The notes beneath the pieces were generated by a model. It was not told where the DNA came from. It did not search any database and saw only the letters and a program-made list of their open reading frames with translations. A stretch of DNA of 64,000 nucleotides from Centipeda felix (GTDB taxonomy: Bacteria; Bacillota; Negativicutes; Selenomonadales; Selenomonadaceae). Below are positions 1-64,000 of this stretch, in pieces (the stretch's first letter is position 1; every line of letters starts with the position of its first letter). The translations under genes and the position numbers were made by a program. The stretch lies in the NCBI RefSeq assembly GCF_900186465.1, contig NZ_LT891958.1:483604-547603 (forward strand). Direction: 5' to 3'.

Positions 1-547
1 TGATGAGTGCGCCGCGGTCGATCTTCATCCCCGCGCGCAGAAGCCGCACCTCCGTGTGATCTCCATCATCAGCGGCACGCTCTCGCAGCTCAAGCGCATG
101 CCAATCGACGTGTGCGCGCGCCGCGGCGACCTCCTCCGCCGTCGGCGGATACTGCGCGGCGCGCGCCGCATCCCACAGCTCCGTCAGCGTGCCCGAAGTG
201 ATATCAAACGCGCCGTCCGACTGGCGCGCCATCTCCTGCGCAAGGGCAAGCGTCTCATAGAGCCCGGACGGCACCTCCGTCCATTCCCCCGTTCCTGCCG
301 CCGCCTCCACACGGGCGAGCACCGCACCGTCCGCATCCTCCTCCGTCGCCGTGAGCACCGCCATCCCGTCCCGCAGCGCCGCCTGCGACGTGATCTCATC
401 CGCACGCACGGTCAAACGTGCCACCGTCCCCATCACGATCCGCGTCTCCTCCGCCGTCACATCCCCCCCGCACCCGCCGAGGAAGAGTGCCATGCCGAGC
501 AGAAGAACAAGGGGCGACTTGAACAACCGGAAAAACTTTTGTATCAT
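1..547 (-). CDS. apbE: FAD:protein FMN transferase (ApbE), 3' end outside window
   Basis: Read from the reverse strand, an ATG at 547 opens a frame that stays open to the window edge (182 codons). ApbE proteins attach FMN to threonine residues of exported flavoproteins. The N-terminus has a hydrophobic signal segment ending in a lipobox, FLGGC, with the cysteine near residue 28, so this is an exported lipoprotein. Family landmarks follow: RIVMGTVARLTV near residue 36, DGAFDITSGTLTELW near residue 115, and KIDRGALI at the window edge, where the family has an LGGIAKG-like motif. An AAAGGAA ribosome site lies about 7 nt before the ATG. The C-terminal half lies to the left of the window. The identification rests on motif order and is fairly secure. 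Confidence 0.85.
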   Translation of the reverse strand, partial: MIQKFFRLFKSPLVLLLGMALFLGGCGGDVTAEETRIVMGTVARLTVRADEITSQAALRDGMAVLTATEEDADGAVLARVEAAAGTGEWTEVPSGLYETLALAQEMARQSDGAFDITSGTLTELWDAARAAQYPPTAEEVAAARAHVDWHALELRERAADDGDHTEVRLLRAGMKIDRGALI

Positions 548-721
548 ATATAGGATTCCTTTCTTCAGCGGCGATATCGTATGATCATCCTTCTGCACCA
601 ATATATCGAAGCAAGAGAGCACCATGTTCCTAAGTGAACCTTAGCAGAGCAAGTGCCTCTGTGCAGCATGCAGAAACAGCAGACGATATTCACGCCGCAG
701 TTCAATCCTCCGAGGTGACCC

Positions 722-1102
722 ATGCCATCCAGATTTCATGAAATTCTCCGTTTCCTCCTCGTCGGGGGCGGCTGCTTCCTGCTCGACTACGGGCTGCTCT
801 ACATCCTCACAGAGTATGCAGGGCTCTACTATCTCCTCTCGTCGGGGATCTCCTTCAGCATCTCCGTCTTTGTCAACTATCGTCTCTGCCTCATCTACGT
901 CTTTCATGGCGCATCCGCCGAAACGCGCCGCGCGAAAATCCTCTTCTTCGGCTCGAGCATCGCAGGACTTGCCCTCAACCAGCTCCTCATGTGGGTACTC
1001 GTCGACGGACTCAGCGTCTACTACATGCTCGCCAAGATCATTGCCGCCGGCATCGTCACCGTGTGGAACTACGTCCTCAAACGCCGTGCCCTGCGCAGCT
1101 AA
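722..1102 (+). CDS. GtrA-family membrane protein
   Basis: A 126-residue, four-helix membrane protein (segments near residues 10-30, 37-57, 76-96 and 99-120). The N-terminus RFLLVGGGCFLLDYGLLYIL matches the GtrA/DPMS-like fold, including the conserved aspartate in helix 1. GtrA proteins are thought to help move undecaprenyl-linked sugars across the inner membrane for surface polysaccharide modification; here no partner glycosyltransferase is adjacent. GAGGTG precedes the ATG. The lysine/arginine tail (LKRRALRS) is typical. It stands alone between the divergent apbE gene and a MITE copy. Confidence 0.85.
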   Translation: MPSRFHEILRFLLVGGGCFLLDYGLLYILTEYAGLYYLLSSGISFSISVFVNYRLCLIYVFHGASAETRRAKILFFGSSIAGLALNQLLMWVLVDGLSVYYMLAKIIAAGIVTVWNYVLKRRALRS

Positions 1103-1116
1103 GGAAGTACTGATAT

Positions 1117-1285
1117 CTTGGGAAGCACTGATAAATTCGGCACGACCATCTTGACGCATCTTTTTCGCCCGCTTATCGTTAGCAAATCCTCCACATAGCC
1201 CTCGCTATGCGTCCGGTTTGCTGCCTCAATCGGACAAAAAATCTACGCCAATCTGGCATACCTCATTTTATCAGCGATTCCCTTG
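1117..1285 (-). mobile_element. MITE-like element, copy A, with 4-bp target duplication
   Basis: A 161-bp non-coding element (1121-1281) in the opposite orientation to copies B and C. It has inverted ends GGAAGCACTGATAAA and TTTATCAGCGATTCC, flanked by the direct duplication CTTG (1117-1120 and 1282-1285). It is roughly 80% alike to copies B (6448) and C (60363) by eye. It carries no transposase. A short frame inside, read on the minus strand, encodes MRQDGRAEFISAS, which is a by-product of the repeat. Confidence 0.85.
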
Positions 1286-1584
1286 TATTCTAACAACATC
1301 CCGCGCGCTGCGCAAGCACGGGAATGCCGGCATACTGTCAGTTCTGATGCAGCAGCACACACGCAGCCTCCGTTCACAGCACACCCGCCACCGAATAGCC
1401 CCCTCCCCCGCTTCGTCAGGGGAGTTTTTTTGTGCCATTTTAGCCCTTATACTCCGCAATATTCAGTAAAGTACTTCTTTTATCCAAAAAGAAGGAGTTC
1501 TTTCTCCAAGAACGAAATAGGAACCTATTATAGGATTTATTTATAATTGAAATAGATTCTATGTATCATTAGGAGGGAAAAGCA
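1286..1584. other. Gene-free leader region before the fumarate reductase operon
   Basis: This stretch between MITE copy A and the first mfr gene has no credible coding frame. It holds the C-rich terminator at 1403-1431 and then an AT-rich leader. TATAAT at 1542-1547 is a possible -10 box, but no convincing -35 lies upstream. The GGAG/CTCC pair around 1495-1510 is too weak to call an operator. Confidence 0.4.
1403..1431 (+). terminator. C-rich hairpin with T-tract
   Basis: CTCCCC and GGGGAG flank a 10-nt loop and are followed by seven T residues. It sits between the GtrA gene plus MITE copy A and the fumarate reductase operon, so it insulates the latter. It resembles the C-rich palindromes near 6735 and 7929. 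Confidence 0.6.
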
Positions 1585-3432
1585 ATGGCAATGGAAATCT
1601 CACGCCGCACCTTTATCAAGGGAACAGCAGCGGCGGGCGTTGTCCTCATGTCCGGTGCCTATCTCGGCTGCGGGGGAAAGAACATCCCGGAGCAGGTACG
1701 GCGCGGCGACGTGACCTATGACGTGCTCGTCATCGGCAGCGGCGGTGCAGGGATGCGTGCAGGACTCGCGGCAGCTCAGAACAAGGATCTGAAGGTCGCT
1801 GTCCTGACGAAGCTCGTCCCGACGCGCTCGGCATCGACGATGGCGCAGGGCGGCATGAACGGCGTGACGGGCGTCACCGACCCTAAGGACAGTATCGAGT
1901 CGCACACATTCGACACGATCAAGGGCGGCGACTATCTCTGTGATCAGGACGCAGTCGAGTATTTCGCGGAGAACGCGGGCAAAACCATCTTCGAGATGGA
2001 CTACATGGGCTATCCGTACAACCGTCAGAAGGATGGTCACTTCCATCAGCGCAAGATGGGCGGCTCATCCTATCCGCGTGCAGCATACTTCGAGGATCGT
2101 GCGGGACACGCCATGGTGCACGCACTCTTCGAACAGTGCCTTGCACACAATATTGATTTCATCTCCGAGTGCCAGATGCTCGAGATCAGCATGACGGACG
2201 CCGGCAAACTCGCGGGCATTGTCGCGATGGATATGCGCTCGGGCGACCTCATCGGCATTCCCGCGAAGACGATCATCATTGCCACAGGCGGCTACGGCCG
2301 TGCCTACTGGGTGCGTACCTCCAATCCGTACAGCTCGACGGGCGACGGCATCGTCGCAGGCATGAACGTCGGGATCCCGTTCAAGGATCCCGAAATGGTG
2401 CAGTTCCATCCGACAGGTCTCTCCGTCAACGGCGTTCTGCTCTCCGAGTCCAGCCGCTCCGAGGGCGCACAGCTCTTCAACAAGAACGGCGAACGCTTCA
2501 TGTCGAAATATGCCCCGGAGAAGATGGAGCTCGCGACGCGCGACATTGTCGCACGCGCCATCGCTACGGAGATCGAACAGGGACGCGGCATCGGCGAGGG
2601 GCTGACCGCCGGCGTCTACCTCGACTTTACAAAGATCCCGCCCGAGCGCATCCACGAACGCCTCGGGCAGGTCTACGGCCTCGCAAAGCGTTTTGCGGGC
2701 GTTGATATTACGAAGGAGCCTGTCCTCATCAGCCCGACCTGCCACTACTCCATGGGAGGCCTTGAGATGGCCGACTACAAGACGGGCGCGACGCGCATCC
2801 CCGGCATCTTTACGGCGGGCGAGTGCAGCTGCGTCTCCGTCCACGGTGCGAACCGCCTTGGGGCAAACAGTCTCTCCGAGGTGCTCGTCTTTGGCAAAAC
2901 GGCAGGCGAGGGTGCCGCCGCTTACGCCAAGGAACACAGCTACGAGGGCACACAGGATCAGCTCGCCGCAGCGTGCACGAAGTGGAAGGATCACTTTGAC
3001 AAGGTGACCGCACGTCCGCACACGACGAACCGCACGGTTCCCGAGATCCGCGATGCCATGGTCAACACGATGTGGTACAAGGCGGGCGTGTTCCGTGACG
3101 GTGCGCAGCTCGAAGCGGCCTCGAAGGAACTGCGTGCACTCGAAGAGGATTACAAGAACTGCTATGTCGGCGACAGCTCCCATGTCTACAACACAGCATT
3201 CGAGCAGTATGTCGAGCTCGGCAATCTCCTGCAGATCTCCCATGCCATCGTGCAGGGCGCGGCGGCACGCAAGGAGAGCCGCGGCGGACACTCGCGCCGC
3301 GATTTCCCAAAGCGCGACGATGTGAACTTCCTCAAGCATACGCTGATCTACAAGCAGCCCGACGGGAAGTACACGGCGGAGTACAAGGACGTCGTCATCA
3401 CGAAGTATCCGCCAAAGGAAAGGAAGTATTGA
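1585..3432 (+). CDS. mfrA: Fumarate reductase flavoprotein subunit, Tat-exported (MfrA/SdhA type)
   Basis: A 615-residue flavoprotein that reduces fumarate. The N-terminus carries a perfect twin-arginine motif, SRRTFIKG, then a hydrophobic stretch ending YLGCG, so the enzyme is predicted to work outside the cytoplasmic membrane, as in 8-methylmenaquinol:fumarate reductases. GSGGAG (51-56) binds FAD. Active-site blocks are present: MVQFHPTG, ESSRSEGAQL (catalytic Arg), CHYSMGG and GANRLGANSL. At the position where classical FrdA/SdhA carries the FAD-linking histidine (RSHT) this protein reads RSAS (residues 81-84), so FAD is probably not covalently bound. AGGAGG precedes the ATG. It is the first gene of a three-gene operon. 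Classical membrane anchor subunits (SdhC/D) are absent, which supports the Mfr/SdhABE class. Confidence 0.9.
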   Translation: MAMEISRRTFIKGTAAAGVVLMSGAYLGCGGKNIPEQVRRGDVTYDVLVIGSGGAGMRAGLAAAQNKDLKVAVLTKLVPTRSASTMAQGGMNGVTGVTDPKDSIESHTFDTIKGGDYLCDQDAVEYFAENAGKTIFEMDYMGYPYNRQKDGHFHQRKMGGSSYPRAAYFEDRAGHAMVHALFEQCLAHNIDFISECQMLEISMTDAGKLAGIVAMDMRSGDLIGIPAKTIIIATGGYGRAYWVRTSNPYSSTGDGIVAGMNVGIPFKDPEMVQFHPTGLSVNGVLLSESSRSEGAQLFNKNGERFMSKYAPEKMELATRDIVARAIATEIEQGRGIGEGLTAGVYLDFTKIPPERIHERLGQVYGLAKRFAGVDITKEPVLISPTCHYSMGGLEMADYKTGATRIPGIFTAGECSCVSVHGANRLGANSLSEVLVFGKTAGEGAAAYAKEHSYEGTQDQLAAACTKWKDHFDKVTARPHTTNRTVPEIRDAMVNTMWYKAGVFRDGAQLEAASKELRALEEDYKNCYVGDSSHVYNTAFEQYVELGNLLQISHAIVQGAAARKESRGGHSRRDFPKRDDVNFLKHTLIYKQPDGKYTAEYKDVVITKYPPKERKY

Positions 3433-3433
3433 C

Positions 3434-4390
3434 ATGGACGCAACACTCAAAATCCATCGCTATGTCGAGGGCAAATCGTGGGTGGACACGTTCACCGTGC
3501 CGCGCTCCACAGGACTTACTGTTCTCGGCGCACTGACCTACATCAAGGAGCAGCAGGATCCGACGCTCTCCTTCACCTGCTCCTGCCGTTCGAGCATCTG
3601 CGGCGCATGCGCCGTGCGCGTCAACGGCAACGCCGAGCTCTCCTGCGAGGTGCTGATTGACGACCTCACGGCACGCTATCAGAGCGATGAGCTCACGATC
3701 GAGCCGCTCGGCAACTTCCGCGTGATCCGCGACCTCATCGTCGACTGGGATCCAAAATACGCGCGCCTCAAAAAGGTAAAACCCTCCCTCCATCCGAAGG
3801 ACGAGTTCACGGTGGAAACGGGCTGTCTCCAGTCCCCCGAGGACTTCAACAAGTACAAAAAATACGCAGGCTGCATTCTCTGCGGATCCTGCGTCTCCGA
3901 GTGCAACAAGAACACACTGAATCAGGACGACTTCCTCGATCCCTTCGCCTTCGTCAAGGCGGAGAAGCTCGTCGCCGACTCGCGCAGCAAAAGCCCCGAG
4001 GAGCATCTGAAGGCCGTCATCGAGGCCGGGCTGTGGCGCTGCTTCAACTGTCAGGAGTGCACAGCAAAATGTCCGAAAGGGCTCGACCCCGCCGGTGCCA
4101 TCGAGAAGCTGAAGGCGGAAACCTTTAAGCATCACCTCGACGACAACGTCGGTGCGCGCCACGCAAAGGCGATCTACGATGACATCCAGACCTCCGGCAC
4201 GCTTGACGAGTCGAAGCTCAACATCAAATCCGAGGGATACCTCATGTCGAGCCTGCGCCTGCCGATGGCACTGCGCCTCATGAACGTCGGCAAGATGGAT
4301 CCGCTCGCCAAGCATCCCGTCAACCCCGAGATCAAGACCATCGACGCCATTGTCAAGGCGGCGGAGAACGCCGATAAGGAGGACGCATAA
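3434..4390 (+). CDS. mfrB: Fumarate reductase iron-sulfur subunit (MfrB/SdhB type)
   Basis: A 318-residue iron-sulfur protein that relays electrons to the flavoprotein. The ferredoxin-like half has the [2Fe-2S] motif CSCRSSICGAC with a later SCE cysteine. The helical half has CILCGSCVSEC and CFNCQECTAKCPKG for the remaining clusters. It begins one base after the flavoprotein stop and overlaps the next gene by one base (TAATG), so the three are translationally coupled. It is longer than typical SdhB/FrdB (about 240 residues); the extra C-terminal ~70 residues are seen in some MfrB/TfrB-type subunits. The protein has no signal of its own and would be exported with the Tat-bearing partner. Confidence 0.9.
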   Translation: MDATLKIHRYVEGKSWVDTFTVPRSTGLTVLGALTYIKEQQDPTLSFTCSCRSSICGACAVRVNGNAELSCEVLIDDLTARYQSDELTIEPLGNFRVIRDLIVDWDPKYARLKKVKPSLHPKDEFTVETGCLQSPEDFNKYKKYAGCILCGSCVSECNKNTLNQDDFLDPFAFVKAEKLVADSRSKSPEEHLKAVIEAGLWRCFNCQECTAKCPKGLDPAGAIEKLKAETFKHHLDDNVGARHAKAIYDDIQTSGTLDESKLNIKSEGYLMSSLRLPMALRLMNVGKMDPLAKHPVNPEIKTIDAIVKAAENADKEDA

Positions 4391-5259
4391 TGAAATACGC
4401 ACTATTCCCGGGCTGCGTCCTCGACGGCGCGGCAGCCGAGGCATATACCTCGCTCAAGAAGGTCTGCGAAAAGCTCGGCATTGAGATCGAAGAAATCCCG
4501 AACTGGACGTGCTGCGGCGCATCCCACGGGCAGGGCGTGAACGACCTCGCCATGCTCGCCATAAACGCACGCAACATCTCCATCGCAGAGAATATGGGAC
4601 TCCCCATCCTCACTGTCTGCAACACCTGCACGCTGCAGCTGCGCACGGCAAAATACCGACTCGACCATGAGCCGGGGCTGAAGGACAAGGTGAATGCCAT
4701 CCTGGAGGAAGCAGGTCATCCGTACGCATATCAGGGGACGAGCGACATCACGCATTTCCTCTGGGTCCTCGATGAGCATCCCGAGGTGCTCGACGGGAAG
4801 ATCACGGACGCACTGCAGGGGACAAAGGTCGCCTGCTACTACGGCTGCCACATTCTGCGTCCGAAACCGCAGATGCACTATGAGGAAGGCGACTATCCCG
4901 AGTCCTTCGAGCGTCTCGTACGCCGCCTCGGGGGGGAGCCCGTCTGGTTCGATGCGGGGCGCAAGTGCTGCGGCTTCCACGCACAGTTCACCGCCGAGCA
5001 CGACGTGCTGACCGTCACGGGACAGATCGCCGCAAGTGCGGCACACGCAGATGCCGATCTCATCGCCACCCCATGCCCGCTCTGCCAGATGCAGCTCGAT
5101 ATGTACGGACCCGAGGGACGCGACGCGGTCCGCGGTGAGACCGACATGCCCATCCTCCACCTGCAGCAGCTCGTCGGGCTCGCACTCGGCATGACACAGG
5201 AAGAGATCGGTTTCAATCGCCACGTCTTCGGACGCGATAAGCTGAAAGTCGGTGCGTAA
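4390..5259 (+). CDS. mfrE: CCG-domain subunit (MfrE/SdhE, heterodisulfide reductase B-like)
   Basis: A 289-residue protein with two cysteine-rich CCG domains. The first runs from FPGCVLDG through NWTCCGASHG to VCNTCTLQL; the second from ACYYGCHILRP through GRKCCGFHA to TPCPLCQMQ. Such domains bind non-cubane or [4Fe-4S] clusters in heterodisulfide reductase HdrB. In SdhE/MfrE they form the quinol-side module of fumarate reductases that lack a cytochrome b anchor. There is no membrane span, consistent with peripheral attachment. The start overlaps the previous stop. The alternative reading, a thiol:fumarate reductase or HdrB paralogue, cannot be fully excluded, but the gene order A-B-E and the Tat signal on the first subunit favour Mfr. 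Confidence 0.85.
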   Translation: MKYALFPGCVLDGAAAEAYTSLKKVCEKLGIEIEEIPNWTCCGASHGQGVNDLAMLAINARNISIAENMGLPILTVCNTCTLQLRTAKYRLDHEPGLKDKVNAILEEAGHPYAYQGTSDITHFLWVLDEHPEVLDGKITDALQGTKVACYYGCHILRPKPQMHYEEGDYPESFERLVRRLGGEPVWFDAGRKCCGFHAQFTAEHDVLTVTGQIAASAAHADADLIATPCPLCQMQLDMYGPEGRDAVRGETDMPILHLQQLVGLALGMTQEEIGFNRHVFGRDKLKVGA

Positions 5260-5309
5260 AACATCTTCTTTCGATTAGTAAACAGAATGGTTTTTTTCGA
5301 ATAAGAATT

Positions 5310-5388
5310 CCTCCGATCAGATACGTCCTACTACGATATCAACATTGTATACAGGACAATGGAAATCATCGTGATCGGGGGATTTTTC
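5310..5388 (+). terminator. Long-loop hairpin after the fumarate reductase operon
   Basis: CCTCCGATCA (5310-5319) pairs with TGATCGGGGG (5372-5381), followed by ATTTTTCTT. Inside the loop GTCCT and AGGAC can pair again, giving a two-tier structure. It lies 50 bases after the last operon gene, so a terminator is the simplest reading; the large loop makes it less typical. The rest of the gap to 5504 is AT-rich with nothing recognisable. Confidence 0.5.
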
Positions 5389-5504
5389 TTGTTATTCCCA
5401 TATAATCATAATTTAATACTACGAAATGCAGGAATTTGTTTATTATAATAGAATATAAATGATGATTTCACTCCTATAAATTTAATTCAATAGATAAAAT
5501 TGTC

Positions 5505-5533
5505 TTGCTATTTTGTCTGTTTTGCGTTACACT
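5505..5533 (+). promoter_or_regulatory. Sigma-A promoter for the DeoR-family gene
   Basis: TTGCTA (5505-5510), 17-bp spacer, TACACT (5528-5533). Start of transcription would be near 5540, leaving a leader of about 75 nt before the ATG at 5614. Confidence 0.55.
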
Positions 5534-5613
5534 GAATGCAAAGGATGGACGCTACATTGAATCGCAGATATATGAGCGTTTCTATTTTCATCTGCGTAAA
5601 GGGAGTGAATATC

Positions 5614-6381
5614 ATGTTTCTGGAGGAGCGTCAAGAGCTCATCGTCCGCATGGTGGAGCGTGACGGCAAGGTTAAGGTCAAGGAGCTCAGCGCCAAATTC
5701 AAAGTCACCGAGGACTGCATCCGCAAGGATCTCGGGTCACTGGAGCGGCAAGGACGCCTCAAGCGCACCTACGGTGGTGCCGTGAAACTGACCCAAAGCG
5801 TTCACATGATCGAGGTAAGCCGTCATCGTCACATGGATGTCGAGGCAAAGCGGCGCATCGCGCAGGCAGCTGTCTCTCTCATCCATGACAAGGATATGGT
5901 CTTCCTCGACGTGTCCACGAGCAACCTTGCCATTGCAGAACTGCTCATGAAGAGCGACCGTGATTTGACCGTTGTCACGAACATGGTCGATGTGCTCGGC
6001 GTCCTGGCACGCAATCCCCGCATCGAGCTGATCTTTGCAGGCGGGCAGATCAACCGCGGACGTGACGGATTCTGGGGCGGTATGACGCAGGACTTCATCG
6101 GAAAGCTGAAGCCCGATATTGCCTTTGTCGGCGCCGTCGGCGTCAACGTTAAGGCAAACAGTGTCTCCACCTACGACATCGACGACGGACTCAACAAGGC
6201 AACCATTATCGCACGCAGCAAGCGTTCCTACGTACTCGCAGAGGCGCGCAAATTCGCTGCGGACGGCAACTATGACTATGCACCGCTCAATTCCCTGTCG
6301 GGGTTTGTCACGGATACGGAGCCACCATCCGATATTCGTGCCGCTGCCGCAGACCTGGGGGTTGATGTCGTACTTCCGTAA
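5614..6381 (+). CDS. DeoR/GlpR-family transcriptional regulator
   Basis: A 255-residue repressor. The N-terminal winged helix (about residues 1-58) contains the DeoR pattern KVKVKELSAKFKVTEDCIRK followed by RTYGGAV. The C-terminal half (about 75-245) is the DeoRC sugar-phosphate-binding domain with DVSTSNLAIAELL and AFVGAVGVN. The frame is open 26 codons further upstream, but GGGAGTG lies before the ATG at 5614 and the upstream residues match no DeoR start, so 5614 was chosen. It is monocistronic, with its own promoter and a strong terminator. The effector is unknown; members usually sense phosphorylated sugars, and no sugar operon is adjacent. Confidence 0.85.
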   Translation: MFLEERQELIVRMVERDGKVKVKELSAKFKVTEDCIRKDLGSLERQGRLKRTYGGAVKLTQSVHMIEVSRHRHMDVEAKRRIAQAAVSLIHDKDMVFLDVSTSNLAIAELLMKSDRDLTVVTNMVDVLGVLARNPRIELIFAGGQINRGRDGFWGGMTQDFIGKLKPDIAFVGAVGVNVKANSVSTYDIDDGLNKATIIARSKRSYVLAEARKFAADGNYDYAPLNSLSGFVTDTEPPSDIRAAAADLGVDVVLP

Positions 6382-6402
6382 TATCTCTCATTGATCGGAC
6401 AG

Positions 6403-6432
6403 AACCGAGACGGACTTGCCGTCTCGGTTTTC
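6403..6432 (+). terminator. Rho-independent terminator of the DeoR gene
   Basis: AACCGAGACGG and CCGTCTCGGTT form a perfect 11-bp stem with a 5-nt loop, followed by TTTTC. It lies 21 bases after the stop codon. Confidence 0.85.
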
Positions 6433-6443
6433 TTGTGCGAAAA

Positions 6444-6612
6444 TATAGGAAACACTGATAAAATGAGGTCTGCCAGATTGGCGTAGATTTTTTCGTCCGA
6501 ACGAGGTGGAAAACCGGACGCAGAGTGGTGCTCTGTGGAGGATTTTCCGCCGAAGTGCGGGCAAAAAAGATGCGTCAAGATGGTTGTACCGAATTTATCA
6601 GTGCTTCCTATA
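6444..6612 (+). mobile_element. MITE-like element, copy B, with 4-bp target duplication
   Basis: A 161-bp element (6448-6608) with ends GGAAACACTGATAAA and TTTATCAGTGCTTCC, flanked by TATA (6444-6447 and 6609-6612). The interior is nearly identical to copy C at 60363. No protein-coding capacity beyond a repeat-encoded frame containing MRQDGCTEFISAS. It sits directly against dispersed repeat 2. Confidence 0.88.
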
Positions 6613-6709
6613 GTTACGGTGCGTGCTCCTCGCAAACACTTCGTTGCACAGGCGGCCGCACACTTATCTGCCTAAATACCTGCGGATTCCTAAACGCGCT
6701 TCGCTTGAA
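6613..6709 (+). repeat. Dispersed repeat 2, copy a
   Basis: About 97 bp resembling the stretch at 63866-63962. Shared blocks include GTGCGTGCTC, CGCAAAC, GCCTAAATACC and TAAACGCGCT. It is non-coding and its function is unknown. It starts at the edge of the TATA duplication of MITE copy B. Confidence 0.65.
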
Positions 6710-6731
6710 TTGTGCCCCCACCACCGCAAGC

Positions 6732-6845
6732 GGCCCCCTCCCCCGTGATCACAGGGGAGGCTTTGAAGAACGGCCATAATAGCTTCCCCCGCCGATGCGA
6801 GTATGGAAACGGCAATATAGCTTCCCCCGCCGATGCGGGGGAAGT
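6732..6845. repeat. C-rich palindromes, REP-like
   Basis: CCTCCCC and GGGGAGG pair around CGTGATCACA at about 6736-6759. A second perfect palindrome, CTTCCCCCGC-CGAT-GCGGGGGAAG, lies at 6821-6844. Half of it (AGCTTCCCCCGCCGATGCG) occurs 38 bp earlier at 6781-6799, giving a short tandem arrangement. Similar motifs occur near 1403 and 7929. The remaining DNA up to the next gene has no recognisable feature. Confidence 0.6.
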
Positions 6846-7008
6846 GCCGAACGCAGTGAGGCAATGGGGGGCGCCCGTAACGCATGCGACTTTCTATCGG
6901 AAGAATCTCAGCACGCTGCAGAGTAAGTGAGCATGATTGAAAGGGCGAGAAAGTCACGAGAGAACAACTTCATAGCCCCCAACACATACAACATACAAGG
7001 AGAAACGA

Positions 7009-7896
7009 TTGATTGATTTGCTGAAACACTGTACGCTCTGCCCGCGGCGCTGCGGCGTCGACCGCACGGCAGGCGGGCGCGGGTTCTGCGGCGCAGGGCG
7101 GCTGGCGCGTGTTGCGCGCACGATGCTGCATACATGGGAGGAGCCCTGCCTCGTGGGAGCGCACGGCGCAGGGGCGGTGTTCTTCGCCCACTGCACACTC
7201 CGCTGTGTCTACTGTCAGAACTACGAGATCAGCCACGAGGGACACGGCAGAGAGATGACGGAGGAGGAGCTTGCGGCGGCGTTTCTCACGCTGCAGGCGC
7301 AGGGCGCCGCAACGCTCGATCTCGTGACGCCGACGCACTACACGCCGCAGATTCTCACCGCACTCGCGCGTGCACGATCAGAAGGGCTGACCCTCCCTGT
7401 CGTCTGGAACACGGGCGGCTATGAGACGGAGGAGAATATCGCACGCCTCGCGGGAGTAGTGGATATCTACCTGCCCGATCTCAAGTACAACGCGGAGGAG
7501 AGCGGACGGCTCTACTCTGCCGCCCCCGACTATACAGAGGCCGCATTTGTCGCGCTCCGTGCCATGGTCGAGCAGGTCGGCGCACTGCAGTTTGCCGCGG
7601 ACGGACGGCTCCTGCGCGGCGTCCTCGTCCGTCATCTCGTCCTGCCGGGACACCGTCACGAGAGCATCGCCCTCGTACGGCGTCTCTGGAAGGCGTTCGG
7701 TGAGTGCATACAGCTCAGTCTCATGCGGCAGTATACCCCGCTCTATCGCGCGGCGGAGTTCCCGCCGCTCCACCGTCGGCTCACGACCTTCGAGTACGAG
7801 TCCGTCGTCGATGCCGCACGTGATCTTGGCATGACGCAGGTCTACGTGCAGGGTGCGGAGGCGGTCGGCACAGAGTACGTACCCGACTTTAGATAA
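7009..7896 (+). CDS. Radical SAM protein, PflA-like (COG1313 type)
   Basis: A 295-residue radical SAM enzyme. The cluster-binding motif CTLRCVYCQN (CxxxCxxC, near residue 63) coordinates the [4Fe-4S] centre that cleaves S-adenosylmethionine. An N-terminal cysteine cluster, CTLCPRRCGVDR, and GFCGAG give the zinc/iron-binding pattern seen in stand-alone relatives of pyruvate formate-lyase activase. Further blocks are LDLVTPTHY, WNTGGYE and DIYLPDLKY. The start is TTG at 7009, supported by AAGGAGA six bases upstream. No glycyl-radical enzyme is adjacent, so the substrate cannot be named. Confidence 0.85.
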   Translation: MIDLLKHCTLCPRRCGVDRTAGGRGFCGAGRLARVARTMLHTWEEPCLVGAHGAGAVFFAHCTLRCVYCQNYEISHEGHGREMTEEELAAAFLTLQAQGAATLDLVTPTHYTPQILTALARARSEGLTLPVVWNTGGYETEENIARLAGVVDIYLPDLKYNAEESGRLYSAAPDYTEAAFVALRAMVEQVGALQFAADGRLLRGVLVRHLVLPGHRHESIALVRRLWKAFGECIQLSLMRQYTPLYRAAEFPPLHRRLTTFEYESVVDAARDLGMTQVYVQGAEAVGTEYVPDFR

Positions 7897-7926
7897 TGGA
7901 TTCTTGTGCCCCTACCCCTGTGATCT

Positions 7927-7977
7927 CTCCCCCTCCCCGTGACCACGGGGGAGGCTTTCGTTTAGGGAATCACTGAT
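7927..7977 (+). terminator. C-rich hairpin plus solo MITE end
   Basis: CCTCCCCGTG and CACGGGGGAGG pair around a very short loop, followed by CTTTCGTTT, between convergent genes. At 7965-7977 GGGAATCACTGAT is an isolated MITE terminus that continues into unrelated sequence, so it is a degraded or single-ended copy. Confidence 0.6.
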
Positions 7978-7983
7978 CCCCCC

Positions 7984-10641
7984 TCACCGCAGGCCGCGTA
8001 CCATCGCCTTGCGGAGGAGGTCGACGGGGAGCATCGTTGCGGCGAGGAGGAAGGCGAGCACCCAGCCGCCTGCATGGATGGGCGTGCAGCTGAACATTGC
8101 ACCGATCCACGCGCCGACCTCATGCGGGAAAAGCGGTGCATTGATGATGGCCGCCATGATGAGGACGATGCCGCCCCAAACCCGCAGAAATCCCGGATTT
8201 GCCCCGAGATCGCGGAAGATGCCGAAGCCGCTCGACCGCACATTGAACCCGTTCATCAGCGAGGCCAGCACGAACAGCAGGAAGTACGCCGTGTACTGCT
8301 CCGCCTGCCCTGCAAAGCATGCGGCAAAAACTGGCTGTGTGAGGAAGGCAAAGCTGAGCAGCACCAGCCACGTCCCCATCCAGAGAATCTGTGCTGCCAT
8401 CGCGGGGCTGATGATGCTCGCGTCGCGGCGGCGCGGCTTCTCGTGCATATAGCTCTCATGGGCGGGCTCGTTGCCGAGCATGATCGCCCCGAGACTGTCC
8501 ATGACGAGGTTGATGAAGAGCAGATGCGTCACGCGCAGCGGCTCCATGATGCCGAAGAACGGCGCGAGTGCGCTGACGACAACGGCGGCAATGTTGATGA
8601 CGAGCTGAAAGCGGCAGAACTTCAGGATGTTGTTGTAGATCGTGCGTCCATAGAGGATCGCGTCCTTGATTGAGCGGAAATTATCGTCGAGGATAACGAT
8701 GTCGCCCGCATCCCGCGCCGCCTCTGTGCCGCTCCCCATTGCAAAGCCGACATCGGCGCGCCGCAGGGCAGGCGAGTCATTGACCCCGTCTCCCGTCATG
8801 CCGACGACGAGATTCATCTGCTGTGCGAGGCGCACGATGCGCGACTTGTCTGTCGGCAGGGCACGCGCAATCACGCGCAGCTGCGGCAGGACGCGCTGCA
8901 CGGCAGCATCGTCCATCTGCGCGAGGTCGCTGCTCGTCAAAACGAGCTCCCCGTCCGCACGCAGGAGACCTGCATCACGTGCGATCGCGACCGCTGTCTC
9001 GCGGCGGTCGCCCGTCACCATGACGACCTGGATGCCCGCCGCCTGCACCTCGGCGATCGCCGCTCGCGCCTCGGGGCGTACATCGTCGCGAATCGCGGCA
9101 AAGCCGATGAGCACGGTGTCCGCATTCACCTCATTCGTGCAGAATGCCGATGCAGAATACCCGAACGCAAGGACGCGCATGGCGCGCGCGGCGTAGGCGT
9201 TGATCGTCTCCGTCAGGGCGCCGGCATCGTAGGGCACGACATTTCCCGCCGCATTGAGTGCATACTGTGCGCGGGCAAGGAGCACCTCAGGGGCGCCCTT
9301 ATAGACGACAACGCCGCGCGCGGGCAGCTCTGCCTGGCTGAATTTATTCACCGAGTTGAACGTCTGCCGCTGCCCCGTACGCGCGTTTTCATCCGCCTGC
9401 AGAGCACGATAGTATTTCTCCCCCAGGGCATACATGACCGCCTGATCGGTCGGATTCCCGCCGACGACAGTCCCGCTCTCATCGTACATGGAGGCAGTGT
9501 TTCTGCCGATGGCAAGCCGCAGCTGCTCCGCGAGCGCCGTCTCTCCCGCGAGGAGATCTGCGCCGTACACCGCACCGTCCGCCGTAAAAAACTCGACCAC
9601 CGAGAGCCGCCCGCCCGTGATCGTCCCCGTCTTGTCGCTGAAGAGAATGTTCAGCGCACCCGCCGTCTCGATGCCGACGGCGCGGCGCACGAGCACGCCG
9701 CGTGAGAGCATGCGGCTCGTATTCTGCATCAGGACGATGGAGATCATGAGCGGCAGCCCCTCAGGTACAGCACAGACGATGATGAGGATGGCGAGTGAGA
9801 CCGCCTCGATCACGTCCACGAGAACCTGTCCCCAGCCGAGGAGGACATAGGCCTCGATGCCGCCCGCGCGCAGGGTGAAGAACATCATGTAGAGCGCGAC
9901 GATCACGATGCCCGAGATATAGCCGAACGCCGAGATCTGATCGGCGAGCTTGGCGAGCTTGACCTGCAGCGGAGACGCGGGTTCACGCGCCTGCATCTCC
10001 GACGCCATCTGTCCCATCATGGTCGCAGTACCGACGCGGCACACCTGCAGTATGCCCTCGCCGTCAAAGACGACGCTCCCGCGAAAGAGCGTCGTGCCAT
10101 CGACAAAGGTATCCCCCGTCGTCTTCTCCGGAAATACGGCAGCCGCATCGGCGCGCTTATGGCACTCCTCCGTCTCGCCGTTCAGTGCTGCGTTGCTCAC
10201 ACGCAGGTCACCTGAAATGAGTACACCGTCGGCGGGGATCTTGTCGCCCCCCTGCAGGATGACGAGGTCGCCCACCACGATCTCATCCACGGGCAGGACG
10301 TGGAGGCCGCCGTCGCGGCGCAGTTTTGCCCTGTCCTTTGCCGTGCGCGCGCGCAGCGCATGGTATTCGCCGTCGCTCGTCAGGCTCGTCCGCGCGGTCA
10401 CCGTTGCCACGATGAGCACCGTGACAATCGTACCGACCGGTTCATAGATCTCCGCATAGCCGACGAAGTACATCGCGACCATGAGTGCGACCATCACGAG
10501 CAGGATGCGGATCATCGGGTCGCGGAATGTCTCCAAAAACGCCTGCCCGAAGGTCAGCCGCGCCGGCTCCGGCAGGACATTCACCCCATGGATGCGGCGC
10601 GACGCCTCCGCCTCTGCCGTTGTCAGTCCTCTATGCGTCAA
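7984..10641 (-). CDS. Cation-translocating P-type ATPase, Ca2+ (PMCA-like) type
   Basis: An 885-residue P2-type ATPase that pumps cations, probably Ca2+, out of the cytoplasm. Visible blocks: an N-terminal cation ATPase domain, two helices near residues 45-90, actuator loop LNGETEE, the PEGLPL motif in helix M4, phosphorylation site SDKTGTITGG, hinge TGDGVNDSPAL, and six C-terminal helices including FINLVMDSLGAIMLGNEP. The PEGLP and NLxMD motifs are the Ca2+-coordinating helices of plasma-membrane Ca2+ pumps. The start is TTG at 10641 behind GGGGAGGAGG. It lies 46 bp downstream of the PepSY gene in the same operon. Confidence 0.88.
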   Translation of the reverse strand: MTHRGLTTAEAEASRRIHGVNVLPEPARLTFGQAFLETFRDPMIRILLVMVALMVAMYFVGYAEIYEPVGTIVTVLIVATVTARTSLTSDGEYHALRARTAKDRAKLRRDGGLHVLPVDEIVVGDLVILQGGDKIPADGVLISGDLRVSNAALNGETEECHKRADAAAVFPEKTTGDTFVDGTTLFRGSVVFDGEGILQVCRVGTATMMGQMASEMQAREPASPLQVKLAKLADQISAFGYISGIVIVALYMMFFTLRAGGIEAYVLLGWGQVLVDVIEAVSLAILIIVCAVPEGLPLMISIVLMQNTSRMLSRGVLVRRAVGIETAGALNILFSDKTGTITGGRLSVVEFFTADGAVYGADLLAGETALAEQLRLAIGRNTASMYDESGTVVGGNPTDQAVMYALGEKYYRALQADENARTGQRQTFNSVNKFSQAELPARGVVVYKGAPEVLLARAQYALNAAGNVVPYDAGALTETINAYAARAMRVLAFGYSASAFCTNEVNADTVLIGFAAIRDDVRPEARAAIAEVQAAGIQVVMVTGDRRETAVAIARDAGLLRADGELVLTSSDLAQMDDAAVQRVLPQLRVIARALPTDKSRIVRLAQQMNLVVGMTGDGVNDSPALRRADVGFAMGSGTEAARDAGDIVILDDNFRSIKDAILYGRTIYNNILKFCRFQLVINIAAVVVSALAPFFGIMEPLRVTHLLFINLVMDSLGAIMLGNEPAHESYMHEKPRRRDASIISPAMAAQILWMGTWLVLLSFAFLTQPVFAACFAGQAEQYTAYFLLFVLASLMNGFNVRSSGFGIFRDLGANPGFLRVWGGIVLIMAAIINAPLFPHEVGAWIGAMFSCTPIHAGGWVLAFLLAATMLPVDLLRKAMVRGLR

Positions 10642-10687
10642 CGCTGTCCTCCTCCCCGATGCAGCGCCGCCTCACAGCGTCAAACGA

Positions 10688-11983
10688 TCATCTGCGCACG
10701 GCGCGTACGAAATACACGATAAGGTACGCACTGAGTACAAGTGCCAGACCCTCGCCTGCCCATCCGCCGTAAATCGGCGCGATGAAGATCACAAGGCTCA
10801 CCAATGCGACGCGTGCGGGCTCCTCCCACGACGCATTGGAGCGTTTCTGCACGGCGATCTCAGCGGCCGCCGCGATGCACCTCTGCCAGCGCGTCAGCCA
10901 GAGCACAATGCCCGTGACAATCATCGCCGCCGTCATGAGGATCAGCAGCCCCCAGAAAATCTTTACGGCAAAGAGCTCATGATTGTGGATGTGAATGTTC
11001 AAAAAGAACGGCGCCGCCTTCATCCACGCCGGCACGGGGACGGTAAGCGGCGTGCCGCCGCCCGCCGGAAGATAGACCTGCTCGCCCAGCACAAAGTCCG
11101 TCGCGCGCACAGGCGGATCGGCGGTCTGAAAGACGTAGAAGGGATATGACGCTGTCGGCAGCTGCATGGAGATCACATCCCGCGCGGGACTGCTCTCCTC
11201 TGCGAGTGCCAGTGCATCTGCGGGACGGAGCGTCTCCGCCTGCTGCTCCTGCGCGGCAAAATGCTCCATCGCCGCAATATGCGCCGTGCGGTGATAATCC
11301 CGCATCCCGACCGAGTAGAGGACGATCACAATCCCGCTCACGCACATGACCGTCGCCCATGTTCCCGCGAAGATCGACGTGATCTTGTGCCAGTCCGACC
11401 AAAACACGCGGCCGGTCCTGCGCCGGTGTGTACCGAACGCCATGCTCTTCATCATCGGCAGATAGAGATAGATGCCCGTCACAATGGAGACGACCGAGAG
11501 GGCGCACATCAGAGCGAGAAAGTCACGCCCGCCCTCCTCCAGCCCCATGCGGACATGAAGAATGTGCATCGTGTGCATAAAGGTCTGTACACCCTCGGAG
11601 CGATAGATGCGTTCCTTTCGGTCAAATGTCGTATGCGTACGCACATCGTACATGATCTGCTCGCCGCCCATGCGCATGTGGGAACGCCCTGCCGCGCCGC
11701 CGCGCTCCACGACGCGGAAATAGAGCGTCCCATCCGTGTCGTCCGGCGTCACTGCCAGGATATCCTTCGTCGGATACGCCGCACGCACCGCAGCCTCTCC
11801 TTCGGGCAGTGCCTGCCAGAGCTTCGCCATCGGCATGGGCTCCCCGCTCTGCGGCATATTCACCGTGTTCCACGCATTGATCTCCCCGCGAAAGAGGAGC
11901 GGCAGCCCCGTCAGCGTCAGCAGCAGCAAAAAGAGCGCACAGATCAGACTTACCCACTGGTGAACGGCATAGATTCTTCGCAT
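10688..11983 (-). CDS. PepSY-domain membrane protein (PepSY_TM family)
   Basis: A 431-residue protein beginning MRRIYAVHQWVSLICALFL, the hallmark of PepSY-associated membrane proteins (COG3182). There are four main membrane spans, at about 11-33, 165-190, 215-240 and 350-375, with another hydrophobic segment near the C-terminus. The extracytoplasmic loops contain PepSY-like segments (for example around DILAVTPDDTDGTLYFRV). Such proteins are often linked to iron or redox functions, but the role is not defined. AGGAGG precedes the ATG. It is the first gene of a two-gene operon with the P-type ATPase. Confidence 0.8.
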   Translation of the reverse strand: MRRIYAVHQWVSLICALFLLLLTLTGLPLLFRGEINAWNTVNMPQSGEPMPMAKLWQALPEGEAAVRAAYPTKDILAVTPDDTDGTLYFRVVERGGAAGRSHMRMGGEQIMYDVRTHTTFDRKERIYRSEGVQTFMHTMHILHVRMGLEEGGRDFLALMCALSVVSIVTGIYLYLPMMKSMAFGTHRRRTGRVFWSDWHKITSIFAGTWATVMCVSGIVIVLYSVGMRDYHRTAHIAAMEHFAAQEQQAETLRPADALALAEESSPARDVISMQLPTASYPFYVFQTADPPVRATDFVLGEQVYLPAGGGTPLTVPVPAWMKAAPFFLNIHIHNHELFAVKIFWGLLILMTAAMIVTGIVLWLTRWQRCIAAAAEIAVQKRSNASWEEPARVALVSLVIFIAPIYGGWAGEGLALVLSAYLIVYFVRAVRR

Positions 11984-12008
11984 CGTTTCCTCCTATCTCA
12001 ATGGCTGC

Positions 12009-12017
12009 ATTATAGCA
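12009..12017 (-). promoter_or_regulatory. Extended -10 promoter for the PepSY-ATPase operon
   Basis: On the minus strand TGCTATAAT is an extended -10 box about 25 bp before the PepSY start. A CTGTC-N7-GACAG inverted repeat (12021-12037) lies immediately upstream, where a regulator could bind. No good -35 is visible. Confidence 0.5.
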
Positions 12018-12037
12018 CATCTGTCGAAAAAGGACAG

Positions 12038-12066
12038 CAAAAAGGACGACCGCAGCCGTCCTTTTC
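12038..12066 (-). terminator. Terminator of hpf
   Basis: On the minus strand AAAAGGACG and CGTCCTTTTT form a hairpin ending in a T-tract, 21 bases after the hpf stop. Confidence 0.75.
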
Positions 12067-12086
12067 CTCAGAATCCGATCGCGCGA

Positions 12087-12632
12087 TCAGCCCTCTTCGA
12101 CCTCGATCAGCGCATACTTTCCATCGTGACGCCCGTAGACAATGTTGACCTCCTCCGACTCCGCGTTGCGGAACACGAAGAAATGATGGTTGAGGAGATT
12201 CATCTGCATGATCGCCTCCTGCACATCCATCGGCTGGAGCGTGAAACGCTTCGTCTTGACAACGGGGTAGAGCTCATCCTCCTCCGGAATCGGCTGGGCA
12301 AACGTCTCGACCGCCTCTGCCTTGAACCCGCCCTGACGGAAACGCCGCGCAAGCTTCGTTTTCTGTTTGCGAATCTGACGCTCAAGCTTCTCGATGACCA
12401 GATCAATGGAGCTGTACATATCCTCTGAATGCTCCTCGCCGCGCAGCAGGATACCGCGTGCGACGGGGGCAGTCACTTCCACCTTGTGATGCTTCCCTTC
12501 CACAGAGAGCAGAACCGCAATCTCACCGACATTATCGAAGTACTTCGTGATCTTGCCGACGCGCTTTTCCACATAGTCGCGCAGGGCGGGGGTAACCTCG
12601 ACATTCTTTCCTCGAATCGTGAATGCAGCCAT
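12087..12632 (-). CDS. hpf: Ribosome hibernation promoting factor, long form
   Basis: A 181-residue long-form HPF, which dimerises 70S ribosomes into inactive 100S particles in stationary phase. The N-terminal S30AE domain (about 1-100) starts MAAFTIRGKNVEVTPALRDY. A charged linker leads to the C-terminal dimerisation domain (about 120-181) with VKTKRFTLQPMDVQEA and FFVFRNAE. The frame is open 33 codons upstream, but family alignment and AAAGGGG support the ATG at 12632. It has its own terminator. Confidence 0.92.
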   Translation of the reverse strand: MAAFTIRGKNVEVTPALRDYVEKRVGKITKYFDNVGEIAVLLSVEGKHHKVEVTAPVARGILLRGEEHSEDMYSSIDLVIEKLERQIRKQKTKLARRFRQGGFKAEAVETFAQPIPEEDELYPVVKTKRFTLQPMDVQEAIMQMNLLNHHFFVFRNAESEEVNIVYGRHDGKYALIEVEEG

Positions 12633-12781
12633 GAAACACAGCCCCTTTCTATCTACGGGAGCAGGAACTCCCTCTTTTACCTGTTTAGTTCGACATAAAG
12701 GAGAAAATACCTGCAAAAAAATCGCGCTCACTTCGTTAAATTCAGATTTTTCCCAGGATTTTTCTCATCCATCGTCAAAGG

Positions 12782-12814
12782 AAAAAGCCCGCTGTGTAAG
12801 CCGGGCTTTTCAGA
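12782..12814 (-). terminator. Terminator of the cold-shock gene
   Basis: On the minus strand AAAAGCCCGG and GCGGGCTTTTT pair around a short loop, 10 bases after the stop codon. Confidence 0.8.
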
Positions 12815-12823
12815 TCTTTTGTC

Positions 12824-13024
12824 TTATTCCTTTTTGACCACATTGTCCGCCTGCGGACCGCGTGCACCCTCGACAATGTCGAACTCCACTTCCTGTCCTT
12901 CGCTCAGCGTCTTATATCCCTCACCCTGAATCGAAGAAAAGTGGACGAACACATCATCGCCGTCCTCGCGGGAGATAAATCCATATCCCTTGTCCGCACT
13001 GAACCATTTTACTTTTCCCGTCAT
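12824..13024 (-). CDS. cspA: Cold-shock protein (CspA family)
   Basis: A 66-residue single cold-shock domain, an RNA chaperone that melts mRNA structure. It begins [17 protein letters not shown] (RNP1, KGYGFI) and contains DVFVHF (RNP2). It is full length for the family. The frame extends 22 codons upstream, but AAAGGAG before the ATG at 13024 and the family N-terminus fix the start. It is monocistronic, with a consensus promoter and its own terminator. Confidence 0.95.
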
Positions 13025-13101
13025 GTCGGCTCTCCTTTCCATGATAGAATCATCGTGCAAAAAAGGCAGAATCCTTCCCCATTTACACATAACCTGTCTT
13101 T

Positions 13102-13130
13102 ATTATAAAAGCCGCCGAAACATCTGTCAA
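13102..13130 (-). promoter_or_regulatory. Consensus sigma-A promoter of the cold-shock gene
   Basis: On the minus strand TTGACA (13130-13125), 17-bp spacer, TATAAT (13107-13102): a perfect match at both boxes. The leader would be about 70 nt long. Confidence 0.85.
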
Positions 13131-13196
13131 TCATTATCCAAAGTCACAGCGAAGAGCAATTATTCATACTCTTTGACATGCCGCAGATGCATAATC

Positions 13197-13236
13197 AAAA
13201 AGCTGCTGTCTTTCCCTGTGAAAAACAACAGCTTTT
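13197..13236 (-). terminator. Terminator of the glycosyltransferase operon
   Basis: On the minus strand AAAAGCTGTTG and CAGCAGCTTTTT form the stem, 12 bases after the last gene of the operon. The T-run is short (TTTTTG). Confidence 0.7.
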
Positions 13237-13247
13237 CTATCGTTATG

Positions 13248-15986
13248 TTACAGATGGGGAAAAAACTCCGCCACACGCCGCAGGCGCTCCCGTTCCAGCT
13301 CCTCCCTGCGGTCAAAGAGTTCCCGATAGACATTCATGTATTCATCAAGATGCCCTGCGAGAAGCCGATGCTCTGCCACATAGCGGTAAGCATTCTCCGC
13401 GAGCGTGCGCCTGAGATCAGCGCGGCGGATCAGGAGATCGAGCTTCTGTGCGAACTCCTTCGGACTGCGGTAGATCAGCCCCGTCTCTCCGTCGCGCACC
13501 GTCGCCGCGTAGACCGTCGGCGCGGCAAGCACCGCCGCACCGTTTCCTGCCGCCTCGATGAACTTGAGGTCGGATTTGGCGCGGTTGAACTCCGTATCAT
13601 TAAGCGGCAGGAGAGCGATATCTGAGGCGTGGAGTTCCTCCACATAGCGCTCATAGGGGGCAACGACAGATCCATCCTGCGTGCCGCCGACGTATGATTT
13701 CTGCTCCGTCCGCAGCTGCTGATAGAATGTGTAGTCCGACACCACGCGAAAATACAGGCGATCTCCATGCTCCTGAATCGCTGCATTGATGCTTGGCATC
13801 AGGGGTTCCCAGTCCGCGCGGCGATTCAGCGCACCGAAGAAAATCGTCACCTGCGATGCATTCCCCTCATAGGTGCGCGCGAACGGCAGCTCTGCCAGTT
13901 GATTTTCAAAGAGATAGACATAAGGATTAAATTTCCGCAGATAATCGGCCAAATACTTCGTTGAGGTCTGTACCGCAGAAACGGCGCGGAAGAGAAAATA
14001 ATGATCACGCGCCGCCGCTTCATTCACATTAGGATGATCGTCCATCTCCTGCAATACGATGCTGCCATGTGATGCAGCCTCTGCCAGCATCTGCCGCACG
14101 TTGGCTGTAGGCATGAGGTTGGCACGCTCAAATAGGATGATGCTGTCATGCATGCTTGTCACATCATACAGTTCAAGCGGCGTATCTTTCGCACTCATAC
14201 ACCCCGTAAGCGAAACGCTGCCGCGCGCGGCGAGCAGATTCAGTGGAGCATCCATCCGCACAGGGGCGCATTCCTCCACACGATTCATCAGAATGATGGA
14301 AAATGGAGGCGTCTCCTGCTCGTATGCCTTCCGCAGCGCTGCGGGAACCTGAGGAAGCAGAGTGGCAATCCTGCTGTGCTCCTCTCTAAGCCGTGCAAGG
14401 ACGGACAGATACTCCTCGTGCTCTGTCAAAAACATGCGTTTATGCCAGTATTCTTCGATCAGGCGGCGCCACTCCACACGACTGCGCACGATGACATCTG
14501 CCTGTGCGCCCTCCTGCCCTTCATGGCGGCGGTAGAGACTGAGCGGACGCGCAAAGATGACCGCATCGCCGCACTCCATGAGCTCCAGCCACATGACGCA
14601 GTCCGAGATGGTCAGATAGCCGCGTGCCTCCGCCTGCCAATAGTGATGTCTGAGATCACGCCGGCGAAATAGCACGGCGGACGGCTCCCCGAGGAAGTTC
14701 GCACAATCCATGAGGATCGCACGCCCGACGGCTGTACCACGGTAGCACTCATACGTACCATAAAGAGGGACACTGTCCTTCCATTGGCCTTGATAGTTTC
14801 CATCACCGTCAATGACACCGCGCACCGACGTGACCAGTGTCGTGTCCGGCTCGCGCAGGAAGGCATCCATCATCCGCGTGATCTTGTCGGGCAGGAGGAT
14901 ATCATCATCCATGCACCACTGTAGATACTCCCCCTGTGCCAGATGCTCGAACGGCATAAAATTCTCCGCCTTTTTCCGCGCCGCGCGATTGCGCACATAG
15001 CGGATGCGCACATCGTCCTCGTACGCCTGCATCAGCTCCGCCGTCCGCTCATCCGTGCTGTTGTCACAGACGATGATCTCGATGTTCGGATAGGTCTGTG
15101 CGCGTGCAGATTCGAGTGTCTCACGGAAATAACGGGGACGATTATACGTCGGAATCATGATGCTGACGAGCGGCGCACACAGCGCCGCACTGCGACAGGT
15201 AGCGCGCACGAGGGCAGGATCCCACGCTCCGCCAATGCCGTCCAGCGCTCTCTGCCAGAGCATCTCCGGCACACCGACGTCTAGCCCCCATCGCTCCAGA
15301 AGTGGTGTGCGCATGGCAGTCAGCGTCAGATCCCAGAGCTCACACTTTCCCGCCGCACGATGCGACACATAGGCAGGCACACGCAGGAGGGTATAGCCTG
15401 CGCAGCGCAGGCGGAACGAGAGATCAATATCGGCGCCGCTGCTCCCCTCAAATGCTTCATCAAACTCGCCGTACTGACAAAATAACGTACGGCGCATGAG
15501 GAGTGCAAAGTGTTCGAGAAACAGGCTCTCCGTCGGGTATGGCAAATTCGTTCGTACCCACTGCTCCACCTCTATTTTCTGTGCGCTCATCCGTTCCGCA
15601 TTCAGATACTGCCATGAAAATACGGTATGGTCCGTAAATGGACCAACCGCAGCGATCTGCGCATCGGGGAGAAGCACCTCCGCCATTTTTTCCAGACCGA
15701 CTGCGGTGAGGATTACCCCCTCCTGCAGGAAGAGCAGCAGATCGCCCGACGCCGCCTCTGCCCCGCGATTGTTCCATGCAGCAGGATATTCCTCCGCCAC
15801 AGGGAGAACACGGCAGGGCAGATCATGGAGCTCCGCCCGCACGGCGTCCGCCGCTCCCTGCGGAACGGGGACGATCATCTCCGCCGTAAGATTTGCCGCA
15901 GACGCCGCCGCAAGGGCGGACTCCGCCGTCTCCCGCAGATATTCCCCCGCCTCCGTCAGCGTAAGGATAAGGCTGAGCGCGCTCAT
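13248..15986 (-). CDS. Multidomain glycosyltransferase (GT2-like, GT2, GT4/CgeB-like)
   Basis: A 912-residue protein with three modules. Residues 1-230 look like a GT-A fold whose metal-binding DxD is replaced by LQEGV but which keeps GADIDLSFRLRCAGY. Residues about 270-520 are a canonical GT2 domain starting LVSIMIPTYNRPRYF, with CDNSTDE and MDDDILL. Residues about 560-900 resemble GT4/CgeB-type C-terminal halves, ending GLIYRSPKEFAQKLDLLI and an arginine-rich helix. It is the last gene of the operon, and its ATG overlaps the TPR gene stop by four bases. The sugar donor and acceptor are unknown. It may be partly non-catalytic in its first module. Confidence 0.75.
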   Translation of the reverse strand: MSALSLILTLTEAGEYLRETAESALAAASAANLTAEMIVPVPQGAADAVRAELHDLPCRVLPVAEEYPAAWNNRGAEAASGDLLLFLQEGVILTAVGLEKMAEVLLPDAQIAAVGPFTDHTVFSWQYLNAERMSAQKIEVEQWVRTNLPYPTESLFLEHFALLMRRTLFCQYGEFDEAFEGSSGADIDLSFRLRCAGYTLLRVPAYVSHRAAGKCELWDLTLTAMRTPLLERWGLDVGVPEMLWQRALDGIGGAWDPALVRATCRSAALCAPLVSIMIPTYNRPRYFRETLESARAQTYPNIEIIVCDNSTDERTAELMQAYEDDVRIRYVRNRAARKKAENFMPFEHLAQGEYLQWCMDDDILLPDKITRMMDAFLREPDTTLVTSVRGVIDGDGNYQGQWKDSVPLYGTYECYRGTAVGRAILMDCANFLGEPSAVLFRRRDLRHHYWQAEARGYLTISDCVMWLELMECGDAVIFARPLSLYRRHEGQEGAQADVIVRSRVEWRRLIEEYWHKRMFLTEHEEYLSVLARLREEHSRIATLLPQVPAALRKAYEQETPPFSIILMNRVEECAPVRMDAPLNLLAARGSVSLTGCMSAKDTPLELYDVTSMHDSIILFERANLMPTANVRQMLAEAASHGSIVLQEMDDHPNVNEAAARDHYFLFRAVSAVQTSTKYLADYLRKFNPYVYLFENQLAELPFARTYEGNASQVTIFFGALNRRADWEPLMPSINAAIQEHGDRLYFRVVSDYTFYQQLRTEQKSYVGGTQDGSVVAPYERYVEELHASDIALLPLNDTEFNRAKSDLKFIEAAGNGAAVLAAPTVYAATVRDGETGLIYRSPKEFAQKLDLLIRRADLRRTLAENAYRYVAEHRLLAGHLDEYMNVYRELFDRREELERERLRRVAEFFPHL

Positions 15987-16900
15987 GATTTCAGCGTGCG
16001 CAGAAGCATGAAGTCCGTCTGCCCCATCTTTGCCGCGACCTGGAGAGTCTTTTCCCTCTCGCCCATCTCATGCAGAAGCAGTGCCATATTGCGCAGCGTC
16101 ACATCACAGCCGGGATCAAGCTCAAGCGCCGCCGTCAGGAGCTCCCGTGCCCCCGCATAGTCATCCTGCACGTATGCCGCACCCGCAAAGGCATTGAGTG
16201 CCGCCATCTTCTCGGCGGGGCGGATGGGCTGCGCTAGGATCTGTGCGGCCTGCGCCTTAGCGCTGCCGGAGGACTGAGCTGCCGGTGCGGCCGGAACGGA
16301 TACGCGCGCGATCGGCGCCGCAGCGGATACAGCCGGCGCAGCGGATACGGTCTGTGCCCCCGGTGCAGCCGGTGCGGGGGCAAGTCCCAGAAGTGCCGCG
16401 AGATGGGGGTACGCCGTGCGCGTCTTGTCCTGCGCGAGACGTGCGTCGAGCCCTGCACGCTGCTCGATCTCCGCACGCTGTGCAGCGGTAAGTGCGGCCG
16501 CATGTACCGCAAGAATATTCTCATAGAGCTTCAGTGCGTCGTCTGTCCGGCGCTCACGCTGGCAGATGCGTGCCAGCAGGATGCGCATATCGACATTGCC
16601 CGGATCCACTGAGAGGGCATTCGACACCCAGTCCGCTGCGCGTTTGTAGTCGCCCAGTTCAAAGTAGGCACGTGCCACATCAGCATAGCACTCCTTCGGC
16701 GGCTCTCCCTGAGCAAGGGCATCGGCAAAGGCATTGATCGCCTCTGCGTACTTCTCCTTCTTTACATACGCATGAATCTGCTCTGCCGTAATGATTTTCT
16801 TCTCTGCCATCGTCATCGTCCCTTTCATCTGCCGTTTCTCTTCCCGCCGCGCACGTTTTTTGCGTGCACGTTCTGCGCGGTTTCTCTTACGTTTTTTCAT
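15983..16900 (-). CDS. TPR-repeat protein of the glycosyltransferase operon
   Basis: A 305-residue protein with a very basic N-terminus, tetratricopeptide-like helices at about 45-135 (AYFELGDYKRAADWVSNALSVDP) and 225-295 (VQDDYAGARELLTAALELDPGC). An Ala/Pro/Val-rich linker of about 50 residues (PAPAAPGAQTVSAAP) separates them. TPRs in OGT-type systems present protein substrates, so an adaptor or acceptor-binding role is a reasonable inference. The start at 16900 overlaps the preceding gene by 14 bases. An alternative ATG at 16810 (MAEKKIITAEQ) with AAAGGGA upstream would remove the basic tail. No catalytic motif is seen. Confidence 0.7.
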   Translation of the reverse strand: MKKRKRNRAERARKKRARREEKRQMKGTMTMAEKKIITAEQIHAYVKKEKYAEAINAFADALAQGEPPKECYADVARAYFELGDYKRAADWVSNALSVDPGNVDMRILLARICQRERRTDDALKLYENILAVHAAALTAAQRAEIEQRAGLDARLAQDKTRTAYPHLAALLGLAPAPAAPGAQTVSAAPAVSAAAPIARVSVPAAPAAQSSGSAKAQAAQILAQPIRPAEKMAALNAFAGAAYVQDDYAGARELLTAALELDPGCDVTLRNMALLLHEMGEREKTLQVAAKMGQTDFMLLRTLKS

Positions 16901-18380
16901 GAAGACACCGCTCCCATATCATCTGATACGCTGCTTCCATCGCACGCACATAGCCCATGCCGTTCATCAGCGGAGAGGCGCGCATCATGTGCGGAACAGC
17001 CGTCTGCAGTGCACTGAGGAGCTCCCTGTCACGCGCCAGCAAAATGGCTCGCTCGATATACTCCTCTGTGCTGCCCGCAATCAACTCGGAAAGGCCTGCA
17101 TTGTGCAGGAGGCTCACACCGAACCGTGCACCATGACGCGCCCCTGCCCGCACAACGATAGGAAGCCCCATACAGAGTGCCTCACACGTCGTCCCACCAC
17201 CCTGATACGGAAATGTATCCAGAATCACATCCGCATCCAGATAGTCCGCGAGGTAGTCCTTTGACCCCGGCCGCAGCTCAAGCCGCGCCGGATCGATCCC
17301 CGCCCGCACGGCGCGCTTCTTCATCCGCGTCAGCGTCTCCTTCAGCGGATGCACATTCTTCAGCAGGAGCCGCGCCGTGGGCACAGCGCGCAGGATCTCC
17401 CCCCACACCGTCAGCATCGCATCCGTGATCTTTGCGAAGTTGTTGAAACTGGCAAAGACGACGTTCTCATGCGGGGTGCGCTGCAGGTGCTCATAGGGAC
17501 GGAACCGCTCCGACGGGGTAAAGCATAGATGTGTCTGCGGCAGACGCAGAATCTGCTCTGCGAAATTGGCCTCTTCCCCGGGCGGATCACAGAATGGATC
17601 ACCCAGGAAGTAATCCATCGCAGAAAGCCCCGTCGTGTTGAAGTATCCGATGCCCGAGAGCTGCACAGGCGCAGGGGCATGCGCCGCGATCATCAGTGTC
17701 TTTCCGCCCGCCGAATGTCCCGCCAGATCAAAGAGGATGTCGATCCCATCGGCATGGATATGTGCCGCCGCCTCCTGTGGGCTGCACTTCGACAAGTCTT
17801 GATAGCCGTCCGCTATCCCAGCAACCCAGTCCGTCACCTCGCTGTGCTGCCCCCCGACATCGTAGAGATGGACGGAGAAGCGCGCTCGGTCGTAGGCGGA
17901 AAAGAGCTGTACGGCAAAGTTCAGGACAATGTGGTCCGTCATGTTCGGCGAAAGATAGCCGATGCGCAGCTTATCACGATGATGCGACGCGTGGGAAAAC
18001 TGCGGTAATGTCCCGAGCATCTGTGCGTATACTGCATGGGCATCGTGCATCATCTCATCCGTAATGCCGTCCACATAGTGGAGGTACATGAGATAGTTGC
18101 TCAGTGCAGCAAGGCGATCTCCGTTGTTCTCACGCGGCAGCTCCCACGCCAGCCGCAGATGCGGCAGTGCGGCGGGGAGGTCGGCCAGCCAGTAGAGCAG
18201 CTGCCCCATACGCTCGTGCAGTTCCCATGCCCGCTCCTGCGGGAGCATATTGTCCCGTTCGATGTCCCGCAGTATCCGCAGTGCTGTTTCCAGATGTCCC
18301 GCTCCCATCGCCTTTTCCACAGGGGCAAAGACACGGCTAGCGGGACGTGTTCTCGCTCTCCCACGCGTTCCAGATGGCAC
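16887..18380 (-). CDS. O-GlcNAc transferase-like protein (GT41), single catalytic domain
   Basis: A 497-residue GT41 protein. Residues 25-130 are TPR-like; 137-490 form the catalytic domain beginning KLRIGYLSPNMTDH. It keeps the family His (NMTDH), LAGHSAGG, PVQLSGIGYFNTTG, the UDP-contacting lysine in FNNFAKITD, and DTFPYQGGGTTCEAL. GT41 enzymes transfer a sugar, usually GlcNAc, from UDP to Ser/Thr of proteins. The start is GTG at 18380 with GGAGG nine bases upstream; it overlaps the 3' end of the 905-residue gene by 44 bases. Compared with its neighbours it is the minimal enzyme of the series. Confidence 0.85.
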   Translation of the reverse strand: MPSGTRGRARTRPASRVFAPVEKAMGAGHLETALRILRDIERDNMLPQERAWELHERMGQLLYWLADLPAALPHLRLAWELPRENNGDRLAALSNYLMYLHYVDGITDEMMHDAHAVYAQMLGTLPQFSHASHHRDKLRIGYLSPNMTDHIVLNFAVQLFSAYDRARFSVHLYDVGGQHSEVTDWVAGIADGYQDLSKCSPQEAAAHIHADGIDILFDLAGHSAGGKTLMIAAHAPAPVQLSGIGYFNTTGLSAMDYFLGDPFCDPPGEEANFAEQILRLPQTHLCFTPSERFRPYEHLQRTPHENVVFASFNNFAKITDAMLTVWGEILRAVPTARLLLKNVHPLKETLTRMKKRAVRAGIDPARLELRPGSKDYLADYLDADVILDTFPYQGGGTTCEALCMGLPIVVRAGARHGARFGVSLLHNAGLSELIAGSTEEYIERAILLARDRELLSALQTAVPHMMRASPLMNGMGYVRAMEAAYQMIWERCLHEKT

Positions 18381-21054
18381 GATAACATTCCTCCATTTCG
18401 CGGATGTAGCGTTCCTGATCCATGACGGGTGACGCCTTCATCCGATCACGGAGCTCACGATGCAGGGCATCGAGGAGGTCGAGATTCCCCGCCAGCGCCA
18501 CGGCCGTCTCGACATAGTCCGAGAGGCTGGTCGACGCGAGATCGGAGAGCCCGATGTTCGCCAAGAGACTGTAGGTAAAGCGCGTGCTGTGCCGTTCCGT
18601 ATAGTAGGAGACGACGGGAACGCCCATATAGAGCGCGTCGCAGGTCGTCCCGCCGCCTGGCCACGGAAAGGTGTCGAGCGCAATATCCACATCGAGATAG
18701 CGCCACATATAGTCCTTGGTTGCACATTCAAACTGCACGCGGCTCATATCAAAGCCGAGCCGCTGCAGTCGCTCGTAGGCCGACTGCACCACCCCTGGTT
18801 TTGCATAGGCGTTGTTTTTGAGAAGAAGTCGCGACTGCGGCACACGTTCCATAATCTCCTGCCACGCACGCAGCATAGGATCATAGAATTTTTGGTACTG
18901 GTTGAAGGAGGCGAACTGGATATAGCCGCGCCCCCGCGCCGGCGTTCCCGTTGATGCGGGGAGATTCGTATACCCATTATAGCAGAACTGACTCGTCAGG
19001 CGCAGGAGTTTTTCCACATAGAGCTCCTCGCTTCCGCTGCCCTCGGGGTCGCAGTAGTGATCCGTCACGAAGTAGTCCACGGCCCGGAGCCCCGTCGTTG
19101 CCATGTAGCCAAGCCCCGAGAGCTGGACCGGTGCCGGTTTCCACGCGAGGGCAGCAAGCCCTGTATTTCCTGTATGTCCTGCAAGGTCAAAAAGGATATC
19201 CACCTCATCCTCATGGATCTCACGCGCAATACGCACGGTATCCTGCTCATACGAGGTGAGATCACGCCATTTTGTCACGAGCGTCTGAAAGAAGTTCGTA
19301 TACTGATCTGATTTTCCAAGACTATATACGTAAACGTCAAACGCATTTGCATCATACCCCGCCAAAAACGGCCATATAAAGTACTGCATGACATGCTGCC
19401 GAAAGTCCCCGGAGATATAGCCGATACGAATCTTATCCTTTTTTCGTCGGCCCCGATGCGTGTAGGGCCGCACATCAGCAAAGAGCGCGTCATAGCCCAG
19501 GCTCTTCTCATAGACCTCCTGCGCACTGATATCGGCCGCATTGAGTTTCATCAGCCCCGCACCGTAGTAGGTAGCACGTAGGAACAGTGTCGGAGCTTCA
19601 TGCGCATAGGCGATTGCATACTGCGAAACCTGTTCCGGGTCACAATCGGCGGAAGACTGATCCGCATAGGCCTTCAGAAGAGTCGTACGAACCTCTGGCA
19701 CAACAGAGAGCCCTTCTTCGATGCGCTTTAGTCCATGCTGCACATACGCAAAGGCCCCCACCAGTGTTCCCGGCTCAACGCCTGAAACCGAGAGGTAGAG
19801 CCGCGCCCCCTCACGATCCGTGGGAAGCCCCTGTGCGGACATTGCCCACCGTGCCGCCAGCGGGGCTGCACCACCAAAGTGATAGCCCCATGCAAGGCTC
19901 ATACGCTGCTCCGCAGAGAGTGCATCATGCCCATCTAATTGGTGGGCAACGGCGAGCACGACACTCCAGTTCTGCACCGATGCAGCACGGGCGAGCTCGT
20001 CTCTCAATGCAGCAACAGATCGCCCGTCTCCCTCTGCAAGAACTCGTTCATAGGCACGCTCCAGTGCAAATTGAAGCGTCCCCGCATCGCAGAAATCAAA
20101 CAGCCGCCAGCGCAGCAGTCCATGACACGCTGACAATCGTTCACGGTCAGCGCACAGAGCCAGGCACGCAGCTGCCGCTCCTTGTACGTCGCATCGTGGG
20201 GGAAGCTCCAGTTGACACAGCAGTTTTTTTGCATAGCGATCCCGCACAAGATGCTCTGCCGTAATCAAGGGAATCCCATGCGATGCCGCATGGCAGACAT
20301 CGACGAGATCGACCGACAGGCCAAGCGCGACATCCAGTGTATCGTATGAGAGCTCATCCACGAAGTCAAGGGACGACCCCGCACTGCCGCACGCGGCGAT
20401 CTGCTCGATGTTCTCCGCGCCCAGTGCCCCCGCGATGGACGCGGGCAAAACGAGATGCACATCGCCGATCGCGGGCAGCAGATACGACAGTAGTTCCAAA
20501 AAATGGGAGGATTCGCCTGCCGTCATGCTGCCGCTCACGCCGATGGTTGGGATGCCCGTATCGAGCAGCGGGGGGCGATAGGTATATGCTGTTTTTTCCT
20601 CGATCTGCGTATAGCAGTAGGGGAAAACCTCCTGTCCCTCAACCATCGGAAGACGCACGGCAAGCCCTGCGGGAATATGCTCCGCCAGCGACACGATATG
20701 CTCTGCCGGCCTCTGCTGGATCACCGCAGCATGATGTGCGCTGACCGCATCGAGTGAAAGATCGACGAGCAGATCGAGATGATCGCGACGAATGCGCTCC
20801 GCCGCTTCTTCGGGCGTACACGTACCAACCTCACGTACCGTCGCCTTCTCAGCAAAACGTGACGAATCGCCGCCCATCTCTGTATGATAGGCATAAATTT
20901 CATAGCGAAAGGCATCGTACGCTGTGAAGAACATGGGCAGCCATTCGCGCAGTCGCCCTTCACCCAGATCGGCGGAGAGATAGCCCAGTCGAATCTTCTG
21001 CAGGCCGCTCCCTGCCTCCACTCGCGCCTTCTGCTTTTTCTTCTTTTTCATCAT
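18337..21054 (-). CDS. Fusion of degenerate and intact GT41 (OGT-like) domains
   Basis: A 905-residue protein with two OGT-type modules. After a lysine-rich start (MMKKKKKQ), residues 20-340 follow the GT41 pattern (KIRLGYLSADLGEG) but lack the catalytic His, the LAGH motif and GGGTTCDAL, so they are probably inactive. Helical repeats lie at about 370-510. From about 545 an intact domain follows with KIRIGYISGDFRQHV, DLAGHTG, FNQYQKFYD and DTFPWPGGGTTCDAL. The frame is open 105 codons upstream over the neighbouring gene; the ATG at 21054 forms an ATGA overlap with the preceding stop and has AGGGG. The degenerate half may bind acceptor or partner. Confidence 0.82.
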   Translation of the reverse strand: MMKKKKKQKARVEAGSGLQKIRLGYLSADLGEGRLREWLPMFFTAYDAFRYEIYAYHTEMGGDSSRFAEKATVREVGTCTPEEAAERIRRDHLDLLVDLSLDAVSAHHAAVIQQRPAEHIVSLAEHIPAGLAVRLPMVEGQEVFPYCYTQIEEKTAYTYRPPLLDTGIPTIGVSGSMTAGESSHFLELLSYLLPAIGDVHLVLPASIAGALGAENIEQIAACGSAGSSLDFVDELSYDTLDVALGLSVDLVDVCHAASHGIPLITAEHLVRDRYAKKLLCQLELPPRCDVQGAAAACLALCADRERLSACHGLLRWRLFDFCDAGTLQFALERAYERVLAEGDGRSVAALRDELARAASVQNWSVVLAVAHQLDGHDALSAEQRMSLAWGYHFGGAAPLAARWAMSAQGLPTDREGARLYLSVSGVEPGTLVGAFAYVQHGLKRIEEGLSVVPEVRTTLLKAYADQSSADCDPEQVSQYAIAYAHEAPTLFLRATYYGAGLMKLNAADISAQEVYEKSLGYDALFADVRPYTHRGRRKKDKIRIGYISGDFRQHVMQYFIWPFLAGYDANAFDVYVYSLGKSDQYTNFFQTLVTKWRDLTSYEQDTVRIAREIHEDEVDILFDLAGHTGNTGLAALAWKPAPVQLSGLGYMATTGLRAVDYFVTDHYCDPEGSGSEELYVEKLLRLTSQFCYNGYTNLPASTGTPARGRGYIQFASFNQYQKFYDPMLRAWQEIMERVPQSRLLLKNNAYAKPGVVQSAYERLQRLGFDMSRVQFECATKDYMWRYLDVDIALDTFPWPGGGTTCDALYMGVPVVSYYTERHSTRFTYSLLANIGLSDLASTSLSDYVETAVALAGNLDLLDALHRELRDRMKASPVMDQERYIREMEECYRAIWNAWESENTSR

Positions 21055-24000
21055 AGCCCCTGTCCAGCATTTCTCAATGCCATGATATAAGCCTCTTCCA
21101 GTGCGCGCATATAGTCCCTCTGATCCATGAGTGGTGATGTCTCCATCTTCCTGCGCAGCGTGCGGTGCATTTCGTCCAGACGATCCAGATCCTCCGCCAG
21201 TGAGACGGCGCAGGAGATGTATGCCGCGACAGATGTGACCGCCAGCTCCTCCGCACCGACGAGATGCAGCATCGCATCGGAAAAGCGCGTACTGCGCCGC
21301 GTGCCGTACATCGTCACCACGGGCACGCCCATATAGAGCGCGTCGCAGGTCGTCCCACCGCCCGGCCACGGATAGGTATCGAGCGCAATATCCACATCGA
21401 GATAGCGCTCCATATAGTCCGTCGTCGCAGGTTCCAGTACGATGCGGTCAAGATCAAATCCCAGCCGCGCAAGGCGTTTCTCTGCCTCCCGCCGCATCGC
21501 AGCGGCAAAGAACACCTGCGACTTCAGCAGCAGTTTGGCCTGCGGTACGCGTTCCAAAATCTCCCGCCATACACAGAGCATCTCGTCGGTCCACTTGCGG
21601 TACTGGTTGAACACCCCGAAGAGGATCGATCCACGCTGACGCGCGGGCGTCCCCGTCGGCGCGGGCAGCCCCGCGCGCGGCACATAGACAAACTGGCTCG
21701 GCAGACGGATCAGCTTCTCGGTGAAATACCGTTCACTCTCACCACCAATGGGGTCGCACAGCGCATCCGTGAGGAAGTAATCGACGGCAGAAAGCCCCGA
21801 TGTCGCCATATAGCCGAGTCCCATCATCTGTACGGGAGCGGGACGGCGTGCGAGCACGGGCAAGGCGCCGCCCGCCGCGTGTCCCGCCAGATCGACGAGA
21901 ATATCGACCTCATCCGCATGAATCTGCGCGGCGATCTCCTCCGCCGTGCGTCCGCCCATCTCCCGCCACTGATCCGCATGTGGACGCAGCCCAGCCGTCA
22001 CCTCATCCGGCTGCTCCGCCGTGCTGTATACATAGACCGCAAAGCGCGTGTGATCATACATCGTCAGAAAGGGCTGCACGAAATGCTGCAACACATTGCG
22101 GCGAAAGTCCGGCGAAATATAGCCCACGCGAATTTTTGGATGCGCGTATGATTTCCCGTAGGTATACTGCGGCACGTGAGCGAGGAGCTCACCGTAGGCA
22201 CAATGCGCCCGAAAGAGCTCCTCGTCATCCACATCCTGTGCATTCTTCGCCAAAAGGAAGGAACTATACAGCGCCGGATCGGACGGCTCCTCCTCATAGG
22301 CGCAGCGATAGTACTCCGCCGCCCGCACAGCCCCCATCCGATAGGCAACGGCGGCACGCAGCCGCATGAACTCATGGCGCAGCGCATTGCTCCCCGTCTT
22401 CAGATACGCCTCCGCGAGAGCCATCGCGCGCGGCAGATCCCCCTGCCGTTCTATGGCGTAGGTGTGAAGATAGCGGAGCATATCCTCCGCTGCGCCATAT
22501 GCCATGGCATCCTCCGCGAGCTCCTGCGCCGCAGTATACTGCTCTGCCCGAAGGAGGGCAAAGAGCCGCTCCCGCAGAGCCTTACTATCCTTATAGATAC
22601 TATCGTCATGATCATCAATGGACTTTAGCTGTTCACTGTGCTGTTCATAGATTGACCATACCTGTTCGTATGCCGCGCCGACCGCCGCGCCGTATCCTGC
22701 CGCATCCATCACGGGTGACTGCGCCAACATCCCACGCAGTCCCGTATGCAGGGCATCCAGCGTCTGTCTATCCCCGGCGAGAGAAACGGCCAAGGCGATA
22801 TACTCCTCCTCCGTATGAGCAACCAGCGCCTCTGCCCCGATGTTCACGAGGAGGGATGCGCCGAAACGACTGCCGAGTGTTTCCCCTGAAAGCGTCACCA
22901 CGGGCACGCCCATATAGAGCGCATCACAGGTCGTCCCGCCGCCGGGATAGGGGAATGGATCGAGCGCAATGTCCATGCGGTTGTACGCCGCGAGATAGTC
23001 CGGAGAATTTCCCTCTGCATCCACACAGCTCGTGGGAATGCCTGCCGCGGCAATCCGTTCCAGCACCTCCGCGTGCGCATCATCCTCGGAAAAAATGTCC
23101 GCCTTGAGAAAGAGCTGGCTCTCCGGCACACGGCGCAGGATCTCCGCCCATACGCGCAGGACACGGTCATTGACCTTGGTAAAGTTATTAAAGCTGCCAA
23201 ACACAATGCCGCGGCCGGCGGCCGGCGGATGCACGGCGGCGGGAGCGGGGCGGAGCGGCTGCCAGCAGAAATGCGTCGCGGGGAGAACGAGCAGTTCCTC
23301 GGTAAAGCCCTGCTCTGCATCTCCTGCGGCAAGGACGGGATCGGCGAGGAAGTAATCCACCGCTCTGAGTCCCGTGGAGGCGAAATAGCCGATGCCCGAG
23401 ATCTGGACGGGCGCGGGACGATAGGCGAGAATCGGCAGCGTACTGCCCGCCGTATGCCCCGCAAGGTCAACGAGGATGTCGATCCCGTCGCGATAGATCG
23501 CATACGCTGCCGCCTCCGGTGTGAGGCGTAACAGATTACGAAAGCCCTGCACCGAACGCTTGACCTGCTCCGTATAGGCGTCCTCCGCGCCGAGCGCATA
23601 GACGGTCACCGCAAAGCGCGCAGGGTCGAGCGCCGTCATCAGCGCATACGAAAACGAGAGCACCACATGCTCTCTGACATCGGGAGAGAGATAGCCGATG
23701 CGAAGCCGCTGCCCTCGTCGGTGTGCACGGTGATCAAGCCCCTGAATCGCAGCAAAGAGACTGCCGTATTCCTCTGCCGCCTTCCGCTCCTCCGCGGGCG
23801 CAGCAGGAAGATAGTGACGGTTAAAGAGCACATTGCTCGCGTTGAGTGCACGCAGCGCGAGATTTGGCGCGGCATCGCGCGCACGCGCATAGAACGCGAC
23901 GGCCTTATCCGCAGCACCAAGAAAACGCGCGCACTGCCCCGCGAGATTATAGACTTTCTCCGCGACCTCCGCAGACATGGGCGCATCGAAAAGAGGCGTC

Positions 24001-24284
24001 AATACGCGCAGCGCCGCTCTGCGCTCTCCCATAAGGAGGTGGATGCGTGCACGCAGAAAGATCGTATAGGGCTCGTGCGGCGCACGCGCCCTGCACTCCT
24101 GCCACGCCTTCATGGCACCCTTCGCATCCCTCTCCTCAATGCAGAGCGCCGTCAGGAGACTTGCCGCCTCCGCCGGCTCATAGCGACGCAGCTTCTCGAT
24201 GCTGCGCCGCGCTTCCCGCACGGCCCCGCGCTCAAGCGCCGCAAAGATACGGTCACGCAGTGCCTCAAGCTTCTGCCCGTTCAT
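21051..24284 (-). CDS. Double GT41 (OGT-like) glycosyltransferase
   Basis: A 1077-residue protein with two complete GT41 catalytic domains in tandem. TPR helices occupy 1-190. Domain 1 (193-545) has RIGYLSPDVREH (H206), DLAGHTAG, FNNFTK (K370) and DPFPYPGGGTTCDAL. A second TPR block (565-710) follows. Domain 2 (717-1065) has RVGYISPDFRRN, DLAGHAAGG, FNQYRKW and DTYPWPGGGTTCDAL. At the position of domain 1 His206 domain 2 has Asn730, so the two active sites may differ. The ATG at 24284 overlaps the upstream stop (ATGA) behind GGAGGTG; open frame further upstream is shadow. Two acceptor sites or stepwise addition of two sugars are both possible. Confidence 0.85.
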   Translation of the reverse strand: MNGQKLEALRDRIFAALERGAVREARRSIEKLRRYEPAEAASLLTALCIEERDAKGAMKAWQECRARAPHEPYTIFLRARIHLLMGERRAALRVLTPLFDAPMSAEVAEKVYNLAGQCARFLGAADKAVAFYARARDAAPNLALRALNASNVLFNRHYLPAAPAEERKAAEEYGSLFAAIQGLDHRAHRRGQRLRIGYLSPDVREHVVLSFSYALMTALDPARFAVTVYALGAEDAYTEQVKRSVQGFRNLLRLTPEAAAYAIYRDGIDILVDLAGHTAGSTLPILAYRPAPVQISGIGYFASTGLRAVDYFLADPVLAAGDAEQGFTEELLVLPATHFCWQPLRPAPAAVHPPAAGRGIVFGSFNNFTKVNDRVLRVWAEILRRVPESQLFLKADIFSEDDAHAEVLERIAAAGIPTSCVDAEGNSPDYLAAYNRMDIALDPFPYPGGGTTCDALYMGVPVVTLSGETLGSRFGASLLVNIGAEALVAHTEEEYIALAVSLAGDRQTLDALHTGLRGMLAQSPVMDAAGYGAAVGAAYEQVWSIYEQHSEQLKSIDDHDDSIYKDSKALRERLFALLRAEQYTAAQELAEDAMAYGAAEDMLRYLHTYAIERQGDLPRAMALAEAYLKTGSNALRHEFMRLRAAVAYRMGAVRAAEYYRCAYEEEPSDPALYSSFLLAKNAQDVDDEELFRAHCAYGELLAHVPQYTYGKSYAHPKIRVGYISPDFRRNVLQHFVQPFLTMYDHTRFAVYVYSTAEQPDEVTAGLRPHADQWREMGGRTAEEIAAQIHADEVDILVDLAGHAAGGALPVLARRPAPVQMMGLGYMATSGLSAVDYFLTDALCDPIGGESERYFTEKLIRLPSQFVYVPRAGLPAPTGTPARQRGSILFGVFNQYRKWTDEMLCVWREILERVPQAKLLLKSQVFFAAAMRREAEKRLARLGFDLDRIVLEPATTDYMERYLDVDIALDTYPWPGGGTTCDALYMGVPVVTMYGTRRSTRFSDAMLHLVGAEELAVTSVAAYISCAVSLAEDLDRLDEMHRTLRRKMETSPLMDQRDYMRALEEAYIMALRNAGQGL

Positions 24285-25759
24285 TGCCGCACCTCCGCCA
24301 GCCGCGCAATTCTCCGCAGCATCTGCTGTGCTTCGGGTGCCGCGAGGACCTCGGTACAGGAACGCGGCAGGAGGACGGAAAGAGCCCCCTGCTGCTCTGC
24401 AGAAAATCCTGTTCCACAGGCTGCACCGACCGCAGCAGCACACTCCATTTCCTCGATGAGCGATGCCGCCGCCGCATTCGCATCCCCCGCGAGCAGGAGG
24501 CGGCGGCGCGGCGGAAACTTTGCCGTACTACGCCGATCATAGTAGAGCGCTGCGCGGGGAACGTCCGCGCCTGCCAGCACCGAAGCGAGAAATGCCGCAT
24601 CTGCCTCACGATCATAGATCCCGTTCAAGATCTCGATCATGGCGGCATCGTCTGCGCCGACCGCCGCCATGATCCGCAGAAACGCGGCGAGGAGTGGTGC
24701 ATGACGCGGATTCAGGCGGAGTGCATGCTCTGCCGATAGGATCGCCTCCTCCCGTGCATTGCGCAGCAGTGCCGCCTCGCCGAGACGCATATACGCCGTT
24801 GGAAGAAGCACGGCAGAGAAGTCCCCCTCACGATAGTGTTCCTCATGCAGATGGATCCCCTCCGCATAAGCAGCACATGCCGTCATGATATACGACTGAT
24901 CCCACGCATACGTCCCGTAGATCAGCGGATAGTCCGCCTTTTCCGGAAGAGCCGCACGCGCCGCATCATACGCCTCTCGAATCTCCGCATCCGATGCCCC
25001 CATCAGAATGAGAGACTGCAGGAGGACCGCATGGGGGCGATTCTCCGAACCGACCGGCCGATCCGCACTGTCCCGTGCAAGGCGTGCATAGTGTGCCGCC
25101 TGCGGATAGTCCTCAAGCGTATAATAGCAGTCCATCAGATGGTATTCGTCGAGTTTCGCGTACTCTCCGCGTGCACGGCGCGCAAGGAGGAGCTCCAGAT
25201 CGCGCTGCGACTTGCCCTTGATGATGCGCGGCGAGTAGCCCGTGTGATAGAGTGTCAGACCGGGCGCGATCATCATCTGCCGCGCCGTATCGCCGCTGAG
25301 ATTCTCTATGTGTTCATGAATGCTGCCCACAAAGCGGATGTGCGGTGCACGGCGGAAGATCCGCTGCACCTCGGCACTCGTCCCGAGAAGCGCCCCCGTA
25401 TCCACGTCGATATTGACGAGATGCACGATGAAGCCGTCAAGATACGGATGTGCGTCGTACTCCTCAAGCAGAGGGCGCACGCGCGGATTGCTCTCCTCCG
25501 TAAAATACTCATCGGCATCGGGGAAGACGATCCAGTCGCCCGTCGCCGCATCGAGCGCAAAATTTTTCGCTGCGGAAAAATCGTTGATCCAGTCGAAACG
25601 GAGCACACGCGCGCCGCCCGCACATGCAATCTCCACACTCTGATCCGTCGAACCCGTATCGACGACAATCATCTCATCAGCAAAACTGCGCATCGAGGCG
25701 AGCCAGCGCGGAAGGTTCTCCGCCTCATTCTTTACAATGACACACGCTGAGATTTTCAT
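24281..25759 (-). CDS. GT2 glycosyltransferase with TPR tail
   Basis: A 492-residue protein. Residues 1-230 are a GT2 domain of the SunS/TPR-linked type: [35 protein letters not shown], and the DxD metal site DADEYF (81-86). A histidine-containing segment follows (LYHTGYSP). The remaining residues are TPR-like helices with NPRHAPLL. A close relative of each module of the 1305-residue gene just upstream. The ATG at 25759 gives an ATGA overlap with the preceding stop; a GTG nine bases earlier is less likely. Proteins of this architecture glycosylate peptides (SunS) or polymers; the acceptor here is unknown. Confidence 0.85.
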
Positions 25760-28700
25760 CCGATCCACTCCATCAATTCCCTCGCCTTGCGATGTGCAGG
25801 AGCCGTCGCCAGTGCCTGCATGAGATACTCACGTCCCGCGTCCGTGTCATCCATGCGTATCGTGCAAAGCCCCGCACCATAGAGAGCATCCGCATCCTGC
25901 TCCTGCTGCGCACAGAGTTCCCATGCCGCACGCGCCGCCGCATGGCGTCCCGCCGCCATATAGGCATCGGCAGCAATACGCAGTTCCTCCACGCCGTATG
26001 ATACCACAATGCGCAGGAAACGCTCCGTCTGCGCCGTATCCGCATGGCGTACAAACGCCTCGCGCACGAGATGAAGTCCCTCCGCGCGCTGCGGGCGCGG
26101 GACGGCATCCGGTTCATCGTAATGCCGCCAGAACTCCTGCATCTCCCGCGGCAGAAGGCCGCGCAGCCGCTCATAGAGACGCGGACTTTCCGCGTGCGTG
26201 GATTGTCCGAGGCGGAGCAATACCTCGGGCATCTCCCGTACGTCTCCCGCAAGCGTTTCAACGATATGCTGTCCCAGTTCTGCGGGCGCATCCGAACGCA
26301 TCCACCGATAGGGGAGAGGCATTGGGAACTCCGTGCCCGTCTCTTGCCGATACATATCGCGTGCCGCCTCGCCAAAGTGCAGCCAGCCGTAGCTGTCAGC
26401 AAAACGGATAAGATACGAAAGGCTCTCCCGATCTCTGCCGAGCCGCTCGCGGAGTGCTGTGAGCAACGCGCCCGTATCCATATCGCGATGCAGCTCGACC
26501 AATGCATCCATGGTCTCCTCCATCGCCGTTCCGAGCGAGAACGCGCGCGCAAGCTCCTCCTCAGCCGCCGTACGCGCTCCCGCCGCGGCAAGAATACGCG
26601 CGCGTGCCGCCGACACCGCACCTGCCCATGCAGCGAATGCCGATGTTTCGCCGCCCGTATCCTCGGGCTGCGCATAGAGCTCCATCGCACGCGTCAATAT
26701 AGGAAGTGCATCCTCTCCCGCTGCATCCAGGAGAAGGCCAAGCCGCCCATAAAAGTCCGGCAGATGCGGAAAGGCCTCGCATGCCGCATGCGCCGCTGCG
26801 ATCTGCTCGGCAAGAGGAACATTCTCCTTCTCCATCGCATCGAGCAGGAGGTGATGGAGGTGACTTTGCGCGCCGACGGACGTGACATTTTCCTCCAAGG
26901 CCGCACGCACATAGAGCAGCGCCGATGCGTACTGTCCAAGACCATAATAGATATCGGCGAGATAGCGATAGTCCCCCGGACGAAGGCCCTCCTCGCTGAT
27001 GCGCCGCTCCATCAGGGCAAGGTTGCGCGCGTGCTTGGCACGGATCCGCCCTGCCGAGTACCCCACGTGGCGGATGGCGAGGGCGACGGGCTCATGATAG
27101 AGCTGCGGCGCACCGTCCTTCTTCTGCAGTGCCTCATGCACCCTTCCCTCGTAGAAAAGCCCACGGCCCATCCGCAGGAGGCGGATGTGCGGCGCACGCC
27201 CGATCTCATGGTCATCATCATCCTCATCCACATGCACAATCGGCAGAAGGACAGCATCTTTATGCGGCATCACGACATCCATCATCGCTAGATAAGAGCG
27301 CAGTTCGGAGGGGTCAAAAAAGCTCTCATCCACATCGAGCACGACTGCCCAACTTGCATTCGCATGTGCCAGCACGGCATTGCGCGCAGCGGCGAAGTCG
27401 TCCTGCCAGAGGAAATCATAGACCTTCGCACCTGCGCTCTCCGCACATTCCCGTGTACCGTCCGTCGATCCCGTGTCGAGGACGATGCGTTCATCCGCAT
27501 AGGCCGCGGCATTTTCAAGCCAGCGCTCCATATCCTGACGATCATTGCGCGCAAAGACGCATGCTGCAATGCGGATCTCATGTGTGTGGGCATCGATACG
27601 CTGCCAGATCTCTGCGCGGCGCTGCAGCTCCGCTCTCATCTCATCCGTAAAAAGGGACTGTTCCGTTCCCGTGGGGGACGCCAGCTCCAGTGCCGGCACA
27701 GCCGCCGCTGCCGCCTCACGATAGCAATGAAATGCCGCCAGAGCCTCCGCATACTCCGCATGCATCTCGGGCAGCTCCGGAAACGCCTGCACGGCCTTTT
27801 CCGCAAGAGCCAGATACGCATCCCGCCGCATTGGCTGCATCCCATAGATGCGCAGCAGAATACGCCAGCAGCGGCTCGCATAGACGATGCAACGCCGTCC
27901 GAGTGCCACATCCTTGCGTGCGTACTGCTCTGCATGATAGACGTCGCCCAGATTATCATAGGTCTCCGCGAGATAGCCCAAGATCCGCTCCGGCTCCTTG
28001 GTCGTCTCGAGTTCCGCCAGCAGGATACGCAGATTGCGCTCTCCCTTTTCACGTGTAAGCACAGCAGAGTAGCCAGTATGCACGAGTGTCAGCAGGGCAG
28101 GAGCAACGGCATTCGTTTTTGGCACAGTGCCATCTGTATCACGCAACTCTTCATGAATACGGCCAACATAGCATCGTCCTGTACGGCGGCGAAAGATGCG
28201 CGGCGCATAGGAATCCAACAGCACTTCGCCCGTCACTTCGTCGATATTATGCCAAGGGATGAGAAGCACCTCAGCACTCTCGGCATCCGCCGCCGTGACC
28301 GCCGTGCGGAGATTTCCTTTTGTCTCATCTGAAAAGTACTCATCTGCATCGATAAAAACAATCCAATCCCCTGTGGCATGGGAAAGTGCAGCGTTGCGCG
28401 GCGCAGCAAAGTCATCCGCCCAAGAAAATTCGTACACAGCAGCTCCGCAGGTCTGCGCGGCTGCCACAGTGTCGTCATGCGAGCCCGTATCAACGACGAT
28501 GATCTCATCCACAGCATCCCTGATGCTTTCGATTGATTTTTTCAGGTGGACGGCGTCATCGCGCACAATATAGCAAGCACTGATGCGAATATCCTCTGCG
28601 TTTTCAACAGTATTTCCCTGCATATATGCCCTTTCTCTCTCCTGCCAGTGCTTTGCCTGTACTTCATTCCCCAGATGCGTATCGATCTGAGCGAGACGCG

Positions 28701-29673
28701 CTGCCACACGCGCAGCCACCATGGGGTTAAAGAAGCTCGAATCGTGAGTTTCGGAAAAGCCATGATCAAATTTATATAGTGCCGTCGTCAGACACTCTGC
28801 CGCCTCAGGATATCGTATCAGTCCGCAGAGAATCATCCCGCGCTGCGCATAGAAATCGGGAAGATCTGGGTACTTCGCAAGAGCCTCATCAGCAAGGGCA
28901 AGCATTTCCGAATCAGAATAGTGCAGCGCACGCATCGACTCGATCATCTGATGATAGATCTTGCTCCCTGTCCCGACAAGAATCACATCACTTGCCAATA
29001 CCTTACGTGAGAGGGAAAGAACACGTGCATAATCCTGCAGCCCAAAGTAGCAGTCCGCCAGATAGGCATCGTGCATCGTCGTATGCCCATGCCGGGCCGC
29101 ATCCTCCTCCAGCATGGCAATATTGCGTTTTATCTTCTCCGATCCTCGCTCTGATAGATATCCCGTATGACCAAGAGAAAGATCCTCATCTGCATAGACG
29201 AGAATCCACCGCTCTCCGTCGTCGCGTACCAGCTGCTCGTGAATCATTCCCTCGTAGTGCATTCCCGGCATACGAAAGATACGCGGGGATCTCTCATAAT
29301 CGGCATCTTGCCCAATGGTACTTCGATAACTGTATAGACCGACCATGACGATATCCCATTGCATCTGATCATGCACAATCTCTGTGATCGCCTGACGCAC
29401 TTTATATGGGTGCAGAAAATATTCGTCTGCGTCCAGGAAGATAACGATATTTCCCGTTGCATACTGCAGCGCCTTATTGCGGGCAAGAGAAAAATCATTC
29501 CCCCATACGAAGTCATGAACCTCTGCCGAAAACGCAGTACATACGTCCCGCACCGCAGAGCTGCCCGCCGTTGAAACAACGATGATCTCATCCACGGCAG
29601 CTCGTACAGAGGCAAGAGAACGGCGCAGCTCCTCCGCTTCATCCTTGACAATATAGCACGCAGATATTCTCAT
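25756..29673 (-). CDS. Triple-GT2 glycosyltransferase with TPR linkers
   Basis: A 1305-residue protein made of three GT2-TPR units, starting near residues 1, 362 and 715. Each opens with a version of [13 protein letters not shown] and has a DxD-type site: [16 protein letters not shown] and VLDVDESFF. Unit 1 has VSTAGSS in place of the usual VDTGS, losing the nucleotide-binding aspartate, so it may be weakened. Units 2 and 3 keep VDTGSHD and LDTGSTD. The last ~350 residues are helical TPR-like repeats with no sugar-binding motif. The ATG at 29673 has AGAGGG upstream; an in-frame ATG at 29700 overlaps the -10 box and is excluded. First gene of the operon. Confidence 0.85.
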
Positions 29674-29698
29674 CCGGTACACCCTCTCTCTACGCTCC

Positions 29699-29727
29699 AT
29701 TATACGCGATACAGGAATTTTTGGCAA
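29699..29727 (-). promoter_or_regulatory. Sigma-A promoter of the glycosyltransferase operon
   Basis: On the minus strand TTGCCA (29727-29722), 17-bp spacer, TATAAT (29704-29699). The -35 box abuts the T-tract of the fliC terminator, so transcription of the operon restarts immediately after flagellin. The leader is only about 20 nt. Confidence 0.75.
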
Positions 29728-29757
29728 AAAAAGAACCCCTCCCCGAGGGGAGGGATT
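29725..29757 (-). terminator. Terminator of fliC
   Basis: On the minus strand CCCTCCCC-TC-GGGGAGGG is followed by TTCTTTTTTT. It lies about 30 bases after the flagellin stop. Confidence 0.88.
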
Positions 29758-29787
29758 CCTGAGTTCCGTATAAATCGTCGAAACGAA

Positions 29788-31119
29788 TTAGCGGAGGAGC
29801 GAGAGGACAGCAGAGCTGTTCTGGTTCGCCTGTGCGAGCATCGACTGAGCAGCCTGGAGAAGAACGTTGTTCTTCGTGTACTCCGTCATCTCCTTTGCCA
29901 TATCCGCATCGCGAATCGTGGACTCGGAGTTCTGGACGTTCTCGGACTGCGTCGTGAGGTTCGAAGCCGTGTAGCGGAGACGCGTCTGGACAGCGCCGAT
30001 GTTGGCCTGCTCGTCGAGCGCCTTCTGGAGAGCGGAGTCGATCGAGTTGATCGCTGCATTCGCCTTGTCCTGCGTCTGGACGCTGATGACAGAGCCATCC
30101 ATGCCCTTCATGCCGAGTGCGAGCGAACGCATATCCGTCATGCTAACCTTGATCGCCTGGTTCGACTTTACGCCCGTCTGGAGGACAAGAGCGTTGTCCA
30201 CGGACTTGTTCTCGGAGCGGATACGCTCGTTGAATGCATCGAGGCTCGTGTTCGCCGTCTTGCGGAGAGCACCCGTGTTGTCCGTGATGCCGATCGTGAA
30301 TGCCGAGATCTGATAGGACGTACCAGCACCGGCAGAGTTGATCGAAAGTGCCGTCTTGTTGTCTGCCGTGTAGACACTGTTGCCGGACTTGTCGAGACCG
30401 ATCCAAGCACCAGCCGTCACATTCGTGGTATCAACAAGCGCCGAGCCCTTGAGGGAGTCCGTGCCGTTGTATGCCGTCTTCGAGATGATATCCGACAGTG
30501 CATTCGTGCCGACCGAGAACGTCGTCGTGTAGGTCTTGCCCTGGCGGACATAGGAGACCGTGACGTTATCCGTCGACTGGATGTTGAGGCCTTCGTTCTG
30601 GCGGCTCTCAAGTGCCGTCAGTGCCGAGCCCCATCCAGCAGCCGTGCTCAGCGCGTTGTTCGTCAGCGTCGTGCAGGTTGCCGTGCCGATGCTGTTGCGC
30701 GAACCATCGACGAGGTACTTGCCGTTGTACGTAGCAAGCGCATTGTCGTCGATCTGGTCAACCATCTGGTTGATCTCTTTCTGGATCGTGCGACGATCCT
30801 CGTCCGTGTTCGTGTCGTTCGCAGCGTTGATGGCCTTTTCCTTCAGGGTCTTGAGGATCTCGACCGTGCTTGCGACAGCGCCCTCGGCCGTCTTCATCAT
30901 GCTGTTGCCGTTCTGCGTGTTCTGCTTATCCTGATCGAGCGAACGGATCTGGACGCGCATACGCTCGGAGATGGCATAGCCCGATGCATCGTCGCCGGCA
31001 TCGTTGATCTTCATGCCCGAAGAGACCTTCTGCAGGCTCTTCGCAAGAGCCGACTGGTTGCGGTTCAGGATGTTGAGCGTGTTGACCGCCGACATGTTGT
31101 TCTTAACTACCATTGCCAT
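29788..31119 (-). CDS. fliC: Flagellin
   Basis: A 443-residue filament subunit. The conserved D0/D1 N-terminus contains NTLNILNRNQSALAKSL and SGMKINDAGDDASGYAISE; the C-terminus ends with AQANQNSSAVLSLLR. The central ~160 residues (about 170-330) form the variable, surface-exposed region. They are rich in Ser, Thr and Asn, the residues used for O-glycosylation. GGGAGGA precedes the ATG at 31119. The gene ends the late flagellar cluster, has its own sigma-28-like promoter and a leader with CsrA-type sites, and lies immediately upstream of the glycosyltransferase operon. A second in-frame ATG two codons later is possible. Confidence 0.95.
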   Translation of the reverse strand: MAMVVKNNMSAVNTLNILNRNQSALAKSLQKVSSGMKINDAGDDASGYAISERMRVQIRSLDQDKQNTQNGNSMMKTAEGAVASTVEILKTLKEKAINAANDTNTDEDRRTIQKEINQMVDQIDDNALATYNGKYLVDGSRNSIGTATCTTLTNNALSTAAGWGSALTALESRQNEGLNIQSTDNVTVSYVRQGKTYTTTFSVGTNALSDIISKTAYNGTDSLKGSALVDTTNVTAGAWIGLDKSGNSVYTADNKTALSINSAGAGTSYQISAFTIGITDNTGALRKTANTSLDAFNERIRSENKSVDNALVLQTGVKSNQAIKVSMTDMRSLALGMKGMDGSVISVQTQDKANAAINSIDSALQKALDEQANIGAVQTRLRYTASNLTTQSENVQNSESTIRDADMAKEMTEYTKNNVLLQAAQSMLAQANQNSSAVLSLLR

Positions 31120-31192
31120 GTGAAAATTCCTCCCTGGTGTGTTTCCGGATGATCCGGAATCTTAACTTTTACGTGCGGACATCCATGCCCGC
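31120..31192 (-). promoter_or_regulatory. CsrA-binding leader of fliC
   Basis: Read on the minus strand, GCGGGCATGGATGTCCGC (31192-31175) forms a hairpin with ATGGATG in the loop, close to the CsrA consensus (ACARGGATGT). Downstream, AGGGAGGA overlaps the Shine-Dalgarno sequence and supplies the second GGA. Between them TTCCGGATCATCCGGAA (31159-31143) is a perfect palindrome. The spacing of about 55 nt between sites resembles the two CsrA sites of Bacillus subtilis hag. csrA and its antagonist fliW are in the same cluster. Confidence 0.7.
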
Positions 31193-31287
31193 TATATAAT
31201 ATGCAAGTGACGCGTCTATCCTGGTTGGCTGCTAGCTGGCCGTCCATGGCAGCCGCACCGCTTGCGTATTACCCTGTTACATATAAT

Positions 31288-31314
31288 ATATCGTCAAAGC
31301 GGCGACATACTTAA
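31288..31314 (-). promoter_or_regulatory. Sigma-28 (SigD/FliA-type) promoter of fliC
   Basis: On the minus strand TTAA (31314-31311), 15-bp spacer, GACGATAT (31295-31288). The consensus is TAAA-N15-GCCGATAT, so there are two mismatches. The leader is about 160 nt long and structured. Confidence 0.75.
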
Positions 31315-31385
31315 GCGACTTTCATAAAAAATTTTACTTTTTTTATGATCGTTTGTCAAGGGTCGTTGGGAAGAGGCCCCGCACC

Positions 31386-31730
31386 TCAGTGACGCCGGTT
31401 GAGATAGCCGCCCACAGGGCTGCCCTCGCCCGTATCGTAGCTGTGCACGGCCGCATTGCGGCGGCGCGAGCGGTTCAGCCACGCGCGTGCCTTGTACTGA
31501 ATCTGCATCTCGAGCGGACGGAGCTCCGCATCGAGTGTCGCAAAATCCGCACTGCCCCGATAGGGATCGGCAGGCAGAGCCTGCAGCATCTCGATGACCT
31601 GCCCGCGCTGATCGACGAGATCGAGGAAGGTATCGACCTCCTCCTCGTCGATGAACTTCATGAGTTCATGCGTCAACATGCGGTACTTCTCCCACAGGGA
31701 ACGTGCCTCTTCGTAGGCCTTATCCGGCAT
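31386..31730 (-). CDS. fliT: FliT-like flagellar chaperone (probable)
   Basis: A 114-residue mostly helical protein (MPDKAYEEARSLWEKYRMLTHEL) placed after fliS, where Firmicutes carry FliT, the chaperone of the cap protein FliD. Sequence similarity within this family is low, so position is the main evidence. The ATG at 31730 overlaps fliS by 11 bases and has AAGGGAG upstream; a frame start seven codons earlier lies inside fliS. The Arg-rich C-terminus (NRSRRRN) is unusual for the family. Confidence 0.6.
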   Translation of the reverse strand: MPDKAYEEARSLWEKYRMLTHELMKFIDEEEVDTFLDLVDQRGQVIEMLQALPADPYRGSADFATLDAELRPLEMQIQYKARAWLNRSRRRNAAVHSYDTGEGSPVGGYLNRRH

Positions 31731-32136
31731 AGACGCCGCTCCCTTCCGCACTCTGCGCGCCCTTCTCCTCGCGTGCCTTCTTCATCGCCTGCGCCCACGC
31801 ATCGCGGAGCTCTGTGATGATGTCCGTCGCCTCCTTGATGGCGTCGAAGTTGTCATCGAGATTTCCTTCGACCAGGCGGTCGTACGCATAGTTGTAGAGC
31901 GGCATGAGCTGATGCGAGATCTCGTAGTCCATATTGAGGGTGACGCGGAACTCCGAGATGATGTTCTGTGCCTTCTGCAGCGAGGTGTTGGCCGCCTCAT
32001 AGTTCTTTTCGGCGAGTGCGTCGGCCCCCTCCTTGATGAACTTCAGGCAGCCGTTGTAGAGCATGAGCGTCAGCGCCTCGGGCGTCGCCGTCATAATCTG
32101 CTGCTTCTTATAGGCCTCCGCGGCACTGTTGACCAT
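31720..32136 (-). CDS. fliS: Flagellin export chaperone FliS
   Basis: A 138-residue helical protein that holds flagellin monomers unfolded before export. It begins VNSAAEAYKKQQIMTATPEALTLMLYNGCLKFI, matching the FliS pattern, with MDYEISHQLMPLYNYAYDRLVEGN later. In Bacillus, FliS also helps FliW-flagellin switching. TAGGAGG lies before the ATG. It is about 18 bases downstream of fliD. Confidence 0.93.
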   Translation of the reverse strand: MVNSAAEAYKKQQIMTATPEALTLMLYNGCLKFIKEGADALAEKNYEAANTSLQKAQNIISEFRVTLNMDYEISHQLMPLYNYAYDRLVEGNLDDNFDAIKEATDIITELRDAWAQAMKKAREEKGAQSAEGSGVYAG

Positions 32137-32154
32137 GTGGGAATCCTCCTAGCA

Positions 32155-33798
32155 TCACTGTCCGGAGAAGAAACCGAACTGCGAGGAGAGCTTCGAGATG
32201 GCTTCCTCCATCGCATTGTACTTCTTGTAGAGCTGATTCTCAAAGGAGCTCATGAGCTGCTTGAAGTCGCTCATCTGCTTCTCGTAGTTTTCGATGAGCT
32301 TGCCGAGTTCGCTGCGGTCGGACTTATCCGCCGTTATGCCCGCGTGGCTCTTGAGCGACTCCATGCGCTTGCCGAGGCGCTCGGCGAGACGCGTTGCAAC
32401 ACCGTTATCGCCGTAGTTGTCGTCGTCGTCCGTATGGGAGAAGATCTGGTTGACCGCATCCGGTTCCGCTGAGATCGCCGTGCGGAGCTTGTTCTCATCG
32501 AGCTTCAGATGTCCGCTCTGATCCTTCGAGGTGATGCCGATCGCCGCGAGGTTGTTGTAGCGTCCCGGCGCAGAGCCGACACGATTGGTCACGGCATCGC
32601 GCATATCGCTGATGATCGAGCGGAGGTAGCCGTCGCGGTAGAGCAGCCCCGACTTGGCGCGCTCATTCCACTTCTCCACCTGCTCGTGGGACATCGAGGC
32701 TTCCTGGTCCTTCGTCAGAACCTCGTAGTCGGGATACTTATTGTTGTTGTAACGCCCGTGGAGATCATCGAGCAGCTTGTTGTAGTCCTCGACGAACTTC
32801 TTGACGTTCTCGACGAGCTTCTCCTGATCCTGTGCGATCGTCACCTGTGCCGTCGTGCCGGCGGGCATTGCCTTCTTAAAGGTATAGGTGACACCGTTGA
32901 CCTGCAGCTTATTCTCCTGCAGATCCGTGTAGGTGCGGCCGTCGACCTTGACGCTCGCGTTCGTTCCCTCCACCGAAAGAGTGGAGGTCGTGCCCGCCGC
33001 CGTAAACGAGAGCGGTGCGCTGATCGACCCGCCGCTGACCTGTCCGAGCTTCAGATTGTTCAGCAGCGCCGTCGTATCCGCCGCAGATCCTGCCCCCGTA
33101 TCCACGGAAAGGCTGACCTTGTTGTCGCTGCCCGACTTCGTGTTCACGATGGAGAAGGCGTCGGACACGGCGTCGTAGCTCGCCGTGATGTTAAGCGCTG
33201 ACTTCTTTCCGTCGCTGTCGATAAAGCGTGCATTGTTGATGCGCGTCGCGAGATCGTTGAGCGTGAGGTTCTTCGTAAAGATCTCCTCTGCCGTGAACTT
33301 GACCTCCGCCGTGCCCGTCCCGTTCGAGAGCTTGAAGCTGAGTGCCGTATCACCGTTCGCCATTCCTGCGGGCATCGTGCCGCCCGCGAAGGCAACGTCC
33401 TTCAGGGCAACGCTTGCCGGTGCCGCAGTATTCGTACGCGCCACCTTCTGCCCCGCCGCCGTCATCAGATAGGCGTTCGAGGCTGCCTGCGTGACCTCCA
33501 CGGTATGCGACATCACACCGGCATTTGCATTCGCCGTTGCCGTCACCATATCCGAGAGCGAGCTCGTCGCCGTCATCGGCTTCGTCCGCGAGCTCAGGCG
33601 CATATCCGACATGCTGCTGCGGAACGTATTCACCGCGCTGTAGACATCAGCGAAGGCCTCTTTGCGCCACTCCGTCTCGACTTCCTTCTTATAGAGCCGG
33701 TCATACTTCTTCTGCTCGGACATCATGCCGACCTTGACCAGTGATTCTACATCAATCCCCGAACCCGAAAGTCCGTAGATACCTCTTGCTCCTGCCAT
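32155..33798 (-). CDS. fliD: Flagellar cap protein FliD (HAP2)
   Basis: A 547-residue filament cap, which folds exported flagellin at the tip. The N-terminus GIYGLSGSGIDVESLVKVGMMSEQKKYDRL and the C-terminus DFKQLMSSFENQLYKKYNAMEEAISKLSSQF are the two conserved coiled-coil ends; the middle is variable and Ser/Thr-rich. AGGAGG precedes the ATG. It lies between flaG and fliS. Confidence 0.95.
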   Translation of the reverse strand: MAGARGIYGLSGSGIDVESLVKVGMMSEQKKYDRLYKKEVETEWRKEAFADVYSAVNTFRSSMSDMRLSSRTKPMTATSSLSDMVTATANANAGVMSHTVEVTQAASNAYLMTAAGQKVARTNTAAPASVALKDVAFAGGTMPAGMANGDTALSFKLSNGTGTAEVKFTAEEIFTKNLTLNDLATRINNARFIDSDGKKSALNITASYDAVSDAFSIVNTKSGSDNKVSLSVDTGAGSAADTTALLNNLKLGQVSGGSISAPLSFTAAGTTSTLSVEGTNASVKVDGRTYTDLQENKLQVNGVTYTFKKAMPAGTTAQVTIAQDQEKLVENVKKFVEDYNKLLDDLHGRYNNNKYPDYEVLTKDQEASMSHEQVEKWNERAKSGLLYRDGYLRSIISDMRDAVTNRVGSAPGRYNNLAAIGITSKDQSGHLKLDENKLRTAISAEPDAVNQIFSHTDDDDNYGDNGVATRLAERLGKRMESLKSHAGITADKSDRSELGKLIENYEKQMSDFKQLMSSFENQLYKKYNAMEEAISKLSSQFGFFSGQ

Positions 33799-33816
33799 GA
33801 TTTCCTCCTTATCGCC

Positions 33817-34242
33817 TTACGCCGTCTTGTCCAGGAATGCGCCAAGCCAGTCGCGCACCTTGATCATGTGCTCGACCAGCGATTCCGCCGGAATCTCGCG
33901 CAAGAGCTCGCCCGTCTTCTTGTCCAGCATGCGTACCGACATGACGTTGATCTCTTTGTGATACTGGAAATTGAGGTTTACGTCGATGCGCCGCATGATC
34001 TCGTTGAGCTGCTTCGTAATATACGCCGCCTGCTCTTCGTTGATGGGCTTCTTCTTTTCATGGGCAGCGGCGGCATCGGCTTCCTGCCGTGCCTTCTCTG
34101 CAGCCGCTGCAGCTGCATTAGGAGACGCTGCCGCCTCCGTTTTCCCGTCCCCCGGCAGGGAACGCTGCGCTCCTGCGCCGTCCTGCATACTGCTGACGGC
34201 GACCGCCGCCAACATGTAATCCTGAACACTACCTACAGCCAT
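33817..34242 (-). CDS. flaG: FlaG family protein
   Basis: A 141-residue protein. The C-terminal FlaG domain (about 70-141) contains LNEIMRRIDVNLNFQYHKEINVMSVRMLDKKTG followed by EIPAESLVEHM. The N-terminal half is Ala/Glu/Lys-rich and disordered. FlaG is associated with filament length control. GGAGGG precedes the ATG at 34242, preferred over a start five codons upstream. Confidence 0.88.
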   Translation of the reverse strand: MAVGSVQDYMLAAVAVSSMQDGAGAQRSLPGDGKTEAAASPNAAAAAAEKARQEADAAAAHEKKKPINEEQAAYITKQLNEIMRRIDVNLNFQYHKEINVMSVRMLDKKTGELLREIPAESLVEHMIKVRDWLGAFLDKTA

Positions 34243-34326
34243 AAGGCATCCCTCCATGTGCTACGGTGTACGCATCTCGCGCCCCCGTCTGTCCTTCCTT
34301 GGGACATGTTATTTACTGATATATTT

Positions 34327-34551
34327 TTATGATGAACGCGTGGGCAGCGCTTCGAGATCGATCATCTGCGGTGCTGCGGCACGCTGGTTCTCCTCCTGAA
34401 TGGCGCGGTAAATCTCACCGCGATAGATCTTGACACTGCGCGGCGCATCAATGGCGATGCGCACGTTGTCCCCCTGAACCTCCACAATGTTGATGACGAT
34501 ATTGTCGCCGATCATGATCTGCTGTCTGGGCTTCCGTGTGAGTACGAGCAT
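34327..34551 (-). CDS. csrA: Carbon storage regulator CsrA
   Basis: A 74-residue RNA-binding repressor, MLVLTRKPRQQIMIGDNIVI..., full length with the conserved VRIAIDAPRSVKIYR segment that contacts GGA motifs. In this setting it is expected to repress fliC translation until FliW sequesters it. The start overlaps the fliW stop (TAATG), giving tight coupling; AGGAGG lies within the fliW 3' end. The C-terminal extension of ~15 residues is normal for FliW-linked CsrA, where it helps bind FliW. Confidence 0.95.
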   Translation of the reverse strand: MLVLTRKPRQQIMIGDNIVINIVEVQGDNVRIAIDAPRSVKIYRGEIYRAIQEENQRAAAPQMIDLEALPTRSS

Positions 34552-34994
34552 TACTTTTCCTCCTGATCCTGCGGGAAGAGCCGATGCTTCGTCGTATACG
34601 GGCTGCGGTCAAGCACGATCTGTTTTCCCTTGCGGGTTCTGGCATTGATGACAATCGGCGCGATGAGATTCGCCGTCAAGTCGCGGATGTTGCTGCCCGA
34701 GAGCGTCAGCACTGCGTAGATCAACACATCATCCGGCGAGTTGAGTGCGAGCTCGCGCTCCACATCGTCGTCAATCGTGACCTCGTAGTCCGGGAAGAAC
34801 GAGTGCGGCATCGCCATCAAGAAGGCAAGATCCGGTGTCTTCACCGACTGAAGAAATGAGTATGGGCTGTCGTCCCCATAGGGAATGATGAGGAACTCGT
34901 GCTCCTTTTCAAACGCGGGAATGCCTGCTGCAAAATGGATGACGGCATCCTCAGCGACCTCAATCTCACCGAAACGGCTGGTCATAATCTTCAT
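34551..34994 (-). CDS. fliW: Flagellar assembly factor FliW
   Basis: A 147-residue protein that binds CsrA and flagellin in competition. It begins MKIMTSRFGEIEVAEDAVIHFAAGIPAFE, typical of the family, with LIAPIVINARTRKGKQIVLD near the C-terminus. It overlaps csrA by one base and follows yviE. The pair explains how flagellin supply and export can be balanced. Confidence 0.95.
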   Translation of the reverse strand: MKIMTSRFGEIEVAEDAVIHFAAGIPAFEKEHEFLIIPYGDDSPYSFLQSVKTPDLAFLMAMPHSFFPDYEVTIDDDVERELALNSPDDVLIYAVLTLSGSNIRDLTANLIAPIVINARTRKGKQIVLDRSPYTTKHRLFPQDQEEK

Positions 34995-35009
34995 CGTCAG
35001 AGACTCCTG

Positions 35010-35588
35010 TTACGCAAGTATATCATATTTTCCTTCGCTGACCCACGCGCGGATGCTGCCCTTCTGCTGCAGATAGATCTCGATATTGCCGCGGTTGTAC
35101 TCGACGCGCGCACGGCTCGTGACATTCCAGTGCGGCGTCGTGCGCCCGACGGCCGGCTCGCCGGCGACCTCGCCGACGGTGAAATGCACCTCAGGATCAG
35201 GGATTGCCTGTGCGACAAGCACGCGGTTCTGGTCAGCGATACTCATCATATCGCGGTAAATCTGCTCGATGGCTACCTGACGTCCCGGTTTTGGCCCATC
35301 CTCGGCAAGCGACCACGCCATCTGCGTGTGCTTCGAGGTCCCCTCCTGAACCCCTTCAAAGCCCCGCTCCATATTCTCGCGGGCAAAATCCGAATCGCTG
35401 GTGTAGCCATAGCTATGCCGGCTCGGATAGCTGTCAATGAAAAGCTTCGGCTGGGTCGAGCCACGATTGGAGCGTGCCGTCTGCGTCTCCTGGTCATACT
35501 GCGGCTGCTGAATGCCAGAGTCCAGTGTATTCTTCTGCGACTGTATCCCGATCATCGGGAGTGTATGACGCACATTGAGGTAGAGCAT
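35010..35588 (-). CDS. yviE: DUF6470 flagellar-operon protein (YviE-like)
   Basis: A 192-residue protein between flgL and fliW, the position of B. subtilis yviE. It has PMIGIQSQKNTLD at the N-terminus and a C-terminal segment VEYNRGNIEIYLQQKGSIRAW. The function is unknown; it is conserved in Firmicute flagellar clusters. The ATG at 35588 is chosen because GAAAGGA then has normal spacing; the ATG three codons earlier sits on that site. Confidence 0.7.
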   Translation of the reverse strand: MLYLNVRHTLPMIGIQSQKNTLDSGIQQPQYDQETQTARSNRGSTQPKLFIDSYPSRHSYGYTSDSDFARENMERGFEGVQEGTSKHTQMAWSLAEDGPKPGRQVAIEQIYRDMMSIADQNRVLVAQAIPDPEVHFTVGEVAGEPAVGRTTPHWNVTSRARVEYNRGNIEIYLQQKGSIRAWVSEGKYDILA

Positions 35589-35629
35589 CAAGGGCATCCT
35601 TTCCCATCACTGCTTCGGTTCAGCGGCTC

Positions 35630-36964
35630 TTACCGCAGGTAATCCACAAGCGAAAGCGGCAAAATACGCGCACCCATCGAGAGCGACATGCTCATGACTG
35701 TCTGCTGCTGCATCATCTTCATCGCGAGCTCCGCGACGTCCGCCGACGAAACATTTGTGATATCGCGCGTGATGTTTTCCTTATAATCGGTGAGAACATC
35801 GGTCATATTCTTGTAGAGCTGGGTGCGTGCGCCCGTCTCCGTATGGGCCTGCAGCGTTACCTGGTTCGCCGCATCGGCGAGCGAGATGCCGTCCGAGCTA
35901 AGCCAATGCGGGTCGGCAGATTTCGTCTTGGCGTACACGGTCAGCATACTGTTCACCATCGCGGTCCCCGAGGGCTCGTTGCCCGAATTCTCGTCATCGA
36001 AGAGGTCACGCCCAAAGATATCGAGCCCCGTCTTGTTCACCGTGTCTGCCGTCGGTTCAACCGATCCATTTTGCTTAACCATCGAAATGTAGCGAAAATC
36101 GCCGTTGTAGGAAACGATCTGCTGGCGTACGGTCGAGAATTTCATCGTCACACCGCCCACACCGACCGACCATCCGGGATTGAGTACCTCTCCTGTATTC
36201 TTAAAATTATTCTTGATAAAGTTCGGGCCTGCGCCGCCATTCCCGATGGATGTCGCCTCGCCGGCCGCGGCAGCTTCTCCCACCGTCTTATACCCCTTGG
36301 CGAGCAGAGCCTTATACCCTTCCTGCACAAATTGCCGCGAGTAGACTGCGCCCGTCAGGGTGTTCATATAGTAGTTCTCTCCGTCACTGCCGTCGAGGGA
36401 GATCATCTGATGCAGGAAGTTTGCGCTCTTGTCATTGCTTGCGTCATTAAAGAAGGCTGCCTGCCGGTCATCGAGCGTTTTGGCAACACCGCGAAGCAGC
36501 GGCTTGTTCTCATCTGAGATGGAGAACGGTTGACGCAGATCTGCCTGCCCCGAGAAAATATAGCGGTCGCCGAGCTGTGTATTGCCGAGAGAAACGATCT
36601 GTTGGATCTCTGCTTTCATCTCACGTGCAATCGCGGGCCAGTCGCCGCCGTTCTCATCCTTATCGTCGTTCGCGCCCTGAATGGTCTTCGCCTTGAACGT
36701 CTTCTGAATGTCTTCCATCGAACTGAGGGCTGTCTGGGTTGTGTTCATCCATGAGATGCCCGCCTTGACGCTCGCCTGATAGCGGTCATTTTCGCCTTCG
36801 GAGACGTTGTAGCGCAGATAGCGCGAATAGTCCACGGAGTTGTCGGAGGGGCGATGAAGCTTCTTCCCATCGCCCTGTTCCATGAGCTTTGCTTTCGTGT
36901 AGTCCAGCTCATTCAAGTCTTTCTGATAGCGCTGCACCATGTAGTTACTGCTGATACGAATCAT
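35630..36964 (-). CDS. flgL: Flagellar hook-associated protein 3 FlgL
   Basis: A 444-residue hook-filament junction protein. The N-terminus MIRISSNYMVQRYQKDLNELDYTKAKLMEQGDGKK is flagellin-like (D0/D1), followed by RPSDNSVDYSRYLRY. The C-terminus has NVSSADVAELAMKMMQQQTVMSMSLSMGARILP. It is longer than the ~300 residues of many FlgLs owing to a central insertion. AGGGGATGA precedes the ATG, 11 bases after flgK. Confidence 0.93.
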   Translation of the reverse strand: MIRISSNYMVQRYQKDLNELDYTKAKLMEQGDGKKLHRPSDNSVDYSRYLRYNVSEGENDRYQASVKAGISWMNTTQTALSSMEDIQKTFKAKTIQGANDDKDENGGDWPAIAREMKAEIQQIVSLGNTQLGDRYIFSGQADLRQPFSISDENKPLLRGVAKTLDDRQAAFFNDASNDKSANFLHQMISLDGSDGENYYMNTLTGAVYSRQFVQEGYKALLAKGYKTVGEAAAAGEATSIGNGGAGPNFIKNNFKNTGEVLNPGWSVGVGGVTMKFSTVRQQIVSYNGDFRYISMVKQNGSVEPTADTVNKTGLDIFGRDLFDDENSGNEPSGTAMVNSMLTVYAKTKSADPHWLSSDGISLADAANQVTLQAHTETGARTQLYKNMTDVLTDYKENITRDITNVSSADVAELAMKMMQQQTVMSMSLSMGARILPLSLVDYLR

Positions 36965-36974
36965 CGTTCATCCC

Positions 36975-38699
36975 CTACCTTCCGACGACACCCGTGCTGT
37001 TGATGAGGCGATCCAGGATCTCGTCCATCGACGTCAGGACACGCGAGCATGCGCCGTAGCCCGTCTGGAACTTAATCATATTCGTCAATTCTTCGTTCCA
37101 GTCTACGCCTGCCGTCGACTGCCGCCACTGGTTGATCTGCACCATGAGGTCATCCTGCTGCTTCATCTTCTTGTCGAGGTTCTCGGCATCCGCACCGAGA
37201 TGGCTCATCACCGTGTTATAATATTGGTTAATCGAGACCGATCCGATCGGGCGGTCATGCGTCACAGAAAATCCTGTGAGGTTCATGATGTCTGCCGGAT
37301 TCATGGTGTTTTTCACATCCATGTTAAACAGCTTGCTCAGTTCAACAGCCAGTGATCCGTCTGCTGTTCCGTTGACATTTGCAAAATCATACGTCATACC
37401 GCCGGCAGAGATCGTCGCATTCTTGATTTGACGTGCAGCGACGAGGTTCTGTCCACCCTGCGCCATAAGCTGCTCACTGACCTGCAGCTCATTGATAATC
37501 TGGATGGAGCGCAGTTCATCGGGGGTCGCGGCCGTTGCCATTGTCACTGTGGCCGACGTCGGAGGAGGTCCACCGCTTGTCGTGCGTGTGATATTTACGC
37601 CATAGGCCTCGAGCCACCTGTCGCCCGTCGTCGGATGCACATGCCATACGTAGTTCATCTGGTCGTATGTGCCCGACGGGCTGGTGAACTTATTCCGACC
37701 GAAAAAATTCAACCACGACGTCGCATCCGCATCAATCCCCGCCCCCAGCTTGTGTACGCCGTTAAACGTCGTAAGGAGCGTCGCCGAGATGTCGGCAAGA
37801 TTGTCGATGTACTTCTTGTCCTGAACGATCGTATCCTGCAGTGCCCGCAGGACACCGCCCTGCGGGACATAGCCGATACCGCCCGCCTCCTTGATACGCA
37901 GCGTATAGTCGTTGATACCATAACGCACGTTGTCGATCGGCGGGCTCATCTCGATGGTGAGGTGACTGTCGCGCTGGACGAGTGTCATGCCGTTCGAGAC
38001 GACGGTGTATTGGCCGTTTGCCTCCTCATAGACATTGACGTTTGTGATCTCCGAAAGCTTGTCCACAAGGAGATCGCGCTGGTCACGCAGATCATTTGCC
38101 TTGCCGCCGTTGTTCTCGGCGAGCATGATGTTCTGGTTGAGGACAGCGATCTTTTCCGCGATACTGTTTGCCTTGCCGACCTGGATGCGCATTTCATCGT
38201 ACTGCGCCTTGATCTGATCCTGCAGCTGACGTGCACCCGTCTTGATGCGGTCCACGAGGTTGTTGCCCTTCGTCAGTACCGCTGTACGCGACGCTGAATC
38301 GCTCGCGTAGTCAGAGAGGTTGACCAACGCGCTGTAGAACTGCTGCATCGCGTTAAGAACGCCCGTCTCCTTTGCATCGTTAAAGACGGCCTGTGCCTTG
38401 TCGTAGTTCGTCTTGTACGTCTTATAGAGATTCTGCGTCGAGGTCTCCGACCAGAACTGCTTGTCCGCGTAGATGTTGCGTGCACGGTTCAGCGCGACGA
38501 CATCGACACCGCCGCCGACGTAGACATTCCCGTAGAGGGACGGCCGCTCCTGATAGTTCGTCGCCGCCGAGTCCACGCGCTGACGTGAGTACCCCTCTGT
38601 CGAGGCGTTGGTAATGTTGTGACCGGTCGTATCAAGCGAGAGCTGATTGTTCTGGATACCCCGCACCATCGTATTGAGCCCGGCAAATGTTGACCGCAT
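36975..38699 (-). CDS. flgK: Flagellar hook-associated protein 1 FlgK
   Basis: A 574-residue junction protein. The N-terminus FAGLNTMVRGIQNNQLSLDTTGHNITNASTEGYSRQRV is diagnostic. The C-terminus has NWNEEL-type sequence (VDWNEELTNMIKFQTGYGACSRVLTSMDEILDRLI). GAGGGAAT precedes the ATG. It lies between the two FlgN-like genes and flgL, as in other Firmicutes. Confidence 0.95.
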   Translation of the reverse strand: MRSTFAGLNTMVRGIQNNQLSLDTTGHNITNASTEGYSRQRVDSAATNYQERPSLYGNVYVGGGVDVVALNRARNIYADKQFWSETSTQNLYKTYKTNYDKAQAVFNDAKETGVLNAMQQFYSALVNLSDYASDSASRTAVLTKGNNLVDRIKTGARQLQDQIKAQYDEMRIQVGKANSIAEKIAVLNQNIMLAENNGGKANDLRDQRDLLVDKLSEITNVNVYEEANGQYTVVSNGMTLVQRDSHLTIEMSPPIDNVRYGINDYTLRIKEAGGIGYVPQGGVLRALQDTIVQDKKYIDNLADISATLLTTFNGVHKLGAGIDADATSWLNFFGRNKFTSPSGTYDQMNYVWHVHPTTGDRWLEAYGVNITRTTSGGPPPTSATVTMATAATPDELRSIQIINELQVSEQLMAQGGQNLVAARQIKNATISAGGMTYDFANVNGTADGSLAVELSKLFNMDVKNTMNPADIMNLTGFSVTHDRPIGSVSINQYYNTVMSHLGADAENLDKKMKQQDDLMVQINQWRQSTAGVDWNEELTNMIKFQTGYGACSRVLTSMDEILDRLINSTGVVGR

Positions 38700-38746
38700 A
38701 TTCCCTCACTCTTTTCCCTGTTTGGAAGTCCTGATTATTCCATCCG

Positions 38747-39238
38747 TTATACATCTGCGTCGAACATGGCGATCTCGCGCCGCAGTCCGACGGGCGGCCC
38801 TGCCACAGGCTGAGAGCATCCGTAGGTATCATCCGCCATCGTGCCCGAAACGACGTTGAGCTGATAGCGGATAAACTCTGCACTCTTTTCCAGCAGCTGC
38901 TCTGCCGTTCGCACGCGCTCACGCAGTCTCTCATGCCGTGTCTGCACAGCACGCATGGCACGTACTGCAGCGAAGTGCTCCCGTGGATTTGGCTCGCGTG
39001 CAACGGCGTCCGCCATGCTGTCTTCCTGCACCTCCGCGAGATACTCTTCCTGCCGCCGTGCGAGTGCACGTACCGCAGAGAGGCTCCGCTCAGCTGTCGC
39101 TGTTGCCTCGCTGATCCCCGCACCAAATGCACTGTGCTGGAGCGCGGCGACAAGCGCATCATAGGAGGCAAGTGCCTCCTCCGCGGCCGCGAGCTGCTCC
39201 TTCAGGAGCATGAGTGCCGCGCGGGTCTCATTCGTCAT
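38747..39238 (-). CDS. Unassigned helical flagellar-cluster protein
   Basis: A 163-residue predominantly helical protein (about 20-135 coiled-coil prone) inserted between flgN and flgK. It carries repeated Ala/Glu/Arg helices and the segment SAEFIRYQLNVVSGTM. It might be a second FlgN-like chaperone or a Selenomonas-type accessory. No defined motif was recognised. It begins 6 bases after flgN ends, so it is co-transcribed. Confidence 0.6.
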   Translation of the reverse strand: MTNETRAALMLLKEQLAAAEEALASYDALVAALQHSAFGAGISEATATAERSLSAVRALARRQEEYLAEVQEDSMADAVAREPNPREHFAAVRAMRAVQTRHERLRERVRTAEQLLEKSAEFIRYQLNVVSGTMADDTYGCSQPVAGPPVGLRREIAMFDADV

Positions 39239-39244
39239 GGCCGT

Positions 39245-39748
39245 TCACGCCTCATAGTCCAGGTTCTTGCGCAGATGCCGCACCTGCTCCGTGCCGCCGC
39301 TCCCGTACACGGGATCGACCACGGCGCCGCCAATGCGTCCGAGCTGGCGGTTCACTGCCATGAGTGCCCCCTCGATGAGGAGGGCATTCCCATCGCGCAG
39401 TTCCTTCGTCTCCGCGACGACTTTGCTCAGCCTGCGACTTGCCGCAAGCACACTGCGATGTACGGCATCGCTCGGAGCGAGGAGCGCCAGCTCCTCCATA
39501 TTCGTCTCGGCGCTCACGCCCGGCGTTCCCTTTGCAATGTTGGCGAGATGTGCGAGCCGATCCGTTTCAAGCCGCTCCACCGCACGCGCGAGAAAATCTT
39601 CCTCGGCGGTCAGTTTTTCGAGTGCCTCCATGTCGAGTGCGACGAGAATCTTGCGTTTCTTTTCCTGCACGGCACGGATCTTCTCATACTGACGCGAGAG
39701 CTCCTCGAGCGTCGCCGTAAATGCATTCCACATGAGCTGCTCCATCAA
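39245..39748 (-). CDS. flgN: FlgN-family flagellar chaperone
   Basis: A 167-residue helical protein. FlgN carries FlgK and FlgL to the export gate. The first half has the typical LEKLTAEEDFLARAVERLE and the second LIEGALMAVNRQL. The ATG overlaps the flgM stop (ATGA). Assignment rests on helical pattern and position after flgM. Confidence 0.75.
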   Translation of the reverse strand: MMEQLMWNAFTATLEELSRQYEKIRAVQEKKRKILVALDMEALEKLTAEEDFLARAVERLETDRLAHLANIAKGTPGVSAETNMEELALLAPSDAVHRSVLAASRRLSKVVAETKELRDGNALLIEGALMAVNRQLGRIGGAVVDPVYGSGGTEQVRHLRKNLDYEA

Positions 39749-40026
39749 TAGCGCATGGCGAGCATCTTTGCCGCGATCTCCGCCGAGGCCGGTGCATAGC
39801 TGCCGTTCTCGACACGTGCGGAGACCTCTGCAACGCGCTCCTTGCGGACATCGCTCATGCCGCGCAGCTGCTGCAGGATATCGCCAAAGCTCTGTGCCTC
39901 ACCCGAAAGCTCGAGTGCATCCGGTGCCTGCACGGCTCCCGCCGCATCCACACGGCGCGTTCCCGCTGCCGGTGCACCGGCGTAGAGTCTGCTCACTGCT
40001 GCGATTGTCTGATTTCTGATTAACAT
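39745..40026 (-). CDS. flgM: Anti-sigma-28 factor FlgM
   Basis: A 93-residue small protein ending RVENGSYAPASAEIAAKMLAMRY, the C-terminal helix that binds sigma-28 in FlgM. It also has VQAPDALELSGEAQSFGDILQQL. The longer frame upstream is rejected; the ATG at 40026 has AGGTGG before it. It is the first gene of the late flagellar cluster. Confidence 0.85.
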   Translation of the reverse strand: MLIRNQTIAAVSRLYAGAPAAGTRRVDAAGAVQAPDALELSGEAQSFGDILQQLRGMSDVRKERVAEVSARVENGSYAPASAEIAAKMLAMRY

Positions 40027-40095
40027 ATCGTTCACCACCTGTGTATCTCCGAACCGATCGCTGCGCGGCCTTCGCGTTCCCGCTGCGAAATGGGT

Positions 40096-40118
40096 TCGGA
40101 ATCCTTTCACCTTCTTTA
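40096..40118 (-). promoter_or_regulatory. Possible sigma-28 promoter of flgM
   Basis: On the minus strand TAAA (40118-40115) is followed after 15 bp by CCGA (40099-40096), close to TAAA-N15-GCCGATAT but with a poor right half. It lies between the yvyF terminator and flgM, where a promoter is required. Confidence 0.4.
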
Positions 40119-40130
40119 TCGAAAAAAAAA

Positions 40131-40166
40131 GATACGTACTTAAGATTTTTTTCTTAAGTACGTATC
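40131..40166 (-). terminator. Terminator of yvyF
   Basis: GATACGTACTTAAG and CTTAAGTACGTATC form a perfect 14-bp stem; on the minus strand it is followed by nine T residues. It separates yvyF from the flgM operon. Confidence 0.93.
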
Positions 40167-40174
40167 GGGAATTC

Positions 40175-40594
40175 TTACCTCCCGCCGAGGGTCACATAGC
40201 CGCGGCGACCGCTGCCGCCTTCCGAGGTGGTGCGCATGCCCGAGGCACTCTGCTTGCTGACAGCTGCCTTCAGCTCATCACGCATCTCCTTCTGGCACTT
40301 ATCGCAGTACTGCCCCTTCTGGATGGGCGAGCCACATTTTTCACACGGGTAAAAGAGCTCCACATTGCTCGAAAGAAACCGTCCTTCCCGGATCATTCGA
40401 CGGATGACAGGCTCCTGTATGCCTGTTGCCTCAACAATCTCTGGGATCTGACTCTTCGGATGGTCACGCACGTAGTCGATGATCTCCTTCTCCCACTTCT
40501 CTTCCTTCTCGCGGCAGTCCGCGCAGATGCGGGAGTTATTGATTGAAACGAACACCTTCCCGCAGCTCGAGCAGTTCTTCATCTTTCCTGCCAT
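40175..40594 (-). CDS. yvyF: YvyF-like flagellar-operon zinc-ribbon protein
   Basis: A 139-residue protein with two Cys-x2-Cys pairs at the N-terminus (CSSCGKVF and CADC) and two more (CEKCGSPIQKGQYCDKC). These enclose a helix-turn-helix-like core (IPEIVEATGIQEPVIRRMIREGRF). This is the TIGR03826/YvyF pattern found beside flgM in Firmicutes; a regulatory role is likely but unproven. GAGGAGAG precedes the ATG. The perfect terminator downstream makes it monocistronic. Confidence 0.85.
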   Translation of the reverse strand: MAGKMKNCSSCGKVFVSINNSRICADCREKEEKWEKEIIDYVRDHPKSQIPEIVEATGIQEPVIRRMIREGRFLSSNVELFYPCEKCGSPIQKGQYCDKCQKEMRDELKAAVSKQSASGMRTTSEGGSGRRGYVTLGGR

Positions 40595-40710
40595 CGGTCA
40601 AACTCTCCTCTCAAAACAGCGGATCGGCATATCGTAGATCCTATCTCATCTTCACATGTCATATTCTACAACAGTATGAGAGAAAAATCAACAAACAAAG
40701 ATTCGGCTTT

Positions 40711-42825
40711 CTACTTTGTCATCTTCCGTGCAAACATACCGCCCTCGGGCGTCAGAATGCGGCAGCTGTTCAGCACCACCGCGAGCGTCGCTGTATTGTG
40801 GATCGCGGCCGCCGCGAGCGGGCTGATCGCGCCGAGTGCGCCGAGCAGCATCGCCGACGAGTTGACGAGCAGCGTCGCCTTGAAATTCTGATGCACGAGA
40901 TGCATCGTCCGCCGTCCGAGGCGCAGCGCCTCCACGAGGCGGATTGGATCCTCCCCGTGAATTGTCACCGCCGAGGACTCGGCCGCAATATCCGTCTGGC
41001 GTCCGCCGAGGGAAACGCCGACATCGGCAAAGGCGAGTGCGGGCGCATCGTTGATGCCGTCGCCGACCATCATCACTGTCCCGCGCTGCTTCAGCTCGTT
41101 CACATAGCGCGATTTGTCCTCGGGCAGAATCTCCGCATGATAGGAGTCCACATCCATATCGCGCGCCACCTCTGCCGCGACCGCCTTAGAATCGCCCGTC
41201 AGCATGACGATCTCATCCACACCGCAGCGGCGCAGCTGATTCAGCGTCTTCTTCATCTTTGGACGGATGGGATCCTCAATCCCGATCACACCGATGAGGC
41301 GCGTGTCGCGCGCAACAAAGAGCACATTTTTGCCGGATGTCGACGCGGCGAGATCCTCCGGATCCGTCACGCCGTTCTCCTGCAGAAAACGGCGGCTGCC
41401 GACGCGGATCGTTCCGCCCGTAAAGCCCTCAAAATCCGGCACCTCAGCGAGCATTCCGCGCGCCACGATGGTCTTAGAGGAGCGGTGCTGCGGTGCCTGC
41501 CACGCCTTTTCCTCCACATACTTCTGGATTGCCACGGCGAGCGGATGCACGGAGTGCTCCTCAGCGGATGCCGCGAGCAGAATCATCTCCTTCTCCGTCA
41601 CCCCTGATGCCGTACGGATGAACGTGATCTCTGGGATGCCGACCGTCAGTGTGCCCGTCTTGTCGAGCACGACCGTATCCGTGCGTGCCAGCGCCTCAAT
41701 GTAGTTGCCGCCCTTGACGAGGATCCCGCGCTTGGCCGCTGCCGCAATCGCCGCTGACATCGCCGTCGCCGTCGAGAGCTTCAGGCCGCAGGAGAAGTCG
41801 ATGAAGAGCAGGTTCAGCACACGTCCCCAATCGCGCGTCGCCCCGTAGACAATCGCCGCCCCGAGGAAGGACACGGGCACGAGATAGTTCGCCATCTGAT
41901 CGGCAAAATTCTGCACGGGTGCGCGGCGCGTCTGTGCCTCCTCGACGAGGTGGACGATGTGTGCAAGCGACGTATCGCTGCCCACCTTCTCCACGGCGAT
42001 CACAAGCTCGCCTGCCTCGACCACGCTGCCCGCGTAGACCGGAGTGCCCTCCTTCTTCATCGCAGGGGCAGACTCGCCCGTCACGGACGCCTGCGTCACC
42101 GCCGCATTGCCGCGCAGAACGCGGCCGTCGATGACGATTTTCTCTCCCGCGTGCACAGCGATCGTATCACCAGGGCGTACCTCCTCCACGGGCACCTTGC
42201 GTTCCATCTCGCCATTCGGTGTCTGCTCCACGAGCCAGACATCGCGTTGGCCGAGGGACAGGAGCCCTGAGATGTGCGAGCGCGCCTTTTCCGCCGCGTA
42301 GCTCGTCAGCATCTCCGCCCCGTTGCTGAGCGCGAGGAGCATGAGGCTCGACTCGGGTTTCCCCGCGAGCACCGAGGCGATCACCGCCGTCGTCGTGAGC
42401 GTATCCGCATTCGGCTGCCGATCCTCGATCAGACCGCCGATGCCCGTCTTGATGAAATTGCGCGAAATCGCGAGCACGAGCAGCGAGCGCAGTACCTTCA
42501 CCGAGGCAAAGAGCTCGGGTGCACCGCGCCGCAGCAGCTCCATCGCCGCAAAGCTCGCGAGTGAGATCACTGCATCGCGGCGGAACTCCGCCAGCCGCTC
42601 CGTCGGCGTCACTGCCTTCTCTGCCGCCGCGCGCACGGCACGCTCTGCCGCTGTGAGGACGCGCGCCGTCGGGAGCGTCCCCACATGCCAGAGATCCACG
42701 TATTTCTCATGAGCGGATACCGCCACCACTGCAGGGAAGCGGCGCAGGCGCGCTGCGAGCTGCTGTGCATCCTCGCGCGGCAATGCCGCCGAGAGACGGA
42801 TCCGCTTGTGCATCACTCGTGTCAT
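40711..42825 (-). CDS. Heavy-metal P1B-type ATPase lacking the CPC motif
   Basis: A 704-residue metal pump. An N-terminal HMA2-like segment (about 1-60) has no CxxC. Membrane helices start near residue 85. TGES, DKTGTLT and GDGINDAPAL are intact. The metal-binding motif of the sixth membrane helix, CPC or SPC in known P1B ATPases, reads FSCGLKLST, so the central proline is gone. Metal specificity therefore cannot be read off. The ATG at 42825 gives an ATGA overlap with the upstream gene. It is the last of four genes, with two HMA2-like proteins upstream that could deliver the metal. Confidence 0.8.
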   Translation of the reverse strand: MTRVMHKRIRLSAALPREDAQQLAARLRRFPAVVAVSAHEKYVDLWHVGTLPTARVLTAAERAVRAAAEKAVTPTERLAEFRRDAVISLASFAAMELLRRGAPELFASVKVLRSLLVLAISRNFIKTGIGGLIEDRQPNADTLTTTAVIASVLAGKPESSLMLLALSNGAEMLTSYAAEKARSHISGLLSLGQRDVWLVEQTPNGEMERKVPVEEVRPGDTIAVHAGEKIVIDGRVLRGNAAVTQASVTGESAPAMKKEGTPVYAGSVVEAGELVIAVEKVGSDTSLAHIVHLVEEAQTRRAPVQNFADQMANYLVPVSFLGAAIVYGATRDWGRVLNLLFIDFSCGLKLSTATAMSAAIAAAAKRGILVKGGNYIEALARTDTVVLDKTGTLTVGIPEITFIRTASGVTEKEMILLAASAEEHSVHPLAVAIQKYVEEKAWQAPQHRSSKTIVARGMLAEVPDFEGFTGGTIRVGSRRFLQENGVTDPEDLAASTSGKNVLFVARDTRLIGVIGIEDPIRPKMKKTLNQLRRCGVDEIVMLTGDSKAVAAEVARDMDVDSYHAEILPEDKSRYVNELKQRGTVMMVGDGINDAPALAFADVGVSLGGRQTDIAAESSAVTIHGEDPIRLVEALRLGRRTMHLVHQNFKATLLVNSSAMLLGALGAISPLAAAAIHNTATLAVVLNSCRILTPEGGMFARKMTK

Positions 42826-43493
42826 ACCTTCCATCCCCTCATCAGCGACAGCGCCCACCAGAGCATCTGCGAGCCCGAGGGCGTATTATTGGAAATCACC
42901 AGCTGACGTATGCCGCGCATAATGAAAATCCCGGCGACAAGCGAACTCAGATCGAGGGCTCCGCCCGTATTCCGCTGGATCCATGCACTGAGCGACTCCA
43001 CCGAGCGGCGCACGCTCTTCGCGAGCGTCGCAGGCGGCTGCACCTTGCCCTCGGCAAAAATCGCGCACAACCCCTCCGCCAAAACGAGGACATGCGCCTC
43101 ATCCTCGGGCGCATAGATGAGCAGAATGCTGCCTGACACGGTATTCGTGCGCACGGCACGGATGAACGGCAGGCGCAGGAGGCGATCCTCCAGCACCCGG
43201 GCAAAGGCTTCCGTCAGATACGGCGTACGATAGCGGCGCCGTCCCGGCGAGGCGTGGACACAGGAAAAGGCCGCCGTCGGCACCGCGCAGGAAACCGGCA
43301 TGGCAGACGGCGCCTCCGTGCGCGCCAGCACATGTGGATGTGTTCCATGTGAGCGCTCCGATGCGGCGAACAGTCCGCCGCCCAGTCCATGCAGGATATT
43401 GCCCTCAGCAGGGCGCCCCCCTGTGCCGAGAATCATCTGACGCGCCATATTCGCCAGTGATGCGCCGAGCATCAGTCCGGACAGATACGTCAT
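42822..43493 (-). CDS. HMA2-domain protein with membrane segment
   Basis: A 223-residue protein. A ferredoxin-like HMA2 fold is suggested at about 90-165 (FARVLEDRLLRLPFIRAVRTNTVSGSILLIY). It lacks the CxxC metal site. C-terminal residues 185-215 are hydrophobic (LDLSSLVAGIFIMRGIRQLVI). Its partner is presumably the adjacent ATPase. It overlaps both neighbours by four bases. Confidence 0.65.
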   Translation of the reverse strand: MTYLSGLMLGASLANMARQMILGTGGRPAEGNILHGLGGGLFAASERSHGTHPHVLARTEAPSAMPVSCAVPTAAFSCVHASPGRRRYRTPYLTEAFARVLEDRLLRLPFIRAVRTNTVSGSILLIYAPEDEAHVLVLAEGLCAIFAEGKVQPPATLAKSVRRSVESLSAWIQRNTGGALDLSSLVAGIFIMRGIRQLVISNNTPSGSQMLWWALSLMRGWKV

Positions 43494-43801
43494 GATGCCC
43501 GCCTCCTCGCATGCGTGCGCATATAGTCCTCCACGCGGCGCAGCTCTGCATTCGCACGCAGACGCTCCGGCTCATACGTGATGAGAATCGATCCTGTTGC
43601 AATATTGGTATCCACACACTCGATCTCGGCGAGTGCGTTCAGCCGCTCATGCACCTGCTGTTCGAGTGAAGCATTGTTCACGAGCTGCTTGCTGTAGAGA
43701 CGCACGCGTCCCGGCATATAGGAAGCGACATCCGTCGAGCGGATGAACAGATCCATCGCCGAGTGCGGAATCGCATTCTTGATCGTATCGAAAATACTCA
43801 T
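43490..43801 (-). CDS. Small HMA2-like protein
   Basis: A 103-residue protein with an HMA2-type βαββαβ pattern: YMPGRVRLYSKQLVNN then VDTNIATGSILITYEPERL. There is no CxxC, so a direct soft-metal chaperone role is doubtful; a structural or regulatory role toward the ATPase is possible. The ATG at 43801 has AAGGGGG upstream, preferred to an ATG eight codons earlier without ribosome site. Confidence 0.65.
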   Translation of the reverse strand: MSIFDTIKNAIPHSAMDLFIRSTDVASYMPGRVRLYSKQLVNNASLEQQVHERLNALAEIECVDTNIATGSILITYEPERLRANAELRRVEDYMRTHARRRAS

Positions 43802-43883
43802 TGAAACCCCCTTCTCTTTATCCATATTTGTCGAAAAAGGGCTGCGCGCAGAGATGCGCAGCAGCCCCCGTGGCGTGGAAAAC

Positions 43884-44084
43884 TTACTTCTCCGATGCAG
43901 CCTGTGCCGCGATCAGATCCTCGAGCTCCTCCTTCTGACGCTGGAGCTCAGCGAGCGAGAGATCCGCCGTGCCGGCCTCGAGTGCCGCCAGCTGCTGCGT
44001 GCGCTCCTGCATGAAACGATAGCCAAAGATACCGGCAACAGCACCAACTGCAAGGCCAATCCAAAAATCCGTCTTCGAGAACAT
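43884..44084 (-). CDS. Small single-span membrane protein of the metal ATPase operon
   Basis: A 66-residue protein: one membrane helix (DFWIGLAVGAVAGIFGYRFM) followed by a charged helix (QRQKEELEDLIAAQ). It resembles YtxH-like small proteins. AAAGGAGG precedes the ATG. First gene of the four-gene operon; function unknown. Confidence 0.7.
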   Translation of the reverse strand: MFSKTDFWIGLAVGAVAGIFGYRFMQERTQQLAALEAGTADLSLAELQRQKEELEDLIAAQAASEK

Positions 44085-44341
44085 CGTGTCTCCTCCTTTT
44101 CCATATCGCTTTCCCGCGTCTGCCGAGACCTCCTCTGCAGCCCGTCGAAAGCTCCTTTATCCTCCTTGGCGCCTTGTCCCGCCATAGGGCAAGCATCTCA
44201 CGAATCCATAAGAAATGAATCCGAATAAAGAAAGACCGCCCGCTGGCAGCCTTGACGGATTCCTCCGTGAGACGATGATAATTCCTGCGCCGTGAGGTAT
44301 GACGAAGTCGCCATCCTCTCTGGAATCATCTTGTTGTTCTC
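44085..44341 (-). other. Long leader of the metal ATPase operon
   Basis: About 250 nt separate the promoter from the first start codon. It has a hairpin, CGGAGGAATCCG, and GC-rich segments, but matches no riboswitch class I can recognise by eye. No credible coding frame. Confidence 0.4.
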
Positions 44342-44370
44342 AGTATATGTGAGAATGATGTATCTGTCAA
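44342..44370 (-). promoter_or_regulatory. Sigma-A promoter of the metal ATPase operon
   Basis: On the minus strand TTGACA (44370-44365), 17-bp spacer, TATACT (44347-44342). Confidence 0.75.
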
Positions 44371-44397
44371 TAGTTCTTACATAATCAGGAATAACTA

Positions 44398-44426
44398 TTG
44401 AAATCACTTTTTCTTCGTGCCATAAT
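44398..44426 (+). promoter_or_regulatory. Sigma-A promoter of the YibE/F gene
   Basis: TTGAAA (44398-44403), 17-bp spacer, CATAAT (44421-44426). Divergent from the metal ATPase promoter 28 bp away. The start codon is at 44463. Confidence 0.6.
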
Positions 44427-44462
44427 ATGTGTAAATACTGTAACAATTCAAAGGAGTTCGTC

Positions 44463-45596
44463 ATGAAACATGATCCCAGCCGTCTGCCCCGCCTCCTCAT
44501 CGCAGTGCTCTCCCTCGTCCTCCTCTATGCTGTCCTCACCCATCTCCCGGCGGGTGAGGACGGTGACCCGCCGACCTATAAGGCAGAAATTCTCCACGTG
44601 GAGAATGCTGCGGGCGGCACAACCTCCTTTGCGCCTGACAGTGCCGCCTATGAGGTGCGCATCCGCCTCGACTCAGGTCCTGCGGCAGGGACGGAGGAGA
44701 CCATCCTCCATCACACCTTCAATAATCCTGCCTTTGACATTCACCCGGAGGAGGGGGAGCACATCCTCGTCCGGTCGGCAGGTGAGAGCTATGCCATCGT
44801 CGACTACGACCGGATCCCCGCCATGCTCCTCCTCCTCGCGCTCTTTGCCGCCCTCCTCATCTGCTTCGGCGGTATGACGGGCGCAAAGGCACTCCTCGTC
44901 CTCCTCTTCGCCGTCCTACTCATCGCGAAGGGGCTCATCTCCTTCATCCTCTATGCCCCCTCGCACATCATCCTCTGGACGCTCCTCATCGGCAGCATCA
45001 TCACCCTCGCCACCCAACTCATCGTCAGCGGGCGAAACGTCAAGGCGGCGGGCGCCATCATCGGCACCATCGGCGGCATCCTCGTCGCGGGCATCCTCGC
45101 CGTCATCGCCATCCACGGCACCTACCTCACAGGCATCGCCGAGGAACAGGCGGGCATGCTCAAGGCACTCTACCTGCAGGCGGTGGACTTCCGCGAGCTG
45201 CTCTTTGCGGGCATCGTCCTCGGTGCCCTCGGTGCCGTCATGGACGTTGCCGTCTCCATCGCCTCCGCCCAATACGAGATGAAACAGCTCGCCCCCAAGA
45301 CGAAATTCGACGCTCTCGTCTCCTCGGGCATGAGCGTCGGCCGCGACGTCATGGGCACCATGGCGAACACCCTCGTCCTCGCCTACATCGGCGGTGCGCT
45401 CCCGCTCATCCTCCTCATCTCCGCGCAGCCCGATCTCCCGCTCCGCCACGTCCTCAACCTCAACATGATCGCCACCGAGATCGTCCGCTCCCTCGTCGGC
45501 AGCATTGGCCTCCTCTGTGCCATCCCCATCACCGCCTACACCACCGCCTTCCTCATCACCATCCGCCCGCGGCGCAAAAAAAGAGCGGAAGTATAA
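44463..45596 (+). CDS. YibE/F-family membrane protein
   Basis: A 377-residue protein. An N-terminal signal-like helix (about 9-25) is followed by an extracytoplasmic region of ~100 residues and seven or eight membrane helices from about 125. The pattern GIVLGALGAVMDVAVSIASAQYE is characteristic of YibE/F. The role is unknown; the family is widespread in Firmicutes. AAGGAG precedes the ATG at 44463, preferred over an in-frame start twelve codons earlier. Confidence 0.85.
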   Translation: MKHDPSRLPRLLIAVLSLVLLYAVLTHLPAGEDGDPPTYKAEILHVENAAGGTTSFAPDSAAYEVRIRLDSGPAAGTEETILHHTFNNPAFDIHPEEGEHILVRSAGESYAIVDYDRIPAMLLLLALFAALLICFGGMTGAKALLVLLFAVLLIAKGLISFILYAPSHIILWTLLIGSIITLATQLIVSGRNVKAAGAIIGTIGGILVAGILAVIAIHGTYLTGIAEEQAGMLKALYLQAVDFRELLFAGIVLGALGAVMDVAVSIASAQYEMKQLAPKTKFDALVSSGMSVGRDVMGTMANTLVLAYIGGALPLILLISAQPDLPLRHVLNLNMIATEIVRSLVGSIGLLCAIPITAYTTAFLITIRPRRKKRAEV

Positions 45597-45648
45597 CTCC
45601 GCTCTGACACACATTCCTCGGGAAGATCCACTATGGACCGGCAATTCC

Positions 45649-47970
45649 CTATAGGTCTAGTATCCCCGCCGTGACATGTACGGCATCCGCCACATTCTCA
45701 CAGTCAAACCGCCTTGCGTCCAGCGTCATTTCCTGATGCTTCCTAGAGTATCCATATTGATAGTCACTGAACAGTTCTGCCTTCTGCACCTCCAGTGCTC
45801 TTGGCTCTTTGCAGATCGCCGCATAAAAGGCCTGTACCTGACGATGCTTCTCCTCGCCGCACAGCGATGCGGCATAGAGAAGCAAGCCGGCATATCGTTC
45901 AAAATGCAGATCCGTCACGGATAGCTTGGCCCCAAAATAGTCAAACATTTCGTCGATTGGCAACGCGTCCTCCGTGACATCAAGATCCCGTAGCCGTGCT
46001 ATCGTAATGAAGAATCCCAGCTTATCGGCAGTATAGACGTAGGGAACCCGATACTCACCGCGACGCATAACATACTCACTGACCTGATCGGTAACCTTTG
46101 TTCTGCGTACATCGCTAAACGCAGATGCTGTAATATCCACATCGTATAAAACCGTTCCCGCCCCGACGGAGCTTCCTGCCATTCCTGCGGTTGTCAGCGG
46201 GCAGTTCAGATGCACAACCTGCTTGTTCAAAAAGAGGCTGGCCGTTCCCATATACGAGTCTTGTCCGATCCCATCAAGAATCCTGCCCGTACTGCGATAA
46301 AGCCGCAGAAAATACTCTCGCCGAAATCCCGAGTTGATATAACACAGCGGCAACCGATAAAATACTTCATCAATATTATCTACAATCCTCTGTCGATCGG
46401 CGGATAACTCAAAGTACTGATAGGGCGTCTCTTCACCAGCGTCATAGAGAGGGAATTTAATGATACTGCGTCCATGAGGTAAAAGCCCCGGCCATGTATA
46501 GAGCCCTCGCTCCCACGAAAAGAGCATCATTTGCGGATGGGAGGTCAGTGCCTGTTGCAGATACGTCAGTGCCCAAGGATAAACACCATCGTCTGAGCCA
46601 AGCGAAAAAATGAATGTTCCACGCGCATGGAGAAGCGCATATTCAAAGGATTTATCCAGGGCAAGCACTACTGGTGTGCGGTAGTAACGAATCCGCGCGT
46701 CATTGAGCTCCTCGCAGAGCTCACGTATTCCATCATAGCCGTCATCTGAATTATCACTGACAACGATCTCATAGCTGCCCGTGAACTCCACTGCCAAGCA
46801 GGTCCGCAGCGTATGGCGGAGCGTATGCACCGAGTTTCTGGCAGGGATGACGATGGAAATATCGCAGCGCGGAGCTGCCGTAAGCAAATCTTCGGCAGAT
46901 TCACCATAGAGATAGCTAATATACTTCAGATAATCGCCCATCCAAGCAAAACTCAAGCCGTCCGCGAACCCCGGCGGCAGGCAGTGCGAAAGGCGCTGAA
47001 TCGCCCCCCCTAGGACCTCATCTCCATGGAGCTGATCCATACGGCCGTCACGGGCGAAAACAATCAGCGGAGCATTCTGCGTAATGCTGCGTGCCAGCAG
47101 CCGAAGCACCGCCGGAAGAGCATCGACCGACGCACCAGACGGAAGCTGGCACAGCCCGACGGAAATCGCAATACGGCTACCATCTGCCCGAGCCGCCTGA
47201 ATGCATTTCAGCGCATAGCTCTGCACATCCTGCGCGGGCTGTCCATCGGAACAGACGCGCAGGACAATCGTATGCTGTCCAAGGATGCGAAGTGCCTCCG
47301 CCAACACCTCCATATCGCCGTGCGCGTCCGAGGCATCATCGACAAGGAGGAAGGTATAGCTGCTACCATCCGTGAGCATGCGCGCCAGATACCCAAAATT
47401 CCCACAGTAATGGGGACGCGTAAACGGCTGGCCGGCATCTTGAAGGATATGCTCCTCATACTGCTCCAAACAGGCTGTCCGTCTGCACCATGCCAGCATC
47501 AGAACCGCAGAAAGCAGTGTATTACGGGTCACATAATACTGCACCGCAAGATCGTGCAGCTCCTTATCCGACAGCGTACCACGCAGAAACGCAGCTTTCA
47601 TCTCAGCGAGTTCCACCATGGGCTGCTGCGGCAGTTCCCCACTGCTGTAAAACGCTGCGATAAACTGCAGTTGCCTCCATTCGGGTGATCCCTCCCGATA
47701 GGTACGGCTCTTGAGCATAAACAGATCGGAAAGTCCCTCCTGGGGATAAAACTCCTGTGCAAGATCATCAACGGCATCCCGACATCGCTCTGCCGATTCT
47801 CCATGTGCCATCATCAATGCGATCTCGGCACACAGATAGGGCAGTCGCTGCGGATAAATATGACGAAATGGTTCAATGGCAGCTTCTGCCTTTTTCCGCA
47901 GTACATCATCGCCCGACGCAATCCACGCTTGAATCTGACGTACTTCCCTCAAGTATTCCTGCTCTGTCAT
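45649..47970 (-). CDS. Large GT2-type glycosyltransferase
   Basis: A 773-residue protein. Residues 1-350 are helical with no recognised fold. Residues about 365-600 are a GT2 domain: CDISIVIPARNSVHTLRHTLR, VSDNSDDGYDG and SLGSDDGVY as the DxD region. The C-terminal ~170 residues are helical. It is the last gene of the rfb operon, overlapping the previous stop (ATGA). Acceptor and donor are unknown. Confidence 0.78.
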   Translation of the reverse strand: MTEQEYLREVRQIQAWIASGDDVLRKKAEAAIEPFRHIYPQRLPYLCAEIALMMAHGESAERCRDAVDDLAQEFYPQEGLSDLFMLKSRTYREGSPEWRQLQFIAAFYSSGELPQQPMVELAEMKAAFLRGTLSDKELHDLAVQYYVTRNTLLSAVLMLAWCRRTACLEQYEEHILQDAGQPFTRPHYCGNFGYLARMLTDGSSYTFLLVDDASDAHGDMEVLAEALRILGQHTIVLRVCSDGQPAQDVQSYALKCIQAARADGSRIAISVGLCQLPSGASVDALPAVLRLLARSITQNAPLIVFARDGRMDQLHGDEVLGGAIQRLSHCLPPGFADGLSFAWMGDYLKYISYLYGESAEDLLTAAPRCDISIVIPARNSVHTLRHTLRTCLAVEFTGSYEIVVSDNSDDGYDGIRELCEELNDARIRYYRTPVVLALDKSFEYALLHARGTFIFSLGSDDGVYPWALTYLQQALTSHPQMMLFSWERGLYTWPGLLPHGRSIIKFPLYDAGEETPYQYFELSADRQRIVDNIDEVFYRLPLCYINSGFRREYFLRLYRSTGRILDGIGQDSYMGTASLFLNKQVVHLNCPLTTAGMAGSSVGAGTVLYDVDITASAFSDVRRTKVTDQVSEYVMRRGEYRVPYVYTADKLGFFITIARLRDLDVTEDALPIDEMFDYFGAKLSVTDLHFERYAGLLLYAASLCGEEKHRQVQAFYAAICKEPRALEVQKAELFSDYQYGYSRKHQEMTLDARRFDCENVADAVHVTAGILDL

Positions 47971-49823
47971 GAATGCCCCATCCTTTTCGCAGGCTCCCCA
48001 CGTTTCTCAAAGATAAGATACACCATCCGCACCGAAAGATTTCGATCCACATCCTCCGGCAGGCGGGCTCGGGCAGAAAAGAACTCCCGCAACAGTGCGG
48101 CAGCAGCCCCATCTTCTTGGAATGCGACCGCCATCATGCGATAGTGACGCAGTATTTCATGACGCTCGAGTGCCTTGATCAGGTGCCGATAGGAAACGAC
48201 AGGCGTTCTTCGCACCTCATCAATACCGGTGTAGAGACTCCGCCCGCCCTCATATAGAAGGGATATAACCTCGTCGGCACAGCTCGGGTTGCGCACCGGA
48301 AGAATCAATCGCCCGCCATCAGCAAGACAGTCATAGAGACATTCCAGCGCAGAGATCACCTCATCCGAAGGGAGCTCATCCAGATAGCGTCCCGTGCTGA
48401 TGATCTCGTATACCTGCCCGTCCTCTTTTACATCGTCAACACATGACATCATGCGGGTCTCATCAAAAATATACGACGTATCCTTCAGATAACGACGGTC
48501 AAAAACGGCTGCCGTCATGTGAGGAACACAGCCGTGCTGACGATAGGCGTTGACCACGCTGCACGCCAAATCGCCGAAACATGGCGCAAGTATGAGTACG
48601 CGATCATCGTCGCGAAAATGCTGCTGTGTCCACAGTACGTCCATATTGGCAAAGCCACCGCGCGACTCCCACGCATCGACGCCCCATTTTTCATAGTAGA
48701 CACGGCGCATCGCATCAAGCGCATTCCCTGCCTCCTTATTACGCCCCGCTCCGAGTGTCACCCCTCCAAAATGGTGCATAAAGGTATCTTTCATGAGAAT
48801 CTGTCGCCACCCCGTCCGGCGAAGCAGCGTTGACATATCATCATCGATAAACTCTCCGCGCGTATATATTGGGTCGAGGAGACCAATGCGATAAAGATCT
48901 GTCCGCAGGATGGCCAAGAACGGCATCAGCTGACTGCGCTCCTCCCAGCGCCTTGGATCCAGCTCATTGTACGCAGCGGCGAACGCCTGCATCTCCTCCA
49001 TCCCATCAAATGTATTCGGATAGGAGACAGGCACCCCCTGAAAACAGGCAATACTCTCCTCATTGCAGGTCGGAACAGCCATGGCGATGCGAGCATCTGA
49101 CTGCACACATGCGAGCAGATGCTCCAGCCAATGCGGTGTCGCCACGACATCATTGGAGAAGCCTACACAGTACCGTCCCCCGATGATGTGCTGTGCCACA
49201 TTTACGCCGAAAATATTATATTTCAGATTGATGCATTTCGCGTGTGGAAGGCGCTCAAAATATTCGCGGGTTCCGTCATCCGAGCCATTATTGATAAGGA
49301 TCAGTTCGACCTTCCCATCGGAAAGATTCGTGTGTGCAAAGATGCTCTCGACCGCTTTTTGGGTATATTCCAGCTTGTTATAGCCAAACAAAATGATGCT
49401 CACATCGCACGCGGCGCCCCGCTCTTCCGCCTTATGCAGGGCTTCCGATGCCGCCATTTGCTCTTTCAGATGTGCGGCACGTCGATCCGGATAGGGAAGA
49501 ATCTCTGTCGCATAGTGCCACAGCCGGCGCATTTCGAGGGCAAAGGGACGAATCTCGTAGTGTGCGATCCGTCTGCGATGCATCGGTCTATTCTGCAGAT
49601 CATCAATCGAGGCCTGAATGTTCTTCCCATACAGATGAACATGCCCGAGCACATGGTCGGTGTCCTCCGTCTCCCGCGCAATGACAGCAGCAGCCTGATG
49701 CAGGAGAGACAACACCTCCGAGGCGGTAGGCGCAGTCTCCTGCCGCTCCATCGCGCCACAGAGATACTCCGCCGCCTCCACGACACTGTCCAGCAGCTCC
49801 GACATCTGCGTATGATCCATCAT
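47967..49823 (-). CDS. GT2 glycosyltransferase with C-terminal methyltransferase-like region
   Basis: A 618-residue protein. Residues about 138-400 form a GT2 domain: CDVSIILFGYNKLEYTQKAVES, ILINNGSDDGT and FSNDVVA as the metal site, with GEFIDDDMSTLLRRTG. The C-terminal 200 residues have a Rossmann-like alternation (LILAPCFGDLACSVVNAY, YEIISTGRYLDEL, GGRLILPVRNP) as in SAM methyltransferases, but the G-x-G motif is not canonical. ATG at 49823 is behind AAAGGTG; a GTG two codons earlier is less likely. Confidence 0.7.
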   Translation of the reverse strand: MMDHTQMSELLDSVVEAAEYLCGAMERQETAPTASEVLSLLHQAAAVIARETEDTDHVLGHVHLYGKNIQASIDDLQNRPMHRRRIAHYEIRPFALEMRRLWHYATEILPYPDRRAAHLKEQMAASEALHKAEERGAACDVSIILFGYNKLEYTQKAVESIFAHTNLSDGKVELILINNGSDDGTREYFERLPHAKCINLKYNIFGVNVAQHIIGGRYCVGFSNDVVATPHWLEHLLACVQSDARIAMAVPTCNEESIACFQGVPVSYPNTFDGMEEMQAFAAAYNELDPRRWEERSQLMPFLAILRTDLYRIGLLDPIYTRGEFIDDDMSTLLRRTGWRQILMKDTFMHHFGGVTLGAGRNKEAGNALDAMRRVYYEKWGVDAWESRGGFANMDVLWTQQHFRDDDRVLILAPCFGDLACSVVNAYRQHGCVPHMTAAVFDRRYLKDTSYIFDETRMMSCVDDVKEDGQVYEIISTGRYLDELPSDEVISALECLYDCLADGGRLILPVRNPSCADEVISLLYEGGRSLYTGIDEVRRTPVVSYRHLIKALERHEILRHYRMMAVAFQEDGAAAALLREFFSARARLPEDVDRNLSVRMVYLIFEKRGEPAKRMGHS

Positions 49824-49896
49824 TCTCACCTTTCTGCTCTACGACGGCGTCCCACACACGGCACTCCCCATGTCGATGTTGATACGATGAAATGAG

Positions 49897-50784
49897 CTAT
49901 TCGATTCCATAGCCCATGCGCAACCCATCGGCAAAACACGTTGTCGGCTTCCACCCCGTATCATGGCACAGCTTCTCCACCGATGGCTGCAGGGAAACAG
50001 CTCCCTCCCTTGCACCGTAGGAGACTTCCGCCTGCGCAGCAGCTGCGCGCTGCACCTCCGTGACAAAATCGCGCAGAGGCCGATAGCCGCCATGAGCAAC
50101 GTTATAAATCTCCCCTGCGTGCCCCCGCTCTGCAAGTGCGAGGAGTGCATCCGCCGCATCCGCTGCATAGAGGTAGTCCCAGTTCTGCCCCCCCGATGAA
50201 GAAAGTGCAAAGTTTTGTCCTGCGCGCAGCGCCCGCACAAGTTCCGGTAGCATGCGCCCGTCCTGCTCGTATTTCCCGTAAAGGCTGAACACGCGCCCCC
50301 AGATCCATTCTATGCCGAGATCTGCCGCACGCGTGCGCGAAAGAGCACAGGCAGCAAGTTTTGCCGCACCATAGGCATCCGTGGGATGCGGACATGTCTC
50401 CTCCGTGATGAGCTGCGTCTGCCGCCCATACTCCGCCTGCGAACCAGTACAGATGAAGCGGGTGCACCCAAGGCGCACCGCCGCCTCTAGCGCATCAATC
50501 GCAGCGCGGATATTGCCGTACTGGGCAGCGAAATCACGGCGCGCCCCCTGCCATGCGAGATGAAAGAACACATCACAGGGCGCAGGAATGATCGCATCGA
50601 GCTGTGCATAAGCCGAGAGATCGACAGGTACCACAGTCAACCGCTCCGATGGTGTAAGGCGTACATTATGCGGTGAGTTCGGACGTACCACAGCATAGAC
50701 ATGTGCATCCGTTTCCCGCACGAGCCGCTCGGTGAGATTGCCGCCAAAAAAGCCGGCCGCTCCCGTGACAATGTATCTCCGCAC
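49897..50784 (-). CDS. NAD-dependent epimerase/dehydratase, CDP-abequose/paratose synthase-like
   Basis: A 295-residue short-chain dehydrogenase of the extended family. GAAGFFGG is the NAD(P) motif and YGAAK the catalytic YxxxK, with SQAEYG supplying Ser. After rfbG and rfbH, the expected step is reduction of CDP-3,6-dideoxy-4-keto-glucose to CDP-abequose or CDP-paratose. This fits by position, but UDP-glucose epimerase-type activity cannot be excluded. The start is GTG at 50784 behind GAGGTG. A solo MITE end lies in the gap to rfbH. Confidence 0.65.
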   Translation of the reverse strand: MRRYIVTGAAGFFGGNLTERLVRETDAHVYAVVRPNSPHNVRLTPSERLTVVPVDLSAYAQLDAIIPAPCDVFFHLAWQGARRDFAAQYGNIRAAIDALEAAVRLGCTRFICTGSQAEYGRQTQLITEETCPHPTDAYGAAKLAACALSRTRAADLGIEWIWGRVFSLYGKYEQDGRMLPELVRALRAGQNFALSSSGGQNWDYLYAADAADALLALAERGHAGEIYNVAHGGYRPLRDFVTEVQRAAAAQAEVSYGAREGAVSLQPSVEKLCHDTGWKPTTCFADGLRMGYGIE

Positions 50785-50825
50785 GATGGACTCACCTCTT
50801 TCTGATCTGCGTCAGGATCCTTTTA

Positions 50826-50852
50826 GGGAAGCTCTGATAAATTTGGCACTAC
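50826..50852. repeat. Solo MITE end overlapping the rfbH stop codon
   Basis: GGGAAGCTCTGATAAATTTGGCACTACC matches the right terminus of the MITE (GGGAAGCACTGATAAATTCGGCACGACC at copy A) with few differences. Only this terminus is present. The rfbH stop (50849-50851) lies inside it, so the insertion or its remnant ends the coding frame. Confidence 0.7.
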
Positions 50853-52183
50853 CGCGCCGCGTGCACAGCATCCCGTATGACCTGTGCCATATAGTCGATC
50901 TTCGCATCCGTCAGTCCGGGGTAGACGCCGAGCCAGAACGTGTCGTTCATTATGCGGTCGGTCGCCGCGAGCGTCCCTGCCACACGATAGCCCTCGCCCG
51001 AGGCGCGCATGGCATCAAAACAGGGGTGCTTCGTCAAATTCCCCGCGAAGAGCATACGCGTCTGGATGCCCCGCCCCTCGATGTACGGCACGATCTTGGC
51101 GCGGTCCACGCCGTCACGGCAGGTCAGCAAAAAGCCAAACCAGCTGGGCTCTGCATGCGCCGTTGCCTCCGGCAGGACAAAGGCATCGCCCAGATCGGCG
51201 AGTGCCGCGTGGAGCCGCGCAAAGTTATGCCGGCGACGCGCGACAAAGGACGGCAGTTTTTTCAGCTGGGCGACACCGACGGCCGCCTGCATATCCGTCA
51301 CCTTGAGATTGTAGCCGAAATGCGAGTAGACGTATTTGTGGTCGTAGCCGCGCGGGAGCGCACCGTACTGCGCATCAAAGCGATGCCCGCAGCGGTTGTC
51401 CTGCCCCGATGCGCAGACGCAGTCGCGTCCCCAGTCGCGCAGGGAGCGCACGATGCGGTGGAGGAGCGGATCATTCGTATAGACCGCGCCGCCCTCGCCC
51501 ATCGTCATGTGATGCGGCGGATAGAAGCTCGACGTACCGATATCGCCGATCGTGCCCGTATAGCGCGTCTCTCCGTCGATCGTATACTGCGAGCCGAGTG
51601 CGTCACAGTTGTCCTCAACGAGCCAGAGGCTGTGCTTTTGGCAGAACGCCTTGACCGCCGCCAGATCAAACGGATTGCCGAGCGTATGCGCGATCATGAC
51701 GGCCTTCGTCCGCGCGGAGAGCGCCCCCTCAAGGAGTGACACATCCACATTGTACGTCGGCAGACTCACATCGACAAAGACGGGCACCGCACCGTACTGG
51801 ATGATCGGCGCGACTGTCGTCGGAAAGCCCGCCGCCACCGTGATGACCTCATCACCGCGCCCGACGGCACGCGCCCCGAGGAGCGGCGACGTGAGTGCCA
51901 TAAAGGCGAGCAGATTCGCCGACGAGCCCGAGTTCACGAGCGAACAGTGCTTCACCCCGAGATAGGCCGCAAGCCCGCGCTCGAATTCCTCCGTATAGTG
52001 CCCCGCTGTCAGCCAGAACTCAAGCGCACTCGCAACGAGATTCTCCATCTCCTCATGATCGTAGACGCGCGCCGCGTACGGTAGACGATCCCCCGGGGAG
52101 AAATTCTCCTTTGGTGCATGATACTTCTCACAGTACGCCCGTACAAGCGCGAGAATCTCCCCACGCATCTCCTGCTCACTCAT
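50849..52183 (-). CDS. rfbH: CDP-6-deoxy-D-xylo-4-hexulose-3-dehydrase (E1), RfbH/DdhC
   Basis: A 444-residue enzyme removing the 3-OH of the CDP-4-keto-6-deoxyglucose intermediate using PMP. The usual PLP lysine is replaced by histidine (H225 in SFYPPHHMTMGEGG), as in E1. Four cysteines fit a [2Fe-2S] motif: C193, C255, C257 and C265 (C-X61-C-X-C-X7-C). GSSAN binds the cofactor phosphate. The ATG overlaps the rfbG stop (ATGA). The reductase partner E3 (DdhD) is not in the window. Its stop codon is supplied by a MITE fragment. Confidence 0.9.
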   Translation of the reverse strand: MSEQEMRGEILALVRAYCEKYHAPKENFSPGDRLPYAARVYDHEEMENLVASALEFWLTAGHYTEEFERGLAAYLGVKHCSLVNSGSSANLLAFMALTSPLLGARAVGRGDEVITVAAGFPTTVAPIIQYGAVPVFVDVSLPTYNVDVSLLEGALSARTKAVMIAHTLGNPFDLAAVKAFCQKHSLWLVEDNCDALGSQYTIDGETRYTGTIGDIGTSSFYPPHHMTMGEGGAVYTNDPLLHRIVRSLRDWGRDCVCASGQDNRCGHRFDAQYGALPRGYDHKYVYSHFGYNLKVTDMQAAVGVAQLKKLPSFVARRRHNFARLHAALADLGDAFVLPEATAHAEPSWFGFLLTCRDGVDRAKIVPYIEGRGIQTRMLFAGNLTKHPCFDAMRASGEGYRVAGTLAATDRIMNDTFWLGVYPGLTDAKIDYMAQVIRDAVHAAR

Positions 52184-53265
52184 CCGATTTCTCTCCCTGC
52201 TCTATGATCCCCCGCGAAAAATGCCTCGATCTGTTCCTCGGTCACCGCGCGCATATCCGCGCCCGCTTCCCATGCCTTTGCCCACTCCACCGTTTTCTCC
52301 ACGGCCTCGGCGATATGCCAGCGCGGTTTCCACCCGAGTTCACTCTTTATTTTCGAGCAGTCGAGTTTTAAAAAATGCGCCTCATGTGGACCGCCGTCTG
52401 CATATGCCTCCCACCGTACGCCCGCGCCCCACGTCCGGCAGAAGAGATCGGCGAGCTCTCCCGTCGTCACGCAGTCCGCATCGTCGGGGCCGACATTCCA
52501 TGCCCCGACCAGAGCGGCATCCTCCACCTGCCGTGCCGCGAGCATCAGATACACGGAGAGCGGCTCTAAGACATGCTGATAGGGGCGCGTCGAATGCGGA
52601 TTGCGGATGTCGATCACCTGCCCGCGCACCGCTGCGCGGATACAGTCGGGGATGATGCGGTCGGGTGCAAAGTCGCCGCCCCCGATCACGTTGCCCGCGC
52701 GCGCCGTCGAAAGCCGCACCCTGCCATCCGCGAAAAAGCTCTGCCGATAGCTATGGGCGGCGATCTCCGCACAGCTCTTGCTCGCCGAATACGGATCATA
52801 GCCCAAGAGCGGCTCATTCTCGCGGTAGCCCCACGGCCACTCCTTATTCTCATAGACCTTATCCGTCGTCACCATGAGTGCAGAACGAACGGTGTCCGAT
52901 GTGCGGATACATTCAAGGACATTGACGGTCCCCATCACATTTGCCGCAAACGTCTCCACGGGCTGACGGTAGCTCGCCCGCACAATCGGCTGCGCCGCGA
53001 GGTGAAAGACGACCTCCGGCCGCGCCGCAGCAAACGCGCGTCCGAGTGCATCGGCATCGCGCACATCGCCGCGCAGATCGCGCAGCTCCTTCAAAACGCC
53101 AAGCCGACGGAGCGCCTCCCGTCCGCCCTCCGTCGGCGCATCGAGTGCAAAGCCCGTCACCTCTGCCCCCGCCCGGAGGAGCAGGAGGGCAAGCCACATG
53201 CCCTTAAAGCCCGTATGTCCCGTGAGGAGGACGTGTCTGCCTTTGAAAAGCCCCAAATCTTTCAT
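52180..53265 (-). CDS. rfbG: CDP-glucose 4,6-dehydratase RfbG
   Basis: A 361-residue dehydratase, making CDP-4-keto-6-deoxyglucose. LLTGHTGFKGMWL is the NAD motif with the family-specific GHTGFKG; TDKVYEN and YDPYSASKSCAE include the catalytic YxxxK; GGGDFAPDRIIPD follows. GAGGTG precedes the ATG. First gene of the operon. The cytidylyltransferase RfbF that makes CDP-glucose is not within the window. Confidence 0.92.
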   Translation of the reverse strand: MKDLGLFKGRHVLLTGHTGFKGMWLALLLLRAGAEVTGFALDAPTEGGREALRRLGVLKELRDLRGDVRDADALGRAFAAARPEVVFHLAAQPIVRASYRQPVETFAANVMGTVNVLECIRTSDTVRSALMVTTDKVYENKEWPWGYRENEPLLGYDPYSASKSCAEIAAHSYRQSFFADGRVRLSTARAGNVIGGGDFAPDRIIPDCIRAAVRGQVIDIRNPHSTRPYQHVLEPLSVYLMLAARQVEDAALVGAWNVGPDDADCVTTGELADLFCRTWGAGVRWEAYADGGPHEAHFLKLDCSKIKSELGWKPRWHIAEAVEKTVEWAKAWEAGADMRAVTEEQIEAFFAGDHRAGREIG

Positions 53266-53296
53266 ATCTCACACCTCGTTACGGTTATTCCCTGTC

Positions 53297-53306
53297 ATTA
53301 TAACAA
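53297..53306 (-). promoter_or_regulatory. Extended -10 promoter of the rfb operon
   Basis: On the minus strand TGTTATAAT (TGnTATAAT) lies 31 bp before the rfbG ATG. The -35 (TGTTTT) is weak, as usual for extended -10 promoters. Confidence 0.55.
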
Positions 53307-53356
53307 AGTTCCACATAAAAAACACCTCCCACAAAAATTCGGCTCTATGTCAATAG

Positions 53357-53520
53357 TTATGGACTACATACGCCACGCCCCCATTGCGCATCCGCCCCCA
53401 CCTCCACCGCAACGCCCGCAAATTCATGCCCAAGAATCACAGGTGGATGGATCTTCGGAGGTCCATGTCGGAATGTGCGCAGATCGCCGCTTTCATCGAT
53501 GCACCCCCATTCACTTCGTT
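53357..53520 (-). pseudogene. Zinc-type alcohol dehydrogenase fragment
   Basis: On the minus strand one frame reads GCIDESGDLRTFRHGP then PKIHPPVILGHEFAGVAVEV, ending in a stop. This is the N-terminal zinc-binding region of medium-chain alcohol/polyol dehydrogenases (the GHE motif), with no start codon and no remainder of the gene. It is a relic between rfbG and iolG. The 500-bp gap otherwise holds the rfb promoter and a solo MITE terminus at 53567-53581. Confidence 0.7.
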
Positions 53521-53566
53521 TCTCCCATTATAACAGAGCGTGAAAACCCACACAGAAAATATTTTA

Positions 53567-53581
53567 GGCATCACTGATAAA
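53567..53581 (+). repeat. Solo MITE terminus
   Basis: GGCATCACTGATAAA is one 15-bp MITE end with a single mismatch to GGAATCACTGATAAA. The remainder of the element is absent. Confidence 0.55.
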
Positions 53582-53707
53582 TGGAGAGAGAAGAAAAACG
53601 CAAGATTTTATAGCCTCTTGAAAAATATAGACGATATACGCAATAAAATATTCAAATGTACCCAAAAAATTACCAAGATATTTAAGTCTTTCTCGTGCAG
53701 ATTGTGC

Positions 53708-53713
53708 TATACT
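53708..53713 (+). promoter_or_regulatory. -10 box of iolG
   Basis: TATACT with no recognisable -35; the gene starts at 53768. The AACAGGCAGAAAC site found before iolT and iolI is not present here. Confidence 0.35.
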
Positions 53714-53767
53714 TCTATAAGAAAAAGAAGGAAACACTCCTCTACACAGAGAAAGGCGGTTATCCAC

Positions 53768-54793
53768 ATGATCAAAGTCGGTATCATTGGCGCCGGTCGT
53801 ATCGGCCACGTCCACGGCGAGAGCATCTCGAAGTTCGTCAAGAACGCGACGGTGAAGTCGATTGCGGATCCCTTCATGAACGAGAAGATCGAGGCGTGGG
53901 CAAAGTCCATCGGCGTGGAGACGATCACGAAGGACTATCACGACATCCTCAGCGATCCCGAGATCGAGGCGGTACTGATATGCGCCTCCACGGATCAGCA
54001 CGCTCCCGTCTCCATTGAGGCGCTGCGCGCAGGCAAGCACGTCTTCTGCGAGAAGCCCATTGACCACGATGTCGAAAAGATCAAGGAAGTGCTCGCTGTC
54101 GTCAAGGAGACGGGCAAGAAGTATCAGGTGGGCTTCAACCGCCGCTTCGACCACAACTTCCGCGCAATCCACGAGGCGGTCAAGGCGGGCAAGGTCGGCA
54201 AGCAGCAGATCATCAAGATCACGTCGCGCGACCCCGAGCCGCCGCCGATTTCTTATGTCAAGGTATCGGGCGGCATCTTCATGGACATGACGATCCATGA
54301 TTTCGATATGGTACGCTATCTCTCCGGCTCTGAGGTCGAGGAGGTCTTCGCGGTCGGCTCCGTCACCGTTGACCCCGAGATCGGCAAGGCGGGCGATGTG
54401 GACACCGCCGTCATCACACTGAAGCTCGCGAACGGCGCAACAGCGGTCATCGACAACTGCCGCGCGGCATGCTACGGCTACGATCAGCGCGCCGAGGTGT
54501 TCGGCACGGAGGGAGCCATTGCGATCAGCAACGACTCCGACTCGAATGCGGTGTTCTCCGGCAAGGACGGTGTCATCGCCGAGAAGCCGATGTTCTTCTT
54601 CCTCGAGCGCTACATGGCGGCGTATGCACGCGAGATCGACGAGTTCGTCGAGGCAATCGTGAATAACACGGAGACGCCCGTCAACGCGAACGACGGACTG
54701 CAGCCCGTTCTCATTGGCCTTGCGGCAAAGAAGTCCTGCGAGGAAGGTCGTCCTGTCACCCTCGCCGAGATCAAGAAGGCATACAATCTCTAA
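53768..54793 (+). CDS. iolG: Inositol 2-dehydrogenase (IolG)
   Basis: A 341-residue Gfo/Idh/MocA oxidoreductase. GAGRIGHVHG near residue 8 binds NAD; CEKPID, FNRRFDHNF and DMTIHDFDMVRYL carry the catalytic Lys, Asp and His of myo-inositol dehydrogenase. It oxidises myo-inositol to scyllo-inosose. The frame is open 76 codons upstream, but the family start MIKVGIIGAG and GGCGG fix the ATG at 53768. Single gene with own terminator, beside iolA. Confidence 0.88.
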   Translation: MIKVGIIGAGRIGHVHGESISKFVKNATVKSIADPFMNEKIEAWAKSIGVETITKDYHDILSDPEIEAVLICASTDQHAPVSIEALRAGKHVFCEKPIDHDVEKIKEVLAVVKETGKKYQVGFNRRFDHNFRAIHEAVKAGKVGKQQIIKITSRDPEPPPISYVKVSGGIFMDMTIHDFDMVRYLSGSEVEEVFAVGSVTVDPEIGKAGDVDTAVITLKLANGATAVIDNCRAACYGYDQRAEVFGTEGAIAISNDSDSNAVFSGKDGVIAEKPMFFFLERYMAAYAREIDEFVEAIVNNTETPVNANDGLQPVLIGLAAKKSCEEGRPVTLAEIKKAYNL

Positions 54794-54816
54794 CCCTCTC
54801 TCATGGAGTTTCATAG

Positions 54817-54845
54817 AAAAGCCCTCACATCGAGGGCCTTTTTCT
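54817..54845 (+). terminator. Terminator of iolG
   Basis: GCCCTC and GAGGGC enclose a 5-nt loop, followed by CTTTTTCTT. Confidence 0.85.
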
Positions 54846-54922
54846 TGCGTTTTTATCTCTTTATTGATAATATGTAGTCATATTTTGGTGATATTTCATA
54901 GCAAACACGAAAGGAGGGCATG

Positions 54923-55762
54923 ATGCTTCAATATTTTCCCAAGCGCAACTACCGCCCGACATTTCAAAAAGGAGCATCGCCCTCCCTTTCCTATATTTGC
55001 AACGTGGGACCGGAGGCATCGTATATGCCGCGCAGCCTGCACGAGCATCCATATCTGGCAGAGATTTTGCTCCTCTACAGCGGCGCGGGCATCTACATGA
55101 TCGACGGGCGCCGGTACACGGCGCGAAAGGGCGACCTCATCCTCTACAACAGCCATGTCGTGCACGATGAGCACGGCGGCAGCGGCAGTGCGCTCGGCAC
55201 CTACTGCATCGCTGTCAGCGGGCTGTGTGTGGACGGGCTACCGCAGGGACACATCCTGCCGGCCTCGCTGTCCCCGATTCAGTCAACGGGGGATGATTTT
55301 GATGAATTTATGGCACTCTTCGGAGCCATTGAAAAAGAGGCACCTGCGCACCCGGAGACCGCTCACTACCTCACGCTTTCCCTCCTGACGAAAATCTCTG
55401 CCCATCTGGCGGAGCACGGGAAAAAGGAGGAAGCTGCCGTCCCATCAACCGTGCGTGCAGCGCGCGCCTATATCGACCAGAACTACAAGGACGCCATCTG
55501 TCTGGAGGACATCGCCCGCGCCACCCACACCAATCCATATTATCTTGCGCATCTGTTCAAAGAGGAAGTCGGGCTGCCGCCGATGAAGTACGTCGCACTC
55601 CGCCGCATCGGCGAGGCGCAAAACCTCCTCATCAATACAGAGATGACCGTGACACAAATTGCGGCGCATGTCGGCTACAACAACTCCAACTATTTTCAGT
55701 CTGTCTTTAAGCGTGCCATGGGCATCACACCACGGGAGTACCGTGTGCGCTGGGTACGCTGA
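54923..55762 (+). CDS. AraC-family transcriptional regulator
   Basis: A 279-residue regulator. An N-terminal cupin (about 20-120: LAEILLLYSGAGIYMIDGRRY, KGDLILYNSHVVHDE) senses the ligand; the C-terminal AraC HTH pair (about 180-278) has ICLEDIARATHTNPYYLAHLFKEEVGLPPMKYV and ITPREYR. The ATG at 54923 gives better spacing to AAGGAGG than that at 54920. A 6-bp inverted repeat, AATATG-TAGT-CATATT, lies at 54869. It probably activates inositol genes; the full cupin makes it the better candidate of the two AraC proteins here. Confidence 0.85.
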   Translation: MLQYFPKRNYRPTFQKGASPSLSYICNVGPEASYMPRSLHEHPYLAEILLLYSGAGIYMIDGRRYTARKGDLILYNSHVVHDEHGGSGSALGTYCIAVSGLCVDGLPQGHILPASLSPIQSTGDDFDEFMALFGAIEKEAPAHPETAHYLTLSLLTKISAHLAEHGKKEEAAVPSTVRAARAYIDQNYKDAICLEDIARATHTNPYYLAHLFKEEVGLPPMKYVALRRIGEAQNLLINTEMTVTQIAAHVGYNNSNYFQSVFKRAMGITPREYRVRWVR

Positions 55763-55773
55763 GCAGCACTCGC

Positions 55774-55819
55774 ATGCAAATATCCCCCGCACAGCATTTG
55801 TGCGGGGGATATTTGTATG
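55774..55819. terminator. Bidirectional terminator between the AraC gene and iolA
   Basis: CAAATATCCCCCGCACA pairs perfectly with TGTGCGGGGGATATTTG around a 5-nt loop. Flanking A/T residues suit both convergent genes. Confidence 0.85.
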
Positions 55820-55842
55820 CCGAGGGAAATGACTCCACGGGA

Positions 55843-57360
55843 TTACTGCTCCGTGCTGCCCTCCCACGTTCCAACAACGCGCTTTCCTGCCTCCTCGTCA
55901 AACCAGTGAGAGGTGACGGTCTTGGCGCGCGTGAAGAAGAGAACGCCGTCCCTGCCGAGGACATGGAGATCGCCAAAGAAGGAATCCTTGTTGCCCGAGA
56001 ACGGATAGTAGGCGCTCGGTACAGGAATGCCGACATTGACGCCGACCATTCCACCGTCCGTATCCATGACAAACTTACGCGCATAGTACCCGCTGCTCGT
56101 AAAGATGCACGAACCGTTCGCGAACGGGTTCGCGTTCATGATGCGAATCCCTTCCTCGTAGTTCTTGACGCGCTTGATACAGGTGACAGGACCGAAGATC
56201 TCCTGATCGCCGACCGTCATGCCCGGCTTTACATGGTCGAGGATCGTAGGACCGACAAAGAATCCATTTTCGTAACCAGCGACCTTCGTCTTGCGCCCGT
56301 CAAGAACGAGCTCTGCCCCCTCGTCAACGCCCTTCTGGATCCAGTCACTGACCTTTTGCTGATGTCCTGCGTTGACCACGGGACCAAGCTGCGTCTCCTC
56401 CTTGTATGCACAGCCGATTTTGAGAGCCTCCGCCTTTTTCTTCAGCAGTGCGACAAATGCGTCCGCAATGCTCTCCTCGACACAGACCACAGGCAGCGCC
56501 ATGCAGCGCATGCCCGCACAGCCGTACGTCGAGTTGATGATGGCGTTCGTGGACGCCTCAAGGTTCGCATCCGCGAGCAGCAGTGCATGATTTTTTGCCT
56601 CGCACTGCGCCTGTACGCGCTTGCCGTGTGCTGCAGCTGTCGAGTAGATATGCTTGCCCACGCCCGTTGTGCCGACGAACGTCACCGCCTTGACACGCGA
56701 GTCTGTGAGGAACACCTCGCCCTCCTTGCGGCTCGTCGTCACGATATTGACAACGCCCTTCGGGAAGCCGGCCTCCTCATAGAAGAGCTCAAGCATACGC
56801 ATAGAGGTCAGCGGTGTCTGGCTGCTTGCCTTTAGCACAACTGTATTGCCGCAGACGATCGCAAGCGGTACCATCCACCCCCACGGAATCATCGCAGGGA
56901 AGTTCATCGGCACGATGCCCGCAACGACGCCCAGCGGGAAGCGGTACGAAGTCGTATCGTAACCGCCCGTCACCTGCATTGCACCACTCCCCTGGATGAG
57001 CAAAGGAGCAGCGCACGCCTCCTCCGTCGGCTCGATCGCCTTCTGTACATCACCGCGTGCCTCGTTCAGCGTCTTGCCGAGCTCCTTCGCACAGAGAACA
57101 GCCAGCTCCTCCTTATGGGCATAGAGCACATCGCGCCAGCGGAACATATACTGCACACGCTTTGCCATCGAAAGCTGCGACCACGACGCAAATGCACGCT
57201 GTGCCGAGGCAATCGCTGCCTCGCACTCCTCCACCGTGCAGCTCGGAACCTCTGCCATCACTTCCCCAGTACTGGAATCCGTGATCGAGATATACTTGCC
57301 GCTCGTGGACTGCTTCCACTCACCATCCACACAGTATCCCATCCGCTTTACTTCGGTCAT
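55843..57360 (-). CDS. iolA: CoA-acylating methylmalonate/malonate-semialdehyde dehydrogenase (IolA/MmsA)
   Basis: A 505-residue aldehyde dehydrogenase that turns malonate semialdehyde into acetyl-CoA and CO2, the last step of the inositol pathway. Landmarks: IVPMNFPAMIPWGW, EAKNHALLLADAN, the catalytic Cys286 in YGCAGMRCMA (MmsA class), and EIFGPV near the C-terminus. AAAGGAG precedes the ATG at 57360; a longer frame upstream is discounted. It has a consensus promoter and shares a bidirectional terminator. Confidence 0.9.
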   Translation of the reverse strand: MTEVKRMGYCVDGEWKQSTSGKYISITDSSTGEVMAEVPSCTVEECEAAIASAQRAFASWSQLSMAKRVQYMFRWRDVLYAHKEELAVLCAKELGKTLNEARGDVQKAIEPTEEACAAPLLIQGSGAMQVTGGYDTTSYRFPLGVVAGIVPMNFPAMIPWGWMVPLAIVCGNTVVLKASSQTPLTSMRMLELFYEEAGFPKGVVNIVTTSRKEGEVFLTDSRVKAVTFVGTTGVGKHIYSTAAAHGKRVQAQCEAKNHALLLADANLEASTNAIINSTYGCAGMRCMALPVVCVEESIADAFVALLKKKAEALKIGCAYKEETQLGPVVNAGHQQKVSDWIQKGVDEGAELVLDGRKTKVAGYENGFFVGPTILDHVKPGMTVGDQEIFGPVTCIKRVKNYEEGIRIMNANPFANGSCIFTSSGYYARKFVMDTDGGMVGVNVGIPVPSAYYPFSGNKDSFFGDLHVLGRDGVLFFTRAKTVTSHWFDEEAGKRVVGTWEGSTEQ

Positions 57361-57412
57361 AATATGCTCCTTTCGCATATATAGAACTGAAAACAAATAT
57401 CAGATAATACGA

Positions 57413-57441
57413 AGTATAGTTCACCAAAACATTATTGTCAA
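57413..57441 (-). promoter_or_regulatory. Sigma-A promoter of iolA
   Basis: On the minus strand TTGACA (57441-57436), 17-bp spacer, TATACT (57418-57413). The leader is about 45 nt. Confidence 0.8.
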
Positions 57442-57528
57442 GAACTCAAAAGTGTATCATCCATAAGATTTTTTGAAACCATAGATAAAATGACGTTCGT
57501 CAGAATATATCTTCACATGAACAAAAAT

Positions 57529-57553
57529 GCCGCATGGGAAACTCCCACACGGC
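57529..57553 (-). terminator. Terminator of the PTS IIA gene
   Basis: On the minus strand GCCGTGTGGGA and CCCATGCGGC pair around GTTT, followed by ATTTTTG. Confidence 0.7.
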
Positions 57554-57573
57554 ACCAGCCTATCTGTATGTAC

Positions 57574-57900
57574 TTACTTCGCTGCAACCTTCTCATAGAG
57601 ATTGACGATTTCTTCCGCCATCTCCTTCATCGCCATGCCGGTCATGACATAGTCCTGCGCGTGCGCGACGAGAACGTTAAACGGATCCTTGAGTGTGCCG
57701 TCCGCCTCCTTCTTGAGGAGTTCGTCGGTCTGGAGCTGATGCGCCTTGAGGAACTGTGCATCCGCATCCTTGAGCGCGCCGCGCGCCTGTCCATAGCTGC
57801 CCGCACGCGCAGCCTTCAAAGCCTCTGTAACCTTTGCGCGGCCATCGCCCGCTGCAGCGATGATCGAGAATGCGATTTCTTCCAAATGTGTCTGTGCCAT
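57574..57900 (-). CDS. PTS lactose/cellobiose-family IIA component
   Basis: A 108-residue helical IIA protein. The phosphorylated histidine is H80 in LVAHAQDYVM. It starts MAQTHLEEIAFSIIAAAGDG. IIA passes phosphate from HPr to IIB, yet no IIB or IIC gene is in the window, so it is orphaned here. The ATG at 57900 has GGAGGAC upstream. It lies downstream of an iolH-like pseudogene in the same transcription unit. Confidence 0.88.
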   Translation of the reverse strand: MAQTHLEEIAFSIIAAAGDGRAKVTEALKAARAGSYGQARGALKDADAQFLKAHQLQTDELLKKEADGTLKDPFNVLVAHAQDYVMTGMAMKEMAEEIVNLYEKVAAK

Positions 57901-57945
57901 GAGTTTGTCCTCCACATATCTATTATGGTCTGTAAATATCGTCTG

Positions 57946-58267
57946 TTATGCGCCGAGCAGTTCGTGCTTGATGCGCTCAAGCGCCTCGGGCGCCTGTTTG
58001 TCCATCTTCTCGGGGAAGCTGTTCCTCGGTCGGTCCCGACCAACGATAGACCACGATGAAGGAGGAGATTTCAACCCCTGTCTCCTTGAGTGCCTTGCGA
58101 TACTCTGCCTCCGTCTCCTCGGAGAAGAGCGGGTGCTTGTAGAACGGGTTGATGCGCGGATGCGGGGACTGCTCGATGTACTTGTAGCCCCAGTCCGCAA
58201 CCTTGTGCACCATGTCGTTGATGCTCATCTGCTTGGCGAGAACATCAACATCGAATGCGATTTTCAT
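57946..58267 (-). pseudogene. iolH-like sugar phosphate isomerase/epimerase, internally deleted and frameshifted
   Basis: The ATG at 58267, after AGAAGAGG, encodes MKIAFDVDVLAKQMSINDM then KYIEQSPHPRINPFYKHPLF and SSFIVVYRWSGP, the N-terminus of an IolH-like TIM-barrel isomerase. After about 80 residues the homology stops. The frame then runs into a short unrelated tail (stop at 57977), while the true C-terminus, ERIKHELLGA, survives in another frame ending at 57946. The family length is about 280-290 residues, so about 60% is missing. It is inactive by this reading. Confidence 0.75.
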
Positions 58268-58284
58268 GGAAACAACCTCTTCTG

Positions 58285-58305
58285 ATGATTTTGTGGTAAA
58301 ATCAT
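58285..58305. promoter_or_regulatory. Inverted repeat operator candidate
   Basis: ATGATTTT-GTGGT-AAAATCAT is a perfect 8-bp inverted repeat with 5-bp spacer, 18 bp before the iolH-like start and about 100 bp before the divergent TSUP gene. It has the geometry of a repressor site. Confidence 0.5.
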
Positions 58306-58401
58306 GATATAGAGGTGGACAACTCTTGCCTAATAAACTATCATCGACTAAAATGTTTGTCAAGAAGGGTTTTTTAGAATATTTTGGCGGAGGGGATATC
58401 T

Positions 58402-59139
58402 GTGGACGAAATCATCGCGATTGTATTCCTGTCACAACTGGTGGGCTTCGTCATCAAGGGGCTGGCGGGCTTCGGCAATCCACTCCTCACGAATCCGCTG
58501 ATGGCGATGCGGCTGGACAACGTGGTCATCACGCCGACCAACATCCTGCTCGACCTCCCCGTCAATGCGTGGATCTCGTGGCGTGCACGCCATTCCTTTC
58601 AGATTCGGCAGGTGCTGCCCGTGCTCATCGCCATCCTGCTCGGCGTCATCCCGGGCACACTCCTGCTGAAACTGGGAACTCCGTGGATCATCAAGGCTCT
58701 GCTGGGCGTCTTTATCATCGGCCTCGGCGTCGAGATGCTTCTGCGCGACCGCACGCGCAGTATGACACCGCGCAGCTGGCTGCGCAATCTCCTCTCCTTC
58801 GCTTCGGGGGTGATGTCGGGGCTCTTTGGCATCAATATGCTCTTCCTCGCGTACATCGAGCGCGTGAGTGCCGATCGCGAGGCATTCCGCGGCAGTATCT
58901 GCTTCATCTTCCTGATCGAGAACGCATTCCGTGCCGTGACCTACTTTGCAAACGATATCTTTACGCTGTTCACGCTGACACTGACCGCCGTCTCGATTCC
59001 CGCCGCCATCCTCGGCGTGTGGATCGGCACAATGATCGACCGGCGCATGGGCGAACGCGCCTCGAAGCGCTTCATCATCTTCATCTTCATCCTCGGCGGG
59101 CTGTCCATCCTCATCAAGTCGCTGATATTCCGCGCGTGA
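58402..59139 (+). CDS. TSUP (TauE/SafE) family permease
   Basis: A 245-residue membrane protein with about eight helices. The family repeat GLAGFGNPLLTNPLMA occurs in the first half and GVMSGLFGINMLFLAYI in the second. TSUP proteins export or import small sulfonates or organic anions; the substrate is unknown. A GTG at 58402 with GGAGGGG six bases upstream is preferred over TTG at 58384. It is upstream of a truncated oxidoreductase, and divergent from the iolH-like gene. Confidence 0.8.
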   Translation: MDEIIAIVFLSQLVGFVIKGLAGFGNPLLTNPLMAMRLDNVVITPTNILLDLPVNAWISWRARHSFQIRQVLPVLIAILLGVIPGTLLLKLGTPWIIKALLGVFIIGLGVEMLLRDRTRSMTPRSWLRNLLSFASGVMSGLFGINMLFLAYIERVSADREAFRGSICFIFLIENAFRAVTYFANDIFTLFTLTLTAVSIPAAILGVWIGTMIDRRMGERASKRFIIFIFILGGLSILIKSLIFRA

Positions 59140-59172
59140 CGGAATCACAAGATTTTAGCGGACTACAAGGAG

Positions 59173-60111
59173 ATGTTCGCAGCAGAGGCAAAGCGGGAGG
59201 ACGGCATCGAGGCAGTCTCCATTGCCACGCCGAATTTCACGCATTACGAGATTGCAAAGGCGGCGCTCGAAGCAGGCCTGCATGTCTACTGCGAAAAGCC
59301 CATGTGCTTCTTCTCCAACGAGGCACAAGAGCTGGAGCGGCTAGCGAAGGAGAAGAACCGCATCATGTTCCTCTCCTACGGCTACTGCGGGCATCAGATG
59401 ATCGAGCAGGCGCGCCGCATGGTCGCTAGCGGCGACCTCGGCTCCATCCGCATCCTTAATATGCAGTTCGCACACGGCGCACACAACGTCGCGATCGAAA
59501 AGAAGTCGGCAGCGACGGCATGGCGTGTCGCCCCGAAGAAGGCGGGTCTGTCCTACGTCCTCGGCGACGTTGGGACGCACATGCTCTATCTGCAGGAGGC
59601 AATCGTCCCGAACATCAAGATCCGACGCCTTATGTGCTCGGCACAGAGCTTCGTCGAGGGACGCGCACTTGAGGACAATGCCATGACCATCATGGAGTAC
59701 GAGAGCGGCGCCATAAGCTACATCTGGTCGAGCTGCGTCAACGCGGGCTCCGAGTTCGGTGCGCGTTTCCGCATCGTCGGCGAGAAGGCGTCAATCGCAT
59801 GGGATGCCGAGCATCCGAACCAGCTCCAATACGAAGTGCAGGGCAGCATGCAGGGCGCGATGCAGCGCGGTGCGGGTTATCTCTATGCCGAGGCACGTGC
59901 GGACGACCGCATCGGCGGCGGTCACCCCGAGGGACTCTTCGAGGCGTGGAGTAACCTCTACACAAAATTCGCACGCGCAATCGACAAGAATGTAAAGGGC
60001 GAGCCAATCGACTTCTGGTATCCCGACGTCCATGCGGGCGCCGAGGGCGTGAAGTGGGTCGAGAAATGCGTCGAATCCGCAAAGGACGAAGGCGCTTGGG
60101 TGACGTACTAA
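59173..60111 (+). CDS. Gfo/Idh/MocA-family oxidoreductase lacking its NAD-binding N-terminus (probable pseudogene)
   Basis: A 312-residue frame that begins inside the fold: DYKEMFAAEAKREDGIEAVSIATPN, with EKPM later. The Rossmann motif GxGxxG and about the first 55-65 residues of the family are absent. The upstream sequence is the TSUP stop and a 33-bp gap with no start of that type. The Shine-Dalgarno-like AAGGAG touches the ATG and cannot serve it. The C-terminal domain is intact (GDVGTHMLYL, FRIVGEKASIAWDA). A 5' deletion junction near 59150 is the simplest explanation. Substrate would have been a sugar or inositol derivative. Confidence 0.75.
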   Translation: MFAAEAKREDGIEAVSIATPNFTHYEIAKAALEAGLHVYCEKPMCFFSNEAQELERLAKEKNRIMFLSYGYCGHQMIEQARRMVASGDLGSIRILNMQFAHGAHNVAIEKKSAATAWRVAPKKAGLSYVLGDVGTHMLYLQEAIVPNIKIRRLMCSAQSFVEGRALEDNAMTIMEYESGAISYIWSSCVNAGSEFGARFRIVGEKASIAWDAEHPNQLQYEVQGSMQGAMQRGAGYLYAEARADDRIGGGHPEGLFEAWSNLYTKFARAIDKNVKGEPIDFWYPDVHAGAEGVKWVEKCVESAKDEGAWVTY

Positions 60112-60129
60112 ATATTGCGTAAGCATCGG

Positions 60130-60169
60130 TCTGCCGCATGGTGAAAAACATCATGCGGCAGATTTTTTT
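60130..60169 (+). terminator. Terminator after the truncated oxidoreductase
   Basis: TCTGCCGCATG and CATGCGGCAGA form an 11-bp stem followed by TTTTTTT. Confidence 0.9.
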
Positions 60170-60247
60170 ATTCCCAAAACTACAAATTTTTCACAAACTT
60201 TTGCATGAATATATAAAAACATAACCAAAACATATCGTTTTTGAATC

Positions 60248-60296
60248 GAAAACAGGCAGAAACATGAAAGCGTACGCAGCAATAATCTCCTATACT
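60248..60296 (+). promoter_or_regulatory. Activator site and -10 box of iolT
   Basis: AACAGGCAGAAACATGAAAGCG starts at 60251, and TATACT lies exactly 40 bp downstream (60291-60296). No -35 box is visible. The same site with the same spacing precedes iolI, so a common activator of the AraC type is probable. Confidence 0.65.
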
Positions 60297-60358
60297 TAAC
60301 ACAAGGCAAAACCTCAACGGCGCGCAGCGGATCCACGCACCGAGGTTTTACAGGAAGC

Positions 60359-60526
60359 ATAGGGAATCACTGATAAAATGAGGTCTGCCAGATTGGCGTA
60401 GATTTTTCGTCCGAACGAGGTGGAAAACCGGACGCAGAGTGGTGCTCTGTGGAGGATTTTCCGCCGAAGTGCGGGCAAAAAAGATGCGTCAAGATGGTTG
60501 TACCGAATTTATCAGCGCTTCCATAG
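60359..60526 (+). mobile_element. MITE-like element, copy C, with 4-bp target duplication
   Basis: A 160-bp element (60363-60522), ends GGAATCACTGATAAA and TTTATCAGCGCTTCC, flanked by ATAG (60359-60362 and 60523-60526). It is inserted in the iolT leader between promoter and gene. A frame starting in the element at 60439 runs in phase into iolT. Confidence 0.88.
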
Positions 60527-60585
60527 ATAAGGGCTTCATATTATCCATACTTCCTACCGCATTCATTTATAGGGAGGATTGCAGC

Positions 60586-61974
60586 ATGGCAGAACAAACG
60601 CACAAGCAATACCTGAGGCGCGTCACATACGTCTCAACCTTCGGCGGACTTCTCTTCGGCTACGACACCGGTGTCATCAACGGTGCGCTCGCCTACATGT
60701 CCCGCCCCGATCAGCTCAATCTGACGCCAGCCGTGGAGGGCTTCGTCGCGAGCGGGCTGCTCTTCGGGGCGGCAATCGGCTCGTTCCTCGGCGGACGGAT
60801 TGCGGACGCTCAGGGACGCCGCAAGATGCTCCTCGTCCTCGCCGTCATCTTCTTCTTTGCGGCACTCGGCTGTGCCGTCTCCCCGACCGCACCCATCCTC
60901 ATCGCCTGCCGCTTCGTCCTCGGACTTGCCGTCGGCGGTGCCTCCGTCACCGTTCCCGCCTATCTCGCCGAGATGTCGCCCGCCGACCGACGCGGACGCA
61001 TGGTAACGCAGAACGAGCTGATGATCGTCACAGGTCAGCTCCTCGCCTTCGTCCTCAACGCGATCCTCGGCGTCACCTTCGGTGAGACGGGTCACATCTG
61101 GCGCTACATGCTCGCGATTGCGTCCCTGCCCGCCATCGTCCTCTGGTTCGGTATGCTCACCATGCCCGAAAGTCCTCGTTGGCTGGTGCTCAACGGACGC
61201 ATCAGCGACGCATTGGAGGTTCTCAAGAAAATCCGCTCGGAAAAAGTCGCGATCTCCGAGTTCAACGAAATTCAGGACAACCTCGAAGCCGAAAAGCATA
61301 TCAAAAAGGCCTCCTACAGCGACCTCGCGACCCCATGGATCCGCCGCATCGTCTTCATCGGCATGGGCGTCTCCATCTGTCAGCAGATCTCAGGCGTCAA
61401 CTCCATCATGTACTACGGCACGCAGATCCTCACCGAGGCAGGCTTTTCGACCGAGGCTGCACTCATTGGCAACGTTGCAAACGGTGTCATCTCCGTCCTC
61501 GCCACCATCTTCGGTATTTGGATGATGGGCCGCCACGGACGCCGCCCGCTCATCATGACGGGACAGATCGGCACCATGGCGTGTCTGCTCGCCATCGGTA
61601 TTCTCTCTGCGATGCTTGAGGGTCAGGCGGCTCTCCCCTACGTCGTACTGTCGCTGACCGTCACCTTCCTCTTCTTCCAGCAGGGCTTCCTCTCCCCCGT
61701 GACGTGGCTGCTGCTCTCCGAGCTGTTCCCGCTGCGTCTGCGCGGCATGGGCATGGGCTGCGCCGTCCTCTGCCTCTGGCTCACGAACTTCTGTATCGGC
61801 TCGGCGTTCCCGTACTTCCTCTTCACCTTCGGCCTGTCCTTCACGTTCTATATGTTCGCGGCTGTCGGGCTGCTCGGACTCGCCTTCGTTTTCAAATTCG
61901 TACCCGAAACAAAGGGACGCTCGCTCGAGCAGATCGAGCACGACTTCCGCCACCACGGGGAAGCGACGGCATAA
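60586..61974 (+). CDS. iolT: Sugar-porter MFS transporter, inositol type (IolT-like)
   Basis: A 462-residue proton-linked transporter with 12 helices. Sugar-porter signatures are present: FGGLLFGYDTGVINGAL, ADAQGRRKML, PESPRWL, QQISGVNSIMYYG, GRHGRRP and PETKGRSLEQIE. Its inositol role is inferred from the iol neighbours. The ATG at 60586 has AGGGAGG; an in-frame extension of 49 codons into MITE copy C is not accepted as the native start. Confidence 0.88.
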   Translation: MAEQTHKQYLRRVTYVSTFGGLLFGYDTGVINGALAYMSRPDQLNLTPAVEGFVASGLLFGAAIGSFLGGRIADAQGRRKMLLVLAVIFFFAALGCAVSPTAPILIACRFVLGLAVGGASVTVPAYLAEMSPADRRGRMVTQNELMIVTGQLLAFVLNAILGVTFGETGHIWRYMLAIASLPAIVLWFGMLTMPESPRWLVLNGRISDALEVLKKIRSEKVAISEFNEIQDNLEAEKHIKKASYSDLATPWIRRIVFIGMGVSICQQISGVNSIMYYGTQILTEAGFSTEAALIGNVANGVISVLATIFGIWMMGRHGRRPLIMTGQIGTMACLLAIGILSAMLEGQAALPYVVLSLTVTFLFFQQGFLSPVTWLLLSELFPLRLRGMGMGCAVLCLWLTNFCIGSAFPYFLFTFGLSFTFYMFAAVGLLGLAFVFKFVPETKGRSLEQIEHDFRHHGEATA

Positions 61975-62008
61975 AAACACCGTTAGCAGAAGCCCCTCTT
62001 CTAACGCT

Positions 62009-62051
62009 TACACAGTTCCCCTCTCTCGTTTCAACGAGAGAGGCTTTTTGT
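62009..62051 (+). terminator. Terminator of iolT
   Basis: CCTCTCTCGTT and AACGAGAGAGG pair around a 2-nt loop and are followed by CTTTTTG. Confidence 0.85.
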
Positions 62052-62138
62052 TGCAAAAGGACAAAAGCAAAAATCTTTCATTCGACAGATTTTTTTTGCT
62101 ATACTGATATTATTCAATGGAAAGCGAGGTGCTGTGCC

Positions 62139-62813
62139 ATGACGATCCTCTACTACAAGGCGGCAAAAAAGCTGCCGCCCCCGCCGGCGTTTGGCGAGGC
62201 GCTTCGTCTCATCTACATCGGCTACAACGACCGCGAGGAAACCCTCATGCCCTCCGCCTTCCACCGGCATGAACACAACCTCGAACTCCAACTGATCTGT
62301 CAGGGGCGCGGACACATCCGCATCGGCAGCCGCATGTATGACGTGCAGCGCGGCGATGCCATCACCCGCTCCATCCTCAGAGCACTCCTGCAGATCCTGC
62401 TCTTCCAGCTCCCGCACGAGCCGATCGCCCCCGTACGCGAAAAGGATTGCCTCTTCATCGCGCTCAAGGACTACATTGACCGTCACTTTATGGAGGAACT
62501 ATCCGTCGAAACGCTGAGCGCACGTGTCCACATGAGCACCTCGGGGCTTGCCCACCAGTTCAAGAAACGCTTTGGCTTCGCGCCCATCCAGTACATCATC
62601 CGCCGCATCGGGGAGGCACAGACTCTCCTCGTCACGACCGACCTCTCTATCACCGAGGTGAGCGCACGCATCGGCTATGACAACATCAGCTATTTCAACA
62701 ACCAGTTCAAGAAGTTCACGGGGCTGTCCCCACAGAGCTACCGCAAATACAAGGTCGGCATGAACCAGTACAAGCAGCTCGGCGAAATTGCAGGGCAGGA
62801 GCGTCGCCGCTAG
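62139..62813 (+). CDS. AraC-family regulator with shortened sensing domain
   Basis: A 224-residue protein. The C-terminal AraC HTH pair (about 125-205) is complete: DRHFMEELSVETLSARVHMSTSGLAHQFKKRFG and SPQSYRKYK. The N-terminal cupin stops after YDVQRGDAI (residue ~76) and jumps to RSILRALLQILLFQL, a helix that normally follows some 60 residues later. The full paralogue at 54923 is 279 residues. An in-frame deletion is likely, so ligand sensing may be lost. GAGGTG precedes the ATG; the frame is open far upstream over iolT, which is shadow. Confidence 0.78.
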   Translation: MTILYYKAAKKLPPPPAFGEALRLIYIGYNDREETLMPSAFHRHEHNLELQLICQGRGHIRIGSRMYDVQRGDAITRSILRALLQILLFQLPHEPIAPVREKDCLFIALKDYIDRHFMEELSVETLSARVHMSTSGLAHQFKKRFGFAPIQYIIRRIGEAQTLLVTTDLSITEVSARIGYDNISYFNNQFKKFTGLSPQSYRKYKVGMNQYKQLGEIAGQERRR

Positions 62814-62900
62814 TGTGCAGAAAGCAGCATGCAGAATTTCCCCTGCAGCCTCCCTTTTGCAGAAAAGTGCAAGTCCCATGGCTTGCACTCTTTTTTTTTA

Positions 62901-62952
62901 CGAAAAAACAGGCAGAAACGGGAAAGCGCGAACGCTGCACCTGCGCTACAAT
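62901..62952 (+). promoter_or_regulatory. Activator site and -10 box of iolI
   Basis: AACAGGCAGAAACGGGAAAGCG starts at 62907, and TACAAT lies exactly 40 bp downstream (62947-62952). It matches the iolT site at 20 of 22 positions. No -35 is seen. Confidence 0.65.
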
Positions 62953-63018
62953 AGAATCACGATAAGAAGTGGACAGCTTATCATTGGTTTTCATCATCTG
63001 AAAAAAGGAGCACGGACT

Positions 63019-63852
63019 ATGAAGATCAGCATGAATCAGGCGACTTGCCTGGAGAAATCCAGTCTAGCGAAAGACATGGAACTCTGCGAAAAGTACGGAT
63101 TCGACATGATCGAACCGCGCACGATGGACGGCATCCCGAACTATCTCAAGAACCACACGATCGAGGATCTCGCCGCCGACCTCAAGAGGCACAAGCTCGA
63201 ACCGCTTGCCTTCAACACCCTGTGCTTCTTCAACAACCGCAGTCCCGAGGACTACGCAAAGGTACTCGACGAGCTGCGCCAGATGTGCGAGTGGGGCAAG
63301 GTGATCGGCTGCAAGACGGTCATCACAGTGCCGACCGTCGAGCTGAAGAAGGTCACGATGCAGGAGATCCACGACTCCGCCGTCAAATGCCTCAAGGAGA
63401 TGGGCGCGATTGCGGCAGAGTACGGCATGCGCATCTCGGTCGAGTTCCTCGGCCATCCTGCGGCATCCATCAACACCTTTGCACAGGCATACGAGATCAT
63501 TCAGGACGTGGACATGGATAACATCGGCATCACCGTCGACTGCTTCCATTTCTACGGCATGGGTTCGCGCCTTGAGGATCTCGCGCAGGCGGACGGCAAG
63601 AAGATCTTCATCGTTCATCTGAACGACACGGAGGACTTCCCCATCGGCGCCCTGCTCGACGAGGATCGCGTCTGGCCGGGCACGGGCTGCATCCCGCTCG
63701 ACGACATCCTCCAGACGCTCAAAAAGATCGGCTGGGCGGCGGATGCCGTATCGCTCGAACTTTTCCGTCCCGAATACTACCAGATGGATCCCGAGGATGT
63801 CTACCGCATCGGCAAGGAAAAGGTCGACGCCGTGATCAAGCGCAATTTTTAG
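63019..63852 (+). CDS. iolI: Inosose isomerase IolI
   Basis: A 277-residue TIM-barrel isomerase that interconverts inosose isomers. The pattern is that of B. subtilis IolI (278 residues): MELCEKYGFDMIEPRTMD, NTLCFFNNRSPED, VEFLGHPAASINTFAQAYEI, and HLNDTEDFPIGALLDEDRVW followed by PGTG, SLELFRPEYY. Metal-binding Glu, Asp and His residues are included. AAAGGAG precedes the ATG at 63019. It is full length, unlike the iolH-like gene nearby. Confidence 0.92.
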   Translation: MKISMNQATCLEKSSLAKDMELCEKYGFDMIEPRTMDGIPNYLKNHTIEDLAADLKRHKLEPLAFNTLCFFNNRSPEDYAKVLDELRQMCEWGKVIGCKTVITVPTVELKKVTMQEIHDSAVKCLKEMGAIAAEYGMRISVEFLGHPAASINTFAQAYEIIQDVDMDNIGITVDCFHFYGMGSRLEDLAQADGKKIFIVHLNDTEDFPIGALLDEDRVWPGTGCIPLDDILQTLKKIGWAADAVSLELFRPEYYQMDPEDVYRIGKEKVDAVIKRNF

Positions 63853-63865
63853 GTTCTATACCAAA

Positions 63866-63962
63866 CGGGACGTGCGTGCTCCACGCAAACGCTTAGTTAC
63901 ACAAGCGGTCGCGTTCTCGTTCGCCTAAATACCGGCGCACTTCTTAAACGCGCTACGCTTGG
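63866..63962 (+). repeat. Dispersed repeat 2, copy b, with adjoining inverted repeat
   Basis: Homologous to 6613-6709 (shared CGTGCGTGCTC, CGCAAAC, GCCTAAATACC, TTAAACGCGCT). CCGGCGCACTTCTT inside it pairs with AAGAAGTACGCCGG about 22 bases later (to 63980), giving a large hairpin after iolI. The last 20 bases of the window show nothing else. Confidence 0.65.
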
Positions 63963-64000
63963 ACGAAAGAAGTACGCCGGGGGCGAGTCGAACGCTTTTC

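Follow-up and report, generated by a model that had tools for sequence, protein, structure and literature searches.

Two copies of a 22-base motif in the stretch of Centipeda felix DNA analysed here (64,000 nucleotides; hereafter the window) each probably form the half nearest the promoter in a conserved bipartite operator. The operator would serve AraC2, an AraC/XylS-family activator that is encoded between the two copies, that would sense inositol and activate iolT and iolI-iolG2, and whose gene carries deletions in this genome. In the proposed mechanism, AraC2 (a cupin-HTH protein) would respond to myo- or D-chiro-inositol, or to a keto form, and would bind two direct half-sites, one overlapping a missing -35 element at a fixed distance from the -10 box and the other situated five helical turns upstream. 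Bound AraC2 would then recruit RNA polymerase both to iolT, serving uptake, and to iolI together with the next gene, which encodes an IolG-type dehydrogenase, for isomerisation and oxidation.

The first proposed target, iolT (60586..61974, + strand), encodes an MFS sugar porter of 462 aa with matches to Pfam Sugar_tr and TIGR00879, both over the cut-off. The second, iolI (63019..63852, + strand), encodes a 277-aa protein matching B. subtilis IolI (1i60; E 4.1e-93), and is followed, outside the window, by an IolG-type inositol dehydrogenase gene (L003 6106-7116; 3mz0, E 6.6e-110). IolI and the IolG-type enzyme were recognisable as inositol proteins by sequence and IolT only as a sugar porter; the gene context suggests inositol as the IolT substrate. 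The intervening araC2 gene (62139..62813, + strand; 224 codons) was characterised using Pfam and by comparison with a sister species (i.e. G028), and its product carries a C-terminal HTH_18 pair (E 1.7e-20, over the cut-off). Another AraC-type gene, intact and adjoining iolG (54920..55762, + strand), encodes a 280-residue protein; the second codon is also Met, and this protein was taken to be the 279-residue AraC that an earlier sequence-only reading of this DNA had named as the regulator. Open iolD and iolE genes of the main pathway, both over their cut-offs, were located 41-43 kb before the window, and the ORF at 57977-58270 was rejected as the main-pathway iolE.

The motif, AACAGGCAGAAAC-NN-GAAAGCG, is present on the + strand at 60251-60272 before iolT and at 62907-62928 before iolI. 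As the two 22-mers differ only in the two NN bases, 20 of the 22 positions are identical. The core of each copy is a proximal half-site of 15 bp in forward orientation (GCAx-N7-xAA), namely GCAGAAACATGAAAG at 60256-60270, which overlaps the -35 position, and GCAGAAACGGGAAAG at 62912-62926. Hexamers resembling a -10 box start 40 bp past each motif start: TATACT for iolT (60291..60296, + strand), 18 bp past a 17-base proximal element running from GCAG to GCG, and TACAAT for iolI (62947..62952, + strand). In relatives, too, the upstream regions contain GCAG-N7-MAAG, and a -10 box follows the 17-base element after 18 bp. The hexamers 17 bp upstream of the two -10 boxes (i.e. AAGCGT and AAGCGC) agree with TTGACA at one of six positions, and a consensus promoter scan detected no -35/-10 pair at either motif. 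One unrelated 9-of-12 match was returned by the same scan at 62970-62997. Overlap with an absent or poor -35 and a fixed distance to the -10 box support the prediction of a class II (i.e. -35-overlapping) AraC-type activator operator common to iolT and iolI.

Scanning of the window with up to three mismatches found these two motif matches only, as compared to 0.01 expected, and none of 100 shuffled windows contained two; no further copy was observed before iolG or iolA within the window. A search of the whole genome (2,400,528 bases, up to three mismatches), which the sequence-only reading had proposed as a check, also returned two matches only, both without mismatches, and one match was obtained for the motif read backwards. 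A looser proximal pattern combined with the -10 box identified the same two places in the whole genome with 0 and 1 mismatch, its backwards-read control giving two matches at up to three mismatches. As only two copies were found in the genome, the predicted regulon is small and common to iolT and iolI. The positions and identity of the two copies, the 40-bp distance to a -10 box lacking a -35 and the absence of the motif before iolG and iolA were all as the sequence-only reading had described them, and its interpretation as an AraC-type activator site defining a regulon stands as far as a class II operator and a small regulon are concerned, but not in the protein that it chose. The motif itself is real, but a further half-site, lying 53 bp upstream in each case, had been overlooked; that reading was right about the type and geometry of the site, was probably wrong about the protein and had seen half of the element.

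The distal half-sites have the form GCAG-N7-MAAR and lie 52-53 bp, or five helical turns, upstream of the proximal ones. The iolT operator has GCATGAATATATAAA at 60203..60217 (+ strand; GCAGAAATATATAAA in G028) and the iolI operator has GCAGAAAAGTGCAAG at 62859..62873 (+ strand), each 53 bp upstream of its proximal half-site, an offset kept in relatives. Among 22 promoters, drawn from 17 loci and the window (leaving out L071, a near copy of L070, and L074, L081 and L083), the best offset for an additional half-site was 52 bp, followed by 53 bp, when offsets of 16-109 were scanned. In tandem AraC/XylS operators, the second half-site lies ~21-22 bp from the first; a consecutive half-site at this offset was not among the 12 best over the scanned range. 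The preference for 52/53 was also evident in 11 promoters from eight genera and two families, in which each genus is represented by a single genome and g1, g7 and f33 contribute two promoters each; the two f33 promoters had been picked by a score to which the distal half contributes, and the g8 promoter is without a good distal copy. In this set, 52/53 was the best of 93 offset pairs with a mean of 6.55 of 7.5, the next three values being 4.59, 4.50 and 3.95, and the 2000 random sets, over all offsets, never exceeded 4.64. Such a wide, phase-keeping spacing suggests that the two half-sites could be bridged by a dimer.

The sister species keeps both sites at its orthologous promoters, and the gene order iolT-araC2-iolI-iolG2, whole or in part, recurs in other genera. 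A 21-position consensus, first drawn by eye from loci that were counted later, reached a score of at least 16 at 17 places in 497,302 strand-bases as compared to ~0.2 expected, three of the 17, from the G039 and G040 loci, being copies that are either distal or shifted. A combined element was scored from the distal half-site, the proximal half-site and the -10 box with a cut-off of 16.5. Within the family, iolI was found at 29 places in 27 of 189 genomes, and 23 of these places, lying in 22 genomes, have the element upstream at or above the cut-off (in G047 and G048, 472 bp upstream of iolI). A recognisable distal half-site is present at 20 of the 29. The six places without the element at 16.5 are those of G045, G046, G178, G114 and G037 and a second iolI of M. 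multacida. In G045 and G046, the proximal half and -10 box are present with totals of 14.1 and 15.1, and the neighbouring AraC2-like protein is 40-41% identical; both araC2 and iolI are broken in G178, the gene is partial in G114 and G037 has no araC2 match.

These loci also bear on whether the proximal site alone matters, with the distal copy either arising incidentally from the terminator hairpin of araC2 or serving another protein. In the window, the 3' part of the iolI distal half-site forms the 5' arm of a terminator-like hairpin of araC2 (62866..62889, + strand) that is followed by a T run, and a similar overlap was seen by eye in g7 and g9. Furthermore, three of the 23 element-bearing iolI places (i.e. 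G105, G055 and G053) derive their score from the proximal half and -10 box and are without a recognisable distal half-site. The distal copy, however, also occurs where no hairpin was visible by eye, both before iolT (g1, g7) and before iolI in G125, G166 and G145, and its offset is fixed at 52-53 bp, so that this explanation appears unlikely.

Searching 39 loci from relatives, together with the final 14 kb of the window (854,382 strand-bases in total), for the combined element identified 27 places at or above 16.5. All 27 precede genes of inositol or sugar catabolism type (19 iolI, four iolT and four others), a result that was partly given by choice as the loci had been selected around these genes. 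The four others, some of which were named by eye, are a 308-residue isomerase, an isomerase of the 57977 type, an IolG-type dehydrogenase and a Gfo-type dehydrogenase. Random first-order Markov sequence contained one place in 1,239,573 bases, equivalent to ~0.7 expected in the scan. For iolT, the element was found at four of ten genes (i.e. those of the window, G028, G039 and G040) when eight upstream regions and two divergent ones were considered; the divergent intergenic regions of L072, L079, L080 and L084 gave best proximal scores of 10-14 of 21. Half-site pairs before araC2 itself in G145 and G166 scored 16.4, below the cut-off, and were not counted.

In a collection of named genomes, the element was present at nine of 42 iolI loci, eight of which had already been counted; the new locus (L230) is on a Megasphaera MAG contig. 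None of 30 iolI loci from other classes (i.e. with titles outside Negativicutes; L236-L268 minus L246, L251 and L266, of which L251 has the element) carried it. A loose search for the proximal half and -10 box in 15 genomes was informative only in the GC-richer ones. Counts in A+T-rich genomes were near those of the reversed control (25 against 13 in G045, 32 against 17 in G046, 23 against 25 in G048 and 21 against 12 in G178) and the search was, therefore, not used to estimate regulon size.

Comparison with the sister species revealed damage in this genome. The araC2 gene has 224 codons as compared to 302 in G028, having lost 77 codons of the cupin domain through an in-frame deletion and one Arg codon from the helix joining the two HTH motifs. 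The remaining cupin domain, which is full length in most aligned relatives, scores 22.1 for Cupin_2 against a cut-off of 27.2. The inter-HTH gap is absent from all 28 aligned rows of other genes (the Mitsuokella multacida protein, from G040, ends before this region). No second araC2 was found in this genome at 1e-50, and the sites may consequently be orphaned. Among the neighbouring genes, deletions have cut into the isomerase gene (57977-58270) and into the start of the Gfo-type gene (59173), an iolE-like gene present there in G028 is missing, and the distal iolT half-site is altered relative to that of G028. The iolT leader also contains a dispersed repeat of ~165 bp (60361..60525, strand not assigned) that is absent there in G028 and has at least 45 matches in this genome and at least 43 in G028. 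The cluster appears to be decaying and this strain may have lost its response to inositol; with the internal deletion in araC2, the switch of this genome probably no longer works, lacks its regulator or has changed.

Continued activity of the shortened AraC2, which without its sensor domain might for instance activate independently of an inducer, would fit with a deletion that is in frame, with two HTH motifs that are still recognised by Pfam and with proximal sites and -10 boxes that are intact at both promoters. We consider this doubtful, however, as the protein is also one codon short in the inter-HTH helix, where no other aligned row has this gap, and as the changed distal half-site, the deletion or loss of three neighbouring genes and the repeat in the iolT leader look like decay.

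The regulator of both sites is likely to be AraC2, encoded between them, rather than the 280-residue AraC, a judgement based on how each protein's gene is distributed relative to the element. All 22 genomes with the element before iolI have an araC2 match, the gene being damaged in G000 and G040. Outside the family, the element was detected at four of seven araC2-like loci, these being the four most similar. In f33, the element comes after every one of the four araC2 copies (~50% identical, one of them containing an internal stop), with scores of 18.9-19.4, and it lies directly before iolI in two cases and before a sugar isomerase gene in two. Two observations count against AraC2. The element is absent from the three other araC2-like loci outside the family (G260, G263 and G281; 40-42% identity), and the specificity of such proteins may have drifted. 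For genus g10, the element was absent at 16.5 from all 14 araC2 neighbourhoods fetched away from iolI (L199-L212), indicating that it is located there at iolI and not beside araC2.

Activation of both sites by the 280-residue AraC at 54920 has in its favour that this gene is intact and in the same cluster, whereas araC2 is damaged in this genome. As a match to this protein was found in 20 of the 22 site-bearing genomes, co-occurrence alone is compatible with such a role. Against this, no match was found at 1e-50 in site-bearing G049 and G073, whose assemblies are only 85% and 91% complete, and none of the 30 regions scanned around the gene for the 280-residue AraC (~1.5 kb on each side, for 30 of its 44 matches) contained the element at 16.5 or above, two of them reaching 15.6-15.7, about chance level. 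Among 38 genomes with this protein, 15 have no araC2 match; 12 of the 15 lack the motif and three have a single match with up to two mismatches to this genus's form of the motif, a weak probe for other genera. With the f33 element also sitting directly after araC2, the 280-residue protein is an improbable activator, and the earlier naming of the 279-residue AraC was not upheld, the element tracking araC2 instead. That the motif is a chance repeat or a common promoter sequence without a regulator, to which the presence of only two copies in this genome might point, is hardly credible given that the element is kept across genera at a fixed spacing and in a second family.

In the E. coli AraC araO2-araI1 loop, one dimer bridges separated half-sites ~210 bp apart and the outcome is repression. 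The AraC2 operator would similarly place one dimer across two separated half-sites, but at a distance of 52-53 bp and with activation as the proposed outcome. Precedents in site architecture are described in two papers. Class II sites of MarA, SoxS and Rob (i.e. marbox GCAHWWWWTGYYAAA, GCAC-N7-TAAA and GCAC-N7-CAA) overlap the -35 (PMC6900184, PMC4514859) and, as described there, share the half-site form, 15-bp length, forward orientation and -35 overlap found here; MarA binds as a monomer, whereas the regulator proposed here is of a cupin-containing type and a further half-site lies five turns upstream. The dimeric AraC/XylS activators XylS, MekR, MtlR and AraC are described as using tandem, consecutive half-sites (PMC4514859). 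From that description, their operators resemble those proposed for AraC2 in having two direct half-sites with the downstream one beside or over the -35, and the regulators themselves resemble it in controlling sugar or aromatic catabolism, but their half-sites are consecutive whilst those observed here start 52-53 bp apart. ReiD of Salmonella enterica, according to PMC9430895, is an AraC-family activator of the inositol genes iolE and iolG1. It is likewise an AraC-family activator for inositol degradation genes, with different targets from the iolT and iolI-iolG2 proposed here, a likeness drawn from its description. No such widely spaced operator was found by title or abstract among the matches listed, which is no proof of its being unpublished.

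We tentatively suggest, as a possibility short of an even chance, that Selenomonadaceae and Megasphaera-labelled MAGs share a clade of AraC activators whose direct half-sites lie five turns apart, so that a dimer would have to bridge a very short loop enclosing the region where RNA polymerase makes its upstream contacts, in contrast to the published consecutive half-sites, and that the species of the window is without an intact activator of this type. A widely spaced operator of this kind would represent a variation on how AraC proteins activate transcription that is open to testing. In the gut, phytate and myo-inositol are converted by Mitsuokella (PMC12482443). For Mitsuokella and relatives of Selenomonas, AraC2 and its sites provide a concrete candidate regulator, operator and target set for the uptake and isomerisation of inositol.

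Comparison of the region at 57977-59173 with the sister species used as reference (G028) revealed two deletions. An isomerase gene carried an internal deletion of ~600 bp, and a deletion of ~1.3 kb had removed an iolE-like gene and truncated a Gfo-type dehydrogenase gene at its start. Counting the deletion in araC2, the AraC-type regulator gene, three deletion junctions were identified, two of which had 5-6 bp of shared sequence.

The distal half-site of the proposed operator before iolI and the terminator-like hairpin of araC2 had bases in common (62859-62889), so that this single stretch may act both as an operator and as a terminator. A dispersed repeat of ~165 bp (60361-60525), with at least 45 matches in the C. 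felix genome and at least 43 in G028, lay downstream of the iolT promoter and ahead of the iolT start. The ends of this repeat were near-inverted by eye, and the element may be MITE-like.

Inspection by eye of the iolT promoters of two relatives (L067 and L068) detected an inverted repeat close to CGTTTTC-N5-GAAAACG between the two half-sites, of which a trace was also present in the window; this is possibly a site for another regulator. Additionally, a half-site pair with 53 bp spacing and a score of 16.4 was observed upstream of araC2 itself in two genomes (L080, 6720; L079, 9993), making autoregulation of araC2 possible.

In Mitsuokella multacida (L067, 7063-7722), araC2 was also broken, lacking the second HTH, and the damage differed from that in the window. 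Both operators in this genome were intact by score, and the araC2 regulator may be lost repeatedly.
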